Source: an uncultured bacterium
GTDB lineage: Bacteria; Bacillota_I; Bacilli_A; Acholeplasmatales; Anaeroplasmataceae
Direction of reading: 5' to 3'
Assembly (NCBI GenBank): GCA_949291115.1
Contig: CASETY010000009.1
Coordinates: 1-59,802 of the forward strand
DNA: 59,802 nt
Shown here: positions 1 through 59,802 of the stretch, in pieces
Position numbering within the stretch: the stretch's first letter is position 1
Layout of the letters: each line of letters opens with the position of its first letter
Made by a program: the position numbers and the translations under genes
Notes under the pieces: generated by a model
The model's database searches: none
The model's input: only the letters and a program-made list of their open reading frames with translations
What the model was told of the DNA's origin: nothing

Positions 1-25
1 ATCCTCTTTTTGAGGTTTTTTCGTC
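1..25 (+). terminator. Probable terminator of a gene left of the window
   Basis: CCTC, five T, GAGG, then six T forms a short hairpin with a U-tract when read on the plus strand. It would end a rightward transcript that starts outside the window. The stem is only four base pairs, so the call is weak. Confidence 0.35.
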
Positions 26-85
26 GTGGTTTTATTGTATACGTTAATTTATTAAAAAAAATATTAATTTAATACTTGATTTTCC

Positions 86-1390
86 TTATCTAATTTTTTG
101 TAACTTTAAATAAACCTCATCTGAGGTGCGTGGCGTTAATTTGACATTTTCTTTAATCAACAATTGTTTTAATTTATCTAATAAATTTGAGCTATCGTTA
201 TATTTAGAGTATGTGTATATTAAAGTCGTCCCATGTTGTTTATGAAGGTTAATTTTATCAACAATTCTTGACTTATATCTTTTTAGTTCTTCTGCTGTAA
301 ACCTATTACTTGTACCAGACTCTGAAATACCAAAATGTTCTAAATAGATTTTTCTACCATTTTGAAAAATGGTAAAATCTGGTGTATAAATCTTCTTAGC
401 ACCCTTTATATGAAATTCATAAGGTCTTTCATATTCATAATCAACATTATTCATATATAAAAAGTTTGCTATTCTTGCTTCTTCAACTGATTTAACACGC
501 TCATTATTAATAGTTATTTTAGCTTTAGTGTCTTTTTGAATCATCTCTTCATTAGTAGCTTCAAGGTCACTTTTCAAAGTATAAAATGCTCTAGTTGATA
601 AATCATTTTTTAGTGTTTCTATACTCCTAGTATCTAAATCCATATCTAGATAATAGCTAAAAAACAGTATTAGTTTATTCAGTAATTCTACATTATTTAA
701 AGCATATTCTTGTAAATATTGATTAATTACATTATATAAAACTGCCTCGGAAGCAACGTTTAATCTCTCTGACTGTTGTTTACGTATGATAGCATTACCA
801 GTTGAGTGAAATGTAGTTACAGGACAACTTATTCCTAAATTATCATTTATTCTTTCTCTTAGTTCATTAACAGCTTTATTCGTAAAAGAAATAACTAATA
901 TTTCTTCGGGCTTAATACCTTTTTTATCGACAAGATACTTTACTTTAGCAGCAATTGTAGTAGTTTTACCAGCTCCTGCCCCGGCTATTACAAGTGTGTA
1001 ATCCTCATCAGATAAGACTACAGTTCTTTGTTCCTTATCTAATTTAATATTAGGGTCACATTTTATAAATATATTATCTAAATATTCTTTATTGTTTATT
1101 AGATCTTTTGCAATGTAGTCCTTATTGTGGCTTTTAACACTATCCTCTAAGTTTTTTATTGCTATTACTATTTGCTCGGTTGTTTTAAAATCTAATTTAT
1201 TCTTTTTACAATATTGATTCAATAAGTTTTTATCATATAAATCAAGCAAGAATAATTTATCATTAAATTGTTCTTTAAAAGAAAGTAACTCTTCATGAGA
1301 GATGTATTTATGGCAATTTAGAAAATCATTTATTTCTTTGCCAATAATTGAATTGTTTTCTTTGGATTTTTTCTTTGAAAACCAAAGCAT
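86..1390 (-). pseudogene. Truncated UvrD/HelD-like helicase with a PD-(D/E)XK nuclease insert
   Basis: The N-terminal half of a superfamily 1 DNA helicase. The ATG at 1390 (start MLWFSKKK) is chosen over a GTG at 1399 because GGAGG lies 8 bases upstream of it. Visible parts are a Q-motif-like LDKEQ, Walker A GAGAGKTTT near residue 140, motif Ia SFTNKAVNELRERI near 172, and TFHSTGNAI near 197. A PD-(D/E)XK-like nuclease segment follows at about 305-360 (EEARIANFLY, YTPDF, IYLEHFG). In this family the nuclease insert is followed by the Walker B motif and the second RecA domain, but here the protein stops at TAA soon after the insert. Reading through the stop gives no helicase sequence, so this is a truncation and not one stop mutation. 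It is unlikely to be an active helicase; a residual nuclease role cannot be excluded. Confidence 0.65.
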
Positions 1391-1953
1391 ATCATACACC
1401 TCCTTCTATAGTAATTTTCTAGTAATTAATATAATTTAAATGTTTTTCTTAACTAAAGGGTTAACGCTTTAATTTACTTTCTTTTATTATAACATTTTTT
1501 CTAAAAAAGTACTAAAATTTATTAATAAAAACTGGATAATATCAGGATTTTTGCAAAGGAAAAATACGTCTATTGTATTTATTAGCCGATTTGTACATTC
1601 TTATTTTAGCGCTAACATATTGTTCATAATATGTTCTTTTATGACTATTTCTTTGAGTTTTGTGTCCTAGTAATTACGCATATAGAAACTAAAATTACAT
1701 AAATAACTTTAAAACCGCGTTAAAAGTCAGCAAACATAACGCGGTTTAATAGTTTTATATGATTTTTAAAATGATGTTAGATTTTTACTAACTGCTAAAA
1801 AAACCACTAACATATAGTGAACCCTTTATCTAGTCATTTTTAGGAGTATGCACGGACAACCCTACCATTTTTAATGTAAAAATAGCAGTTCTATAAAAAA
1901 GAGCCAAAACTAGAAATTATCTAGGAATGGCGCTCTTTTTTCGACTTTTAAAA
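1391..1953. other. Intergenic region with promoter, hairpin, terminator and possible gene relic
   Basis: The minus strand has a TATAAT at 1486-1491, a likely -10 for the helicase remnant. A 10-bp inverted repeat AAACCGCGTT/AACGCGGTTT lies at 1712-1747. The rlmD terminator is at 1895-1941. On the minus strand, about 1557-1667 reads as an open stretch LLGHKTQRNSHKRTYYEQ and onward to a stop, faintly like the C-terminal LGH...Y region of a tyrosine recombinase, directly preceded by an in-frame TAA. No intact gene is visible. Confidence 0.4.
1895..1941 (-). terminator. Terminator downstream of rlmD
   Basis: AAAAAAGAGC at 1895-1904 pairs with GCTCTTTTTT at 1932-1941, and an extra CA/TG pairing lies inside. 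Read on the minus strand the hairpin ends in a U-tract just after the rlmD stop codon. It is symmetrical enough to work in both directions. Confidence 0.75.
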
Positions 1954-3297
1954 TCACTTTTTTAGATCTAGTAATGTGACTGATTCAATATGACTAGTAT
2001 TAGGGAACATATCGATTGGTTGAATATATCTAATTTGATATTTAGTTGTTAGAAGGTCTAAGTCTTTAGCTAGTGTTGATGGATTACATGATACATAGAC
2101 TATTCTTCTAGCGTTACTGTCTAAAATCATATCAATTAATTCTTTAGTTAAACCAGTTCTTGGTGGATCAAATACTAAAACATCAAAATGACCATCTTTA
2201 ATTAATTCTTTATAGACTTTAGCTGTATCACCTTGTTTAAAAGTAACATTTTTAATTTTATTAATCTTAGCATTCTCATTCGCAGCTTTTACTGATTCTT
2301 TATTATATTCAATACCCACTACTTCTTTAGCTAAATTAGAAATATATAAAGAAATAGTTCCTATTCCACAATAAGCATCTAAAACTCTTTCTTGATGACT
2401 TAATTTACAAGCTTTTTTAGTTTCTTCATAAAGCTTTTCCGTTTGATTGGTGTTTAATTGGAAGAATGTGCTAGGGAATAGTTTAAATTTATATTTACAT
2501 ATTTCTTCTACTATATATTTTTCTCCACCAATAAACAAGGATTCTCCTTTAATTATTTCATTACTTTTTAAATCTGGATTTATATTAACATATAATGAAT
2601 CACATAAATTTTTAGCGACTATTGAATAACTAAATTTTTTGATTTCTTCATTAAATTCTTTAACCACTAAGCATACTAAACTTTTTCTTGTTGATTTAGT
2701 TACTCTTGTGACAATATATCTTAAAGAGAAATCATCATTAGGGTAGGCTTTTATCTTTAATTCTGTTCCTAATTTTAATATTTTAGAATTAACTTCATGT
2801 ATTAAAGAATCTTCAATTTTGCATTTATCAACCGCAAAAGACTTATTAGTTCCTTCTTCAATCATAGCGGTTGTTAAAATTCCTTTATCACTTCTTACAA
2901 TTAAAGAAGCCTTATTACGATAATTAAATATTTCATCACTGGCAATTGTCTTTTTTATTTCAAAGCTTAAAGGATTAAGCTTAGTATATCTTCTAATAGC
3001 TTCAATTACTAAATCTCTTTTTAATTCTAAAGTTCTTTGATATTTAATGTGCATTGTTTGACAAGCACCACAACGTTCGTAATATTTGCAAGCAGGTTCT
3101 ACTCTATCTTTAGATAACTTCTTAAACTCAACGATTTCGGCAATATCCATTTTTGGCATTTCTTTTATTATTCTAACATTTATACCTTCACCAGGAATAG
3201 CGTTTTTTACAAAAACAGCTTTACGGTTATAATAACCAATTCCTTCACCATTAATACCGAGGCGCTTTATATCTAATATAAATTCTTTATTCTGCAT
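1954..3297 (-). CDS. rlmD: 23S rRNA (uracil-5-)-methyltransferase, RlmD/RlmCD type
   Basis: A SAM-dependent methyltransferase that makes 5-methyluridine in 23S rRNA. The 447 residues fit the family. An N-terminal TRAM RNA-binding domain (about 1-60) is followed by the Fe-S cluster cysteines in CKYYERCGACQTMH (about 70-85). The SAM-binding fold contains DAYCGIGTISLY, and the catalytic region contains FDPPRTG and VSCNPSTLA, which carries the nucleophilic cysteine. The ATG has a GAGGGG Shine-Dalgarno sequence. Its start overlaps the end of the GH43 gene by about 11 bases, so the two are translationally coupled, although no functional link is obvious. The exact target uridine (747, 1939 or both) cannot be read from sequence. 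Confidence 0.93.
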   Translation of the reverse strand: MQNKEFILDIKRLGINGEGIGYYNRKAVFVKNAIPGEGINVRIIKEMPKMDIAEIVEFKKLSKDRVEPACKYYERCGACQTMHIKYQRTLELKRDLVIEAIRRYTKLNPLSFEIKKTIASDEIFNYRNKASLIVRSDKGILTTAMIEEGTNKSFAVDKCKIEDSLIHEVNSKILKLGTELKIKAYPNDDFSLRYIVTRVTKSTRKSLVCLVVKEFNEEIKKFSYSIVAKNLCDSLYVNINPDLKSNEIIKGESLFIGGEKYIVEEICKYKFKLFPSTFFQLNTNQTEKLYEETKKACKLSHQERVLDAYCGIGTISLYISNLAKEVVGIEYNKESVKAANENAKINKIKNVTFKQGDTAKVYKELIKDGHFDVLVFDPPRTGLTKELIDMILDSNARRIVYVSCNPSTLAKDLDLLTTKYQIRYIQPIDMFPNTSHIESVTLLDLKK

Positions 3298-4753
3298 CTA
3301 ATCCCCTCACCTTAAAGTATTTAAATAAAGCATAATTATTAGTATATCCTCTTGCGAAAAGGCCAAGACGACCGCCAACCCAGTCACCTTTAGTGGCTTT
3401 AAATTTAGTTTTAAAATATTGGTTATTAATACCTAATTGATAATAACCAGGATATCTAAATTTCATTTTTAGATTAATAATATTAGAATTGTAGTCTACT
3501 TCTTCTATAATTTCATCAGCAGTCTTACTACTGCCTTTTACTAATAATATTTTATAGTTTTCTAAAGTTTTTCTAACAATCAAACCATAATATTCCAAGC
3601 CTAAATAAGTAAAGCCAGCTTCTTCATTTACACTTAAATTAGTTAAATCTAATTTAACATCTACATTAAAATTATAATAACCAACTTTTTGGCTTAATAT
3701 ATGTGGTAAGTCTTTTAAATCTTTTATATCATTATACTTAAGTCTTAAATATAAACCATTATCAACATAATAATCTAAAGGCACTTTATTGGCTGGTGTT
3801 TGAAAACTTAGATTTAATTTTTTCTTAAAATTATCACTTAAACTAATTTTGTAATTAGATTCTTTATTAATAATGTATTCATTTTCAGCCACTGGTTCAC
3901 CAAATAATAACGGATCACTAACATGACCAATAATTGGCCAATCATTATGCCACATTACATTTTCTAAATAAGTAACCCTTCCATAACATTCTTGGTCAAC
4001 GAAGTGAATGAATGCCCAGTTATCATTATCATCTATATCAATTAAAGCACCTTGATGTGGGCCATTAATTTCAGTATGACCTTGCGCTAAAACTATTTTT
4101 GTTTCATAAGGCCCATATATATTTTTACTTCTTAAAGCTGTTTGCCACCCTGTTTTTACCCCGCCAGCAGGCGCCATTATATAAAAATAACCATTACGAT
4201 AATTAAATTTAGGGCCTTCAATCGTTGGATTATCATTATGACCATCATAAATAACCGTTGAATCTGTTAACTGGATAGTTAATTTTTCATCACATTCAAT
4301 AATACCTAGTTTAGAATTAAAACCACATCTAGACTTTACATAACCATGAACAACATAACATTTACCATTTAGCCAAATAGGACATGGATCTTCTAGGCCA
4401 ACACCGGGAACAACTAATCTTAAAGGGCTCCACTTACCATATGGATCTTTAGTTTCTGAAACAAAAAGTCCTTCATCAGGAGTAGGAATCATTACATAGA
4501 AAGTGCCTTCATGATATCTTATAGAAGGTGCCCAAGCGCCATGGCCTCTTCTTACTTCATTATATTTAGGCAGAGGAAAAGCGTCATACACATAATTAAT
4601 AAGGCGCCAATTTACTAAATTTTTAGAATGTAAAACTGGTAATCCTGGCATATAATTAAATGATGAAGCTACCATATAAAAGTCATCACCAACTCTAATG
4701 GCATCTGGATCAGAAAAATCTTGTAAAATTACGGGATTTTTATATTTAAGCAT
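3287..4753 (-). CDS. Glycoside hydrolase family 43 beta-xylosidase/alpha-L-arabinofuranosidase
   Basis: A five-bladed beta-propeller glycosidase acting on xylan or arabinan side chains. The 488 residues have an N-terminal GH43 propeller (about 1-300) and a C-terminal beta-sandwich of the GH43_C2 type (about 310-485). The expected acidic triad is visible: general base Asp15 in FSDPDAIR, pKa modulator Asp122 in GLEDPCPIW, and general acid Glu179 in IEGPKF. No signal peptide is present, so it probably hydrolyses imported oligosaccharides in the cytoplasm. An AGGAG Shine-Dalgarno precedes the ATG, and an extended -10 (TGCTATAAT, 4786-4794) lies upstream. Substrate specificity within GH43 cannot be fixed. 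It is the first gene of a two-gene unit with rlmD. Confidence 0.88.
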   Translation of the reverse strand: MLKYKNPVILQDFSDPDAIRVGDDFYMVASSFNYMPGLPVLHSKNLVNWRLINYVYDAFPLPKYNEVRRGHGAWAPSIRYHEGTFYVMIPTPDEGLFVSETKDPYGKWSPLRLVVPGVGLEDPCPIWLNGKCYVVHGYVKSRCGFNSKLGIIECDEKLTIQLTDSTVIYDGHNDNPTIEGPKFNYRNGYFYIMAPAGGVKTGWQTALRSKNIYGPYETKIVLAQGHTEINGPHQGALIDIDDNDNWAFIHFVDQECYGRVTYLENVMWHNDWPIIGHVSDPLLFGEPVAENEYIINKESNYKISLSDNFKKKLNLSFQTPANKVPLDYYVDNGLYLRLKYNDIKDLKDLPHILSQKVGYYNFNVDVKLDLTNLSVNEEAGFTYLGLEYYGLIVRKTLENYKILLVKGSSKTADEIIEEVDYNSNIINLKMKFRYPGYYQLGINNQYFKTKFKATKGDWVGGRLGLFARGYTNNYALFKYFKVRGLDAE

Positions 4754-4924
4754 CTTAATTACCTTCTCCTTTTAAAATCTAGCTAATTATAGCATTTTTA
4801 ATGTTGAAAAAATAGTTCCCAATTCAATTTTAGTACTTCCCCACAATTTTTCTAATTTTATACTTGATTATTAGTTTAAAAAGTAATAAAATATAAAAGC
4901 ACGACAGAAAGAATAAAAAAACTC

Positions 4925-4953
4925 TTGCACTAGGAGCTCGTTTATGATATCAT
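4925..4953 (+). promoter_or_regulatory. Promoter of the tRNA cluster
   Basis: TTGCAC (4925-4930), a 17-base spacer and TATCAT (4948-4953) make a good sigma-A promoter ending 11 bases before the first tRNA. No other promoter-like sequence separates the four tRNA genes, so they are probably one transcript. Confidence 0.7.
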
Positions 4954-4964
4954 ATCTAAGCTGT

Positions 4965-5041
4965 GGTTCAGTAGTGTAGTTGGTTAACATGTCAGTCTGT
5001 CACACTGGAGATCGCGGGTTCGAGTCCCGTCTGAACCGCCA
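4965..5041 (+). tRNA. tRNA-Asp (GTC)
   Basis: Full cloverleaf: acceptor GGTTCAG pairs with CTGAACC, the anticodon loop is CTGTCAC, and the T loop is in GGGTTCGAGTCCC. The 3' CCA is encoded in the DNA. First gene of a four-tRNA cluster. Confidence 0.96.
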
Positions 5042-5047
5042 TTTATT

Positions 5048-5124
5048 GCGCTCGTAGCTCAACTGGATAGAGCGTTTGACTACGGATCAAGAGGTTAGGG
5101 GTTCAAGTCCTCTCGGGCGCGCCA
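5048..5124 (+). tRNA. tRNA-Arg (ACG)
   Basis: Acceptor GCGCTCG pairs with CGGGCGC (one G-U). Anticodon loop CTACGGA gives ACG, normally edited to ICG by TadA. CCA is encoded. Confidence 0.96.
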
Positions 5125-5144
5125 TTAATATTATTAATTAAAGT

Positions 5145-5221
5145 CGGGAAATAGCTCAGTTTGGTAGAGCGCCTGGTTTGGGACCAGGATGTCGCGGGTT
5201 CAAATCCTGTTTTCCCGACCA
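5145..5221 (+). tRNA. tRNA-Pro (TGG)
   Basis: Acceptor CGGGAAA pairs with TTTCCCG. Anticodon stem CCTGG/CCAGG encloses the loop TTTGGGA (TGG). CCA is encoded. Confidence 0.96.
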
Positions 5222-5225
5222 TTTT

Positions 5226-5299
5226 GCAGGTGTAGTTCAATGGTAGAACTTTAGCCTTCCAAGCTAACTACGTGAGTTCGATTCTCATCACCTGCTCCA
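5226..5299 (+). tRNA. tRNA-Gly (TCC)
   Basis: Acceptor GCAGGTG pairs with CACCTGC. Anticodon stem TTAGC/GCTAA encloses the loop CTTCCAA (TCC). CCA is encoded. Last gene of the cluster. Confidence 0.96.
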
Positions 5300-5310
5300 A
5301 AATGAACCTT

Positions 5311-5350
5311 AATGTCTGTTCTTTCTGAGTGAACAGGCATTTTTTATTTT
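5311..5350 (+). terminator. Terminator of the tRNA cluster
   Basis: AATGTCTGTTC pairs with GAACAGGCATT around a nine-base loop, followed by a T-rich tract. Confidence 0.85.
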
Positions 5351-5357
5351 ATAAAAA

Positions 5358-5386
5358 TTGTCTTTTTTGACTGACTGGTATATAAT
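5358..5386 (+). promoter_or_regulatory. Promoter of the DUF2238-like gene
   Basis: TTGTCT (5358-5363), a 17-base spacer and TATAAT (5381-5386) lie 18 bases before the ATG. Confidence 0.65.
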
Positions 5387-5404
5387 TAACCACAGGTGAT
5401 TTAG

Positions 5405-6022
5405 ATGAAACGATATAGTGTGTTTATTTTTAGTATCCTATTTATAATCATTGTAGATACAATTTATTTAACAACTTATGAGATTAAACCTATGTATTTA
5501 GTAGCTACTACTTCTTTATGTTTAATTCCTATTTTATTTAAGGTATTAAATAAATATCTTAAATTAAATTTATCTTTATTATTAGAATTTAGTGTAACCT
5601 TACATGCACTTTTTAGTTATGGTTTAGGCACAATGCTAGATGTTTATCATATGTTAAGTTTTTGGGACTTATTAATGCACTTCTATTTTGGTGTTAATAT
5701 GATATTTATCTTAATTGATTTAAGTAAATTTGTTGATTTTAAAACCAATAAAGTTATTTATTATATAATTTTAGTTATTTTAACACTTGGTGTAGCTAGT
5801 ATTTGGGAAATTATCGAATACACATCTGATAATTTATTTGGCCTAGACATGCAAAGAGTTAATGAATCTTTAGCTAATGGCATTAATCCAATTAAAGATA
5901 CAATGGATGATGTAATCATTGCAATACCAGGGGCAATTTTAGGTATTATTATTAATGAAATCAAGCTTAAGTATTGTTCAAGTCCCCTAAATAATTTTAA
6001 TGAAAAAAAAGAAATCAATTAA
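5405..6022 (+). CDS. Polytopic membrane protein, DUF2238/YjdF-like
   Basis: A 205-residue integral membrane protein with about six hydrophobic spans and a short basic C-terminus. A cluster of polar residues fits the DUF2238 (YjdF-like) family: FWDLLMHFYFG near 85-95, WEIIEYTSD near 139-147, then GLDMQR and DTMDD in the loop before the last span. The function of this family is not established. The conserved acidic residues and histidine facing the membrane suggest metal or substrate binding, but this is inference. It has its own promoter and terminator, so it is a single-gene unit between the tRNA cluster and the lipoprotein. AGGTGAT precedes the ATG. Confidence 0.7.
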   Translation: MKRYSVFIFSILFIIIVDTIYLTTYEIKPMYLVATTSLCLIPILFKVLNKYLKLNLSLLLEFSVTLHALFSYGLGTMLDVYHMLSFWDLLMHFYFGVNMIFILIDLSKFVDFKTNKVIYYIILVILTLGVASIWEIIEYTSDNLFGLDMQRVNESLANGINPIKDTMDDVIIAIPGAILGIIINEIKLKYCSSPLNNFNEKKEIN

Positions 6023-6048
6023 AATCTCACAAAAAAGTGAGATTTTTT
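6021..6048 (+). terminator. Terminator of the DUF2238-like gene
   Basis: AAAATCTCAC and GTGAGATTTT form a perfect stem around six A, followed by T residues. Confidence 0.88.
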
Positions 6049-6111
6049 TATTTTTTTGTGAATATTTTGTCATTTTAATTGTCTTAATTAATAGAAAGAG
6101 AGGAAAAAATT

Positions 6112-9051
6112 ATGAAAAAAATAATTTTAGGCGGAGTTGCACTAGCTAGCTTAGCTATTGGCCTCACATCATGTGCTGACAATGATGTTGTAATTTCAAC
6201 TCCACAAGTACAAGAAACCGCTTATGCGACTTATGAATGGAATGCCATAAGCGACGTTACTTCTTATTATCTAAGTTTAGATGGTACTGAAACAAATATC
6301 GGTAAATTAAGTGTAGCTACATTAACTAATACCGTTACTTATGAAGTACCAACCACCGACTTAAGTGTTGGTGTCCACAAAGTTAAATTCTGTGCAGCCG
6401 TAGACGACAATCGTTCTGCTTGGTCTAAAGAATTTAATTTAATTGTCAGAGAAACAGATGTTACCCTTTCAATGTATGGTGACAACACATTTGACATCAC
6501 AACTACTTCAGATGTAGTTGATCTAGAATTCAAACACGTTGATGGTTCAACTGTAACAGCTAGATGGTTTAATGATGGTGACTCTGTTAACATCGATGAT
6601 CTTCTTTACAATTTTAATGAAGATTATAATACTTATTCTGATTCTTCTGTTTTAAAAGCCGGTACTTATACTGTTGTGGCTAAAGTTACGGAAGGTGAAA
6701 ATGTTGTTGAAAGTAATCCAGTAGTCGTAACAGTTGCAGATTATGTTGAAAATGTAACAGTAAGTTTAGATGGTGCTAATGATAGTTTAATTGTTAACTT
6801 TAGTGAAGAACTAGCAAACGTAAGATACAATGTCTACTATGATGATGAATTAGTTAATGAAAATGAATATCAAAGTGGTCTAAATGATTCAGTTTATGTA
6901 TCTATTGATGGTTATAAAATATATGAAATAGTTAATGAGACTGGCAAATTACCTACTGTTAGAGTTCAAGTTTTAGAAGCTAGCAATTTAAAGAACTTAC
7001 CTGCTGATGTTACTGCCGATTTTGCTTACTTATTCCCAGAAATAGCTCTTTCATTTGAAACATTAGCTAGTCTACCACCTGAAGAAATCGCTCAAAACTT
7101 TAGAACATCTTATTCAAATGGTGTCTTTAGAGTTCAAAATGACAGCGGTTTACCTTTCTTACAAGGTGTAACTCTTACTGTTAATGGTGTTGAACAAAAA
7201 GTTACTGACAACAATAATGCCTATACTTCTAATGTATACTTACAAGAAGGAACTAATAACATTGAATGTATTGCCCATCTTTTAGTATTAGGTAAAACTT
7301 ATGACGTTTCAATTTACTCAAGCGTTGTAGAAGCTAATAATAAACTTACACTAAGTGTTAGCGAAGGTACATTAAAATGGACATATAGTTCTAATCCATA
7401 TCCAGATTATTATGTTGTTAATATTTATGATAATGGTGCTTTAGCATCTACTCACAAAGTTATATTTGAAAATGAATTAGCAGTCTTCGATTTAATAAAA
7501 GGTTTAGAAAATCCAACAGCTGTAGTTACTGCTTACTATGAAAATGACAGTGTTTATGCAGTAAGTAATGAAGTTGAACTTAGAACAATGGAATGTGAAG
7601 TTAAATTAGAAACAGAATTTAGTTCTAATGGTTTATTACGACTTACTGGCATCGCTGGTAGTTCATATAACTATAGTGTTTCAGCTTATAATCACAATAC
7701 GGGTGAATATGAAGGAATATTAACAATCAATAACAATCTTGATGACTACTATATTGATTTAAATACCTTAGGTTATGGTAACTATGATATTAAAGTTATT
7801 AGACGTGGTGGTAATTCATTCTTATCTGGTTCAAAAGTATTCAATGTTGAATACCTTCCAGCACCAACATATAAAGTAGCTAATGACAAGATTGTCTTAG
7901 ATGATCCTACCGGTTTATATGTTTTATATGGCTCTTCTAGTTATAAAAAAGTAGAAAGTTCTAATTACTTTGATTCAGAAACTAATGAATTTTCTTTATT
8001 ATCTTTATTAGATGAAGATAATTATAGTACTTGTACTTTATATAAAGAAGCTGTTACAACACCTGAAAAGATAACTCTATATGCAACTAGAACTATCAAT
8101 CTAGAAAGACAAACAGCTCCTTCCTTCGGAGTGGTTGATAATGAGTATGATAAAGTTTACCTAAATGGTGGCACTGCTCCTACTCATGTTTATGAAATTA
8201 AAATTTATGATGATAAAAACAAACTTATTTCAAGCCAAGAAACTGACTCTTATTCTAAATATTATAATAGTAGTTATTACTATGGTGTAGATTTAGCTGC
8301 TTTAACTGAAGATGGTGTTTATACAATTAGCGCTAGAGAAAAAGGTTGGGACAATGTTTTTGCTAGTAAATGGAGAAGTGTAACTTATGTAAAAACTAGT
8401 GATGCAATTGAAATGGATATTTCATATGACTACAATGGCTATGGCATTGATACTCGTGTCTCTATAACAAGTAATTCTACAATTGATAATTTATTAAGTA
8501 CTTATTACACCTTAACATATTATAGAGAAACTAGTGGTGTAACTTTAGACCCTAAAGAAATCTATACTCTTGCTTATAATAATAATGATTCTAATTTACG
8601 GTATAGTGTTAGCTTAATGTTACCTAGCGACTATTATACTAATATGGATACTACTCTAAGTGGTACTTTCACAAAAACTGAAGTAGATGGTGATATTTAT
8701 TATAGTGTTGGTGCTCTAGATATGGATAATGTATTATTACCTTATTCATCAAATACATTGGGTTGTTTAGTAAATGAGCAATTTGTAACTGCTGCTAATG
8801 ATGATGTAATTACAGTTACTTTAAATGGTACTGTTGACAATCTTAAATTTGAATCTGACAACTTTAGAACAACATCTAGTTCATATGTTACTATAGATGA
8901 AGTATTAGTACCTAAAGGTGTAAATGTTAAAGCTTATTTAGAAGAACATTTGGTATTCTTTGATACTGATGTAGAATGGACATTTAGTTCAGAAGCTGAT
9001 GTTACTGCCGAAGTTGACTTAACAGTTGACATAGTTAGTAAAACAGCTTAA
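6112..9051 (+). CDS. Large surface lipoprotein with repeated Ig/FN3-like domains
   Basis: A secreted lipoprotein of 979 residues. The signal peptide ends in the lipobox LTSC with Cys21 as the lipidation site. The rest is rich in Tyr, Asn, Ser, Asp and Val and looks like a chain of beta-sandwich modules. The first (about 35-115) resembles FN3 (TYEWNAISDVTSYYLSLDG, then VGVHKVKFCAAVDD), and similar phrases recur (TYTVVAKVTEGE near 185, YDIKVIRRGG, YTISAREKGW near 745). There is no catalytic motif and no wall-anchor motif. An adhesin or glycan-binding role is only a guess. AGAGG precedes the ATG. The start reads TTATGAAAAA, which matches the conserved small-RNA seed described in the findings. 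Confidence 0.75.
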   Translation: MKKIILGGVALASLAIGLTSCADNDVVISTPQVQETAYATYEWNAISDVTSYYLSLDGTETNIGKLSVATLTNTVTYEVPTTDLSVGVHKVKFCAAVDDNRSAWSKEFNLIVRETDVTLSMYGDNTFDITTTSDVVDLEFKHVDGSTVTARWFNDGDSVNIDDLLYNFNEDYNTYSDSSVLKAGTYTVVAKVTEGENVVESNPVVVTVADYVENVTVSLDGANDSLIVNFSEELANVRYNVYYDDELVNENEYQSGLNDSVYVSIDGYKIYEIVNETGKLPTVRVQVLEASNLKNLPADVTADFAYLFPEIALSFETLASLPPEEIAQNFRTSYSNGVFRVQNDSGLPFLQGVTLTVNGVEQKVTDNNNAYTSNVYLQEGTNNIECIAHLLVLGKTYDVSIYSSVVEANNKLTLSVSEGTLKWTYSSNPYPDYYVVNIYDNGALASTHKVIFENELAVFDLIKGLENPTAVVTAYYENDSVYAVSNEVELRTMECEVKLETEFSSNGLLRLTGIAGSSYNYSVSAYNHNTGEYEGILTINNNLDDYYIDLNTLGYGNYDIKVIRRGGNSFLSGSKVFNVEYLPAPTYKVANDKIVLDDPTGLYVLYGSSSYKKVESSNYFDSETNEFSLLSLLDEDNYSTCTLYKEAVTTPEKITLYATRTINLERQTAPSFGVVDNEYDKVYLNGGTAPTHVYEIKIYDDKNKLISSQETDSYSKYYNSSYYYGVDLAALTEDGVYTISAREKGWDNVFASKWRSVTYVKTSDAIEMDISYDYNGYGIDTRVSITSNSTIDNLLSTYYTLTYYRETSGVTLDPKEIYTLAYNNNDSNLRYSVSLMLPSDYYTNMDTTLSGTFTKTEVDGDIYYSVGALDMDNVLLPYSSNTLGCLVNEQFVTAANDDVITVTLNGTVDNLKFESDNFRTTSSSYVTIDEVLVPKGVNVKAYLEEHLVFFDTDVEWTFSSEADVTAEVDLTVDIVSKTA

Positions 9052-9078
9052 TTGATAGAATACCTCCTTTCTTAGACG

Positions 9079-9109
9079 GTTCCTAGATTAATTTCTAGGA
9101 ACTTTTTTT
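9079..9109 (+). terminator. Terminator of the lipoprotein gene
   Basis: GTTCCTAGA pairs with TCTAGGAAC around six bases, followed by seven T. Confidence 0.9.
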
Positions 9110-9111
9110 GT

Positions 9112-9140
9112 TTACTTTTTAATTAATATTAGTGTATAAT
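9112..9140 (+). promoter_or_regulatory. Promoter of the structured RNA at 9147
   Basis: TTACTT (9112-9117), a 17-base spacer and a perfect TATAAT (9135-9140) preceded by TG. The predicted start near 9147 coincides with the first base of the long closing stem. Confidence 0.65.
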
Positions 9141-9146
9141 TGGAGT

Positions 9147-9279
9147 GGTGAAAAGTTACAATCAATTGGTAAGGCACTTTGTGACCTTTTAAAATCGTAT
9201 ACAGCTTTGTCTGGTTATTCTACGAACTTTTCACCACCATAAAGAAAAATCAGCTAAGAGTTTTTGCTCCTAGCTTTTT
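9147..9279 (+). ncRNA. Candidate structured small RNA, three-way junction, unknown class
   Basis: About 130 bases, bounded by a promoter and a terminator and with no open reading frame. A 13-bp closing stem pairs GTGGTGAAAAGTT (near 9145-9157) with AACTTTTCACCAC (near 9225-9238). Inside are two hairpins. The first is AAGGCAC, TTT, GTGACCTT with one bulge. The second has an outer stem TCGTA/TACGA and an inner ACAG/CTG stem capped by CTTTGT. A terminator hairpin (AGCTAAGAG...CTCCTAGCT plus T) follows at 9252-9279. No gene lies downstream on this strand, so it is not a leader. It does not match the 6S, SRP, RNase P or tmRNA patterns I know. The 3' ACCA after the stem is tRNA-like, but no D, anticodon or T arms can be drawn. 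Confidence 0.6.
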
Positions 9280-9295
9280 CAACTATTTATAGGCA

Positions 9296-9321
9296 TAAAA
9301 AAAACTGAGCTTTAACTCAGT
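9296..9321 (-). terminator. Terminator of the fabK-fabZ operon
   Basis: ACTGAG (9304-9309) pairs with CTCAGT (9316-9321). On the minus strand it is followed by a run of T directly after the fabZ stop. Confidence 0.85.
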
Positions 9322-9323
9322 CT

Positions 9324-9746
9324 TTAAAATACAGTACAGGTAATTTCTCCTTTAGCGACCACTTTACTATCTACTTTAGCTATTACTTCCGCAAAATAAA
9401 AATTTAATTTTTGTTTAGTAAAAGTGGCTTCTAATTCAATTTTTTGATTAGGTAATACTTGACCTTTAAAACGAAATTTATCAATAGATGTAAATAATAC
9501 TTTTTTACCTTTATTTTGGGGCATACTGAGTAATAATACACAAGCATTTTGAGCCAATGCTTCAATTACTAAAACGCCTGGCATAACTTTATAACCAGGA
9601 AAATGACCATCTAAAAAATGGGCATTTTCTTTTAAGTAATAACTGCCTTTAACTACTTTATCATCCATATAATTAATTTCATCCACAAATAAAAATGGTT
9701 CTCTTTGGGGAATTATTTCTTTAATTTGTTCTTTATTTAGTATCAT
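9324..9746 (-). CDS. fabZ: (3R)-hydroxyacyl-ACP dehydratase FabZ
   Basis: A hot-dog-fold dehydratase that removes water from 3-hydroxyacyl-ACP in type II fatty acid synthesis. The 140 residues are the normal length. The catalytic histidine is in DGHFPGYKVMPGV (about 48-60) and the catalytic glutamate in VIEALAQNA. The N-terminal substrate-loop sequence IIPQREPFLFVDEI is also typical. The ATG overlaps the TGA stop of fabK (ATGA), so the two elongation-cycle enzymes are translationally coupled. It is the last gene of the unit and is followed by a terminator. Confidence 0.95.
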   Translation of the reverse strand: MILNKEQIKEIIPQREPFLFVDEINYMDDKVVKGSYYLKENAHFLDGHFPGYKVMPGVLVIEALAQNACVLLLSMPQNKGKKVLFTSIDKFRFKGQVLPNQKIELEATFTKQKLNFYFAEVIAKVDSKVVAKGEITCTVF

Positions 9747-10675
9747 TTTAATTTCTCCTCAATCTCTTTCATAACTGCATTTGCTTTCCCATAAATATCT
9801 TCTAAAATGGCTTTAACAGGCCTTATTTCTTTTACTAAACCTGCGATTTGGCCCATCATAACTGAGCCATTTTCCATATCACCTTCAAAAACAGCTCTTC
9901 TAAGACCACCTAATGTTAGCTTTTCTAATTCCATACGGTCTTTAGCTTCTTTTTCTAATTCTAAATAAGATTTGGCCATCCTATTTTTTAAGATTCTAAC
10001 GGGAGCGTTTAAGCTTCTACCAGTTACTACTGTATCCGTGTCTTTAGCTTTTAGAACGGCATCTTTATAATTTTGATGAATAGGACATTCTTCTGAAGCT
10101 AACAAAACTGTCCCTATTTGAATGCCACTAGCCCCTAAGGCTAAGCTTGCCACAAACCCTCTAGCATCACCAATACCACCAGCAGCGATAATAGGAATAT
10201 TTACATTATCTTTTACTTGGGGAATAAGAGCCATCGTCGTTTGTTCACTTACATGGCCACCAGCTTCCATACCTTCTACTATTAACGCATCTGCCCCCAT
10301 TTTTTCCATTCTTTTAGCTAAGGCAACACTTGGAACTACTGGTATCACTAAAACATTATGTTCTTTTAATTTAGGAATATATTTACCAGGTGAACCAGCA
10401 CCAGTCGTAACCACTTTAATATTTTCTTCAATAATTAAATCCATTATTTCGTCAACATAAGGTGACATCAACATTACATTAATACCAAATGGTTTAGTAG
10501 TTAAACTTTTACAAATAGATATTTCTTTTTTTAATTCTTCTTTAGTTAAGGCACCAGCCGCAATTATGCCAAGACCACCAGCATTACTAACCGCTGCCGC
10601 AAACGTCCCCGTCGCAATATTAGCCATACCACCTTGAATAATTGGGTACTTGATATTTAATAATTTATTTATCAT
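9743..10675 (-). CDS. fabK: Enoyl-ACP reductase II FabK (FMN-dependent)
   Basis: A flavin-dependent enoyl-ACP reductase of the nitronate monooxygenase-like TIM-barrel family, which takes the place of FabI in many Firmicutes. The 310 residues carry the N-terminal PIIQGGMANIATGTFAAAVSNAGGLG, the ALIVEGMEAGGHVSE loop, and the FMN-phosphate region IPIIAAGGIGDARG with ALGASGIQIGTVLLASEE. Pairing with fabZ favours FabK over a true nitronate monooxygenase. The gene overlaps cvfB upstream by four bases and fabZ downstream by four bases. Confidence 0.92.
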   Translation of the reverse strand: MINKLLNIKYPIIQGGMANIATGTFAAAVSNAGGLGIIAAGALTKEELKKEISICKSLTTKPFGINVMLMSPYVDEIMDLIIEENIKVVTTGAGSPGKYIPKLKEHNVLVIPVVPSVALAKRMEKMGADALIVEGMEAGGHVSEQTTMALIPQVKDNVNIPIIAAGGIGDARGFVASLALGASGIQIGTVLLASEECPIHQNYKDAVLKAKDTDTVVTGRSLNAPVRILKNRMAKSYLELEKEAKDRMELEKLTLGGLRRAVFEGDMENGSVMMGQIAGLVKEIRPVKAILEDIYGKANAVMKEIEEKLK

Positions 10676-11505
10676 AATAAATAAGTTCCTTTTTCATCAA
10701 AATTAATTTTGCGTTCTTTATAAAGTTTACCATAAGCTCTTTTAAAAGCTTTACGACTTATTTTAAAAGTTAATTCGATAGCTTCACTACTACTTTTAGC
10801 GGTAAAAGGCATAAAGTTTTTATGAGCTTTTAAATATTCAATAATAATATCTTCATCATTAACTAATTGTTTTTCTTTATTCAAAAGTAATGATCCATAT
10901 AACAAATTATTAGTTACTTTGGTAATTTTTACTTCCATTTTTTCACCTAAATGATGATTACCTCTAGTCATCATGAAAGGAACAAATATTACATTATAAT
11001 TACTAGTTAAAAAAGTATAGCCACCATCATTAACCGCTTCTAAATAAGCTGTTGTTTTTTCACCTTCTAAATAGGTACCTTCCTTATATTTTTTAGCTTC
11101 TTCTCTATTTATCAATTTAGCTACTATATTTTTAGCCTTGGCCTTTAGAATTACAAAAAGTTCACCACCAACTACTGGCCATAAACTTCTATCATATGGT
11201 AAGTCGTCTTTTGATAATAAGACATCTTTAATAGTATTATTATCTAAATAAACACCTTCATCCTTAACATTTACAACTTTTAAAAGACCTGGCGTTAAAA
11301 TAGTTGCGTAAACTTCATTATTAGTTGCGCAAAGTCTATTTTTCTTATCATAATATAAGAATGCTTTTGTTTCTTCACCAATATTATATTCTTTTGAAGC
11401 TTCTCTAAAGTGCATTAAAACTTCATTACCATCTGCTTCTAACATAAAGCCTAAATCACTTTTTCTTTTTACTTTAAATACATGATATTTACCAACTTCT
11501 AACAT
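10672..11505 (-). CDS. cvfB: CvfB/YitL-type S1-domain RNA-binding protein
   Basis: A 277-residue protein of the conserved virulence factor B family. It has a series of S1-like OB folds (about 1-65, 66-135 and 145-210) and a C-terminal winged helix (AIELTFKISRKAFKRAYGKLYKERKINF and onward to the end). Family members bind RNA; in Staphylococcus CvfB influences virulence gene expression, but the molecular role is not settled. Its start overlaps the stop of the upstream unknown gene, and its end overlaps fabK by four bases, so it sits in one operon with the fatty acid genes. Confidence 0.85.
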   Translation of the reverse strand: MLEVGKYHVFKVKRKSDLGFMLEADGNEVLMHFREASKEYNIGEETKAFLYYDKKNRLCATNNEVYATILTPGLLKVVNVKDEGVYLDNNTIKDVLLSKDDLPYDRSLWPVVGGELFVILKAKAKNIVAKLINREEAKKYKEGTYLEGEKTTAYLEAVNDGGYTFLTSNYNVIFVPFMMTRGNHHLGEKMEVKITKVTNNLLYGSLLLNKEKQLVNDEDIIIEYLKAHKNFMPFTAKSSSEAIELTFKISRKAFKRAYGKLYKERKINFDEKGTYLL

Positions 11506-12035
11506 TAATTTCTGTCCCCATCTTTATAATTTTTATCAGTTTGTTCCAAATAATCTTTCTTTAATTTATCAAAATTAGAAGTTTTTTTGCCTTCATATTT
11601 TTTAATAAGTTCTTTTTCACTTAATTCTTTTTTCTTACTCATATTTTTAAGTCCTATCTTTTCTAATTCTTTAAGTAAGCTTAAGGCATTACTTAAACTA
11701 TAGTAATATTTTACACTATCACTTATAAGCATTACTAGTTTTTTGTGATCTTTGCTATATAAAACTAAGCCCTCATAACCACCACTTACATGGATAAAAT
11801 CAAAACTTGTAAATTCATTTAAATTGATTCTAAAATCATCTTTATAATTTAAAGTTAATTTAAAAAGATGTAAACTATAAAAATTCAAATAATTATCTTT
11901 CAAAGCTACTATATATCTAGAAGACTTAAAAGTAAGATAATTAGTTGATTTGTTTCTACGCATAACAAACGGCGTTTTACCTTCTACATCACCACTATAA
12001 CGATATCTATTTATTACTTCTTTATCAAAAGACAT
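11505..12035 (-). CDS. Unknown protein with a helical, lysine-rich C-terminus
   Basis: I do not recognise this 176-residue protein. The ATG at 12035 (MSFDKEV) is chosen because AGAGGTG lies six bases upstream; the longer frame begins with a TTG that has no ribosome site. Residues about 1-125 look like a PH-type beta barrel (YLTFKSSRYIVALKDNYLNFYSL, then FDFIHVSGGYEGLVLYSKDHKKLVMLI), followed by a helix and a charged tail rich in Lys and Glu. No signal peptide or membrane span is present. It is the first gene before cvfB-fabK-fabZ, overlapping cvfB by one base. Confidence 0.6.
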   Translation of the reverse strand: MSFDKEVINRYRYSGDVEGKTPFVMRRNKSTNYLTFKSSRYIVALKDNYLNFYSLHLFKLTLNYKDDFRINLNEFTSFDFIHVSGGYEGLVLYSKDHKKLVMLISDSVKYYYSLSNALSLLKELEKIGLKNMSKKKELSEKELIKKYEGKKTSNFDKLKKDYLEQTDKNYKDGDRN

Positions 12036-12064
12036 ATTGACACCTCTTTTATGAATTTTATTGC

Positions 12065-12093
12065 TTGACAAGCGCTTACATTTGTATTATTAT
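12065..12093 (+). promoter_or_regulatory. Promoter of small RNA D with overlapping cre-like operator
   Basis: A consensus TTGACA (12065-12070), a 17-base spacer and TATTAT (12088-12093) point rightward, away from the minus-strand gene at 12035. The sequence ACAAGCGCTTACA (12069-12081), covering the end of the -35 and the spacer, resembles a CcpA cre site. It shares ACAAGCG and the following TT..CA with the site in front of ccpA at 18281-18294. Repression by CcpA is an inference. Confidence 0.7.
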
Positions 12094-12099
12094 ATATGT

Positions 12100-12172
12100 A
12101 GAAAACGAAATTGTATTTTTTCATACGTAATCTCTCCCTTCTTTATAAGGCACCAAATGGTGCCTCTTTTTT
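12100..12172 (+). ncRNA. Candidate small regulatory RNA D with anti-Shine-Dalgarno seed
   Basis: A transcript of about 73 bases from a consensus promoter to a strong terminator (GGCACC, AAAT, GGTGCC at 12149-12164, then TCTTTTTT). The 5' half is predicted to be unpaired. It contains TTTTTTCAT, complementary to a start region ATGAAAAAA, and, after seven bases, CTCTCCCTTCTTT, complementary to a Shine-Dalgarno sequence. This order and spacing match a translation start region in antisense. The same two elements occur in small RNAs A and C at 18.9-19.4 kb. CTCCCTTCTTT is complementary to the leader of the ABC exporter at 30284. The other reading, a 36-codon ORF on the opposite strand, is discussed under rejected items. 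Confidence 0.65.
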
Positions 12173-12911
12173 ATATTATAATAATTATAAAAGCTATTAA
12201 ATTATTAATAATATGAGCTAGAGTAGATACATATATATTTTTAGTATGATCATAAATTAAACTTAAAATAAAACCAGAAAACAAATAAGGAATTAAACCT
12301 AAAATAAAAGTTTTTAAATCATAGGTAGTAGATAACATATGTGGTAAACTAAAAGCTAAAATAGAGACAATATAATAAACTACTTTATTATTACTTAATG
12401 AATAAATACTTTTACGATAGATAAGTTCCTCTACTAAAGGTGCGAAAATTATAACACTAAAGAAAGTAATGACTTTACTACCAAGTATTAACATATTTTC
12501 AATACTAATCTGATTATTAGACATTGAGACACCTAGCTTACTTAAGCCTAAATTGATTAAATAAGAAAAGAGATATAAGATGGCACCACCAAAAACAAGA
12601 TAAATGATATTCTTAGCTAACTTGTTTTTAAAATTTAGCAAGTCTATGCTTAAATATTTAAAATCATTAATTATTAGACCTATAAACATTAATAAATATA
12701 CTATAAAATTAGTATACATTAATACCTTAGTAGAAACTGTTAGTAATTCAAGATTACTATCTAAATTACCATTTAAGATTTCATTTAAAGTAAAGCTTGT
12801 ATTTTTACTATAAATATAAGCTATTAAATAATTAAAAATTAAAGAGCCTATAAGCCATATTACTAAGTAAATAATGATATTTATAAAACTTTTTTTCTTA
12901 GTTTCTACCAT
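12171..12911 (-). CDS. CPBP-family intramembrane metalloprotease (CAAX/Abi type)
   Basis: A 246-residue membrane protein with about seven hydrophobic spans. The conserved catalytic motifs are EELIYR (EExxxR) near residue 163, a histidine in FSLPHML near 190, and a third in STLAHIINNLIA near 232. The family includes Rce1-like prenyl proteases and bacteriocin self-immunity proteins; the substrate here is unknown. The start overlaps the end of recO by 14 bases. It is the last gene of the ybeY-cdd-era-recO unit, and its stop codon abuts the terminator of small RNA D on the other strand. Confidence 0.8.
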   Translation of the reverse strand: MVETKKKSFINIIIYLVIWLIGSLIFNYLIAYIYSKNTSFTLNEILNGNLDSNLELLTVSTKVLMYTNFIVYLLMFIGLIINDFKYLSIDLLNFKNKLAKNIIYLVFGGAILYLFSYLINLGLSKLGVSMSNNQISIENMLILGSKVITFFSVIIFAPLVEELIYRKSIYSLSNNKVVYYIVSILAFSLPHMLSTTYDLKTFILGLIPYLFSGFILSLIYDHTKNIYVSTLAHIINNLIAFIIIII

Positions 12912-13503
12912 GATAAACTCCTTTTAATTTTTTAATATTATTAAGATAAATAACACCCATTTGATCATAGTAATCAATTAAATAATCTAAATATTTATCT
13001 AAAAAATTAGTTAAATTATAGTCTTTTAAATTATAAGCTTCTAATAGTGTTTTTTGATAATTCAAATCTTTAACTTCTTTAATATTATTAATACCAAAAA
13101 CACTTAGCATTTTTACTAAATAAATAAAAGCTATTTGTCTTTTTAAAGGATTAAACTTTAGTTCCTCTAAAGTTTTAACTAGATAATTGTAAATCTTTTC
13201 ATGTCTTAAATCGCTTATTTGTCTAGTGACATCTAATAATAAATAAGCGTAGTTTAAAGTAATTAAATCTTGTTTAAGTTCTCTATTATAATCAAGAACT
13301 TCAAAATCAATTAAGGTGCCTAATTTACCTTTAGTTTTAACATAATTAACCCTATTTAAGATTTCACAAAAGGCCATTTTACCTTTTTTAATATTTTTAG
13401 CTTGACTTACTAATACACTATCTAAACCATTTTTAGTATATAAATAAACAATAATACTTTTTTCTTTATAGTCTAATAAACTATAAATAATCCCTTCTTG
13501 CAT
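12898..13503 (-). CDS. recO: DNA repair protein RecO
   Basis: A recombination mediator that, with RecR, loads RecA onto SSB-coated single-stranded DNA. It has 201 residues, shorter than the usual 240-250. The N-terminal OB fold (EGIIYSLLDYKEKSIIVYLY, then GLDSVLVSQAKNIKKGK) is clear, followed by a helical region (YAYLLLDVTRQISDLRHEKIYNYL). The zinc-binding cysteines of many RecO proteins are missing and the C-terminal domain is reduced. Position directly after era is the classic Firmicutes arrangement and supports the call. The start overlaps the era stop by one base. Confidence 0.82.
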   Translation of the reverse strand: MQEGIIYSLLDYKEKSIIVYLYTKNGLDSVLVSQAKNIKKGKMAFCEILNRVNYVKTKGKLGTLIDFEVLDYNRELKQDLITLNYAYLLLDVTRQISDLRHEKIYNYLVKTLEELKFNPLKRQIAFIYLVKMLSVFGINNIKEVKDLNYQKTLLEAYNLKDYNLTNFLDKYLDYLIDYYDQMGVIYLNNIKKLKGVYHGRN

Positions 13504-14414
13504 TAAAAGTCATCCTTTGTATAACCTAAACTATTTAATTCGCGTGGGGTATTACGCCAATCTTTTTTAACTTTCACCCATAAGTCTAAATGAACCTTAG
13601 TATTTAAAAAACGTTTAATATCATTAATCGCTTTTTCTTTAATTTCTTTAATTAAAGAGCCATTTTTACCAATAATTATTTTCTTTTGCGATTCTCTTTC
13701 ACAAATAATAGTAGCGTAAATATCACTATATTCTTTAGGGCTATTACCTTGTTTCATTAAATCAATAGAAACGGCTATACTATGCGGTATTTCTTCTTTC
13801 GTAAGCAACAGTACTTTTTCTCTAATATATTCACTAATAATAAATCTTTCACTCTTATCAGACAACGTATCTTCATCATAAAGTAACGGTCCTTCTGGTA
13901 ATTCTTTTACAATGTCTGTAAGTAAATGATTGATATTAATGTCATCTTTAACACTAATTGGATAAACGCCTTTAAAAGGAAATAACTTTTGATATAGTAA
14001 AATAGTTTCATCTACTAATGATGGTTTTTTTAATTGATCTATTTTATTAATTACTAAGAAAACGGGAACCCCTACATTTCTAATTCCATCTAAGATTATT
14101 TCATCACCTTTTAATACTTCTTTTAAAGGGGTAGTCATAAATAAAACTAAATCTACTCCATACTGACTTTTAAAAGAAATATTTTGCATTCTATTATCTA
14201 ATTCATGATTAGGTTTATGAACACCTGGTGTATCAACAAAAATTATTTGTTCAGTAGAAGTTGTCCTGATACCAGATATTTTATTTCTTGTTGTTTGAGG
14301 TTTATTAGATGTGATAGCTATTTTATGGCCAACTACTTTGTTTAAAAAAGAAGATTTACCAACATTCGCCCTACCTATTAAAGAAACAAAGCCACTTCTA
14401 AAATTATCTTTCAT
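13503..14414 (-). CDS. era: GTPase Era
   Basis: A ribosome-assembly GTPase that binds the 3' end of 16S rRNA. The start is ATG at 14414 (MKDNFRSGF); a longer frame from TTG at 14429 lacks a ribosome site, while GAGG lies ten bases before the ATG. The protein has 303 residues, normal for Era. GTPase motifs are GRANVGKSS (G1), DTPGVH (G3) and NKID (G4). The C-terminal KH domain carries IIIGKNGSLIKEIKEKA. The gene overlaps cdd by about 11 bases. Confidence 0.96.
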   Translation of the reverse strand: MKDNFRSGFVSLIGRANVGKSSFLNKVVGHKIAITSNKPQTTRNKISGIRTTSTEQIIFVDTPGVHKPNHELDNRMQNISFKSQYGVDLVLFMTTPLKEVLKGDEIILDGIRNVGVPVFLVINKIDQLKKPSLVDETILLYQKLFPFKGVYPISVKDDININHLLTDIVKELPEGPLLYDEDTLSDKSERFIISEYIREKVLLLTKEEIPHSIAVSIDLMKQGNSPKEYSDIYATIICERESQKKIIIGKNGSLIKEIKEKAINDIKRFLNTKVHLDLWVKVKKDWRNTPRELNSLGYTKDDF

Positions 14415-14817
14415 CTTCAATTTCCTCAAATGAATAAGGTAATAAATCTTTTAGTGTTGTAACTAAATATTTACCATCTAAATTAGCTAAAACAACTTCT
14501 AAATCTTTAGAGAAAAATTCAGACATTACTTGTCTACAAGCACCACATGGACTAATTGGCTCTTTAGTTTGCCCAATTACAGAAAAGCCAATTACTTCTT
14601 TAGGATCATAACCTTCTGATATCAATTTAAATATAGCTGTTCTTTCTGCACAGTTTGTTAAGCCAAAACTAACATTTTCAATGTTAGCTCCTGTTACTAT
14701 TTTGCCATTTTTTAATAAAATAGCGGCACCAACTTTAAATTTTGAATAAGGTGTATAAGCATTTAAACGAGCTTTTTTAGCACTTTCGATTAATTTATTT
14801 ATATCTTTTATATTCAT
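14404..14817 (-). CDS. cdd: Cytidine deaminase
   Basis: Deaminates cytidine and deoxycytidine to uridine and deoxyuridine for pyrimidine salvage. The 137 residues are the length of the homotetrameric zinc enzyme. The zinc-binding and catalytic motifs are NCAERTAIF (Cys and Glu) and [13 protein letters not shown] (two Cys). It lies between ybeY (four-base overlap) and era, as in many Firmicutes. Confidence 0.95.
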
Positions 14818-15242
14818 CTAGTAAGACCTACCTTTTCTAAAATTTCTTCTTGTTTTTTAAACATAACTTTTTCATCTTCTTTAGTCATATGATCGTAACC
14901 ATTTAAATGTAAATAACCATGAACTGCTAAAAAACCAATTTCTCTTTCTTTAGTATGACCATATTCTAAAGCTTGTTCATATGCTTTATCTAAGCAGATA
15001 AAGATATCGCCTATTTCTTCATTCATTGCTTCTTCTAAATCATCATTATAAGCAAAGCTAATCACATCAGTTACTTTATCTAAATTGCGATATTCTTTAT
15101 TAATTCTTTGAATTTCTTCTTTAGTTACAAAAATAATACTAAAGATATTCTTTTTATGTTTAAATTGTTTAAATATCTTTTTAATTAATTTAATCGCTTC
15201 ACTAACATCATCATTAGTCTCATTAACAAAATTGATAACCAT
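14814..15242 (-). CDS. ybeY: Endoribonuclease YbeY
   Basis: A zinc-dependent single-strand endoribonuclease used in rRNA maturation and ribosome quality control. The 142 residues end in the family signature [11 protein letters not shown], whose three histidines bind zinc. The central [26 protein letters not shown] is also typical. GAGGTG precedes the ATG, and an extended -10 TTGGTATAAT lies near 15265-15275 on the minus strand, so this is the promoter-proximal gene of the ybeY-cdd-era-recO-CPBP operon. Confidence 0.95.
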
Positions 15243-15324
15243 TTTAACACCTCGTATTTAATTAATTATACCAAATTTTAAAGTCAAAAAGAATAGTTAT
15301 GTTGATTTGTGATTTAATAAAGGT

Positions 15325-15363
15325 TAAAAAAGACATATAAATCGAAATTGATTTATACGTCTT
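15325..15363 (-). terminator. Terminator of the second deaminase gene
   Basis: AAGACATATAAATC and GATTTATACGTCTT form a long stem with one mismatch. On the minus strand it is followed by six T. Confidence 0.85.
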
Positions 15364-15368
15364 GTCTA

Positions 15369-15758
15369 TTATATCCACCACCTAGGACAAAGTTCTTCAA
15401 ATTTAATAGTTTCTTTAGTTTCTAAATTAATTAAAATTTCAATATCTTTATATTTTTTAGGCATTAATTCAACAATTAATTCCCTACATACACCGCAAGG
15501 CATACCTAATGTACCTTTGCTAGAAATCACTACTAATTTAGTAAATTCATTTTCGCCATTTGTAAGCATATTAAAGATGGCATTTCTTTCTGCACATAAG
15601 CCGATTGAACAAGTCGCATCAACGCAAACACCTTTATATATATGACCATCTTTAGTTAATAAGGCGGCACTTACTGCCCCTGCATATACATAATCAGAAA
15701 CTTTTCTTTCGCCTCTTATTAAAGAAGCTTCTTCATATAGTTTATCCCAAATATCCAC
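15369..15758 (-). CDS. Second cytidine-deaminase-like protein
   Basis: A 129-residue zinc-dependent deaminase fold protein, distinct from the Cdd at 14404. It keeps the zinc site (LCAERNAIF and MPCGVCREL) and ends in the aromatic CPRWWI. Sequences like this are annotated as cytidine deaminase or blasticidin-S deaminase-like proteins, so the substrate is uncertain. The gene follows tyrS by two bases and so is probably co-transcribed with it under the T-box, then ends at its own terminator. Confidence 0.8.
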   Translation of the reverse strand: MDIWDKLYEEASLIRGERKVSDYVYAGAVSAALLTKDGHIYKGVCVDATCSIGLCAERNAIFNMLTNGENEFTKLVVISSKGTLGMPCGVCRELIVELMPKKYKDIEILINLETKETIKFEELCPRWWI

Positions 15759-15760
15759 AA

Positions 15761-16993
15761 TTACATTTCCACTAATGCATATTTTTTCTTGCCACGACGT
15801 AGCACTATAACGGTTCCTTCAATCGCGTCTTCTTTAGTTAAGATTTTGGCTAAATCTTGACATTTTTCACCATTTAAAGTAACAGCTCCGCTAATAATAA
15901 AATCTCTAGCTTCTCTTTTTGATGAGGCTAATGTAGTCTCAATTAAAACATCAATTAAATTTTTATTTAAACCATTAACATGTACTAAATCACTAAAGCC
16001 CATTTTAATTTCTTTAGCTGTTAATTCTTTATAATTACCGCTAAATAAAGCTTCCGAAATTTTAATAGCTTCATCTGTTAAATCTTTACCATGAACAAAA
16101 GTTGTGATTTCTTTAGCTAATACTTTTTGAGCTAAACGTTCTTCTTTCTTAACTTCCCATTTTGTAATAACTTCTTTGATTTCTTCTAAAGATAAGAAAG
16201 TAAATTGTTTTAAGCGAAGCTCAACTTCATTATCAGGTGTATTTATCCAAAATTGATAAAATTCATAAGGTGAAGTCATATCTTTGTCTAACCAAACGCT
16301 TTTACCACCTTCAGATTTACCAAATTTCGTGCCATCACTCTTTAAAATTAGTGGAATGGTAAAAGTATAGGCATTAGCTTCACTACCTAATTTTTTTCTA
16401 ATTAAATCTGAACCAGCTGTCATATTCCCCCATTGGTCTTGACCACCAATTTGCATCTTACAGTTATAATTTTCATATAAGTGTAGCCAATCTAATGATT
16501 GTAAGATTTGGTATGAAAACTCAGTATAAGAAATACCTGTTTCTAAACGAGCTTTAACTGTTTCTTTATTAATCATATTATTAACATTAAAACACTTACC
16601 ATAATCACGCAAAAATTCAATAACATTGATTTTAGAAATCCAATCATAGTTATTAACAACATCTTTAAAATTAAAAATATTATTAATTTGGTTTTCTAAA
16701 CTTTTCGCATTACTTAAAGTAATATCTAAAGTAAGCATTTTTCTTTCACCTTGCATTTTAGGATCACCAATTAAACCAGTTGCCCCACCAATTAAGATTA
16801 CTGGTTTATGGCCTAGCATTTCTAATCTTTTAGCTACTAAAAAAGTTACTAAATGACCAACGTGTAAAGAAGGACCTGTAGGGTCAGCTCCTAAATAAAA
16901 AGTTACTTTTTCTTTTTCCAATACATCTTCTAAATTAGGATCATTTTGATCAAATAACAAGTTTCTTAATTTTAATTCTTCTAATATTTTCAT
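15761..16993 (-). CDS. tyrS: Tyrosyl-tRNA synthetase
   Basis: A class I synthetase that charges tRNA-Tyr. The 410 residues have the HIGH-like motif in LGADPTGPSLHVGHLVTF (about 35-51), the tyrosine-binding region with LQSLDWLHLY and QIGGQDQWGNM, the KMSKS equivalent KFGKS near 227, and a C-terminal S4 RNA-binding domain (about 345-410, ASSKREARDFIISGAVTLNGEK). TGGAGG precedes the ATG. A T-box leader lies directly upstream, so expression should rise when uncharged tRNA-Tyr accumulates. Confidence 0.97.
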   Translation of the reverse strand: MKILEELKLRNLLFDQNDPNLEDVLEKEKVTFYLGADPTGPSLHVGHLVTFLVAKRLEMLGHKPVILIGGATGLIGDPKMQGERKMLTLDITLSNAKSLENQINNIFNFKDVVNNYDWISKINVIEFLRDYGKCFNVNNMINKETVKARLETGISYTEFSYQILQSLDWLHLYENYNCKMQIGGQDQWGNMTAGSDLIRKKLGSEANAYTFTIPLILKSDGTKFGKSEGGKSVWLDKDMTSPYEFYQFWINTPDNEVELRLKQFTFLSLEEIKEVITKWEVKKEERLAQKVLAKEITTFVHGKDLTDEAIKISEALFSGNYKELTAKEIKMGFSDLVHVNGLNKNLIDVLIETTLASSKREARDFIISGAVTLNGEKCQDLAKILTKEDAIEGTVIVLRRGKKKYALVEM

Positions 16994-16999
16994 GTTGCC

Positions 17000-17205
17000 T
17001 CCATAAAAAAAATCCCTAAGTTTAAACTTAAGGACGAAAATTTCCGTGGTACCACCTTTATTCTAGAATAATTCTAGCACTCATTTTGGTTAAAAATCTC
17101 CCCAAGTGTATTTCAAATAAATAACTTTGTTCATTTCCACCAACCATGAACTCTCTATATAGTAAGTAATTTATTTTACTATGCTTGTTTCATCAATTTA
17201 TTACT
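17000..17205 (-). promoter_or_regulatory. T-box riboswitch leader of tyrS
   Basis: The conserved T-box AAGGTGGTACCACGG lies at about 17044-17058 (minus strand), followed by the terminator TCCTTAAGT/ACTTAGGGA with eight T (about 17003-17033). Upstream are an AGAGAG element and a GTTCAT...ATGAAC hairpin enclosing GGTTGGTGGAAA. The specifier region near the 5' end contains UAC and UAU triplets (both Tyr), but the exact specifier cannot be fixed by eye. The 5' domain looks compact. Confidence 0.88.
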
Positions 17206-17210
17206 TCTTA

Positions 17211-17238
17211 ATAATACCAATAATTTTCTAAAAGTCAA
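17211..17238 (-). promoter_or_regulatory. Promoter of the tyrS T-box transcript
   Basis: On the minus strand, TTGACT (17233-17238), a 16-base spacer ending in TGG and TATTAT (17211-17216). The predicted start is near 17205. Confidence 0.7.
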
Positions 17239-17241
17239 TAG

Positions 17242-18234
17242 TTATAACGATTCTCTTTCAACTATTGTATAAGGTAAAATAACATGTGATTCTTCAACTA
17301 CTTCTTGTTTCATATATTTAGTTAATAAGCGCATTGCACAAACGCCAATATCATATACAGGTGAATCAAGACAAGTTAAAGTAGGCATAGCTAAAGTTGC
17401 ATATTTAGTGTTTTGTAAGCCAGCTACTAATATATCTTCAGGGATTTTACGACCAGCTCTTTTCGCAACATTCATAAAGCTAACTGCTATACTATCTCTT
17501 ACTGAAATAGCGCCATCAATACTTCTATTTTCAAAGAAACTACGGAAATGTTCAGTATTAACTTGCACATCACCACTAGTTCTAAATATTTGCGGAGTAA
17601 GACCAGCTTCATGCATAGCTTTAATATAGCCTTGTTCCTTCAAATCATTAGTAAAATAATGACGTACGGTCGAGAATAAATAAATGTTTTTACGACCTTT
17701 ATCTATCATCTTTTTAGTCATTTCATATGCACCTTTAGCATAATCAATCATAACATAAGGTAATGGATTACCTTCGAAATTAACATTAGTCAAAATAGTA
17801 GGAATTTCTGCTTCTTTAACTTTGTTAACCACTAATTCAATTTCTTCTTTACTTAATTCTTCATTTAAAAATAAAATACCATCCACTTGCTCAGCGACAA
17901 CTGTTCGCATTTCGTCTTCCAAATCAACATCCAACCCAGTCGCAAAGATTTTAATAGAATATTGATATTTTTCAGCAATATCAATAATACCACCTAACAT
18001 TTGAGCAATATAAGCACGTGTAATATCGCTTATAACAACCCCGATAGTAGTACTTTTTCTACTAGCTAAACCTTTCGCAATAGCATTTGGGCGATATCCT
18101 AATTTTTTAATGACTTCTAACACTTTATCACGAGTCTTTGGAGCTACTTTTTCTGGGTTATTCATAACCCTACTAACCGTCGCAAGTGAAACCTTAGCAG
18201 CGCCAGCAACATCGTAAATTGTTGTATTAGCCAA
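17242..18234 (-). CDS. ccpA: CcpA-like LacI-family catabolite regulator
   Basis: A transcription factor with an N-terminal HTH (TTIYDVAGAAKVSLATVSRVMNN, about 4-26), the hinge helix region (YRPNAIAKGLASRK), and a periplasmic-binding-protein-like core. The start, 'ANTTIYDVA', the hinge, and the ADQ-like VDGILFL segment are close to CcpA. The start is taken as TTG at 18234 preceded by GGTGGTGAT. The upstream ATG at 18258 overlaps the -10 hexamer and cannot be the start. The protein is about 330 residues, as for CcpA. The promoter is covered by a cre-like site, suggesting autoregulation. A CcpA paralogue for a specific sugar is the main alternative. Confidence 0.82.
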   Translation of the reverse strand: MANTTIYDVAGAAKVSLATVSRVMNNPEKVAPKTRDKVLEVIKKLGYRPNAIAKGLASRKSTTIGVVISDITRAYIAQMLGGIIDIAEKYQYSIKIFATGLDVDLEDEMRTVVAEQVDGILFLNEELSKEEIELVVNKVKEAEIPTILTNVNFEGNPLPYVMIDYAKGAYEMTKKMIDKGRKNIYLFSTVRHYFTNDLKEQGYIKAMHEAGLTPQIFRTSGDVQVNTEHFRSFFENRSIDGAISVRDSIAVSFMNVAKRAGRKIPEDILVAGLQNTKYATLAMPTLTCLDSPVYDIGVCAMRLLTKYMKQEVVEESHVILPYTIVERESL

Positions 18235-18256
18235 AATATCACCACCAATCAGAACC

Positions 18257-18294
18257 ATTGTAGCACAAACACACTTTTTTTACAAGCGTTTTCA
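18257..18294 (-). promoter_or_regulatory. ccpA promoter with overlapping cre-like operator
   Basis: On the minus strand, TTGTAA (18280-18285), a 17-base spacer and TACAAT (18257-18262) preceded by TGC. The sequence TGAAAACGCTTGTA (18281-18294) overlaps the -35 and matches the CcpA cre consensus at most positions. It shares CGCTTGT with the site in front of small RNA D. Confidence 0.65.
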
Positions 18295-18320
18295 CAATTT
18301 ATGATTTTTATTTAATAAAG

Positions 18321-18346
18321 AAAAAAGAACGGTTTTACACCGTTCC
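18321..18346 (-). terminator. Terminator of rplS
   Basis: GAACGG and CCGTTC (18327-18345) form the stem. On the minus strand it is followed by TTTTTT. Confidence 0.88.
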
Positions 18347-18354
18347 TTAATAAA

Positions 18355-18705
18355 TTATCGACGTTCTTTAATACGTGCTGCTTTAGCAGATAGATTACGA
18401 ATATAGTGTAATTTAGCTCTACGAACTTTACCTCTACGTAATACTTCAATACGGTCGATATTAGGTGTATGAATAGGGAATGTACGTTCAACACCTACGC
18501 CATTTGACATCTTTCTAACAGTAAATGTTTCAGAAATACCAGAGCCTTGACGTTTAATTACTAAACCTTCGAAAACTTGGATACGGTGAGTTTCACCTTC
18601 AATAATCTTAACATATACTTTTACAGTGTCACCTGGACGGAAAGCTGGGCGTTCTTTTAAGTAAGAAGCCGTAATTTCATTAATTAAAGCTTGACCTTTT
18701 GCCAT
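18355..18705 (-). CDS. rplS: 50S ribosomal protein bL19
   Basis: The 116 residues match bL19 throughout: [31 protein letters not shown], then [24 protein letters not shown], and the basic [14 protein letters not shown] with a C-terminal AARIKERR. bL19 sits at the 30S-50S interface. The usual trmD/rimM neighbours are absent. GGAG precedes the ATG, and a leader RNA lies upstream. Confidence 0.97.
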
Positions 18706-18788
18706 GTTTAATCTCCTTCGTCTAACAAAGTTCTTAGGCTAGTAAAAACTATAATGCCTAGCGGAACAGTGTGGTTTGCCATAAAGCT
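18706..18788 (-). promoter_or_regulatory. L19 ribosomal-protein leader RNA
   Basis: The 5' UTR of rplS folds with a closing stem AACAAAG/CTTTGTT. It has the inner elements TGGCAAACCA, TTCCGCTAGGC and CTAGCCTAAG characteristic of the Firmicutes L19 leader, where bL19 represses its own synthesis. Predicted transcription start is near 18787. Confidence 0.72.
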
Positions 18789-18793
18789 TTGTT

Positions 18794-18822
18794 ATTTTAC
18801 CACAATCACGATGTTTTTGCAA
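18794..18822 (-). promoter_or_regulatory. rplS promoter
   Basis: On the minus strand, TTGCAA (18817-18822), a 17-base spacer and TAAAAT (18794-18799). Confidence 0.7.
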
Positions 18823-18872
18823 TCATTTTTTTTGGTTGATTTTTAAAATTAAGCTAAAAATAATTTAAGACA

Positions 18873-18942
18873 ATTTCCCATAATTTTTAGATAATTAATT
18901 GGATATTTTATATTATTATATACGTGTCTTCAAAAGAAGACA
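18873..18942 (+). repeat. Direct repeat, copy 1 (promoter and 5' hairpin of small RNA A)
   Basis: About 70 bases from AATTTCCCATAATTTTTAG through GTCTTCAAAAGAAGAC that recur at 19202-19271 with a single visible difference (A to G after CCCAT). The repeat covers the upstream box, the promoter and the first hairpin, and stops where the RNA bodies diverge. Confidence 0.9.
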
Positions 18943-19037
18943 TAAGGTTTTACCCTTATACAATAATTATCTTTTTCATAAACAAATTATAACTCTCCCT
19001 AAGAATAAGGACTGGCTAAGCCGGTCCTTATTCATTT
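18926..19037 (+). ncRNA. Candidate small regulatory RNA A (first of tandem family)
   Basis: Predicted to start at the first base of GTCTTCAAAAGAAGAC, a perfect six-pair hairpin. The -10 is TATTAT (18914-18919); no good -35 is present, and TTTCCC lies 52 bases upstream of the start. A second hairpin ATAAGG/CCTTAT follows. Then comes an unpaired stretch with TTTTTCATAA (complementary to TTATGAAAAA) and CTCTCCCTAAG (complementary to a Shine-Dalgarno). A long hairpin GAATAAGGAC/GTCCTTATTC (19003-19033) closes it, but its T-tract is weak. No ORF. Its neighbours B and C share the layout. Confidence 0.7.
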
Positions 19038-19096
19038 ACCATAATTTCCCATAATATTCTAATAATCTAATGAAAATTATTGATTACAATAATAAT

Positions 19097-19181
19097 GTCT
19101 TAAAAAAGACAACATTTTTTATAATATTCCAAACCCTTTTGTTTACTTTCCTATAGATAGTGCTTGTCACTATCTTTTTTT
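19097..19181 (+). ncRNA. Candidate small regulatory RNA B (tandem family)
   Basis: The same plan as A: TTTCCC exactly 52 bases upstream (19045), -10 TACAAT (19085-19090), and a 5' hairpin GTCTT/AAGAC at the predicted start. The body is diverged, with C-rich pieces (TTCCAAACCC and ACTTTCC). It lacks both the CUCCCU and UUUUUCAU elements, so it should have different targets. A strong terminator GATAGTG/CACTATC plus seven T ends it (19156-19181). Confidence 0.68.
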
Positions 19182-19201
19182 ATAATTTATATAATAATAT
19201 A

Positions 19202-19271
19202 ATTTCCCATAGTTTTTAGATAATTAATTGGATATTTTATATTATTATATACGTGTCTTCAAAAGAAGACA
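19202..19271 (+). repeat. Direct repeat, copy 2 (promoter and 5' hairpin of small RNA C)
   Basis: Second copy of the 70-base repeat at 18873-18942, with one base different. Distance between copies is 329 bases. Confidence 0.9.
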
Positions 19272-19368
19272 AAAAATCTCCCTAATTTATATAGATATCT
19301 TTTTCATAAACATTTATAACTCCCTAAAAATGGAAGGTGGCCTAGTTAAAGCCACCTTCTATTTTTTT
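19255..19368 (+). ncRNA. Candidate small regulatory RNA C (tandem family)
   Basis: Upstream box, -10 (TATTAT, 19243-19248) and 5' hairpin as in A. The body has two seed elements, TCTCCCTAA (19277-19285) and AACTCCCTAA (19317-19326), flanking TTTTTCATAAAC. The segment ATCTTTTTCATAAACA is shared with A. The terminator is GAAGGTGGC/GCCACCTTC with seven T (19333-19368); read backwards it also follows the GltD-like gene on the other strand. Confidence 0.72.
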
Positions 19369-20612
19369 ATTAAATGTAGAAATAAAACTTTTGCACTTTG
19401 GCAAGCTTCCACAACCGTTTTAGCACCTAATGTTAAATCACCAATCGCATAAATATTTTCAATGCTTGTTTCAAAATTTTCATTAGTAACGACATAGCCG
19501 TGATCAGTTTTAATTTCTTTAAAGGCTAAATTATCATTAGGTACTTGGCCAATGGCACTAACCAAATAATTAGCTTCAATTTCAAAAAATTCACCTGTTT
19601 TCACGAAAGAACGTCTATTACTTTCATCTAATTCTCCCAGTTTCATCTTTTCCATTTTTAAAATGATATGGTCATCTTTTTCTGTCAGAGAAACTGGATT
19701 TTGTAAGAAATTAAATTTTACACCTTCTGTTATAGCAGCTTCAATTTCTTCATTAGTAGCTGGTGCTTCTTCTCTACTACGTCTATAGACAATTTCTACT
19801 TCACACCCTATTCTAACAAGACTACGGGCGATATCCATTGCCACATTGCCACAACCTTCTACTATTACTTTACCGCTTAAATCTGGTAAACTTCCTTCGT
19901 TAAATTTAGTTTTATAATTATATTCTTTTAATAATTTTTGAGCATCAAAGACATATTTACTATCTTCAAAACCACAAGGGCGTGACTTAGTTAAACCACA
20001 GGCTAAAATAACATAATCATACTTTTCTTTTAACTTAAGAATATTAGCTTCTGTTAATTCTTGATTTAAATAGACATTGATACCACTACTTTTTACTAAA
20101 TTATTAATTCTTTCTAAATTAGAAACAGGTAATCTATAATCAGGAATACCATAAGCTAAAACGCCGCCTAAATGACTTTCTCTTTCATAAATATCAACTA
20201 TAAAGCCTTCACTTCTTAATGATAAAGCTAAATAAAGACCAGCTGGACCACTACCAACAATTAAAGCTTTCTTACCATTTTCTTTTTTTACATTTATTTT
20301 ATTTAAAACATCATGAGTGATAAAAGCTTCAATAGCCCCAACATTAATAGGTTCTTTTTTAGCTTTATTTAAAATACAATGACCAATACAATTTTTTTCA
20401 TGAGGACAAACAATACTACAAATAAAAGCTAAATGAGAATTATCATAAATAATCTTAGCAGCTTTATTAACATCTTCTTCTTTTAAGGCATGAATAAAAT
20501 CTCTAATATGATTATGAATAGGGCACCCTGTCTCACAACTAGGATTTTTACAACTTAAGCATCGCCTTGCTTCTTTAAAAGCTTCTTCTTTATTAAACAT
20601 ACTAATTCTCAT
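19359..20612 (-). CDS. GltD-like NAD(P)H-dependent flavin/iron-sulfur oxidoreductase
   Basis: A 417-residue protein like the small subunit of NADPH glutamate synthase. An N-terminal helical domain carries two 4Fe-4S cysteine sets (CLSCKNPSCETGCPIHNHI, 18-36; CSIVCPHEKNCIGHC, about 66-80). Then come an FAD-binding motif VGSGPAGLYLALSL, GGVLAYGIPDYRLP, an NAD(P)-binding domain (VEGCGNVAMDIARSLVRIG) and a C-terminal FAD motif YAIGDLTLGAKTVVEA. No large GltB subunit is nearby. It overlaps aroC by 11 bases, so it may supply electrons to another enzyme; chorismate synthase needs reduced FMN, which makes this placement suggestive but unproven. AGGAG precedes the ATG. Confidence 0.82.
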   Translation of the reverse strand: MRISMFNKEEAFKEARRCLSCKNPSCETGCPIHNHIRDFIHALKEEDVNKAAKIIYDNSHLAFICSIVCPHEKNCIGHCILNKAKKEPINVGAIEAFITHDVLNKINVKKENGKKALIVGSGPAGLYLALSLRSEGFIVDIYERESHLGGVLAYGIPDYRLPVSNLERINNLVKSSGINVYLNQELTEANILKLKEKYDYVILACGLTKSRPCGFEDSKYVFDAQKLLKEYNYKTKFNEGSLPDLSGKVIVEGCGNVAMDIARSLVRIGCEVEIVYRRSREEAPATNEEIEAAITEGVKFNFLQNPVSLTEKDDHIILKMEKMKLGELDESNRRSFVKTGEFFEIEANYLVSAIGQVPNDNLAFKEIKTDHGYVVTNENFETSIENIYAIGDLTLGAKTVVEACQSAKVLFLHLIKK

Positions 20613-21600
20613 ACACTTTACTCCTTAAATATAAATCAACTAAACCAATTTTAACAGCTGATTCTAAAACGACTAAACTTCTTAAAATAATTGCTTGGTC
20701 ATGACGACCTTCTATTTGTAAATTAGTCATTTTCTCATTCTTAAAATCAAAAGTTTCTTGTGATTTTTTAATCGATGGGGTTGGCTTAACGGCTACGTTA
20801 ATAACTAAATCATTACCATTAGTTATACCGCCTTGAATACCACCATCATGGTTAGTTAATGTCTTACCATCTTTATTAATAAAAAGATCATTATAAGCAC
20901 TGCCTAGCATTTTAGTACCACTAAAACCAGCTCCAAAAGATACACCTTTAACAGCTCCAACACTAAACAATAAATGTGATAGGACACTTTCTACAGAATC
21001 AAAATAAGGCTCACCTAAAGCTTTTTTCATATTTTTAACAGTTATTTTAACAACACCGCCAACTGAATCTCCTTCAATTTTAGCCTTTTCTAAAATATCT
21101 TTAAATAATGTTTTATCCATTACACCATTTAAGCTTTCAATTTCTGATGAAATATCAAACTTATAAATAGAATCAGCGACTACCCCAGCCGCAACTAAAC
21201 CTAAAGTTAAACGACCACTAAAAGTTCCACCACCACGATAATCATTAAACCCATGATACTTTAAATTAGCTACATAATCACTATGACTTGGTCTATATAT
21301 ACTTTTTAAAGTTTCATAATCTTTAGGCTTTTGATTATTATTTTCAAAGCTAATTAATAAAGGTGTCCCAGTTGTGTAATCATTAAAAACACCACTTAAA
21401 AAAACGGGTTCATCGTCTTCTTTACGAGGAGTGCCATATGCTCCCGGTTTTCTTCTTGCTAGTTGATCTGAAAATAAATCTTTAGTCATCTTTAAACCAG
21501 GCTTAACACCATCAATTAAAACTCCTACCATTGGTCCATGAGAAGAGCCTATAATACTTACTTTAAATAAAGTCCCAAAACTATTCAAGAATAGCACCAA
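20602..21600 (-). CDS. aroC: Chorismate synthase
   Basis: Converts EPSP to chorismate with reduced FMN as cofactor. The protein has 332 residues, slightly short for the family (about 350-390). Conserved blocks are SSHGPMVGVLIDG, the substrate loop ARRKPGAYGTPRKEDDEPVF, RPSHSDYVANLKYHGFNDYRGGGTFSGRLT, GGIQGGITNGNDL and the C-terminal GRHDQAIILRS. It overlaps aroE by about 20 bases. It is fourth in the order aroB, aroA-CM, aroE, aroC. Confidence 0.95.
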   Translation of the reverse strand: MVLFLNSFGTLFKVSIIGSSHGPMVGVLIDGVKPGLKMTKDLFSDQLARRKPGAYGTPRKEDDEPVFLSGVFNDYTTGTPLLISFENNNQKPKDYETLKSIYRPSHSDYVANLKYHGFNDYRGGGTFSGRLTLGLVAAGVVADSIYKFDISSEIESLNGVMDKTLFKDILEKAKIEGDSVGGVVKITVKNMKKALGEPYFDSVESVLSHLLFSVGAVKGVSFGAGFSGTKMLGSAYNDLFINKDGKTLTNHDGGIQGGITNGNDLVINVAVKPTPSIKKSQETFDFKNEKMTNLQIEGRHDQAIILRSLVVLESAVKIGLVDLYLRSKVYEN

Positions 21601-22354
21601 CTTTCTTTAATATCTTATCTAAATCAAGTTTTAATTTTTTATCTAAAAATAAACAATCTGCAAAATATGCTTGATATATTAACATGATTAAACCATTATT
21701 ATAAGAATTAGCTAATTTTAAAAAAGGAGTTTGTAAAGGATTATAAACCATATCAAAGACTACCTTATTTGCTAAAGCTTCTTTAGTAAGTGGTGAAGAA
21801 TCATCTCCTTTTGTCCCAACTGGAGTCGCATTTATAACAAGGTCATATTCATGCTTTCTAACATTTAGATAGCTAATAACATTAGTGCCTTTTTTATTTC
21901 TACTAACAAATAAAATGTTTTTCGCACCCATATCTTTTAAAACATGAAAAGCTGTTTTACTAGCTCCCCCAGTCCCTAGTATTAATACATTCTTATTTAA
22001 AACTTCGATCTTATAATACTCTAAAGCTAATTTAAAACCAATATAATCGGTGTTATAACCATATAATTTATCATTTTTTACACAAATAGTATTAACATTA
22101 CCAAGTTCTTTAGCTTTATCATCTAAATAATCAAGATATTTCAATACTTTTTCTTTATAAGGAATAGTTACATTTATACCACTATAATGAACTTTTAATT
22201 CTTTAAAAAAACTAACTAATTCATCTTCATTTTTCTCAATCAATTCATAATTTAAATTTAAATTATTCTCTTTATATATTTCTTCATGAATAACTTTTGA
22301 TAAAGAATAATCAAGTCTTTTACCAAGTAATCCTAATTTATTCATAATTTTCAC
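21581..22354 (-). CDS. aroE: Shikimate dehydrogenase
   Basis: NADPH-dependent reduction of 3-dehydroshikimate to shikimate. The 257 residues have the substrate domain (DYSLSKVIHEEIYKENNL), the catalytic lysine in NVTIPYKEKV near 84, the catalytic aspartate in YGYNTDYIGF near 121, and a Rossmann motif GTGGASKTAF near 145. The start is a GTG at 22354 with AAGGA eight bases upstream; an internal ATG three codons later is the alternative. It overlaps the aroA fusion gene by 17 bases. Confidence 0.93.
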   Translation of the reverse strand: MKIMNKLGLLGKRLDYSLSKVIHEEIYKENNLNLNYELIEKNEDELVSFFKELKVHYSGINVTIPYKEKVLKYLDYLDDKAKELGNVNTICVKNDKLYGYNTDYIGFKLALEYYKIEVLNKNVLILGTGGASKTAFHVLKDMGAKNILFVSRNKKGTNVISYLNVRKHEYDLVINATPVGTKGDDSSPLTKEALANKVVFDMVYNPLQTPFLKLANSYNNGLIMLIYQAYFADCLFLDKKLKLDLDKILKKVGAILE

Positions 22355-23837
22355 TTTGATATTCCTTACTGATTTTTAATAAAAATTCAATAAATTCTAA
22401 ATAATATTTAGACAATATTTCATCATTAAAATTAGTCATATTTCTTTCGATTACTTCTTTTTCTCTTTTTTCATCATATACTGGTAATTTATTTTTAATC
22501 TTATAATTTAAAACTTCTTTAATACATTTAAAACGCTTTAAAAAAGCTTCTTTTAATTCTAAATCAGCCTCATTAATTAATAAACGAGCACTATCTAAAC
22601 TAGAATAAACTAAACCACCCAAATCAGTAAATACAGAAACAAAATCAGGGAATGACTTATTAACAGGGCTATATTCATTAATATAATTAGTTTTAGTTAA
22701 AAGAGTACTAATAAAAGATGTCATAACTATTCTATGATCATTAAAAGTGTCAATGAAACCTTCTTTATAATTAGTAGTATGTTTAATAACCAAGCTTGCA
22801 TCTTCAATCCTAACATCAACGCCAATTTGTTTTAATAATTCATAGGTACTTAAAAGACGATTAGATTCTTTATAGGCTAAACGTTCTAAATCAATTAATC
22901 TGCTTTCACTTGGTAAAGTTGATAATAATAAGCCTAAGATAGGCGCTAAATCTGGGTTTTCTTTTAAAGAGAAACAAACACTTTTTAAATCTTTACGAAT
23001 TACTTTATAATCACTATTTAAATAAAAACCAGCTTGTTCCAAAAAATAAAGAATTTTTTCATCACCTTGTAAAGAAGGACGCTTTAAACCCTTTAACTTT
23101 AAATCTGCACCTAGACAATTAGCCACCAAGAAAAAAGCCGCTTGACTATAATCACCTTCAACAGTATATGAATTAATCTTAACCTTTTGCTTACCTTTAA
23201 TAAAATAACCACCATCTATTTCTTCTATTAAAATACCAAATTCTCTAGCCTCTTTAATTGTTATATCAACATATTGTTTACTTTCTAATTTAGTAGTAAG
23301 TAATACTTTTGAATCACCATCTAAGAAAGGCAAAACCATTAACAAACCAGAAATAAACTGACTAGATTTATCACCTTTTAAATGATAAGTGTTAGGCTCT
23401 AACTTACCTTTTATTTTTAGTGGTAATAGACCATCATATTCATACTTTATATTAAATTCTTTAAATAATTCAATATACGCATCAAGAGGTCTTTTCTTTA
23501 ATTCATTATGACCAGTTATACTAATTTCTTCATCTAAAAGTAACATTAAAGGGATCATAAAACGTAATGTTGAACCCGATTCATTCGCATCTAAATCACT
23601 TATTTTTTTAAATTTAGAAGGTATAACCGTAATTGAATCTTTTCTTTTAATAAAATTAATACCTAAGGATTCTAAACAATTTAAAGTAGCTTTAATATCT
23701 AAAGAATAATTAACATTATTAATCACAACATTATGTTCACTAAAAGAAGCTAAAATTAAAGCTCGGTGTAACACACTTTTAGAAGGCGGTATAACTACTT
23801 CACCTTTTAAATTATTCAATATCTCTATTTTATGCAT
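22338..23837 (-). CDS. aroA: EPSP synthase fused to AroQ-type chorismate mutase
   Basis: A 499-residue fusion. Residues about 1-412 are 3-phosphoshikimate 1-carboxyvinyltransferase: PPSKSVLHRALILASF (17-32), NESGSTLRFMIPL, KGDKSSQFISGLLMVLP, YKESNRLLSTYELLKQIG and FNDHRIVMTSF. Residues about 413-499 are a helical AroQ chorismate mutase: SSLDSARLLINEADLELKEA, KRFKCIKEVLNYKIKNKLPVYD and EKREKEVIERN. The first enzyme acts two steps before the second, with AroC between them. AroQ more often occurs alone or fused to DAHP synthase, prephenate dehydratase or prephenate dehydrogenase. The EPSP synthase has ESGSTLRF where many have GNAGTTMRP-like residues. It overlaps aroB by 13 bases. Confidence 0.88.
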   Translation of the reverse strand: MHKIEILNNLKGEVVIPPSKSVLHRALILASFSEHNVVINNVNYSLDIKATLNCLESLGINFIKRKDSITVIPSKFKKISDLDANESGSTLRFMIPLMLLLDEEISITGHNELKKRPLDAYIELFKEFNIKYEYDGLLPLKIKGKLEPNTYHLKGDKSSQFISGLLMVLPFLDGDSKVLLTTKLESKQYVDITIKEAREFGILIEEIDGGYFIKGKQKVKINSYTVEGDYSQAAFFLVANCLGADLKLKGLKRPSLQGDEKILYFLEQAGFYLNSDYKVIRKDLKSVCFSLKENPDLAPILGLLLSTLPSESRLIDLERLAYKESNRLLSTYELLKQIGVDVRIEDASLVIKHTTNYKEGFIDTFNDHRIVMTSFISTLLTKTNYINEYSPVNKSFPDFVSVFTDLGGLVYSSLDSARLLINEADLELKEAFLKRFKCIKEVLNYKIKNKLPVYDEKREKEVIERNMTNFNDEILSKYYLEFIEFLLKISKEYQSENYE

Positions 23838-24811
23838 TTTAAATCCTCCTTCTTAATTTTATAAATATATGGTTTTTTACCATCTATAAAAATTAAATTT
23901 AAAGTTCCACCTATATTTTTCTTATCTTTAAAAATATCCTCTAAAAACAAATGATAATCTAAATCTAATAAAGAAATATCAAAACTATTAACTAAATTAA
24001 GATAATCTGTTAAAACAGCCTCAGAAATTAAACCAAGATTAATTTCTAATTCCATAATTAATTTTATGCCATTTAAAACAGCTATCCCATGTTTAAGATT
24101 ATATTTTAATTCGATAGCGTGACCAAAAGTATGACCTAAATTTAAATACATTCTTAAACCCTTATCATATAAATCAGCTTCTACATAATCAGCTTTAGTA
24201 CAAATACTTTCTTTTATTAAATTAAGATAATCTTTATTTAATAAATAATCTAAACTAAAACTTTCACTTAAATAATAATATTTAATAACTTCCCCAATTC
24301 CACTTTTAAGCTCATCTAAAGCTAAAGTCTTTAAAAAATAAGGACTAATATAAACACCAAGAGGTTCTTTAAATGCACCTAATATATTTTTATGACCTAA
24401 AAAATCAACTCCGGTCTTCCCACCAACAGACGCATCAACCATTGATAAAAGAGTAGTTGGTATTAAAATATGCTTAATACCACGATAAAGCATAGAAGCT
24501 AAAAAAGAACCCAAATCCAATAAAACTCCACCACCAACTAAAACTAAGGTGTCACCTCTATTAATACCCATATTAATAAGTTCTTCAGCTAAAGATAAAA
24601 CCGTGGACATATTTTTCTTATCTTCACTTATATCAACATGTAAAAAATAGCTCTCTTTAAACATTTTTATAAGTTTTTCACCATAATATTTATAGACATT
24701 GTTATCGATAATAAAAAATAATTTATGCGGTTTAAAGCTATTGATAAAGTCCTTTAATTCACTTAAATCATTTTTAATTAAAACTCTTTCTGTATGAACT
24801 TTTAATTCCAT
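23825..24811 (-). CDS. aroB: 3-Dehydroquinate synthase
   Basis: NAD- and metal-dependent cyclisation of DAHP to 3-dehydroquinate. The 328 residues include the NAD-binding VGGGVLLDLGSFLASMLYRGI, PTTLLSMVDASVGGKTGVDFLGHKNILGAF, SGIGEVIKYY (metal-binding Glu), NLGHTFGHAIE and HGIAVLNGIKL (metal-binding histidines). It is somewhat shorter than the usual 350. It is the promoter-proximal gene of the aromatic operon, with a possible -10 TAAAAT at 24835-24840. DAHP synthase, aroD and aroK are not in the window. Confidence 0.94.
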   Translation of the reverse strand: MELKVHTERVLIKNDLSELKDFINSFKPHKLFFIIDNNVYKYYGEKLIKMFKESYFLHVDISEDKKNMSTVLSLAEELINMGINRGDTLVLVGGGVLLDLGSFLASMLYRGIKHILIPTTLLSMVDASVGGKTGVDFLGHKNILGAFKEPLGVYISPYFLKTLALDELKSGIGEVIKYYYLSESFSLDYLLNKDYLNLIKESICTKADYVEADLYDKGLRMYLNLGHTFGHAIELKYNLKHGIAVLNGIKLIMELEINLGLISEAVLTDYLNLVNSFDISLLDLDYHLFLEDIFKDKKNIGGTLNLIFIDGKKPYIYKIKKEDLKCIK

Positions 24812-24865
24812 ATAAATATCACCACTTTTCTATTATTTTACCACAATTAATATTAAAATGATATT

Positions 24866-24898
24866 TAAAAAAATAAGGAGAAAATAAATTTCTCCTTA
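24866..24898 (-). terminator. Terminator of the degV gene
   Basis: AAGGAGAAA and TTTCTCCTT (24875-24898) form the stem. On the minus strand it is followed by T-rich sequence before the aroB promoter. Confidence 0.85.
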
Positions 24899-24903
24899 AG
24901 CCT

Positions 24904-25767
24904 TTATTCATGATATTTTTCAATATAACCTAAACAAACTGTTCCAGGACCAGCATGGGCACCAACGACAGGTGTTAGTGGATAAACGTTGATGTCAGCT
25001 ACTTCATATTTTTCTTTTACAGCTTCTTTAATTTCATTAATAACTTCTTCTTTAGCATTAGCGTGAATTATACATAATTCAACATCTTTATCTTTTATTT
25101 CATTTAACACCAGCTCAACCATTTTTTCTCTAGCATGTTTAGAACCTCTAATAGTTGTAACTGTTTCAACTTTGCCTTCTTTATTTAAATCTAAAATTGG
25201 TTTTAATTTAATTAAATTAGCGAAACCACCTGCTAATTTAGATAAACGACCATTTTTAATTAAATATTCAAGAGTTTCAACACAGAAGAATAAATGATTA
25301 TGATCACGAATGAAATCAAGATGTTTTAAAACTTCATCTAAGTCTTTGCCATCATCAAACATTTTAGCGGCTGTCATAGCCATCAAAGCTTCTGGATAAG
25401 CAATTGTCTTTGAATTATAAGGGATGATTTCTAAGCCTTCATAATCTTGAGCTACTAAAGTAACTGTATTATATAAACTACTTAGTTCCGCTGCGATTAA
25501 AATAACTAATACTCTTTCATAGCCCTTAGCTTTCATTTCATCGAAAATAGCCTCCATTTTACCAGGGGAAACAAAGGCAGTATGAGGAAAAGCTGTTTTA
25601 TCGGTAGCCAAACGGTTATAAAAATCTTCCGCTTTAATTTCCGTAAAGTCATCGTACTTTTCATTGTCACCAAAGATAACTACACTTCTAAAGACAGGAA
25701 TATAGCTATCATGAGGAATGTAATCTAAGGCTGCGTTACTGCAAACAATAACACCTGTTTTTTTCAT
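24904..25767 (-). CDS. DegV-family fatty acid-binding protein
   Basis: A 287-residue DegV protein. The start is taken at ATG 25767 (MKKTGVIVCSNAALD), with GGAG ten bases upstream; a TTG seven codons earlier overlaps that ribosome site. Typical blocks are the N-terminal strand and Asp, AFPHTAFVSPGKMEAIFDEM, LIAAELSSLYNTV, the FFCVETLEYLIKNGRLSK segment and the C-terminal HAGPGTVCLGY. Family members (FakB type) hold a fatty acid for the FakA kinase. No fakA gene is nearby, so the partner must be elsewhere. Confidence 0.9.
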   Translation of the reverse strand: MKKTGVIVCSNAALDYIPHDSYIPVFRSVVIFGDNEKYDDFTEIKAEDFYNRLATDKTAFPHTAFVSPGKMEAIFDEMKAKGYERVLVILIAAELSSLYNTVTLVAQDYEGLEIIPYNSKTIAYPEALMAMTAAKMFDDGKDLDEVLKHLDFIRDHNHLFFCVETLEYLIKNGRLSKLAGGFANLIKLKPILDLNKEGKVETVTTIRGSKHAREKMVELVLNEIKDKDVELCIIHANAKEEVINEIKEAVKEKYEVADINVYPLTPVVGAHAGPGTVCLGYIEKYHE

Positions 25768-25822
25768 GTTAAATATTCTCCTTTTCAAATCTATTCAAAT
25801 TATAGCATAAATTGATATACTT

Positions 25823-26731
25823 TCAAACTACTTTTTTATAAGATGCAATGGCGCCATTATAAAGTGTTGATTTGCTACTTAAGGTTACTGCTTCTTTTAG
25901 ATATTCATTTAATCGCTTTATTGAAACGTTTTTTATATCTTCGTTAATTAAATTTTTAAGCATAATAGCGGTAAACAAATCACCAGCTCCTGTTGTATCT
26001 ATCGCTTTTATATCACTATTTGTGCTAGCGTTTATTATTTCATTTTTATAATAAATACTAGCTCCTTTTTTGCCTTTAGTAAGCATAATTATTTTAATAT
26101 TTTTAAAACTTTTTAAATATTCAATAGCTTCTTTTTCGTTATTCTTTTTCGTAATAAATTCTAGTTCATCATCACTTATTTTTAAAATGTTTGGATATTT
26201 TAATAATTTAATTATTAATTTTTGATATTTATTTAAATCATTAACTAAATTAAATCTTAAATTAGGATCAAAACTAATTAAGATGTTTTTCTTAATACCT
26301 AATTTTAATAATTTTAAATGACTTTTTAATGTTTCTTTATTTAATAAAGCTAAACTACCAAAATGAATGATTTTAATATCCTCTAACATTTCTTCTTTAA
26401 TGTAGTTTTTAGTTAAATATTTATCACTAGGATTAGTTCTATAAAAAGAAAACCGCCTATTACCAGTTTCATCATTAAAAACAAAGGCTAAGCTGGTGTT
26501 ACCTTTATTAGTAGTAAAAATATATTTAGTATCTAATTTTAAGCTATTTAATTCTTTTAAAATAAAGTCTTTGAAGTAATCATTACCAAGCATTGTCACA
26601 AAATTAACATCAACGTTCATTAATTTTAAGGCCACACTTACATTTAAAGGTGCGCCACCTACATGTGGTATTAGCTTATCATCTAAAACTTGATTGTCAA
26701 CAATAGCTTCACCTATACATAAAATTTTCAT
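25823..26731 (-). CDS. PfkB-family sugar kinase (fructokinase-like)
   Basis: A 302-residue ribokinase-fold kinase. The N-terminal GEAIVDNQVLDDKLIPHVGGAPLNVSVALKLMN is the substrate and dimer region. The C-terminal signature DTTGAGDLFTAIML holds the catalytic Asp and the anion hole. The wording GGAPLNVSVALKLM and the GNTSLAFVF loop resemble fructokinases, but the sugar is not certain. It lies nine bases after the ABC transporter gene 26741 and is probably co-transcribed with the exporter operon. Confidence 0.88.
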   Translation of the reverse strand: MKILCIGEAIVDNQVLDDKLIPHVGGAPLNVSVALKLMNVDVNFVTMLGNDYFKDFILKELNSLKLDTKYIFTTNKGNTSLAFVFNDETGNRRFSFYRTNPSDKYLTKNYIKEEMLEDIKIIHFGSLALLNKETLKSHLKLLKLGIKKNILISFDPNLRFNLVNDLNKYQKLIIKLLKYPNILKISDDELEFITKKNNEKEAIEYLKSFKNIKIIMLTKGKKGASIYYKNEIINASTNSDIKAIDTTGAGDLFTAIMLKNLINEDIKNVSIKRLNEYLKEAVTLSSKSTLYNGAIASYKKVV

Positions 26732-26740
26732 TTTATTACC

Positions 26741-28534
26741 TTATTCTTGATAATTTTTAAACTGTGAATCATACATTTCTTGATACACTTGACAGTTTTC
26801 ATATAAATATTGATGACTGCCTTGACCAACGATTACGCCATCATTTAATACAACAATTTCATCGGCATCTTTAATTGTTGATAACCTATGGGCAATTATA
26901 AAGGTTGTTCTACCTGTTGATACAACATCCATCGCTTTTTTAATCTTAAGTTCTGTTTCTGTATCAATGTTAGCGGTCGCTTCATCTAAAACTAAAATCT
27001 TAGGATTTCTAAGTAATATTCTCGCAAAAGAGATAAGTTGTTTTTCACCAAGGGATAAATTTTCTCCTCTAAAAGAAATTGGTGAATAAATACCATCTTT
27101 ACTTTTTTCTAAAAGTTCATCTGCACCTACTTCTTTTAAAACTTTTAGAACTTCTTCATCTTTATAAATATCTCTTTCCATAGTAATATTAGATTTAATG
27201 GTTCCTTGAAATAAAGCCGGTGTCTGTAAAACAATACCTATATTTTTACGATAACTTGTTTTATTGTAGGTTTTAATATCAACACCATCAATTAATAAAT
27301 TACCACTATCATAATCATTATAGGCTAATAGCAAATTCATTAATGATGACTTCCCAGACCCAGTATGACCAACAATACCAATTGTTTTGCCAGCTTCTAC
27401 TTTTAAATTAATACCTTTTAATACTGGTTTACCTTTTACATAAGAAAACCAAATGTTTTTAAATTCAACATCACCATTAATCTTTTTAGGAGCTAGTTTA
27501 CCTTCAGTCGGTAAAGTTCTTGTGTCATTAGCTTCATCCATAAATAAATAAACACGATTAGCGCCAACCATCGAATCTTCTAATTCATTTAAACTATTAA
27601 AAATAGTGTTAACAGGGTTAATCATTCTTGTTAGATAATCAGTAAAAGTGGTAATTAAACCAACAGTTACCACTGTTCCTCCCTTACCAATAAAGACAAA
27701 ACCAAAATAAGTTAAGATAGCTACTTCGGCTAATCTTTTAATTAAAAGTAATAATTCCCAACCAAAGTAAGCCGCAACGGTATTAGCTTTTTTATCATTA
27801 TAATTATAACGATTTACTAATTTTTTATAGTCACCAAGCATACTATCTTCTTGGTTAAAATCTTGAATAATTAAAGCGCCTGTAATAAGCTCATTTAATT
27901 TACCCGTAATTAAAGAGCCTGTTTCTCTTAAATCTTGATAATACCCATGAACTCTTTTACGATAAATAGTAATCCAAACTAATAAAATAGGAACTAAAGC
28001 TAGTAAGATTAAACCAATCATCGGCATTAAACAAATAATACCTACATAAACAATAATAATATTAATTAAGGCTTGAAAAATTTGGAAAGATGTTTCATAA
28101 AAGACTCTTACCCCATTAGTATCACTAGTAATCTTCGCTACAATTTTGCCATCTGGTTCTAAGGAATAATAATCTACTGGTAAATAATCTATTTTTCTTA
28201 TCGCATCATTTCTTAACCTTAATTCAATATTCATACCTGTTAATGATTGAAAATATTGCATGAAGTAACGAGCGAAAACCATAATCAAAGTTAAAAGTCC
28301 ATATAAACATAATAACCAAATTATCGCTTTAACTTTTTCATCATTAGTTAATAATTCATTCATTAAATAATCATCTAAAATAGATTTTGTAATTAAAGGA
28401 GTTACAACTGTTAATATAGCTACTAAAATAGCTAAAGATAAAGCCCCTAAAAAAGTTTTATATTCTTTTTTAACATAAGGAAGTGTTCTTTTTAAAAGAG
28501 CTGTTTTACCATAAACAAACTTATTCTTGCTCAT
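26741..28534 (-). CDS. ABC exporter half-transporter, catalytically complete subunit
   Basis: A 597-residue fused membrane and ATPase protein of the MdlB/YheH type. Six membrane spans lie at about 25-330. The ATPase domain has Walker A GHTGSGKSSL (about 390), signature LSLGEKQ, Walker B ILVLDEAT with the catalytic Glu, and the H-loop histidine in FIIAHRLST. The signature departs from LSGGQ while the catalytic Glu is present. That is the pattern of the subunit that supplies the active Walker B in an asymmetric heterodimer. The start overlaps the partner gene by 14 bases. Confidence 0.92.
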   Translation of the reverse strand: MSKNKFVYGKTALLKRTLPYVKKEYKTFLGALSLAILVAILTVVTPLITKSILDDYLMNELLTNDEKVKAIIWLLCLYGLLTLIMVFARYFMQYFQSLTGMNIELRLRNDAIRKIDYLPVDYYSLEPDGKIVAKITSDTNGVRVFYETSFQIFQALINIIIVYVGIICLMPMIGLILLALVPILLVWITIYRKRVHGYYQDLRETGSLITGKLNELITGALIIQDFNQEDSMLGDYKKLVNRYNYNDKKANTVAAYFGWELLLLIKRLAEVAILTYFGFVFIGKGGTVVTVGLITTFTDYLTRMINPVNTIFNSLNELEDSMVGANRVYLFMDEANDTRTLPTEGKLAPKKINGDVEFKNIWFSYVKGKPVLKGINLKVEAGKTIGIVGHTGSGKSSLMNLLLAYNDYDSGNLLIDGVDIKTYNKTSYRKNIGIVLQTPALFQGTIKSNITMERDIYKDEEVLKVLKEVGADELLEKSKDGIYSPISFRGENLSLGEKQLISFARILLRNPKILVLDEATANIDTETELKIKKAMDVVSTGRTTFIIAHRLSTIKDADEIVVLNDGVIVGQGSHQYLYENCQVYQEMYDSQFKNYQE

Positions 28535-30284
28535 TTGTTAAGTCCTCCTTATCATCCATTTGTTGACTTATAAATTGATGGTAGTACCAACCTTTTTTAG
28601 CCATTAATTCTTCATGGGTACCACGTTCTACGATTTCACCATGATCTAAAACAATAATTAAATCGGCCCCCATTACAGCTGACAAGCGATGTGCTACAAT
28701 TATGTTAGTTTTACCACTTCTAAAATGCTTCAAACTATTAATAATATTAGCTTCTGTCGTTCCATCAACCGCTGATAAAGAATCATCTAAAATCAAAATA
28801 TCCGAATTTTTTAAGAAAGCTCTAGCAATAGCTAAACGTTGTTTTTGACCACCTGATAAAGTAACCCCGTATTCACCAACAATCGTCTTTAATCCTTCTG
28901 GCAAAGCAGCGATATCTTTTGAAAAATCAGCTAAGGCCACGGCATTTAAGACTTCTTCTTCATTAGCGTCAGTTGTTGAACCAAGTTTAACATTATCATA
29001 AACACTTCTTGAAAATAAGATGTGTTCTTGGGGAACATAAGAAACTCTTTCTCTAATTGTTTCTTGTTTAAAGTCTTCAATCTTTTCACCATTAATAAAT
29101 AAAGTGCCTGTGATAATTGGTAGTTGTCTTACTAACTGTCTTACTAGTGTTGACTTACCAGAACCAGTTTTCCCAACAATACCAAGTGTTTGACCTTCTT
29201 TAATTGTTAAATCGATATCATTTAAAGCATTAAAGTTATCACCTTGATATTTAAAGCTAAAGTCTTTAAATTCAATAGTTTTAATATGATTTAAAGGTCT
29301 TGATTCTTCTTCATCTACAACACTACTTTTTGAATCATACACTTCATTTAAACGTTCTGCTGAAATTAAACTTTGATAGAAATTATTTAATAAGTTACCA
29401 ATATTCGTCAGTGGAGAAGCTAACATACCTAAATAAACTGTAAACTTAACAAACATATTAATATCTAAATTATTATGAATAATATAATAAGAACCAATCG
29501 CATAAGCAATAATAGTAGAAACAGCTGTTACACTATTGAAAATAGGTTGGAATAAAACACTAAGTTTTAAATTGCGTTTTTCCATTTCATAAACATCTTT
29601 TGAATATTTAAGATTCTTCTGATAACTTTCTTCTTCTTTCGAAAAAGCTCTAATAGTTCTAACATTAGTAATACTTTCTAAAATAACATTTCCCATTAAA
29701 GAAGACTTTTCTCTAACTAAAGTCCAGTTACGCTTTACCTTTCGTTTTAAATAAAAATTAGTAAAGAAAATGATTGGTAAAGGAATAACACTAAGCAAAG
29801 TTAAAGGAACACTTATAATCATCATAGCTGTAAAAGTTACTACAATAGTTATAAATTCAAGCATAATATTTAAAAGTCTTGTCGAACCACTAAAATTAAC
29901 ACTCTTAACATCACCAAGCGCTCTTGTTAATAAGTCACCTGACTGGAATCTTTCAAAAAAAGATGCATCTTGAACTAAGATATTTTCCATATATCTAACT
30001 TGTAAAGCATAAAAAAGACGAACTTTTAATCTATTTTGTAATACTCTTTTTGTAGTTGAAACAATATATATTAAAAACATAACTACTAAATAATATCCTA
30101 AAATATTAAGCAAAATAAAATTAACATCTACATCATTATCTTCAATATGACCAGTTAAGGAAGCAATTACATTAGCTGGAAGTAAATTTAATAAAGATAT
30201 TAAGATACCAACTATTAAAATAAGAACATAAAAATACCAGTTCTTTTTAATAAACCAAAACATTCTTTTTAAAAAACCGAACAT
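28521..30284 (-). CDS. ABC exporter half-transporter, degenerate-site subunit
   Basis: A 587-residue partner of the MdlA/YheI type. Six membrane spans are followed by an ATPase domain with Walker A GKTGSGKSTL, a perfect signature LSGGQKQRLAIARA, Walker B LILDDSLSAVDG with Asp in place of the catalytic Glu, and VAHRLSA. Together with 26741 it forms one active and one degenerate ATP site, as in BmrCD or TM287/288 exporters. The substrate is unknown; multidrug, peptide or lipid export are possible. The Shine-Dalgarno AAGGGAG nine bases before the ATG lies in an 11-base match to the seed of small RNA D. Confidence 0.92.
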   Translation of the reverse strand: MFGFLKRMFWFIKKNWYFYVLILIVGILISLLNLLPANVIASLTGHIEDNDVDVNFILLNILGYYLVVMFLIYIVSTTKRVLQNRLKVRLFYALQVRYMENILVQDASFFERFQSGDLLTRALGDVKSVNFSGSTRLLNIMLEFITIVVTFTAMMIISVPLTLLSVIPLPIIFFTNFYLKRKVKRNWTLVREKSSLMGNVILESITNVRTIRAFSKEEESYQKNLKYSKDVYEMEKRNLKLSVLFQPIFNSVTAVSTIIAYAIGSYYIIHNNLDINMFVKFTVYLGMLASPLTNIGNLLNNFYQSLISAERLNEVYDSKSSVVDEEESRPLNHIKTIEFKDFSFKYQGDNFNALNDIDLTIKEGQTLGIVGKTGSGKSTLVRQLVRQLPIITGTLFINGEKIEDFKQETIRERVSYVPQEHILFSRSVYDNVKLGSTTDANEEEVLNAVALADFSKDIAALPEGLKTIVGEYGVTLSGGQKQRLAIARAFLKNSDILILDDSLSAVDGTTEANIINSLKHFRSGKTNIIVAHRLSAVMGADLIIVLDHGEIVERGTHEELMAKKGWYYHQFISQQMDDKEDLTNEQE

Positions 30285-30429
30285 CTTACAAACTCCCTTC
30301 TTTTTTATTTTATTATATCACAAAGATAATAGCAGTTTGGTAATATTATCACAAAATATATAAAGGAAATTATTCCTGTAACAATCTATAAATTCTTTAA
30401 TTAAAGGAAAATACATCTATATAAATAAG

Positions 30430-30474
30430 TAAAAAGCGTTAGCAAATTTATTAAATATAAATTAACCAACGCTT
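30430..30474 (-). terminator. Terminator of the DUF2089-DUF4097 unit
   Basis: AAGCGTT and AACGCTT flank an inner AATTTAT/ATAAATT stem. The minus-strand product ends in TTTTT. Confidence 0.75.
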
Positions 30475-30484
30475 CTTATTATAT

Positions 30485-31225
30485 TTATTTATTTAAAAAA
30501 TCACCACTTATAGTGTGAAAATTGAATTTATTTTGATCAATGTTTTTAACCTCTAAATCTCCAGATATAGTATTAACATTTATCATATTTACTACATTTA
30601 AATTATCAATTGTAACATCACCACTAACTGTAGAAATATTACCATTATCAATACTAACATCCTTAATATCAATATCACCAGAAACATTAGCTAACTCAAC
30701 TTTTTTAAATCTAGAATCATTAATATCTAAATCGCCACTTATTAAATTGATTTTAGCCTTCAAAACACTAATTCTCGTTATATCTAAATCAGAAGAAATA
30801 CCTTTAACATTTAAAATGTTTAAATCTTGGCCTACTGCAATATATAAATCATATTTTTCTTTAGGTCTAAAAAGAAAACTTTTCTTCTTTTCTTTAATTA
30901 TGAGCTTATCTTTACTTTGACTGACATCTATTCTATCTTTTATATCATCATAATTACTAATTATTACTCCAGAAACCATTTTCTTTTCAATATAAATATC
31001 ATTACAACTTGTAACACTTATTTCAAGATCAAAATCGCCATTAATATCTTCATTTTTATAAACAAGTTCATCTATCTTAGGTAATCTTTTAAGAATTTCT
31101 TCTTCAGTTAAATTAGCTTCTTGATATAAAGCTATTTTAGCTTTAATGTCCTTAATTATTTCTTCTTTTTGAGGATTAGTAGCTAAACTTTCTTCTAATT
31201 CTTTAATATAAACTTCTAATAACAT
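30485..31225 (-). CDS. DUF4097 beta-helix protein with an N-terminal DUF1700-like helix domain
   Basis: A 246-residue protein. Residues 1-55 are helical (LEVYIKELEESLATNPQKEEI, then LTEEEILKRLP), as in DUF1700-like sensors. From about 70 it is a repetitive beta-structure with SGDLDI, SGDIDI, SGDVTI and SGDLEV at regular spacing, typical of the DUF4097 putative adhesin fold also found in LiaX-like envelope-stress proteins. There is no signal peptide or membrane span. It follows the DUF2089 gene by two bases, a pairing common in Firmicutes. An envelope-stress role is inference. Confidence 0.78.
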   Translation of the reverse strand: MLLEVYIKELEESLATNPQKEEIIKDIKAKIALYQEANLTEEEILKRLPKIDELVYKNEDINGDFDLEISVTSCNDIYIEKKMVSGVIISNYDDIKDRIDVSQSKDKLIIKEKKKSFLFRPKEKYDLYIAVGQDLNILNVKGISSDLDITRISVLKAKINLISGDLDINDSRFKKVELANVSGDIDIKDVSIDNGNISTVSGDVTIDNLNVVNMINVNTISGDLEVKNIDQNKFNFHTISGDFLNK

Positions 31226-31227
31226 AA

Positions 31228-31608
31228 CTATCCCTCGATTTCTTTTATTAATTTAACTGCTTCATCATAACTAATTTCTTCATTCTTTAAAGCGTCTAAA
31301 ACATCTTTTTTAGTATTATAACTATTCTTTTCTAACTCTACTTTTTGGAATCCTAAAGCACTAATTAAATCTTCTAAATTCTTTTTAACAGTTGGATAAG
31401 AAATATTAAGTTCTTTTTCAATAGCTTTAATATTACCAGCATTTTTAATAAAAATTAAAGCGAAATTAGCTTGTTCATTACTTAAACTAGTCAACTTGCC
31501 AAATGCAAAATCACCATTAATTTCAATGTTGCAGCTAGGGCATTCTAAAGCTTTAACTACTAACTTACCACCACATATAGGACATTTAGTCATTACTTCT
31601 TTTTTCAT
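31228..31608 (-). CDS. DUF2089 zinc-ribbon/HTH protein, putative regulator
   Basis: A 126-residue protein starting at ATG 31608 (MKKEVMTKCPICGG) after a GGTGAT ribosome site; the longer open frame upstream is AT-rich non-coding sequence. An N-terminal zinc ribbon (CPICGG, then CPSC, 9-26) is followed by a sigma-70 region 4-like HTH (LSNEQANFALIFIKNAGNIKAIEKELNISYPTVKKNLEDL) and a helical tail. Probably a transcription regulator of itself and the DUF4097 gene. Confidence 0.82.
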   Translation of the reverse strand: MKKEVMTKCPICGGKLVVKALECPSCNIEINGDFAFGKLTSLSNEQANFALIFIKNAGNIKAIEKELNISYPTVKKNLEDLISALGFQKVELEKNSYNTKKDVLDALKNEEISYDEAVKLIKEIEG

Positions 31609-31723
31609 TTTATCACCGTTAAGCCTTTCTACATTAATTATTTTACATATATTTTTAATAAAGTCAATAATTAAATTAAAAATAATTAATTTTATTAACA
31701 AAAATATTAAAATTATTAAAAAT

Positions 31724-31746
31724 AAAGGTGAGAAAGCCTCACCTTA
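31724..31746 (-). terminator. Terminator upstream of the DUF2089 gene
   Basis: AAGGTGAG (31725-31732) and CTCACCTT (31738-31745) form a perfect 8-bp stem. The minus-strand product runs into T-rich sequence. It insulates the DUF2089 gene from the ATPase relic upstream. Confidence 0.7.
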
Positions 31747-31776
31747 ATTTATATAATTAGTTTCATTAATAAATCT

Positions 31777-31956
31777 CTATAATAAGAAAGCAAGAAAATG
31801 TGGGAAAGTTAGTTTATTGTTTTCAAAACCAATATTACCATCAACTAATTTTATACCATATTTAATATTTATATTTTCTAATAAAGCTTTATCTAAAGAT
31901 TTAGTACGACCTTTTTTTCTTTTAACCTCTATTACACCTTTTAGGAGTTTTGTGTC
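31777..31956 (-). pseudogene. C-terminal remnant of a DUF4143-type AAA ATPase
   Basis: An open stretch of about 55 codons on the minus strand without a start and preceded by an in-frame TAA. It reads KGVIEVKRKKGRTKSLDKAL, then INIKYGIKLVDGNIGFENNK and LTFPHFLAFLL before TAG. This resembles the PD-(D/E)XK-like C-terminus of archaeal-type ATPases with DUF4143 (EVK, then GI.L..GNI and the final hydrophobic FL). A broken N-terminal part of the same kind of gene lies at 57487-57791, but whether both come from one gene cannot be told. Confidence 0.5.
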
Positions 31957-31970
31957 TATTTAACAATTTA

Positions 31971-32010
31971 AAAAGGTGAAGCTAGTTCATCAACTAGCAT
32001 CACCCTTTTT
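31971..32010 (-). terminator. Terminator of the giant surface protein gene
   Basis: AAAAGGTGAAGCTAGTT and AACTAGCATCACCCTTTT pair with one mismatch around CATC. On the minus strand it ends in T and directly follows the stop codon. Confidence 0.9.
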
Positions 32011-32014
32011 ACCA

Positions 32015-35000
32015 TTATTGTTTAGATTTAGGAGCGTCCATATCTCTTTCCCATTTAGCGAATAGAGTTAGGTTTTCTTTTGGCATACTACCAAAATGAG
32101 CTTCTTTCATTAGTTTTTCGTCTAAATACCAACCTTTAAATCTATAACCAGGATTTATCGCATTTGGTAATTCTACTAAGGCATCTTCTTTTAAACGCAT
32201 TGGAGCGATTAAAGAACCACCATTAGTTACAAACTTAATTTGATATTTACGGTTCTTTACAATAACTACTATCGCAAAGGCGAAACCAGCAGTTACGGCA
32301 AGCACTATTAATACCCATAACCATGTTAAATTGATTGGTTCAAAGACTTCAACCACACCAAACATACTAAAATGTGGAGTTACGAAACTAATTGTATTAT
32401 TAGCAACCTTATATTCACCAAATGATGAATAATCTAAATAGTCATCAGTTACATGAACGATGGCATATGTTACATCTTCTTTTAAAGATGCATCAGTAAT
32501 TGTAACTTTTACATCTTCACCTAAATCAACAATATTACCATTTTTATCTAGCAACTTAATATCATATAAAGTTACTAAATCACCAAGTGGATATAATAAA
32601 TCAATTGCGTTACTTAAAGGTAATTCTTGAACAATCTTAGTAACACTTAAACTATAGTTAGGATCAAGACCTTTACCACTCGTTGAAGATACTGTGATAA
32701 CTTTATTATCAATTGTTGTGCTTAAAGCTATCTTATTATAGAAAGCTTCTAAGGTAATATCTTTAGTAACTGGCTTGCTAAAGTCATATTTATTACCATC
32801 TAAATACCATGAATTAAATACATAACCTTCTTTTGTAGGATCGGTAATTTGGGAAATTGTAGAATTATAGTCAATTTCTACTTTTTCTATTTCTTTATTA
32901 CCATCAACAAAAGTTACCGTTACTTTTTCAGGTGTAAAGTGAGCTTCTAAAACTAAATCACCAGTTTTACCAATAATACTTTCAACTTTAGTATCTGTTC
33001 CATTAATATACCAACCATTAAATGTATAGCCTGCTTTAGTAGGGGCTTTAAAGGTTAATTCATCTTTAATTGTATATTTTAATGGGTTATCTTGATGATT
33101 ATTAGCGCCGTTTAAAACATAAGTAATCTTATATTCAATAATTTTAAATCTAGCTTCTAATTTAATATCACCAGTCATATTTAAAGTTGAAGTAACAAGT
33201 TTACCATTTAAGTACCAACCCACAAATTCATAACCTAATTTAGTTAATGAATCAAAGTTTACTACATTATCTTTACTATAAACTTTTGGCAATAAGTTTA
33301 TATCAATAGATAAATCACTTGTGTAAGTAATATTATAAGTAATAGCTTCATATTTGGCTGTTAAGTATAAGTTACCACTTAAACCTAAAGTTGATTCAAC
33401 TAATTTACCATCTTCAGTATAGAAGCCAACAAATTTATAACCTTCTTTAGTAGGTTTATTAAATACATAATCACTACTTATTGTATAAGTTGTTGGATTA
33501 TTAGTTACTTTACCACCAGCTAAATTATAATTAATCTTATAAGTAGCTTCTTCAAAGATAGCGTATAATGTTAAACCACCAACTTTAACATTTACATATG
33601 ATTCATCTCTATATAAGATTTCACCATTTGAACTTAATGACCAACCAATAAATACATAACCATCTTTAGCAAATTGATTAGCTTTTAATTTAGTTGATTC
33701 ACCATAAGTAGCTTGTTGGAATGTCATATTACCATTAGCGCCATTAGCGTTAAAGTAAATATTATATTTAATACCTTCATATTTAGCTTTAACATTTAAA
33801 TTATAATCTGGCATCGTTGTTTCATTTAAGTCCCAACCAATAAAATTATAACCTGCTGGAGCTTCCGGAATATATTTACTTAGATCAATTAAATCACCAT
33901 AACACATTTCTATTACACTATTTTCTAAACTACCACCTAAGGCATCTAAATAAATATAATATACTTTTTCTTCAAAATTAGCAGTTAATTTAATATCACT
34001 ATCATAGCCATATAACATACCATCTTTAATTTCTACACCATTATAAGACCAACCTAAGAAACGTTCACTTGGATTATCTTTTAATGTTGGTAAGTTAGAA
34101 ATAACATCACCATAATGAATCTTAATTATTTCACTACTATTTTCAAAACTAATTTCATATTCTATAGCTTCATAAATAGCATATAAAGTAACAACACTAT
34201 TATCTACACTTGAAAGCATGCTTACTTGATTTTTAATAACTTCACCATCATTAGTTTTAGACCAGCCAATAAATTTATAACCAGTCTTAGTATAACCTGT
34301 TGTTGGTAATACATATTCATCATTATAGCTTAAGTTCTTTGAAGATACGCTACCAAAGCCACCATTAGCGTTAAATTGGATTGTATAATGAATTTCACTA
34401 AATTGAGCTTCTACTTCAATATCAGAAGCATAATTATAAACCATACCATTAGTTATAACTAAGTTATTATAAGTAAAGCCTGTGAAATTATGGCCTACTT
34501 TATTAACTATTAATTCATCTAAGCCATTAATAGCCTCACCATAAGTGACTTCAATTGGATTAATTTCATTATGATCTTTAACACTAATATGATATGTATT
34601 AACTTCAAAATTAGCTTTAACTGTTAAATCAGCAGTATGACCTTTAGTAGATGTTATAACTTTACCATCTTCTAATGTCCAGTTAACAAATCTATAACCA
34701 GGTTTTGTAGGTGTACCAAATGGTACTTCAGCTTCTACTGTATAAGTTAAGTTGTTAGCACCTTCATAAGTACCACCATTTAAATCATAAGTTATGTGGT
34801 AAGTTATAGCTTCAAAATTAGCTATTACTGTTAAGTTACCAGTATAACCTTTAGTTGAAGTTATACTGCTTCCATCTTCTTTTAAAGTCCAGTTAACAAA
34901 TCTATAACCATTCTTTGTAGGTGTACCAAATGTTACATCACTTTCTACTGTATAAGTAGTCTTATTAGAATCATTATAAGTCGCACCAACTAAACCATTA

Positions 35001-38000
35001 TAAGTAATAGTATATGGTACTGCTTTCCATTTAGCATATAAAGTTAAAGAATCACTATCCATTGGCGTTTCAAAATTAAATTCTTTTTCTAAATTTTGAT
35101 CTTTATACCAACCATCAAAATTATAACCTAATTTATTAGTAGGATCATCTGGTTTAGTAATCTTTTCACCATAAGTAACTTCTAAACCTTCTACATAAGA
35201 ACCACCATTAGTATTAAATGTGACATTATAACTATTCTTATTATATTTAGCTACAATAGTTTGCTCATCATCTGTTACTTTTACAATACTATCTTTAGTA
35301 ATTAAAGTATTATTTAAATACCAACCAACAAATGTATGACCTTCTTTAGTAGGATTGTTTGGTAAATTATTATATGGAGAATCATAAGTTACCGAAATAG
35401 TAGTTCCTGTGAAGTCTTCACTTGCACCACCATCTAAATTAATAGTTACAGTATAATTGTTAGCTTTAAAATTAGCTTTTAAGGTAATGTCATTATCATA
35501 ATCAAATGTTTTATCTACACTAATTTTTTCACCGTTATACATCCAGTAATCAAATGTATAACCAGTCTTAGTTGGTGTAATATTAGCAAGTTTTTCTAAT
35601 ATATTATCACCAGTTTGAATTTGAACACTTAAAGTACTACTTGAACCACCATTTAAATCTAAAGTTATAGTATAAGTAGCAGGTGTAAAGATTGCATATA
35701 AATCTTTATTTTGAGTAAATAAGTCATTCAAAGTATTAGCTTTATCTTGATAAGCTACCTCATCTGAATCTTGAGCTAAAGCCCAACCACCAAATGTATA
35801 ACCTTCTTTATTCCAACCTAAATCACTAAAAGCCTTAATTTGATTTAAAGCATCATAAGTAAAGGTAATTTTTTCAGTATTTTCTTCATAATGAAGTGTT
35901 ACTTCATAAGTTGTAGCTTCCCATTTAGCATATAAAGTAAGGCTATTATTCGTTAATGCATCACTTGTTATAGTATCTCCATTTTTATAAACTACATCAC
36001 CATTTAAAGAAGTTTTCCAGCCCTTAAATTGATAACCAGTTCTTGTTAAGTTAGTATCATCTACTAAAGGTAGTGTATAACTACTACCTGTAAATGAAAC
36101 TAGCTTATCATAAGTACCATTACCACCATTAAATTCAAAGTTAAGGTAATAAGTCTTAGTACCAACTTCTGCATATAACTTTAATACGCCTTCTGTTATA
36201 AATGTACAAATAGTATTTTTATCAACATATACCTTTTGTTCATTAACTTTATAGTGCCAACCTATAAATTCTTGATGAGATTCTACTTCTACTTGATAAT
36301 CATATAAATCACCCAGTTTTTCACCATATTTGTATGTATATTCTTTACCAAGGTTTTCAAGCTTTTTACCTTTTTCATCATAAAATTCAATATTAATAGT
36401 ATTTTCGGTCCACTCAGCTTTTAAAGTAATGTCATGAGCTGGCATTACTTTATTATCAAATTTAAATTCTTCATCATTTAGATACCAGCCAGCAAAACTA
36501 TAACCTAATTTAGTAGGATCATCTGGTTTAGTAATCTTTTCACCATAAGTAACTTCTAAACCTTCTACATAAGAACCACCATTAGTATTAAAAGTCACAA
36601 TATAACTATTCTTATTATATTTAGCTACAATAGTTTGCTCATCATCTGTTACTTTTACAATACTATCTTCAGTAATTAAAGTATTATTTAAATACCAACC
36701 AACAAATGTATGACCTTCTTTAGTTGGATCATTTGGTAAATTATTATATGGAGAATCATAAGTTACTGAAATAGTAGATCCTATGAAGCCTTCACTTGCA
36801 CCACCATCTAAATTAATAGTTACAGTATACGTGTTAGCTTTATAATTAATATAAAGAGTTATGCTTCCTGATTCTTCACCAAAAGTATATTTACTATCTT
36901 CAGTATAGTTTACATTAGTATAGAAATCTATTGTATAACCAACTTTATTATATTTTTCTTTTAAAATAGCTTCATCTAATTGATACTTTTCATTTTGATC
37001 TAAAGTCGGATAAATTATATCTTGTTTACCATCATAATTGATAGTAACGCTGATATTGGTTTCTGTATAAGTAAGAGTATTGCTTGTTTTGGTTTCTACT
37101 TGCTTACTTAAATTTAAACCTGTATCAGTTAAATTTAAAGTATGAATTACACCATTTTCTTCATATTGAATGAATGATGGGAAAATATTATTTAAGAAAC
37201 TAATATCACTATTATATCTAGCACTATAAGTAATTTTTAGACCATCGTTATTATCATTAATTTCAATCTTATAACTAAAATCATCATCAACATGTACATC
37301 TAATTTATTTCTTAAAGTGTTCTTTAAATCATCTAAAGCTTTAATATTACCAATACCATTAATATTAATTTTGTTACCATCAATCATCTTATTGTCATAT
37401 TTAGCAGTAAATCTTAATTCATATTCACCACTATTATTAGAAGCTAGATTAGCTACTAAATCACTAATCTTAGTACCATTTAAAACTAAGGTATCATTAT
37501 AATACCAACCAACAAATTCTTGACCTTCTTTTACATATGCCTGTGGTAAACCAGTAATAACACCTTCATATTTAAAGTTTAAGGTTATATCAGATTGATC
37601 AAATTTAATAGTGTATTCATTTTGAATATCTTCTAATATAATTTCATATGTTGTATCACTATCATTTATAACAATATCTTTTACATTAACTATTTTACTT
37701 GAATTATAAGGCTTACCATTAATAATGAATTGATATCTATCATAGCCAGTTTCTGATTCTACTGTAATTTTACTTAAATCAATACTACCATCAATAGTAA
37801 CATCTTTAAATTGATCACTATTATCATATGTAAATGTATATTTAATAGCTTCAAATTTAGGATTTAAAGTTAATTTATTATCAACAAAATATTTTAATTT
37901 TAAAATATTTTCAAATGATTCACCAAAGGCAATATCATTACCATTATATTTAAAGCCAACATGGTTATAACCAAATTTACTAAATGGATAGTTAGTTAAG

Positions 38001-41000
38001 GTATCATCCATATTATCATAAGTAAATGTTTGTGTATAAGTATTAATACCATCGGTAAAGGTTACTACATAGTTGATAGCTTTAAAACGAGCTTCTACAG
38101 TAATATCTTGATAGATATTATTTGTATTTGTAATCTTGTTACCATTTAGGTACCAACCATTAAATGTATATCCTTCTTTAGTGGCATCTTCAAATGTAAC
38201 TGTAGACGTAACAGTAAATGTTTTTTTATTAGCATTAGGATTTGTATCGTCATCTACACCAACATAAGTGATATTATATGTTATAGCTTCCCATACAGGA
38301 ACTAAAGTTACTTTTTGGTTAGTTAAAGTCAGTAAGAAATCATTGTCGATTATTGTATCAATTTGATAATCTTCATTAGTTCTAGTTTGAACTTTTTGTT
38401 CAACTTTCCATCCAACTAAATTATAACCTTTTCTTTCAAAGATAGCTCCTGCAAATTTTGAATTACTATCATATTTAACTATTACTACTTGTTCATTATC
38501 TTCGTTTTTATAAGTTATTTCATATGATTTAGCTTCATATCTTGCATATAATGTAGTTATATTTAAATCTTTTACATCTGTTTCTGATGTAATCTTAATA
38601 TCATCACCTGTATACCAACCTAAGAAATCATAACCAGCTTTAGTTTGTTCTTTTAGTTTATCATATTTACCATCATAAGTTGCGTTTATAGTAGTTGTAG
38701 TACCACCATTATTTAAGGTGATTTCTATTACTTTTGGTGGTAATAATGCATATAAATTTAAATCTTCATATTTGCCAGCTAAATTTTCTAATTTTTCACC
38801 ATCTACTCTATCAAGTGACCAGCCATTAAATTCATAACCATATTTAGAATAACCTTGATATAAAGACTTATCATCATCTTCTACAGTATAGGTATCTTTA
38901 AATACTAAAGTATTACCATCATAATAATTTATAGTATAAGTATTTAATTGCCACAAAGCATATAAAGTTACCGTACCTTCACTTACATATTGATATAAAT
39001 CATTAGTGATTAAAGATTTATCTTCATATAAGAAACGGTCACTACCATTTACTTTAACTGCCCAGCCTAAGAATGAATAGCCATTTCTTACAAAGGCATT
39101 TTCTGTTAAACTTACATTATTACTATCATAAGTTGCAGGTAAATTACTCATACTACCACTTACATTTGTTGCATTACCATTAAATGTAATACTATAAGTA
39201 ACTGCTTCATAGATAGCATATAAAGTAACTTTATTATTAGTAGCTTTACTTAATAAAGTTTTAATTTCACTATTATTTAATATTGAACTATTGTCGTATT
39301 CTTTATTACCATTACTACTTAAAGACCAACCAATAAAGTTATAACCATATTTAGTAAATTGATTAGTTGTTAATGTTAATGATTCTGTTTCATAGGTAAT
39401 ATTATTCATATTATCCATATGACCAGATCCACCATTTGAATTAAAGACAATTGTATAATTAACAGATCTATATACTGGATGTAAGGTTATAGGTTCATTG
39501 TTATTACTTGTTAAGTTAAATACTATTTCTTGACCACTATTATATTCCACTATATTAGAATTTTCTTTTGTTGACCAACCAATAAATTCATAACCAGGTT
39601 CTTCAACTTTATCATTTGTAATAGTGTAAAGCTCATCATAAGTTGCATCTTCTAATTCTTTATTTAAACCTTCATACTTAACTTTATAAGTAATAGCATT
39701 CCAGTGAGCATAATAAGTAACATCGTCACTACCAACAGTTAAATCATTATCGAATGTAATTTGAGTGCCATCAGTCGCTTCTGTAAACCAACCTGAGAAG
39801 GTATAACCCGTTCTTTTTGGCTCATTAGGTGCTGGAATAACTTCACCATAAGCTAATTCTTTTTGTTCTACTTCTGTACCACCATTAGAATCAAATATTA
39901 CCTTATATGTATCTTTTTCCCAGTGAGCATATAAAGTATGTACTTGTTCATTAGTTACATAAGTGTTAGCTAATACTTCTTCGCCATTTTCTTTATCTTC
40001 AAACCAACCTAAGAAGATATAGCCTGTTCTTGTTGGTTCTGTTGGGAACTTATAATAATCATGATATGTTTGTTCTACTGTTGCAGTTTGAGCACTTTCA
40101 TAATTATAATCAAAGGTAACATTTACTTTATTAGCTTCCCATTTAGCTTCTAAAGTTAAATTTGAAGTAACTGGTGTTTCTCCAAATTTAAATTCTTGTT
40201 CATCTTCAGTCCCACTAATAATATACCACCAACCTAAGAAAGTATAACCTGTTCTTGTTGGTTTTGTTGGCACAGGTGCTTTATCATTAAATTTAACATT
40301 TATACTAGTAACTGCACTACCACCTTTAGAATCAAAGGTAATTGTATAAACTTCTTCTTCATAAGAAGCTTCTAAAGTGATTACTATATCATCATTTGTT
40401 ACTAAATCAGCTACTTTTACAGAATCTTTATATAAATTATTATTATATGTAAAGCCTACAAATGTATAATTAGGTTTTTCAATATCAGTAGGTAAAGTAA
40501 TAGTTTCTGTATATTTTTTAGATTGATTAGAAGCTGTACCATTACCACCATTTAAGTCAAATTTAATAGTATAGGTTTTTTCCCTAAAGATAGCGTAATA
40601 AGTAGTATTTTTAGTAATTGTTTCTTGTTTGATTGCTTCTGTTAGTTTACCTGTTTTTGCGTTTTCATCTTCATTCCAACCAACAAATTCATAACCTAAA
40701 CGATCAGGTTTACCAAGATCATTTAAATCACCAAGTGTACTGCCATGTTCAACAGTATAAGAATTTGTTTTAATACCATCTATAGTTTCATAAATAAACA
40801 TTACTTGATACTTATTTAAGTCACTAAATACAGGGTAGATAGTAACAACGCCGTCATCTAAATATTTTAATAATTCAGATACTGGAATAGTCTTTAAGAA
40901 TTCAGCCGTTTTCTGATCTTTTGTTAAAGCATAACCTAAGAAAGTAGCACCTTCTTTTGTAGGATCATCCCAAGTAATTGTTACAGAAGTATCTTCATAA

Positions 41001-44000
41001 TCAAATGTTAATCTATTATTATCATCTAATTTTAAAGTATATTCTTTTAAATCATAATTAGCTTTTAAAGTAATTTCTTTTTCATTTTCTTTAAATAAAC
41101 TAATTAATTTTTCAAATGTAACATTTAATAAATTATTTTTATCAAATGTAGTATTACCATAAGTATAACTCTTAAATTCATAATGTTCTTTTGTAGGAAC
41201 TTTTAAATCATAAGGGCCTTTAGACACATCTATAGTTAGAGAAGATAAGTCATCCCCACCATCAGTATCAAAATTAACTGTATATAGAGTAGGTGTATAT
41301 TTCGCATAAACAACAATATATTCAACATTATTGTCTTTATGAATATACTCAGCATATTTAGAATCACCTAAGTTTGGCATAGTTGCCTCATTAAATAATA
41401 TTTCACTACCTTCTGTATTTTTTAAATACCAAGCTAAATCATAATATAACTCATTATAATCTTCACTATAAATAATCGCTTCACCATAAGGAATATTAAA
41501 GATTTCAGAAACTCCACTAGTTCCATTTGGCTTTTGATAACTAAACTTAATACCATAAGTTACAGCTTCTTCTCGATAAATTAAAGTCATATCATAGGTA
41601 AATGGATAACTATCAGCTAATATTTGCTTATTAGTTACTTCACTAAAACCAAGTAAACTATAACCAGGATGACTATGCCTATATTCTTTAGTTATAACTT
41701 CACCTAAAGTATCACCATAATATACTGGTAAAGTTGTATTTTCTTTTTCATAAGAGTCATTAATATAAGTTAAAGTAATTTCTAATTTTATTGCTTCATA
41801 TTTAAGATATAAATATGTTGGTAAATCTTTATCATCACTCCAAGTAAAACTACTTACTTGATTAGTTAAACTAGCATCACTAAACCAACCAGTAAATTTA
41901 TAACCAGTAATTTCAATTTCATAAGTTCTATAAGCTAATTCATATGAAACGCCGTTATATTGATAAGAAACTTTATTAGTTCGAATAAGACTTATATTTT
42001 CACCATTTTCACCTTTAACACCCATATAATGAATAGTTACTTTTCTAGGGATAATTTTTGTAAATGAAACAGTTACATCTAAATCATTTGCTGGCATTGT
42101 TGTAAAAATACCATTTGAATATGATTCAAAATAGTATGTATTCTCATTTACTTGATAACCATTTTCATCAAAAATATTATTTAAACTACTTAAATCAGTT
42201 CCATATTTAACCGTTACTATTAAAGTATTACCATCAAAGGAAGCCAGGCCTTTTAGCGCTTTAACAATCGCCTTTTTGGCATCACTAATATCATAATCCA
42301 TAGTTATACTTAATTTGTAAGAATTCTCTGTCCATTTAGCTTCTAATGTTAAATCAGAAGTAACTTTAGTATCACCAAATTTAAATTCTTCATCGGTACC
42401 ACTAATAAACCAACCAACAAAATGATAACCTGTTTTAATTTTGTTGAAGTTAACTTGCGTTTCAGAAACTGTTTGATCATGTTGAATGTCTGTTAGTGGA
42501 TTAATTGTTTCCCCATTATTAGTGATAAAGTAAATAGTATAAGTATTAGCGTTATAAGCTGCTTTATATTCACGTTCAGCTTCTTCAGTAATGGTGACAA
42601 TATCTGGATTCCACTTATTAAAGATATAACCTTCTTTAGTTGGATATTGTGGAGAAACAGGACGTTGACCGAAGTCTACATAAGTGATGAAATACTTAGT
42701 TGTTCCTGATGATACTCCTTCAATAGTCTCATAATAAGTATTGAATGAATCAGCATTTACTACTTCTTGTAAACCATCTATAGTATTTAAAAATTTACCA
42801 TCATTTAAATCATCTTGATTTACATTAAATTTACTATCTTTACCATCACCAGCATTAAAGATAACTAAGACTTTAACTGCTTTAAAATAAGCTTCTAAAG
42901 TTATATTTCTTAAATTACTATCTACTTCAATTTGATAATTACTACTATCATAAGTATGACCTTCACCATCTGTAAAGTAACTAAAACGATAACCAGTATA
43001 CCCATTATAGGCTTGGAAGTTAGTGATAATATCCTTTAAATTAATAGTTTCATCATCTTCAATATTAAATTCAATACTATCAATAGTATAACCTTGTAAA
43101 TTAGTAAAGTTAATTACATAAGTTATTAAATCAAAGACGGCATATACATTAATACTATCTACACTTTCAATATTTTTGACAGTGACAATATCAGTTTCTT
43201 GAATAATTGTTGAGCCATTTTCAGCTAATGACCAACCTTTAAAGTTATAACCATCTTTAGAATAAGTTTCTAAAGTTCCATATTCAGCTTCATATGCTAC
43301 TTCTTGGGTAAATCCTAATTTTTCATCACCATCATAGAAATTAATTGTTAATTTCTTAGCCTCTAATTTAACGACAATATTACAATTTGATGTGATTTGA
43401 AGATTATCACCAATAATAAGATTTTGATTTTTATCGCTTAAATCATAGAAACCTACATATGTATATCCTGCTGGAACTAACGAATCTTCAAACTTTTGAT
43501 AAATATCATTAATATTAAATGTAGTAGTAAAGTTTTCATCTTTATTAGTAATAGTACCTACTGTTTGTAAATCTTTATCTAAAATAGTCCAAGTATAAGT
43601 ATTTTTTAAATAAATAGGTGAAATAGTAACATAGGTTTCTTCACCCATTACATTATAAATACTAAAACCATCTGGACCTTCCCATTTACTAAAGTTCCAT
43701 TCACTAGTTAATATTCCACTATTTTCAGTTGAAATAGCTCCTAATATTAAATTTAAAGCTGCCTCTAAATTATCATGATATTCTACATTCTTTAATATTA
43801 ATTTATTACCAGAAACTTCATATTGATATAAATCCTTTAAACCATTAATTGTATTTGGTAATGATAAAGTTTTACTATCAATTAAAGTTTTAGTTAAATC
43901 AATAGTAATCTCATATTTAGTAGTTTGATAAACAGCGTATATAGCAAGTCCCTTTTCACTCATTGTAACATCTGTTGGATCAAACTCATCGCCATCTAAT

Positions 44001-47000
44001 GATGTTGAATAATATTTAAAGGTATAACCAGTAATAGCTTCTGGCGATTTTAAACCTGTGCTTTCAGCAAATAAACCACTTAATGATGTTCCATAAGGAA
44101 TATCTACTTTATAAGTAGTATTATCAATAACTAGTGTATACTCCGTACCATTTAAAGTGAATTTTAAACTATCACCACTTAAAGAACCCATTCTACCTAA
44201 ATCAATAGTTAAAGTATAATTTAATGGTTCAAATTTAGCGTAGAAGTTTTGTTCACCAATCGTACCACGAACTATATTACTAGCTTCATTTTTTAAAGTT
44301 TGATCTAAATACCAACCAACAAAACGATAACCAACACGATCAACACCAAGAGGTAAAGTTACATTATCTCTAATAGTATATAAATACCATGGATTATATT
44401 TATCTAATTCTTCTTCAGTAAGTTTATTGCCAGCTGCATCATAATAATTAATAGCGTATTCTACTGGATCACACTCTAAAGTAAATTCCAAGTTTTGAAT
44501 ATCAATAACAATCGGATCATGCGTACTACCATCTAAATTAGTTACATAAATGGTTATAGTATTATCATCTTTATTAATACTAAATTTAGTTGCTTCAAAC
44601 TGTTCGCCACCAGAACTATAAATCCATCTTTTAAACGTAAATGCGCCATTACCACTTATAACATTTTTAGGTAGAGTGATAGTATCATTTTTAATTGTGA
44701 AACTTGAGACATAATCACCATCAAATTTTACATCACCATCAGAATAAGAACCAAACCCACTATAAGTTATATTATAGTTAATTGCTTCCCACTTAGCATA
44801 TAAGTCAATGTTGCTTGATGGCAAAAAGCCGCTAAACTCTTCTTCAAAAGTTTCATTATCTTTATACCAACCACCAAAATTAAAGCCTACATATTTAACA
44901 AGTTTACTATCAATTAAAACAATTGAACCAGTAGTTGCGCTAAATTTAATTGTTAGTGTTAAAGTACCATTATCGTTATATGTATAAGTATGACCGCCTT
45001 CTGTAAATTCCTTATTAATTTCTTTACCATCTATATAACCATCATTTAAATGAAGAGTAATGATGATTTGTTTTGAAGGCTCAACTGGTTTAATAACTTC
45101 ACCATCTTCTGCCTTTAAAATAACACCATCCATTGATAATTCACCAATTGTTTTATAAACATTTACTTCTTTTAATAATATATTATTATTAGCTAAAGCT
45201 GATAATTGTGGATAATAGTAATAATCATTTTCTTCTGTATTTAGTACTGTTTTATATTCCCAACCAGTGTTAAAGAATGTTTCTGGTAAACCTATAGGCT
45301 TTTCTCCACTAGCACCAACAATTAACTCCTTAGAAGCTAATTTATTAGCATTAACTGTAGAAGCACCATTACCCATACTAGTTACTTCATCACCAGTTGC
45401 CTTAACAACCGCATCAGTATAACCAACATAACTAATATCACCATCAAAATAGTTAGTAGAGTCAATATTAGCGGAAATAGCCATGCCGACAATCGCACCT
45501 AAATAATTGTAATATTTATAATTATTACTTGTTGGATCATAAATTTGGGTACCACCTTTAACCTCAGTTTGACCATTAATAAAATGATAACCTTTAGCTT
45601 CAATCGTGCCCCCATTAATAGTATATCTGACATCACTATAGGCTAATAGGCCAACTAAACCACCAACAGAACTCCAACCACTAATATGGCCAGTGTTAAT
45701 AGCGTATTCTAATGACTTATTACCGCCACTAAAATCAGAGCCTTCTTTTTCAATAGAAGTAATACCAATAATACCACCAACACCTCTAGCCCCTAAATAG
45801 AACGCATTCATATTAGTTGGTTCGCCCACTAAATGAGTTAAAGGTGAACTTGCACTAATATTAGAACTATTAGTAGTATAGCCAACATAAGTTGCCTCTA
45901 TATTAGCCGTATTCATTACATTAGTAATTGCTGAAGCACCGAATAAACGACCAGCAATACCACCTGCGTAAGCACTAATATTATGTTGAACAAAAGAGGT
46001 ACCTTCTAGTTGATAATCAGAAAGTAAACCGGAAGTAACCGTTACATTACCAATATTTAAAGCCGTATTGATTTGGGAATCATCTTTAGAATTATCATTC
46101 ATCGAAATCATAGTTCCAACAATACCACCAGCAGCCATACGCGCCGTAATATTACCAGAATTATAGCCGCCATTAATACGACCAGACCACATTTGACCAA
46201 CGATACCGCCATAGCGTGTACCTTCAATACCATTTAAGACTTTATTTTCTTTCCAACCATCACGATATTCTAAATCTGTAGTCTTATTACCAGTATAAGT
46301 AACATTACCATTATTAACTAAATTAATTAAATTATCATTAGTACTATTTGTATAAGCTCGGTAGAAAGTACCAACAATACCACCGGCATTATAACCAGTA
46401 CTATTAATATTAGCTTCATTAACGACATTAGTTAAAGAACCATCATTCATAAAACCAGTAACCCCGGCTATAGAATTTTGACCAGTAACACTACCAGTAA
46501 CTTTTAAATTCTTAATGGTCGCATCTTTTGTATAACCAAATAAACCTAAGAAATCATCACCAGTACTATTAATATTAACGTTAACACTTATACCAGAAGT
46601 GCTAGTTAAATCACTATAATTACCATCGAATGTACCACTAAATGGATAAGTATTAGTTAAATAAGCGACTAGTCCCTCTTCAGGATCAGACGTATCTGGA
46701 TTATAATCCGCCTTAATTTTGGCAGTACCAATTGTTTTACTAAATGGTGCATTTGTATTATCAAAATCAGCACTTAATTTAAAATAATAGCCTTCATAAC
46801 TAAATGGTTGATACTTTAATGAACCATTTTCTAAAGTAGTATTATAATAATCATTACCATCAAAACTTAAAATATCACTTTGAGATACAGTATGACTTAA
46901 ACGGTTAAGACCATCAACATCACTAATAATAAAGGCTGTGGCTTCTGACTTACCATTACGATAACCTTCACTAGTATTTTCATCACTGAAAATACTCTTC

Positions 47001-50000
47001 CAAATTGCCAATAATGTAATATTAGTACTATCATTTAAGGCCTCACTCATACCAAGCATATCTGAAGCTATAATTTCTTGTCCATTAGCTAAAACCTTGT
47101 CAGTACCAACAACTTTCCAACCAGCAAAATAATAACCAACAACATAAAATTTATTACTAGGGATATTTCTACTTCCGCCCTCAAAACCAGTAGTATAGTT
47201 ATAAGTAACCGCAGTCATTTCCCCCATTACATCATTAAAATCTTGATGACTAAAAGTAAATGTATAACTGTTTTCTTCCCAGTTAGCGATAAACTTACCA
47301 CTAACTTCATAGAAAGGAACATTTTCTGTTAAAGCGTGAGTTGATTCATTAAAAGTAAATCCCGTAATCTTATGGCCAGCCATACTAGCTCTACTAGCAA
47401 TAATTTCTAAAGATAGTTGACTATTTACATCCATATAAATTACAAGCTTATGACCTTGTTTAGTAACTAAAGATTGATCAATTTTAAGTGAAGAAGCTAA
47501 TTCATTTAATTTATCTTTAGTTAAAAAGTCTAAATTAACTTTACCTTTACCCTCGGCATCACTTTCAAAATCAAAGATAGCTTTAACAACTTTATTAATG
47601 ATAATGGTATTATTTGAACCATTAGTAAAAATATCATTTTCTAGACCATTTGCAAACACAAATTGATTAGCAAAATCAGTATTTTTTAAACTTGCATCAA
47701 CATTGAAAATAATTTGTCCAGTTGTATAAAATTGATTAGAAATATAAACATTTACCTTATTTTCAGGCACACTTGTAGGATCATCTTCCTTATTTGCAAT
47801 ATTTAAAGTTGCCCCAGTATAAAAGATTGCATCCTTTAAACCATCAAAACCGTAAAAATTACAAGTAACCCCAGCACCTAAATATAAACCAACATTTTCT
47901 ACTTCAGTTGCAATACCTGCTTGACCTAAAGTTGTATTTACACTTAATGCGGTGTTATTTTCAAATACAGCTGTATCATAAATATTAATAGTAATATTTT
48001 CACCTGTTGCATAAACGGCGCCATTTGGCCCTTTATTGCCATAAATTGTACCATATATATTAGTAATAGAACCAGATTGTTGAATATTAATAGCGCCACC
48101 ATTTAAATTCGAAATATTATTATTTAAAGAAGCAGTTTCTTCTAAGGTAAATGTACCAGTATTATAAATGAAGGCAAAACCATCAGATATCGAACTATTA
48201 CCATCTAAATTAATATTATTTAATGTTAATGTACAGCCTGGATTTATTCTTAAAATACCAGGATTAGAAGTATCTTGCGAACTAAAATCAAAATCTTTAG
48301 AAATAGCTAACGTATAAGGCACGTTATCAGCATTAGATTTAGATTCAATAGTAATCTCTTTACCATTATTAATAGTAACTAAATCATTTTCGGTTAAAGA
48401 AACATTACGAAGGACATAAATAGTACCTGTCTCATTATTACCAATCCCTTTTTCCACTGCCTCTTTTAAAGTTGAATACTTTGTACCATTAACCTCGTAA
48501 GGTTTATTACTATTAGATTCTTTAATAGCAATATAATGAGCATCCGCTGACTCAACAAAACAATGTGAATCACTATCTAATAAAAATTTATCAACTTGTC
48601 TTTCTGGCCCATTAAAATAAACAGCGTTTGGATTTCTTTTATATAAGTTAGTATCTACATAAGAAATTAAACCAACAATACCTGAAGCTGTAAGTTCACC
48701 AGTTACTTCAATTGGCACTTGGCCACTAACATTTCCATCAATTTGAATATTATTAGAAGTATCAACTTTAGCACTGCCACTTAAATATAATAAAGGAACA
48801 TGAGCATTAAAATAGATAGGGTCATCATTACTTTTAATATATAAGCCCCCGCCATTTGATGAGTTATTGTTTCTAATTTCGCCACCTTCTAAATATAACT
48901 TATTACCAGTTTTTTTATTAACTGTATAACTAGCTATACCACCACCATATAAAGCTTTATTATATTCAAAAAGACCACCATAGATATATATTTCTTCATT
49001 TTGTCTATAATTATCACCATCACCACTATTACCTAAAGCAACACCGCCACCATAACCAGTGTCATCGTCTATTTCAGTATTTTTGTAAGCTTCATTATAA
49101 GCCACATATAAATCGCTATTTGAACTAGACCCCAAATGAATTTCAACAGGGTTTCCAGATGAAGCTATACCACCACCAAAAGTGGCTCTATTATAAATTA
49201 AATTACCACTATTAATCGTAACACTACTTGAATAAATACAAATAGCGCCACCATAACCATAGACAAAATTATAACTCAATGTACCATTTTTCATAGTTAA
49301 ATTGGAATTATCTCTAACCATGATGGCCCCGCCATCAGCATCATTAGCACTACTACCATGATTATGGCTTATTAAACCATCATCCATAACTAGATTAGTA
49401 TTTTTATATAAGCCGATAGCCGCACCATCGTTACTTTTAACGCCCCATACAGAATTATAAGAAATATCACAATCGGCAATATAAATGTCTTTCTCATCTA
49501 AATCTAAAGACTTTTCATAACCTGCCGTAATAGCGGCGCCACCTATAGAATTTTCGTTTCCGTTAGCGTGATTAAAGCGAATAGTAGCACCATAAACTTT
49601 TAGTTTAGGGTGGTAGACCTCTCCACTTTCTCGTGCACCATATACATTTATTGTACCATAGTCGTAGTTGTATGACCCGCCACCATTACCAGTGCTTTTA
49701 GTGTTATCAACGTTTTGAATAACAACGCCACCAAATAAATTAGCTGTTGAATTTTTTCTTACATATAAAATTGGCCATTCTTTCTTGACACCATTATTAA
49801 TGTACATTCCTCTATTGTCATTTTCAGGATTAGCACCCTCTCGATAAGGATCATAATCACCAGTAACGAAATAAACATTGCCACCTTCATCATCCCAGTT
49901 AGCACCACCATCTATGATGAATTTATTAGTGTTAGCTTGGTAAGTATTTAAATTTTTAGTAAAACCACCAAGTTCTAAAGTAGAACCCTCATCAACATTA

Positions 50001-50938
50001 AACTGTGCAGATTTATTACCTTTGGCTAAATAGTCATAAAAAGGAATTATTCTAGTTGTCTTGCCACTATCATAAACCTCATTGTTAAAGCCAAATTCAA
50101 CAGAAGAACGTTCATAATTGCTGTTTAATTTTTTATAAACTATATAATTACCTGCAGTAGTTATCTCATCTAAATCACCAATTACAGTAAAGCTTTCATC
50201 TAATTTACCGATAGTTGCACCCAAATAAGAATTGTAATCAACATTGCCAGCTTTTACAAACCCACCATTACCTTCTATTTTACCAGTTATTTTGGCATCA
50301 TTAATTGCAATAACCATAGCTTTTTTTGTTAAAGTAATAGGTGAAGTTTCACCACTATTTAAATTAGCATTACTTCCATCTAAATTTAATGTACCATTAA
50401 CTACCACACCAGCAGTACTATTAAAATTAGTTGAATCTATAGTACTCTCATTTAGTAATAAAACTGAATCATTAATTTCTAAATTAGGATAAAAATAATC
50501 ATCCCCTTCAGTAGCACCTGATATTATACTAGAACCATCTAAAATAACATTAACATCTAAAATTAACTTAGCTTGTTCCATTAATGTAATAGTTGTATCC
50601 TTTAAAATTAACTGTTTACCAAGTACATCAGCACTACTACCAATTATAACTGGACTATCAGCATTGGTAATTCTTAAAGTTACACCAGAAGCAACAACTA
50701 ATGTTTGTTCACTAACTGTAACATCATTTTTAATTTCAAAGGTAGTTGTTGATTCGTAGTCACCTTCACCAGCTGCTTTTGCAGTCCAATTACTAGTAAA
50801 ATCATTATCATTTGCTATTGTTATATTATTTAAATTACTACTACTATCATTATCATCATTTTTAACACAAACAATTAATAGTATAGCAGTTGTAACTATC
50901 GCTATAATACCTGTAATTGCAAGTAATACTTTTTTCAT
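32015..50938 (-). CDS. Giant surface protein: beta-helix, GLUG-like and about 50 InlB B-type repeats
   Basis: 6307 residues from one uninterrupted frame, almost a third of the window. Residues 1-25 are a hydrophobic signal or anchor (LLIVC is a poor lipobox). About 400-720 is a right-handed beta-helix with GGGIAS, GGAIMV and GGGLYI turns. About 1500-1820 has seven GLUG-like GGIVG repeats. About 1960-6060 is a chain of InlB B/Flg_new repeats with GYxFxGWY cores; I count about 50 by eye, plus one or two near 1190-1280. About 6075-6195 is a membrane-proximal beta domain ending in HFSMFGVVE. A span lies at about 6205-6228, and one more repeat (GYRFKGWYLDEKL) follows it on the predicted cytoplasmic side. 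No LPXTG. The ATG overlaps the partner's TGA, with GGAGG inside the partner gene. Probable adhesin. Confidence 0.85.
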   Translation of the reverse strand: MKKVLLAITGIIAIVTTAILLIVCVKNDDNDSSSNLNNITIANDNDFTSNWTAKAAGEGDYESTTTFEIKNDVTVSEQTLVVASGVTLRITNADSPVIIGSSADVLGKQLILKDTTITLMEQAKLILDVNVILDGSSIISGATEGDDYFYPNLEINDSVLLLNESTIDSTNFNSTAGVVVNGTLNLDGSNANLNSGETSPITLTKKAMVIAINDAKITGKIEGNGGFVKAGNVDYNSYLGATIGKLDESFTVIGDLDEITTAGNYIVYKKLNSNYERSSVEFGFNNEVYDSGKTTRIIPFYDYLAKGNKSAQFNVDEGSTLELGGFTKNLNTYQANTNKFIIDGGANWDDEGGNVYFVTGDYDPYREGANPENDNRGMYINNGVKKEWPILYVRKNSTANLFGGVVIQNVDNTKSTGNGGGSYNYDYGTINVYGARESGEVYHPKLKVYGATIRFNHANGNENSIGGAAITAGYEKSLDLDEKDIYIADCDISYNSVWGVKSNDGAAIGLYKNTNLVMDDGLISHNHGSSANDADGGAIMVRDNSNLTMKNGTLSYNFVYGYGGAICIYSSSVTINSGNLIYNRATFGGGIASSGNPVEIHLGSSSNSDLYVAYNEAYKNTEIDDDTGYGGGVALGNSGDGDNYRQNEEIYIYGGLFEYNKALYGGGIASYTVNKKTGNKLYLEGGEIRNNNSSNGGGLYIKSNDDPIYFNAHVPLLYLSGSAKVDTSNNIQIDGNVSGQVPIEVTGELTASGIVGLISYVDTNLYKRNPNAVYFNGPERQVDKFLLDSDSHCFVESADAHYIAIKESNSNKPYEVNGTKYSTLKEAVEKGIGNNETGTIYVLRNVSLTENDLVTINNGKEITIESKSNADNVPYTLAISKDFDFSSQDTSNPGILRINPGCTLTLNNINLDGNSSISDGFAFIYNTGTFTLEETASLNNNISNLNGGAINIQQSGSITNIYGTIYGNKGPNGAVYATGENITINIYDTAVFENNTALSVNTTLGQAGIATEVENVGLYLGAGVTCNFYGFDGLKDAIFYTGATLNIANKEDDPTSVPENKVNVYISNQFYTTGQIIFNVDASLKNTDFANQFVFANGLENDIFTNGSNNTIIINKVVKAIFDFESDAEGKGKVNLDFLTKDKLNELASSLKIDQSLVTKQGHKLVIYMDVNSQLSLEIIASRASMAGHKITGFTFNESTHALTENVPFYEVSGKFIANWEENSYTFTFSHQDFNDVMGEMTAVTYNYTTGFEGGSRNIPSNKFYVVGYYFAGWKVVGTDKVLANGQEIIASDMLGMSEALNDSTNITLLAIWKSIFSDENTSEGYRNGKSEATAFIISDVDGLNRLSHTVSQSDILSFDGNDYYNTTLENGSLKYQPFSYEGYYFKLSADFDNTNAPFSKTIGTAKIKADYNPDTSDPEEGLVAYLTNTYPFSGTFDGNYSDLTSTSGISVNVNINSTGDDFLGLFGYTKDATIKNLKVTGSVTGQNSIAGVTGFMNDGSLTNVVNEANINSTGYNAGGIVGTFYRAYTNSTNDNLINLVNNGNVTYTGNKTTDLEYRDGWKENKVLNGIEGTRYGGIVGQMWSGRINGGYNSGNITARMAAGGIVGTMISMNDNSKDDSQINTALNIGNVTVTSGLLSDYQLEGTSFVQHNISAYAGGIAGRLFGASAITNVMNTANIEATYVGYTTNSSNISASSPLTHLVGEPTNMNAFYLGARGVGGIIGITSIEKEGSDFSGGNKSLEYAINTGHISGWSSVGGLVGLLAYSDVRYTINGGTIEAKGYHFINGQTEVKGGTQIYDPTSNNYKYYNYLGAIVGMAISANIDSTNYFDGDISYVGYTDAVVKATGDEVTSMGNGASTVNANKLASKELIVGASGEKPIGLPETFFNTGWEYKTVLNTEENDYYYYPQLSALANNNILLKEVNVYKTIGELSMDGVILKAEDGEVIKPVEPSKQIIITLHLNDGYIDGKEINKEFTEGGHTYTYNDNGTLTLTIKFSATTGSIVLIDSKLVKYVGFNFGGWYKDNETFEEEFSGFLPSSNIDLYAKWEAINYNITYSGFGSYSDGDVKFDGDYVSSFTIKNDTITLPKNVISGNGAFTFKRWIYSSGGEQFEATKFSINKDDNTITIYVTNLDGSTHDPIVIDIQNLEFTLECDPVEYAINYYDAAGNKLTEEELDKYNPWYLYTIRDNVTLPLGVDRVGYRFVGWYLDQTLKNEASNIVRGTIGEQNFYAKFEPLNYTLTIDLGRMGSLSGDSLKFTLNGTEYTLVIDNTTYKVDIPYGTSLSGLFAESTGLKSPEAITGYTFKYYSTSLDGDEFDPTDVTMSEKGLAIYAVYQTTKYEITIDLTKTLIDSKTLSLPNTINGLKDLYQYEVSGNKLILKNVEYHDNLEAALNLILGAISTENSGILTSEWNFSKWEGPDGFSIYNVMGEETYVTISPIYLKNTYTWTILDKDLQTVGTITNKDENFTTTFNINDIYQKFEDSLVPAGYTYVGFYDLSDKNQNLIIGDNLQITSNCNIVVKLEAKKLTINFYDGDEKLGFTQEVAYEAEYGTLETYSKDGYNFKGWSLAENGSTIIQETDIVTVKNIESVDSINVYAVFDLITYVINFTNLQGYTIDSIEFNIEDDETINLKDIITNFQAYNGYTGYRFSYFTDGEGHTYDSSNYQIEVDSNLRNITLEAYFKAVKVLVIFNAGDGKDSKFNVNQDDLNDGKFLNTIDGLQEVVNADSFNTYYETIEGVSSGTTKYFITYVDFGQRPVSPQYPTKEGYIFNKWNPDIVTITEEAEREYKAAYNANTYTIYFITNNGETINPLTDIQHDQTVSETQVNFNKIKTGYHFVGWFISGTDEEFKFGDTKVTSDLTLEAKWTENSYKLSITMDYDISDAKKAIVKALKGLASFDGNTLIVTVKYGTDLSSLNNIFDENGYQVNENTYYFESYSNGIFTTMPANDLDVTVSFTKIIPRKVTIHYMGVKGENGENISLIRTNKVSYQYNGVSYELAYRTYEIEITGYKFTGWFSDASLTNQVSSFTWSDDKDLPTYLYLKYEAIKLEITLTYINDSYEKENTTLPVYYGDTLGEVITKEYRHSHPGYSLLGFSEVTNKQILADSYPFTYDMTLIYREEAVTYGIKFSYQKPNGTSGVSEIFNIPYGEAIIYSEDYNELYYDLAWYLKNTEGSEILFNEATMPNLGDSKYAEYIHKDNNVEYIVVYAKYTPTLYTVNFDTDGGDDLSSLTIDVSKGPYDLKVPTKEHYEFKSYTYGNTTFDKNNLLNVTFEKLISLFKENEKEITLKANYDLKEYTLKLDDNNRLTFDYEDTSVTITWDDPTKEGATFLGYALTKDQKTAEFLKTIPVSELLKYLDDGVVTIYPVFSDLNKYQVMFIYETIDGIKTNSYTVEHGSTLGDLNDLGKPDRLGYEFVGWNEDENAKTGKLTEAIKQETITKNTTYYAIFREKTYTIKFDLNGGNGTASNQSKKYTETITLPTDIEKPNYTFVGFTYNNNLYKDSVKVADLVTNDDIVITLEASYEEEVYTITFDSKGGSAVTSINVKFNDKAPVPTKPTRTGYTFLGWWYIISGTEDEQEFKFGETPVTSNLTLEAKWEANKVNVTFDYNYESAQTATVEQTYHDYYKFPTEPTRTGYIFLGWFEDKENGEEVLANTYVTNEQVHTLYAHWEKDTYKVIFDSNGGTEVEQKELAYGEVIPAPNEPKRTGYTFSGWFTEATDGTQITFDNDLTVGSDDVTYYAHWNAITYKVKYEGLNKELEDATYDELYTITNDKVEEPGYEFIGWSTKENSNIVEYNSGQEIVFNLTSNNNEPITLHPVYRSVNYTIVFNSNGGSGHMDNMNNITYETESLTLTTNQFTKYGYNFIGWSLSSNGNKEYDNSSILNNSEIKTLLSKATNNKVTLYAIYEAVTYSITFNGNATNVSGSMSNLPATYDSNNVSLTENAFVRNGYSFLGWAVKVNGSDRFLYEDKSLITNDLYQYVSEGTVTLYALWQLNTYTINYYDGNTLVFKDTYTVEDDDKSLYQGYSKYGYEFNGWSLDRVDGEKLENLAGKYEDLNLYALLPPKVIEITLNNGGTTTTINATYDGKYDKLKEQTKAGYDFLGWYTGDDIKITSETDVKDLNITTLYARYEAKSYEITYKNEDNEQVVIVKYDSNSKFAGAIFERKGYNLVGWKVEQKVQTRTNEDYQIDTIIDNDFLLTLTNQKVTLVPVWEAITYNITYVGVDDDTNPNANKKTFTVTSTVTFEDATKEGYTFNGWYLNGNKITNTNNIYQDITVEARFKAINYVVTFTDGINTYTQTFTYDNMDDTLTNYPFSKFGYNHVGFKYNGNDIAFGESFENILKLKYFVDNKLTLNPKFEAIKYTFTYDNSDQFKDVTIDGSIDLSKITVESETGYDRYQFIINGKPYNSSKIVNVKDIVINDSDTTYEIILEDIQNEYTIKFDQSDITLNFKYEGVITGLPQAYVKEGQEFVGWYYNDTLVLNGTKISDLVANLASNNSGEYELRFTAKYDNKMIDGNKININGIGNIKALDDLKNTLRNKLDVHVDDDFSYKIEINDNNDGLKITYSARYNSDISFLNNIFPSFIQYEENGVIHTLNLTDTGLNLSKQVETKTSNTLTYTETNISVTINYDGKQDIIYPTLDQNEKYQLDEAILKEKYNKVGYTIDFYTNVNYTEDSKYTFGEESGSITLYINYKANTYTVTINLDGGASEGFIGSTISVTYDSPYNNLPNDPTKEGHTFVGWYLNNTLITEDSIVKVTDDEQTIVAKYNKNSYIVTFNTNGGSYVEGLEVTYGEKITKPDDPTKLGYSFAGWYLNDEEFKFDNKVMPAHDITLKAEWTENTINIEFYDEKGKKLENLGKEYTYKYGEKLGDLYDYQVEVESHQEFIGWHYKVNEQKVYVDKNTICTFITEGVLKLYAEVGTKTYYLNFEFNGGNGTYDKLVSFTGSSYTLPLVDDTNLTRTGYQFKGWKTSLNGDVVYKNGDTITSDALTNNSLTLYAKWEATTYEVTLHYEENTEKITFTYDALNQIKAFSDLGWNKEGYTFGGWALAQDSDEVAYQDKANTLNDLFTQNKDLYAIFTPATYTITLDLNGGSSSTLSVQIQTGDNILEKLANITPTKTGYTFDYWMYNGEKISVDKTFDYDNDITLKANFKANNYTVTINLDGGASEDFTGTTISVTYDSPYNNLPNNPTKEGHTFVGWYLNNTLITKDSIVKVTDDEQTIVAKYNKNSYNVTFNTNGGSYVEGLEVTYGEKITKPDDPTNKLGYNFDGWYKDQNLEKEFNFETPMDSDSLTLYAKWKAVPYTITYNGLVGATYNDSNKTTYTVESDVTFGTPTKNGYRFVNWTLKEDGSSITSTKGYTGNLTVIANFEAITYHITYDLNGGTYEGANNLTYTVEAEVPFGTPTKPGYRFVNWTLEDGKVITSTKGHTADLTVKANFEVNTYHISVKDHNEINPIEVTYGEAINGLDELIVNKVGHNFTGFTYNNLVITNGMVYNYASDIEVEAQFSEIHYTIQFNANGGFGSVSSKNLSYNDEYVLPTTGYTKTGYKFIGWSKTNDGEVIKNQVSMLSSVDNSVVTLYAIYEAIEYEISFENSSEIIKIHYGDVISNLPTLKDNPSERFLGWSYNGVEIKDGMLYGYDSDIKLTANFEEKVYYIYLDALGGSLENSVIEMCYGDLIDLSKYIPEAPAGYNFIGWDLNETTMPDYNLNVKAKYEGIKYNIYFNANGANGNMTFQQATYGESTKLKANQFAKDGYVFIGWSLSSNGEILYRDESYVNVKVGGLTLYAIFEEATYKINYNLAGGKVTNNPTTYTISSDYVFNKPTKEGYKFVGFYTEDGKLVESTLGLSGNLYLTAKYEAITYNITYTSDLSIDINLLPKVYSKDNVVNFDSLTKLGYEFVGWYLNGKLVTSTLNMTGDIKLEARFKIIEYKITYVLNGANNHQDNPLKYTIKDELTFKAPTKAGYTFNGWYINGTDTKVESIIGKTGDLVLEAHFTPEKVTVTFVDGNKEIEKVEIDYNSTISQITDPTKEGYVFNSWYLDGNKYDFSKPVTKDITLEAFYNKIALSTTIDNKVITVSSTSGKGLDPNYSLSVTKIVQELPLSNAIDLLYPLGDLVTLYDIKLLDKNGNIVDLGEDVKVTITDASLKEDVTYAIVHVTDDYLDYSSFGEYKVANNTISFVTPHFSMFGVVEVFEPINLTWLWVLIVLAVTAGFAFAIVVIVKNRKYQIKFVTNGGSLIAPMRLKEDALVELPNAINPGYRFKGWYLDEKLMKEAHFGSMPKENLTLFAKWERDMDAPKSKQ
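35137..35467 (-). repeat. Segmental duplication inside the giant gene, copy 1
   Basis: About 330 bases coding for TVTINLDGGASE through the next repeat's VEGLEVTYGEKITKPDDPT recur nearly unchanged at 36514-36845. Only scattered substitutions separate the copies, far fewer than between other repeats of the protein. Confidence 0.85.
36514..36845 (-). repeat. Segmental duplication inside the giant gene, copy 2
   Basis: Second copy of the unit at 35137-35467, about 1.38 kb away. The two copies encode the same two consecutive InlB-type repeats (KEGHTFVGWYLNNTLIT in both). Confidence 0.85.
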
Positions 50939-52158
50939 AAGTTACCTCCATCAGCAGTCTCTTTTAATTTGATGGCTTTTCCACCAGCAATTAATATCAT
51001 TTTAATCGCTGTTTCCGTAAAATCATAAGCCTCAACAATTAAACTTTTATCTAAATTGCCACGGCCTACAACTCTAATACCATCAGTATCTTCTTTTAAT
51101 AAATTTAAAGTTCTCAACGTTTCTAAATTAACCAAATCACCATCATTAAAACAAATGGCAATATCATCAATATCAATATTTAAGATATTGATTGGCTTAA
51201 CATTTATTTCTTTATAATCTAATAATTCTAAAGTTTCTTTATTAGATAAAACATCAGTGTCATAAACATTAATCTTACTCTTTAATAAATCAGATTTATT
51301 AGCTTTTAATAAAGGTGATTGTTTTAAAGCAATTACCATATTATTAAAAGTATATTCTTTAATTTTTCGTCTAAGTTTTAAGCCATTAGCTTCTACTACA
51401 TATGTTAAAAATTCTAAGGCATACTTAAATGAACGATCACTTCTTAAATTAAATAAAAGTGGTGTATCAATATGACTTTTAATTTTAGACTGATCCTTAA
51501 AGTGATATAAATTAGAATCATACTTTGTAGGATCTAACTTATAAAACACCTTTAATAAATCACCAACTAACATTATCTTCATTAAAACATCGCCGTGAAA
51601 TTTAAAAATACAGCTCTTTTTTAAGAAACGATAAGTTGTATCTTGATATTTCATAAACTCATTAGTTAAATTAATAAATCTAACTTGATTTTTTAAAGAA
51701 GTTTCTTTTAAGCGCCCTCTAAAATTAAGCGTAAACTTAGGTTCCTTTTCAACAGTAACTTCTGGTTTAACCTCTTCTTTTATAATGATAACTTCTTTTT
51801 TAGGTTGTTTCTTAACTTCAATAACTGGCTTTTCAAACTTAGAAAACAAAAGCAAGTTTGAACTTGGCATCGTTTGAATATAAGCAGGTTTAGTAAAAGC
51901 CGCATCTAAAAACCAACCTTTAAAAACTAAACCTTCCAATTCAACAATTGGCAAATGAACAACCTGTCCTTTTTTCACTTTTATATTTTCTAGTTTTATA
52001 CCATCAGGCGTAATAAAACGAATCTTATGCTTTTTAACTCTTAAGACAAGAATTAAAAGCACAATAAAAACAACTAAGATTGTAAAAGCCACAATTATCC
52101 CTACTAGTGGGCCATTACGCATAAACCATTTTTCAAAATCAGAACGTGCTAAAAACAT
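50935..52158 (-). CDS. Membrane partner protein with repeat module, unknown domain and uL15-like C-terminus
   Basis: A 407-residue protein. One membrane span (18-40) is followed by RVKKHK, placing the rest in the cytoplasm. Residues 45-110 are a repeat module (HKIRFITPDG, LVFKGWFLDAAF, LLLFSKFEK) matching the post-membrane tail of the giant protein. A Lys/Glu/Val-rich linker (111-140) leads to a domain (about 141-262: FRGRLKETSLKNQVRFINL, MLVGDLLKVFYKLDP, TPLLFNLRSDRSFKYA) that I recall from uncharacterised Clostridia proteins. Residues about 316-398 resemble the C-terminal half of ribosomal protein uL15 (DLVNLETLRTLNLL, IRVVGRGNL, LIVEAYDFTETA, AGGKAIKL). It lacks the basic N-terminal half and is not a ribosomal gene by context. 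A four-base overlap (ATGA) couples it to the giant gene. Confidence 0.72.
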   Translation of the reverse strand: MFLARSDFEKWFMRNGPLVGIIVAFTILVVFIVLLILVLRVKKHKIRFITPDGIKLENIKVKKGQVVHLPIVELEGLVFKGWFLDAAFTKPAYIQTMPSSNLLLFSKFEKPVIEVKKQPKKEVIIIKEEVKPEVTVEKEPKFTLNFRGRLKETSLKNQVRFINLTNEFMKYQDTTYRFLKKSCIFKFHGDVLMKIMLVGDLLKVFYKLDPTKYDSNLYHFKDQSKIKSHIDTPLLFNLRSDRSFKYALEFLTYVVEANGLKLRRKIKEYTFNNMVIALKQSPLLKANKSDLLKSKINVYDTDVLSNKETLELLDYKEINVKPINILNIDIDDIAICFNDGDLVNLETLRTLNLLKEDTDGIRVVGRGNLDKSLIVEAYDFTETAIKMILIAGGKAIKLKETADGGNL

Positions 52159-52273
52159 CGCTTAACCCCCCTTAATAAACAAGTCAAAAAACACGTTTTA
52201 AATGACATACTAAATCGATAATATATTTTAACCCAAAATTAACCAAAAAACAAGACAAATAGGGTATTTTTCG

Positions 52274-52301
52274 TGTCTATAAAGGTGTATTTTTGTAGAC
52301 A
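52274..52301. promoter_or_regulatory. 28-bp palindromic element, copy 1
   Basis: Arms TGTCTATAAA and TTTTTGTAGACA flank a six-base centre. An almost identical element lies at 52390-52417, 116 bases away, with two differences, both near the centre. They sit in the upstream region of the giant-protein operon and are candidate operators. Confidence 0.5.
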
Positions 52302-52389
52302 TTAGTGTTTTTTCATTAATTTTTGCAATTTTTAGAGAAAAATTAGAGTTTAAATATAGATTTAACTACTTTTTAACCATGATTTTTGA

Positions 52390-52417
52390 TGTCTATAAAA
52401 GTATATTTTTGTAGACA
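52390..52417. promoter_or_regulatory. 28-bp palindromic element, copy 2
   Basis: Second copy of the TGTCTA...TAGACA palindrome. The conservation of the arms between copies in AT-rich, otherwise unrelated sequence suggests a protein-binding site; a mobile-repeat origin is possible. Confidence 0.5.
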
Positions 52418-52510
52418 CACTATTATTTAAATAAAATGGCTTTATTAGGCTATTTTTTGATTTTATATGCTTAAAATTAGCTATTTTTGCTTATTTTTTA
52501 TACATTTTTT

Positions 52511-52609
52511 CTATCGGCAAGAAAACTATTGATAAAATGTAATTTATTTGCCGATATCGGCAAAACAACTGTTTTTTTAATTGCTTTTTTGCCGATATCG
52601 GTATATAAT
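52511..52609 (+). promoter_or_regulatory. fic promoter with three operator-like sites
   Basis: TTGCTT (52581-52586), a 17-base spacer and TATAAT (52604-52609). The palindrome TTGCCGATATCGGCAA occurs at about 52548-52563. A second one, TTGCCGATATCGGTA, fills the promoter spacer (about 52589-52603). A half site ATCGGCAA is at 52513-52520. Centres are spaced by about 41-43 bases, close to four helix turns, as expected for cooperative binding by a repressor. Confidence 0.7.
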
Positions 52610-52625
52610 AAGACTGGTGATTAAT

Positions 52626-53501
52626 ATGAAATATTTAAGCGTAAAAGAAATGGCTAAGTTGTGGAATGTTAGCGAAAGAACAATAAGAAATTATTGTCAG
52701 CATAATAAAATACCTGGTGCTTTTTTAACAGGAAAATCATGGAATATACCAGAAGACGCATCGCTACCTAGTAAAAATAAAGCTACCGATAATAAGCTTT
52801 TAAATATATTACAAGAAGAAAAAAATATGGGTTTAAAAGGTGGAATATATCATAAAACTCAAGTACTTTTAACCTATAATTCAAATCACATTGAAGGAAG
52901 TAAACTTAGCGAGGAAGAAACTAATCTAATTTTTGAAACTAATACTATTAGTGGCACTTCGCTTAATGTTGATGACATAATTGAAACACAAAATCATTTT
53001 AAATGTTTTAATTATATAATTGATAACGCCAAAAAGGAACTTAATGAAGAAATCATTAAAAAAATACACTATATTTTAAAAATTAATACTAGTGATAGTT
53101 TTAAAGACTGGTTTAATGTAGGGGAATATAAAAAATTGCCGAATGAAGTTGGCGGTTCTTCTACAACTTTACCATTAAATGTTAAAAGTGAGATTAAAGA
53201 ATTATTAAATGAATATAAAAACATTAAAAATAAAGATATTAACACTATAATTTGGTTTCACCAAAGATTTGAGACTATTCACCCTTTCCAAGATGGCAAT
53301 GGAAGAGTTGGTAGATTGATTATGTTTAAAGAGTGCCTACATTATAATATTATTCCTTTTATTATTACTGACGATTTAAAATTATTTTATTATAGAGGAC
53401 TAAAAGAATGGGATAACGAAAAAGGTTATTTAATTGACACTTGTCTAACTGCTCAAGATAGATATAAAAAGTATTTAGAATATTTTAATGTTGCCTATTA
53501 A
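52626..53501 (+). CDS. Fic-domain AMP-transferase with N-terminal HTH
   Basis: A 291-residue protein starting at ATG 52626 (MKYLSVKEM), with GGTGATTA just upstream; the longer open frame runs through the promoter. Residues 1-55 are a MerR/excisionase-like HTH (SVKEMAKLWNVSERTIRNYCQHNKIPGAF, then GKSWNIPE). The Fic core has the catalytic HPFQDGNGRVGR near 222-233 and, upstream, an inhibitory-helix motif NSNHIEGSKLSEEE (S/T-xxx-E-G/N, class II arrangement) near 92-105. Fic proteins usually transfer AMP to Ser, Thr or Tyr of a target. The combination of own HTH and palindromes in the promoter points to self-repression. It has a terminator and is a single-gene unit. Confidence 0.87.
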   Translation: MKYLSVKEMAKLWNVSERTIRNYCQHNKIPGAFLTGKSWNIPEDASLPSKNKATDNKLLNILQEEKNMGLKGGIYHKTQVLLTYNSNHIEGSKLSEEETNLIFETNTISGTSLNVDDIIETQNHFKCFNYIIDNAKKELNEEIIKKIHYILKINTSDSFKDWFNVGEYKKLPNEVGGSSTTLPLNVKSEIKELLNEYKNIKNKDINTIIWFHQRFETIHPFQDGNGRVGRLIMFKECLHYNIIPFIITDDLKLFYYRGLKEWDNEKGYLIDTCLTAQDRYKKYLEYFNVAY

Positions 53502-53506
53502 ATAAT

Positions 53507-53533
53507 AAAAAGGTTAGAATTTCTAACCTTTTT
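53507..53533 (+). terminator. Bidirectional terminator between fic and nfo
   Basis: AAAAAGGTTAGA and TCTAACCTTTTT form a perfect hairpin with T on one side and A on the other. It serves fic on the plus strand and can serve nfo on the minus strand. Confidence 0.88.
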
Positions 53534-53565
53534 ATTTATTAAAAATGGCCTAATAATGGGGTTTT

Positions 53566-54399
53566 TTAATTATATTTAGATTTTAATAATTCAATTTCTT
53601 CTTTATAACCATCTAAAGTATCATGCGGTGTTTCTAAATAAAATGGCAAGTCTTTTAACTTAGGGTGATTGATTATGTTTATAATCGCATCTAGACCTAA
53701 AGTACCTTTACCTATTACTTCATGTCTATCTTTAAATGAATTAAATGGCATTTTTGAATCATTTAAATGAATGGCTTTTAATTTGTCTAAGCCAATAATT
53801 TCATCAAAAGTATTTAAGACAACATCTAAGTTTTCTTTAATATCATAACCTGCACTATAAATATGACAAGTATCTAGACAAACACCAAACTTCTCTTTGT
53901 GATTTAGTTTATCTAATATATTTTTAATTTCTTGAAAATCACGTCCTACTTCACTGCCCTTACCAGCCATAGTTTCTAGTAGAACAGTTGGTTTAGTTGA
54001 ATCATCTACCACTTCATTTAAAAGACTTGTTATCAGATTAATTCCTTCAATACTACCTATTCCTACATGTGAACCAGGATGTATATTATAAAGAGGATTT
54101 TCAAAATAGCTTATTCTTTTAAAATCATCTTTTAAGATCATTCTTGCAAGTTCTCTAATGTCTTCTTTTTGACTAGCTAGATTAAGAGTATAAGGGGCGT
54201 GACATAAAGGTGTCACAAAATTGTGTTCTTTAAGATAAGTAATCGCTTTATTTAAATCTTCTAAATCTAATTCTTTAGCCCCAAATCCCCTAGGATTACG
54301 ACTAAAAAATTGAAAAGTATTACCACCAACATATGTTGTATCTAACATTGCTTGGTAAAAACCTTTACTAATTGATAAATGACATCCTATTTTTAACAT
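53566..54399 (-). CDS. nfo: Endonuclease IV (AP endonuclease)
   Basis: A zinc-dependent apurinic/apyrimidinic endonuclease of base excision repair, 277 residues as expected. The family motifs are visible in order: GCHLSISKGF, NTFQFFSRNPRGF, CHAPYTLNLAS, HPGSHVGIGSIEG, LLETMAGKGSEVG, GVCLDTCHIYSAGYD, HLNDSKMPF, DRHEVIGKGTLG and LPFYLETPHD. Together these supply the trinuclear zinc site. It lies eight bases after the Sel1 gene and is probably co-transcribed with it. Confidence 0.96.
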   Translation of the reverse strand: MLKIGCHLSISKGFYQAMLDTTYVGGNTFQFFSRNPRGFGAKELDLEDLNKAITYLKEHNFVTPLCHAPYTLNLASQKEDIRELARMILKDDFKRISYFENPLYNIHPGSHVGIGSIEGINLITSLLNEVVDDSTKPTVLLETMAGKGSEVGRDFQEIKNILDKLNHKEKFGVCLDTCHIYSAGYDIKENLDVVLNTFDEIIGLDKLKAIHLNDSKMPFNSFKDRHEVIGKGTLGLDAIINIINHPKLKDLPFYLETPHDTLDGYKEEIELLKSKYN

Positions 54400-54407
54400 T
54401 TTATACC

Positions 54408-55382
54408 TCAGTTATTGTATTTTACATGGCCAAAGATATTTTTACTAAACTCATTTTGTTTAATACTGGCCTGTTCATAGTTTAAATTTTTAGCTTTTTC
54501 ATAACATTCATAAGCTTTATCTAAGTCTTTTTTAGTACCGATACCATTTTCATAGCATAAGCCTAGTTTATATAAGCCTTCACTACTATTTAATAAACTA
54601 GCCTTTTCATACATAAATTTAGCTAAATAAAGTTCATCTTTGTTTTGGCTTTTTACTCTAATATCACCTAAAAATAATATTGATTTAATATCATTATTAG
54701 TAAGACCAATATCTAAGATTTGATGAGCTTTTATTTTATCTTGTTTTATCCCTAAGCCATAATAGTATAACTTAGCTAATAGACAAATATCATCATATAA
54801 TTCGTTTTCAAAGGCTTCTTTTAAGTATTTAAAAGCTAAATTATAATCAACATCTACTCCATAACCATAATAATAAATCTTACCTAAAAAGTTTAAAGCT
54901 TTAATTCTACCATTTAAAGCACAGTCCAAAAATAAAGGAATTGCTTTTTTATCTTTATGGTCATAATAATATAATGCTAGTTTATAAGTGATTTTTAAAT
55001 CATTATATTTTTGGCCTTTTAAAAGTGTTTCATAATATTTTTCTTTATTATTAATTTCTTTATATATTTTAGCTTGTAATAAAATCGAATCAATGTTATC
55101 AATTTTATTTAAAATATCAAGAGCTTCATCATAGTCTTTATTTTTATAATAAAGCTTAGCTAAAGAAAAAGTAGCTTTAAGATCATTTTCTTGCATACCA
55201 TTTTTATACCAAAGAATAGCTTGTAAGGTATTAGCTTTTACACCAAGACCTTTTTCATATAAATAGCCCATGTAATAATAGGCTTCTTTTTCCCTATTTA
55301 AAGCTAGCTCACTAAAGGCTTTAAAGGCTTCTTTATAGTCTTCATTATTAAATAATGCTAAGGCTTCCTGAAAATCTTTCAT
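54408..55382 (-). CDS. Sel1-like repeat protein
   Basis: A 324-residue protein made of Sel1/TPR-like helical repeats of about 36 residues: AYYYMGYLYEKGLGVKANTLQAILWYKNG (about 35-63), ALNFLGKIYYYGYGVDVDYNLAFKYLKEA, DICLLAKLYYYGLGIKQDKIKAHQILDIG, GLYKLGLCYENGIGTKKDLDKAYECYEKA. There is no signal peptide, so it is cytoplasmic. Such proteins are adaptors in protein complexes; the partner is unknown. GGGAG precedes the ATG. Confidence 0.85.
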   Translation of the reverse strand: MKDFQEALALFNNEDYKEAFKAFSELALNREKEAYYYMGYLYEKGLGVKANTLQAILWYKNGMQENDLKATFSLAKLYYKNKDYDEALDILNKIDNIDSILLQAKIYKEINNKEKYYETLLKGQKYNDLKITYKLALYYYDHKDKKAIPLFLDCALNGRIKALNFLGKIYYYGYGVDVDYNLAFKYLKEAFENELYDDICLLAKLYYYGLGIKQDKIKAHQILDIGLTNNDIKSILFLGDIRVKSQNKDELYLAKFMYEKASLLNSSEGLYKLGLCYENGIGTKKDLDKAYECYEKAKNLNYEQASIKQNEFSKNIFGHVKYNN

Positions 55383-55491
55383 AGTATCATCTCCCTTAGC
55401 TAATTATAGCATTTTATCTATTATTCTTCAAATTATTTTATTTTTGCAAAAAATGGCTTATTTATAGGCTTTTTTAGAAAAATTAATTTTA

Positions 55492-55520
55492 TTTACTTTA
55501 AAATAAAAAAGGTGTATAAT
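55492..55520 (+). promoter_or_regulatory. Promoter of the M13 peptidase gene
   Basis: TTTACT (55492-55497), a 17-base spacer and TATAAT (55515-55520) preceded by TG. Confidence 0.68.
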
Positions 55521-55540
55521 TTATTTTGAGGTGAAAGTGT

Positions 55541-57427
55541 ATGAATAAAGAATATAATGAAAATGTTAGATTAGAAGACGATCTATATAACTATGTTAAT
55601 GGTAAGTGGATAAGTGAGGCACAAATCCCAGCTGACCAAAGCGCAACTGGTGGCTTTTATATCTTAAGAGATAAGGTTGAAGAAATTATGCTTAATGAAT
55701 ATGCTTCTTTAAGTAAAACTTTATCTAATGATGAATTATTAAATTATAGTATTAAACTATATAATAAAGTTTTAAATGAAGAAAACAGAAAAACAGGCTT
55801 ACCTTATTTAATGAAAAAATTAGCTTTTTTAGATGATATTAAATGTATCAATTGTTTTAACCGTTCTTTAAATACTTTATATAGTGAAAACTATCCATTA
55901 CCTTTTAATATTGGTGTTACTGAAGATATGATGGATGCGACTAAACACGCTTTAGCTTTAACTGGTCCATCTACTATCTTACCTGATACTACGATGTATA
56001 ATACTGAACAAGGTAATGCTTTACTTAATGTCTATAAAAATATGGCAACTAAAGTCTTAGCTAAATTAAATATTAATACTGATATTATTGATAAAGCTTT
56101 AGCTTTTGATGACAAAATTAGTAAGATTGTTAAATCTAGTTTAGAATGGGCAGATTATATTAAATGTTATAATCCTTATGAATTTAAAAAAGTATGTGAA
56201 TTGCTTGGTAAAGTTAATTTTAGTAATTTAATTTCGACTAGATTTAAAAAATTACCAGAAAAAGTTATTGTTTTTGATCCTAAATTCTTAGATAACTTTA
56301 ATGATTTATTCACTAATAATGTTGATTTATATGTTGCTTGGGCTAAATTAAATACTATTTTAAGTAATTCTCCTTATATTTCTGAAGAATTAAGAGACTT
56401 AGCTGGTATTTATAGTAGAGCTATTAATGGTGTACCAGTTATGTCTGATATTAATAAATATGCTTATCGTTTAGCTTCTAATTATTATGATGAAGTAGTT
56501 GGTATTTATTATGGTAAGAAATATTTTGGTGAAAAAGCTAAAAATGATGTAATTAGTATTGTTAAAAACTTAATTATTTCTTATAAGAATCGTTTAAGTA
56601 AAAATACTTGGTTATCAAAAGAAACAATTAAAAAAGCCATTTTAAAATTAGATACAATGGAAATTAAAATTGGTTATCCTGATAAAGTAAGTGAATTATA
56701 TTTTAAATTAAAATATAATGATGATATGAGTTTAATTGAAATAGTCAATCGTTTAAATGAAATTAGAAGTGAACACTCTGATTCTAAATTGTTTGAAAAA
56801 GTAGATCGTTCTTTATGGGTAATGAGTGGTAATACGGTTAATGCTTGTTACAACCCATCATTTAATGATATTACTTTCCCAGCTGCTATCTTACAAGCTC
56901 CTTTCTATTCTATTGACCAAACAATTGAAGAAAATTATGGTGGTATCGGTTCAGTTATTGGCCATGAGATTTCACATGCTTTTGATAATAATGGTGCTCA
57001 AATGGATGAACTAGGTAATATTAAAAATTGGTGGACTAAAGAAGACTACGAAAACTTCCAAGAAAAAACTAATCTAATGATTGAAGAATTTGATGGTCTA
57101 CCTTTAGAAGGTGAAAAAGTTGATGGTAAGTTAACAGTTTCTGAAAATATTGCCGATAATGGTGGCGTTGCTTCTTCTTTAGAAAGCTTAAAACGTGTTA
57201 AAGAAAATCCTGATTTAAAATTATTCTTCTTAAATTATGCACGTATTTGGTGTCAAAAAGCTAGACCAGAATACACTAAACTATTATTAAAAGTCGATGT
57301 ACACGGTCCTTGTTACTACCGCGCTAACATGCAAGTAAAAAACTTTAATGAATTCTATGAAGCCTTCAATATTAAAGAAACTGATAAAATGTATTTAGAA
57401 CCAAGTAAACGTTTAATAATTTGGTAA
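55541..57427 (+). CDS. pepO: M13-family zinc metallopeptidase (PepO/neprilysin-like)
   Basis: A 628-residue endopeptidase that cleaves oligopeptides. The start matches bacterial PepO (VRLEDDLYNYVNGKWI). The zinc site is HEISHAFD (HExxH, near 475-480) and the third zinc ligand is in ENIADNGGV near 533. The substrate-side NACYNPSFNDITFPAAIL and the C-terminal LLKVDVHGPCYYRANMQV, with a final Trp, are also family features. There is no signal peptide or membrane span, so it is an intracellular peptidase as in lactic acid bacteria. GAGGTGAAAG precedes the ATG. It is flanked by its own promoter and terminator. Confidence 0.94.
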   Translation: MNKEYNENVRLEDDLYNYVNGKWISEAQIPADQSATGGFYILRDKVEEIMLNEYASLSKTLSNDELLNYSIKLYNKVLNEENRKTGLPYLMKKLAFLDDIKCINCFNRSLNTLYSENYPLPFNIGVTEDMMDATKHALALTGPSTILPDTTMYNTEQGNALLNVYKNMATKVLAKLNINTDIIDKALAFDDKISKIVKSSLEWADYIKCYNPYEFKKVCELLGKVNFSNLISTRFKKLPEKVIVFDPKFLDNFNDLFTNNVDLYVAWAKLNTILSNSPYISEELRDLAGIYSRAINGVPVMSDINKYAYRLASNYYDEVVGIYYGKKYFGEKAKNDVISIVKNLIISYKNRLSKNTWLSKETIKKAILKLDTMEIKIGYPDKVSELYFKLKYNDDMSLIEIVNRLNEIRSEHSDSKLFEKVDRSLWVMSGNTVNACYNPSFNDITFPAAILQAPFYSIDQTIEENYGGIGSVIGHEISHAFDNNGAQMDELGNIKNWWTKEDYENFQEKTNLMIEEFDGLPLEGEKVDGKLTVSENIADNGGVASSLESLKRVKENPDLKLFFLNYARIWCQKARPEYTKLLLKVDVHGPCYYRANMQVKNFNEFYEAFNIKETDKMYLEPSKRLIIW

Positions 57428-57433
57428 ATAATA

Positions 57434-57479
57434 AAAAAGATTTTGGTTAGAACTATAAAGTTCACAAAATCTTTTTTTT
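57434..57479 (+). terminator. Terminator of the M13 peptidase gene
   Basis: AAAGATTTTG and CAAAATCTTT form the outer stem and GAAC/GTTC an inner one, followed by T. Confidence 0.88.
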
Positions 57480-57486
57480 ATGTTCT

Positions 57487-57791
57487 ATTAATAAGAAAAG
57501 TTGGAAAAATATGAATAAATCATTACTGATTACGGGTGCTAGACAAGTTGGTAAAACATACATTATTAGACAATTTTTAAAAGAAAATTTTATAATTATA
57601 TTGAATTTAATCTATATGAAAATGAAATGGCTAAAGTAACTTTAGAAACTTCTACTACAGCTGATAAACTAATATTAAGATTATCAGCTTTAAACAATAC
57701 ACCTTTAATCAAACATGAAACTGTAATATTTATAGATGAAATACAATATGCCAAGCGTAATTGTGCCATCAAAAACAACACACAGCAATAA
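57487..57791 (+). pseudogene. N-terminal remnant of an AAA ATPase (DUF4143 type), frameshifted
   Basis: Reads NKKSWKNMNKSLLITGARQV, then GKTYIIRQFLKENF with Walker A GARQVGKT. The frame is then lost at a run of four T; one more T would restore YNYIEFNLYENEMAKVTLET and further, up to Walker B VIFIDEIQ, after which similarity ends and a stop follows. So the gene has a one-base deletion and has lost most of its length. The N-terminal methionine region is also missing. ATPases of this kind are a frequent accessory class of unclear function. Confidence 0.65.
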
Positions 57792-57983
57792 AAATCAACA
57801 CTAATCGTTGAAGAATCAACACTAAAACAACAATTTATTATTTAATTTTTCAATTTAATTATAAAAACTATATTTATACTGTTACAAGTTATGTTAGACT
57901 TCCATAAGAGTTAAAATCAACTAACTATTACGCTTTTTTAATTAATTCAAATAATTTTTTCTGCTAATTATAATTTTTATAAT
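57792..57983. other. Intergenic stretch after the ATPase remnant
   Basis: AT-rich and without a gene. AATCAACACTAA occurs twice, 21 bases apart (57793 and 57814). Nothing else is recognised. Confidence 0.4.
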
Positions 57984-58853
57984 CTATTTTATATATCTTC
58001 CTTGTAATGCTTTAGTAATTTCTATAAAGAAATCTTTATCCCACAAATCTATTTTAGCTTTATCTTTTATAAAAGGTAAAACATCTTTTTTAGCTTCATT
58101 AAAATCTAGGCTTTCAAATTTTTGGTTAAGAAGAATTTTAAGATTATCAATGCTTAAATCATATTTTTCATCAATAAAATTTGAATTAATTAATTTGGCT
58201 TTTAAATAATTCAAATTAACTTTAATATTCATTGATAAAAAGAAAATGTAATCATAAAGGTCTCTGCCTTTAACCCGTTGTTGCCAATTCCTACATAAAC
58301 ATGCATGTATTTTACCAGCGAATAATGATTCTTTATCAAATAATTTTACTTGATACGGTGATGGCAATAATCGTAATTTTGTTTCATATGAAGCAAACGA
58401 AATAGGAGTTGTATCTATTTCAAACTTTATTTTAATTAAATCATTATGATTAATATTTTTTATTTCTTCATCATATACTGCAATCATAACTTCTTTAGTA
58501 TTAGCTTTCAAAAAAGCAGATTTAATACTAGATTGTTTTGTTTTATCTACTTCTGTAATCACAACACATAATCCTAAAGATTTTAATTCATTTTCGACAT
58601 AAGTAAAATATTTGTCAAGTCTAAATTTTTCATCTTCACTTATTAATGAAAAATCTAAATCTTCACTAAATCTATCCAAACCATAAAAAATTCTAAGGGC
58701 TGTTCCACCACAAAATGCCACATTTTTAAAAAAATCACCTCTAGACAAACCACATAATATAACTTCTTGAATAACTTCTTTTATAGCATTCCTTTTATCT
58801 TCTAAATTATGTATATCATATTTTGCTAACATTTGATTTAATACCGTTTTCAT
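57984..58853 (-). CDS. abiEii: AbiEii-type nucleotidyltransferase toxin
   Basis: A 289-residue protein of the AbiEii/AbiGii (DUF1814) family. The nucleotidyltransferase signature is FCGGTALRIFYGLDRFSEDLDFSL (split here: GGTALR and SEDLDF, near 49-70), with further conserved IKFEIDT, FAGKIHACLCRNW and GRDLYDYIFF. Family toxins modify tRNA or otherwise block growth; this system type also protects against phages. The start overlaps the antitoxin gene by 38 bases. Confidence 0.88.
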   Translation of the reverse strand: MKTVLNQMLAKYDIHNLEDKRNAIKEVIQEVILCGLSRGDFFKNVAFCGGTALRIFYGLDRFSEDLDFSLISEDEKFRLDKYFTYVENELKSLGLCVVITEVDKTKQSSIKSAFLKANTKEVMIAVYDEEIKNINHNDLIKIKFEIDTTPISFASYETKLRLLPSPYQVKLFDKESLFAGKIHACLCRNWQQRVKGRDLYDYIFFLSMNIKVNLNYLKAKLINSNFIDEKYDLSIDNLKILLNQKFESLDFNEAKKDVLPFIKDKAKIDLWDKDFFIEITKALQGRYIK

Positions 58854-59439
58854 TTTCTTTTCCTCTAATAATGTATTTTGCTAAAAAATTAAGGTTAGTA
58901 GAATTATATAAAAGAGACAATTCAATTAGTTCTTTTTTATTTAACTTGTTAAATTCAAATTCATCAATTCTTAAATTTTGAAATAATAACATTTTTAATT
59001 CATTCATATTTTTTACTGGCTTTGTTATATATAATTTGTCACATAAAGCTTTTTCTGGAGTTGCGATTTGATAAGAATAATCTCCATCATTTTTAATCTC
59101 TATCCCTAAACTAAACACTCTTTTAGGTACATCGCAATATATATATGTCCCAAAATGATTAGTGTATATTTTAGTTTTCCTCTTATTATAGGTAGCACAC
59201 GTATAATTATAAGCTGTTTCAGGAATTAGACCATAATAACTTAAAGCATAATCAAAAGAAATATAAGAAGGACCGTATATAAATTGAGCTAATTTAACAC
59301 CATCTACATAAGGATTAGTTTCATATACTCCTCTTACAATAGTGATTAAAGCACCTTTTTTTACCTCTCTATTTATTTTAGCTAAAACATTACTATAATT
59401 ATTATACTTTTCTTTTAATTGTTCTATAGTTACTATCAT
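58816..59439 (-). CDS. abiEi: AbiEi-type antitoxin, HTH repressor
   Basis: A 207-residue protein starting at ATG 59439 (MIVTIEQLKEKY), preceded by AGGAAGTGAT; the longer open frame begins in the promoter. An N-terminal winged helix (about 1-45, with AKINREVKKGALITIVRGVYETN) is followed by the AbiEi body (SYISFDYALSYYGLIPETAYNYTCAT, TPEKALCDKLY). In type IV AbiE systems the antitoxin represses the operon and opposes the toxin without direct contact. A long inverted repeat directly upstream of the -35 is the likely operator. Confidence 0.87.
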   Translation of the reverse strand: MIVTIEQLKEKYNNYSNVLAKINREVKKGALITIVRGVYETNPYVDGVKLAQFIYGPSYISFDYALSYYGLIPETAYNYTCATYNKRKTKIYTNHFGTYIYCDVPKRVFSLGIEIKNDGDYSYQIATPEKALCDKLYITKPVKNMNELKMLLFQNLRIDEFEFNKLNKKELIELSLLYNSTNLNFLAKYIIRGKENENGIKSNVSKI

Positions 59440-59461
59440 TTTTAAATCACTTCCTATATTA

Positions 59462-59490
59462 TTTATATACCATTTCAGTGCACTTTTCAA
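59462..59490 (-). promoter_or_regulatory. Promoter of the AbiE operon
   Basis: On the minus strand, TTGAAA (59485-59490), a 17-base spacer and TATAAA (59462-59467), then a ribosome site 15-20 bases on. Confidence 0.68.
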
Positions 59491-59494
59491 TATG

Positions 59495-59537
59495 TTTGCT
59501 CCAGATAATATTATTTTTTGATATTATTTGGAGCAAA
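59495..59537. promoter_or_regulatory. 17-bp inverted repeat, probable AbiEi operator
   Basis: TTTGCTCCAGATAATAT and ATATTATTTGGAGCAAA pair with one mismatch around nine bases. It abuts the -35 of the AbiE operon, where AbiEi-type antitoxins bind inverted repeats. Confidence 0.6.
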
Positions 59538-59539
59538 TA

Positions 59540-59802
59540 ACCTTTTTAAATATTATACAATTAAAAGACAAAAACATTCATCCATACATTTTTTATGTAA
59601 CAATAATATTAACAAGTAAGCACATAGACTACTACCATATTTGTTATTTAATATTATTTTTGTTCCTAATATAAATTAAAAATGGTTGAATCTTTAAGCA
59701 TAGTAAATAGTACCCAAAGTCAAGGACACAAATAAAAAAGGTGTATTATTTAATTGAAGTATTCAATCCCCTAGGGGATTCGTGATTAAAATTTAATCAT
59801 AA
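59540..59802. other. Intergenic end of window with two palindromes
   Basis: No gene is visible. AATCCCCTAGGGGATT (59765-59780) is a perfect 16-bp palindrome, followed at once by TGATTAAAATTTAATCA (59783-59799). They may be operators or a terminator belonging to a gene beyond the window edge. Confidence 0.4.

Follow-up and report, generated by a model that had tools for sequence, protein, structure and literature searches.

A conserved, previously undescribed small RNA family predicted in Anaeroplasmataceae, with putative control by a CssR-like two-component regulator

In pneumococci, several small RNAs (csRNAs) that bind near start codons are placed under one OmpR-type regulator, that of the CiaRH system, whose promoter repeat is TTTAAG-N5-TTTAAG. 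The enterobacterial sRNAs MicA and RybB are SigmaE-dependent and cut the synthesis of exported proteins as part of the response to misfolded envelope proteins. In the CssRS system, the classic target of CssR is htrA. The canonical CssR box reads TTTTCACA (PMC6749698), and a search of open-licence papers turned up no sRNA described as part of a CssRS regulon. Listeria monocytogenes carries the multicopy, LisRK-dependent sRNA LhrC1-5, and UCCC displayed in loops or single strands is a known trait of Shine-Dalgarno-blocking sRNAs in low-GC bacteria (PMC4132741). No description of the RNA presented here, or of other sRNAs in Anaeroplasmataceae, was found in the literature, again limited to open-licence papers.

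Here we analyse a 59,802-nucleotide stretch of DNA (the window) from an uncultured bacterium of the Anaeroplasmataceae, in which three tandem plus-strand units, A, B and C, are flanked by rplS and a convergent gltD-like gene (Table 1). The initial annotation of this DNA had taken the units for a duplicated, activator-dependent sRNA array following LhrC-like logic. This remains the best-supported reading, with box spacing now found conserved across genera, compensatory changes found in hairpin 1 and an activator that can be proposed. The geometry on which it rested was confirmed: in all three units TTTCCC (at 18874, 19045 and 19203) stands 52 nt before a GTCTT..AAGAC hairpin, a -10 element starts 12 nt upstream of that hairpin, and no -35 is recognisable. 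The combined pattern has only these 3 matches in the 1.13-Mb genome and 0 in the reversed control. Terminal hairpins are present throughout, and the predicted RNAs of A, B and C fold far more stably than shuffles (z of -7.6, -3.5 and -5.9). Units A and C do show a single difference over 70 bases, as annotated, but the accompanying claim that the bodies have diverged is only partly right. It is unit B, with promoter, hairpin 1 and terminator retained, that lacks the core and has probably lost its original function. Both A and C keep a core that was not recognised before and that is the most conserved part of the family to which they belong, so that only part of the family's scope had been seen. 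Hairpin 2 of unit A has diverged from the UCCC-loop hairpin of the family. We regard the window copies as diverged family members, of which A and C are probably still functional, their transcription being inferred.

Table 1. Positions of the array elements in the window, with the loci of boxless copies in relatives
Feature	Position or locus	Strand	Remark
Unit A promoter box, tandem ~10-bp repeat AGACAATTTCCCATAATTTTTAGATAAT, in place of -35	18868..18895	+	proposed CssR-like regulator site
Unit A -10 TATTAT	18914..18919	+	
Unit A hairpin 1 (GTCTTC..GAAGAC), proposed RNA 5' end	18926..18941	+	
Unit A hairpin 2 (ATAAGG..CCTTAT)	18942..18959	+	ACCC at loop/stem border
Unit A conserved single-stranded core CTTTTTCATAAACAAATTATAACTCTCCC	18971..18999	+	
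Unit A terminal hairpin	19003..19033	+	
Unit B promoter box	19039..19066	+	
Unit B -10 TACAAT	19085..19090	+	
Unit B hairpin 1, then body without core	19097..19110	+	
Unit B intrinsic terminator	19155..19182	+	
Unit C promoter box	19197..19224	+	
Unit C -10 TATTAT	19243..19248	+	
Unit C hairpin 1	19255..19270	+	
Unit C first C-rich motif ATCTCCCTAA, without surrounding hairpin 2	19277..19286	+	
Unit C conserved core CTTTTTCATAAACATTTATAACTCCC, 3' end shortened	19299..19324	+	
Unit C terminal hairpin and T-run	19326..19368	+	
Boxless copies downstream of ackA-like genes	L176, L179, L183, L185, L187, L189, L190, L193		

Elsewhere in the window, a T-box leader (RF00230, 103 bits; 17027-17202, minus strand) lies upstream of tyrS, and an aroA-like EPSP synthase ORF of 499 aa (22338-23837, minus strand) is extended at its C-terminus by a segment that resembles chorismate mutase, and may thus be a fusion within an aromatic-biosynthesis cluster.

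A search of the same genome with unit A returned A itself, C, and a site on contig C4 matching only the body of A. This fourth copy, directly upstream of genes for an OmpR-type response regulator and a histidine kinase, is of more canonical form than the window units, with an ordinary promoter (TTTACA-18-TATAAT), a 5' hairpin that is not that of the window units (GCTAG..CTAGC), UCUCCC in a hairpin loop, and CTTTTTCATAAGCAAACTATAACTCTCCC as its core. Because the core of A and C is common to the contig C4 copy and to about 80 copies in relatives, A and C retain the family core. The relatives' copies are often more regular, running from hairpin 1 through hairpin 2 (AUCUAUC..UCCC..GAUAGAU) and the core to the terminator.

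A covariance model detected the RNA in 47 of the 55 genomes from the window's family, and in 28 of the 31 of high quality, at 1-5 matches each; the remaining genomes of the order gave one weak match only, and the other genomes of the class sample none. The copies thus enumerated are alike but not near-identical, and share one hairpin at the 5' end, another whose loop carries UCCC, the near-invariant unpaired core CUUUUUCAUAAGCAAACUAUAACUCUCCC and a terminator whose loop varies between copies. Nearly all of the ~24 invariant columns in a 25-sequence alignment fall in the unpaired core. The model was built on a poor automatic structure of 4 pairs and detects through the core, and pairing changes were therefore counted separately by script in 67 units. 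Hairpin 1 occurs with 35 different stems, in which both sides of pairs 2-5 have changed (GCTAG/CTAGC, GTAATC/GATTAC and GTCCT/AGGAC among them), while hairpin 2 was found in 63 of the 67 with CCC in the loop in 55; these counts are rough, as the script picks the wrong stem in some units. A search of Rfam with cmscan for an already known family, LhrC included, gave no match for the array (E up to 5) or for five relatives (E up to 0.5). The family is previously undescribed and has no counterpart in Rfam, and we are all but certain that a conserved RNA family exists, with transcription inferred. In one genus member, four more copies with a common changed body, ATCTTTTCACAAAACTATAACTC, lie at 1700-9700 (L155, G001:C6) and are another locally diverging array. 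In one genus, core-bearing copies that follow ackA-like genes keep the hairpins and have no recognisable box or -35.

The shared box had been put forward as an activator site. Its conservation at a fixed distance supports this, although the site extends beyond TTTCCCATA: CssR-like TTTCMCA half-sites are directly repeated in it at 10 bp, and the window copies carry the variant TTTCCCAT. When upstream regions are aligned on GTCTT, the consensus reads T.ACATAATTTCMCATAATTTT.AGATAAT, followed by TATAMTA at -12, with half-sites recurring every 10-11 bp over the -35 region, as would be expected for an activator of the OmpR family. In 44 of 67 units the start of this longer motif lies at exactly 58 nt upstream of GTCTT; in two units it starts at 78, two helical turns farther, and a -35 is present again. 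Allowing up to 3 mismatches, the box precedes 45 of the 67 units against 14 of 2400 control windows, and a family-wide search gave 52 sites, where the reversed control had about 7. The half-site TTCMCANA is found before 47 of 67 units in the sense direction and before 1 of 67 in antisense. Box counts are slightly low, since the script anchored the hairpin wrongly in the G001:C6 units and scored them boxless although their boxes are visible. Against our preferred explanation, within the genus of the window some of the copies linked to the regulator have no box and an ordinary -35, and some copies beside ackA-like genes are likewise without a recognisable box.

The regulator adjoining the contig C4 copy, one of only three OmpR-type regulators in this genome, has orthologues at 61-74% identity in 51 genomes of the family, and 37 of these 51 orthologues are preceded by the RNA on their own strand, 35 of them at a distance of 29-104 nt. 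In a comparison of the regulator's DNA-binding domain with all solved structures, CssR was clearly nearest (95 bits, with ArlR next at 61), and the two share the nearly identical stretch DRVVDDL.RRLR.KM. A strict tandem site occurs at 13 of 30 htrA loci, 12 of 67 units and 1 of 1357 upstream regions of other genes (samples of seven genomes), an enrichment with Fisher p of about 1e-22 for htrA and 5e-16 for the units, although scan windows were unequal (400 nt for htrA, 150 nt for other genes); in the window's own genome the tandem before htrA is imperfect, CCCATAATTTTGACATAAT, which counts against the preferred explanation. Domain similarity, synteny and the site in common with htrA therefore identify the activator indirectly, and we consider it likely on these three grounds that the CssR-like regulator controls the sRNA genes, its binding and induction being inferred. 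The features in common with the CssRS regulon of Bacillus subtilis are a CssR-type DNA-binding domain, promoter sites resembling TTTTCACA, and a shared site before htrA, here in tandem form. CssR-like refers to the DNA-binding domain only, full-length orthology to Bacillus CssR not having been established by a tree. The envelope differs as well, in that Anaeroplasmataceae largely lack a typical wall. They are reputedly peptidoglycan-deficient. Mur genes are present in 40-60% of their genomes (PMC10868615), and the input to the kinase may therefore differ from that in Bacillus.

Box-like sites were also seen upstream of an ABC-transporter ATPase gene and a conserved membrane-protein gene (L222 in G068, L231 in G019, L232 in G015), and may mark further members of the regulon. 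At L215 (G062:C40 near 2505, minus strand) and L227 (G031:C64 near 7604), the same box, -10 and GTCTT start as in the family are joined to a different RNA, whose body starts GATAGAAAGGAGGC and GATAGAAAGGAGCC, respectively; it is purine-rich and complementary to UCCC, and is perhaps a second RNA of the putative regulon, even a sponge.

We propose that units A to C are copies of a trans-acting sRNA family of Anaeroplasmataceae. The CssR-like two-component regulator, encoded just downstream of another copy, would bind the tandem 10-bp direct repeats (ACATAAT-TTCMCATAAT-..GATAAT) that stand in for the -35 element, and would turn on the sRNA genes along with htrA in response to misfolded exported proteins or a block in export, both the binding and the signal being inferred. 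The C-rich loop of the second hairpin and the unpaired core, which ends in CUCUCCC ahead of the intrinsic terminator, may then pair with Shine-Dalgarno and start regions and stop translation initiation, a mechanism that is likewise inferred. The core is complementary to GGGAG...UUAUGAAAAAG, the start type found on Lys-rich signal-peptide genes. Conserved family, structure, box, regulator synteny and the box in common with htrA are computed results; every piece of evidence is computational and drawn largely from metagenome-assembled genomes, with transcript, binding and phenotype not demonstrated. We favour this reading as a whole, a CssR-like secretion-stress system activating multicopy sRNAs that block translation initiation, with moderate confidence.

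Its weakest step is a bias toward exported mRNAs, which is inferred only. The reverse complement of the core, GGGAGAGUUAUAGUUUGCUUAUGAAAAAG, resembles a ribosome-binding site followed by Met-Lys-Lys, and predicted duplex energies at exported minus cytosolic starts ranged from -0.6 to -1.7 kcal/mol across the first three genomes, against +0.5 to +0.9 for shuffled cores. In the first set, 1, 0, 2 and 0 of 60 shuffles paired at least comparably with exported starts. An independent set of four genomes gave a mean of -0.51 against +0.84 for shuffles (sd 0.40, pooled z -3.3). The bias is nevertheless rated low, because the effect is small, direct rank tests are mostly non-significant (p 0.03-0.66), gene starts and export classes were assigned by simple rules in samples of seven genomes, none of 67 orthologous groups stands out as a target (the five exported groups, too few, ranking no better than average), and a search for a long complement of the core showed none that is conserved (~38 non-self two-mismatch matches against ~33 in the reversed control). 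Antisense action is modestly favoured, the exported-protein bias is rather doubtful, and a strong form of the idea, in which the fixed core serves as a general-purpose antisense to Shine-Dalgarno plus AUG-AAA-AAG and silences signal-peptide and lipoprotein mRNAs as a class by their Lys-rich N-terminus code, is unlikely. Other places in the genome at which BLAST matched the core looked like antisense sites; the four inspected lie outside gene starts and are therefore probably chance. The same weak target results would suit regulator-controlled, multicopy UCCC-type sRNAs acting on a few specific mRNAs without any general link to signal peptides, the complementarity to AUGAAAAAG being a by-product of a U-rich core. 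The smallness of the pairing bias and the absence of a prominent orthologous exported target speak for this account, which we keep as a serious possibility without preferring it; it does not explain why same-composition shuffled cores pair worse than the core with exported starts, a difference whose direction is the same in all seven genome samples.

The core itself raises a different objection, as near-invariance over 29 nt exceeds what antisense pairing alone usually demands. Such a core, set among variable surroundings and without a conserved long complement in the genomes, could instead be a protein site, in an RNA acting mainly as a CsrB/Rsm-type or other sponge; the GGA motifs of CsrA-type sponges are absent from it, however, and C-rich motifs in a loop and in an unpaired segment suit the anti-Shine-Dalgarno sRNAs known from low-GC bacteria (PMC4132741), which leaves protein binding improbable as the main role. 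Synteny with the regulator gene might likewise mean that the RNA acts in cis on the regulator operon, as its leader or attenuator, with stray duplicates elsewhere. We think this very improbable: 44 of 81 matches lie elsewhere, beside many different genes that are often convergent, as they are in the window, with core and box conserved, and the leader copies themselves have a terminator, with a separate TATAAT before the regulator gene. Degenerate unit B and the local arrays of diverging copies in genus members are what non-functional repeats, such as mobile-element remnants, might leave, but compensatory hairpin changes, fixed promoter spacing and a core conserved across genera are hard to square with them. 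Small-peptide genes fare no better, as the longest ORF has a median of 6 codons and reaches at least 15 in only 4 of 54 units, and we give hardly any credence to either form of this explanation.

The antisense reading under CssR-like control places the family closest to LhrC1-5, which it resembles in being multicopy and ~110 nt long, in OmpR-type two-component control and envelope-related stress (both inferred here), and in UCCC motifs placed in a hairpin loop and in a single strand, both conserved here. It differs in lacking any sequence match to LhrC, in a third motif (that of the terminator loop) that is not conserved, in the 29-nt near-invariant core, and in usually having one copy beside the putative regulator, which is nearest CssR. 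The csRNAs offer the same inferred arrangement of several small RNAs under one OmpR-type regulator, but the box is not the CiaR repeat and Rfam gave no match. As an sRNA arm, the family would work like MicA and RybB, although sequence, regulator type and envelope are unrelated and its targets are only inferred.

If this holds, the secretion-stress response, known as a protease response, would gain an RNA arm in Anaeroplasmataceae comparable to the sigmaE sRNAs, and the sRNA may serve as a brake on protein synthesis when export fails. That one sRNA might silence exported proteins class-wide through an AUG-AAA-AAG start would be a directly testable idea. The family also supplies a marker RNA and a promoter site for reading out stress in uncultured gut bacteria.
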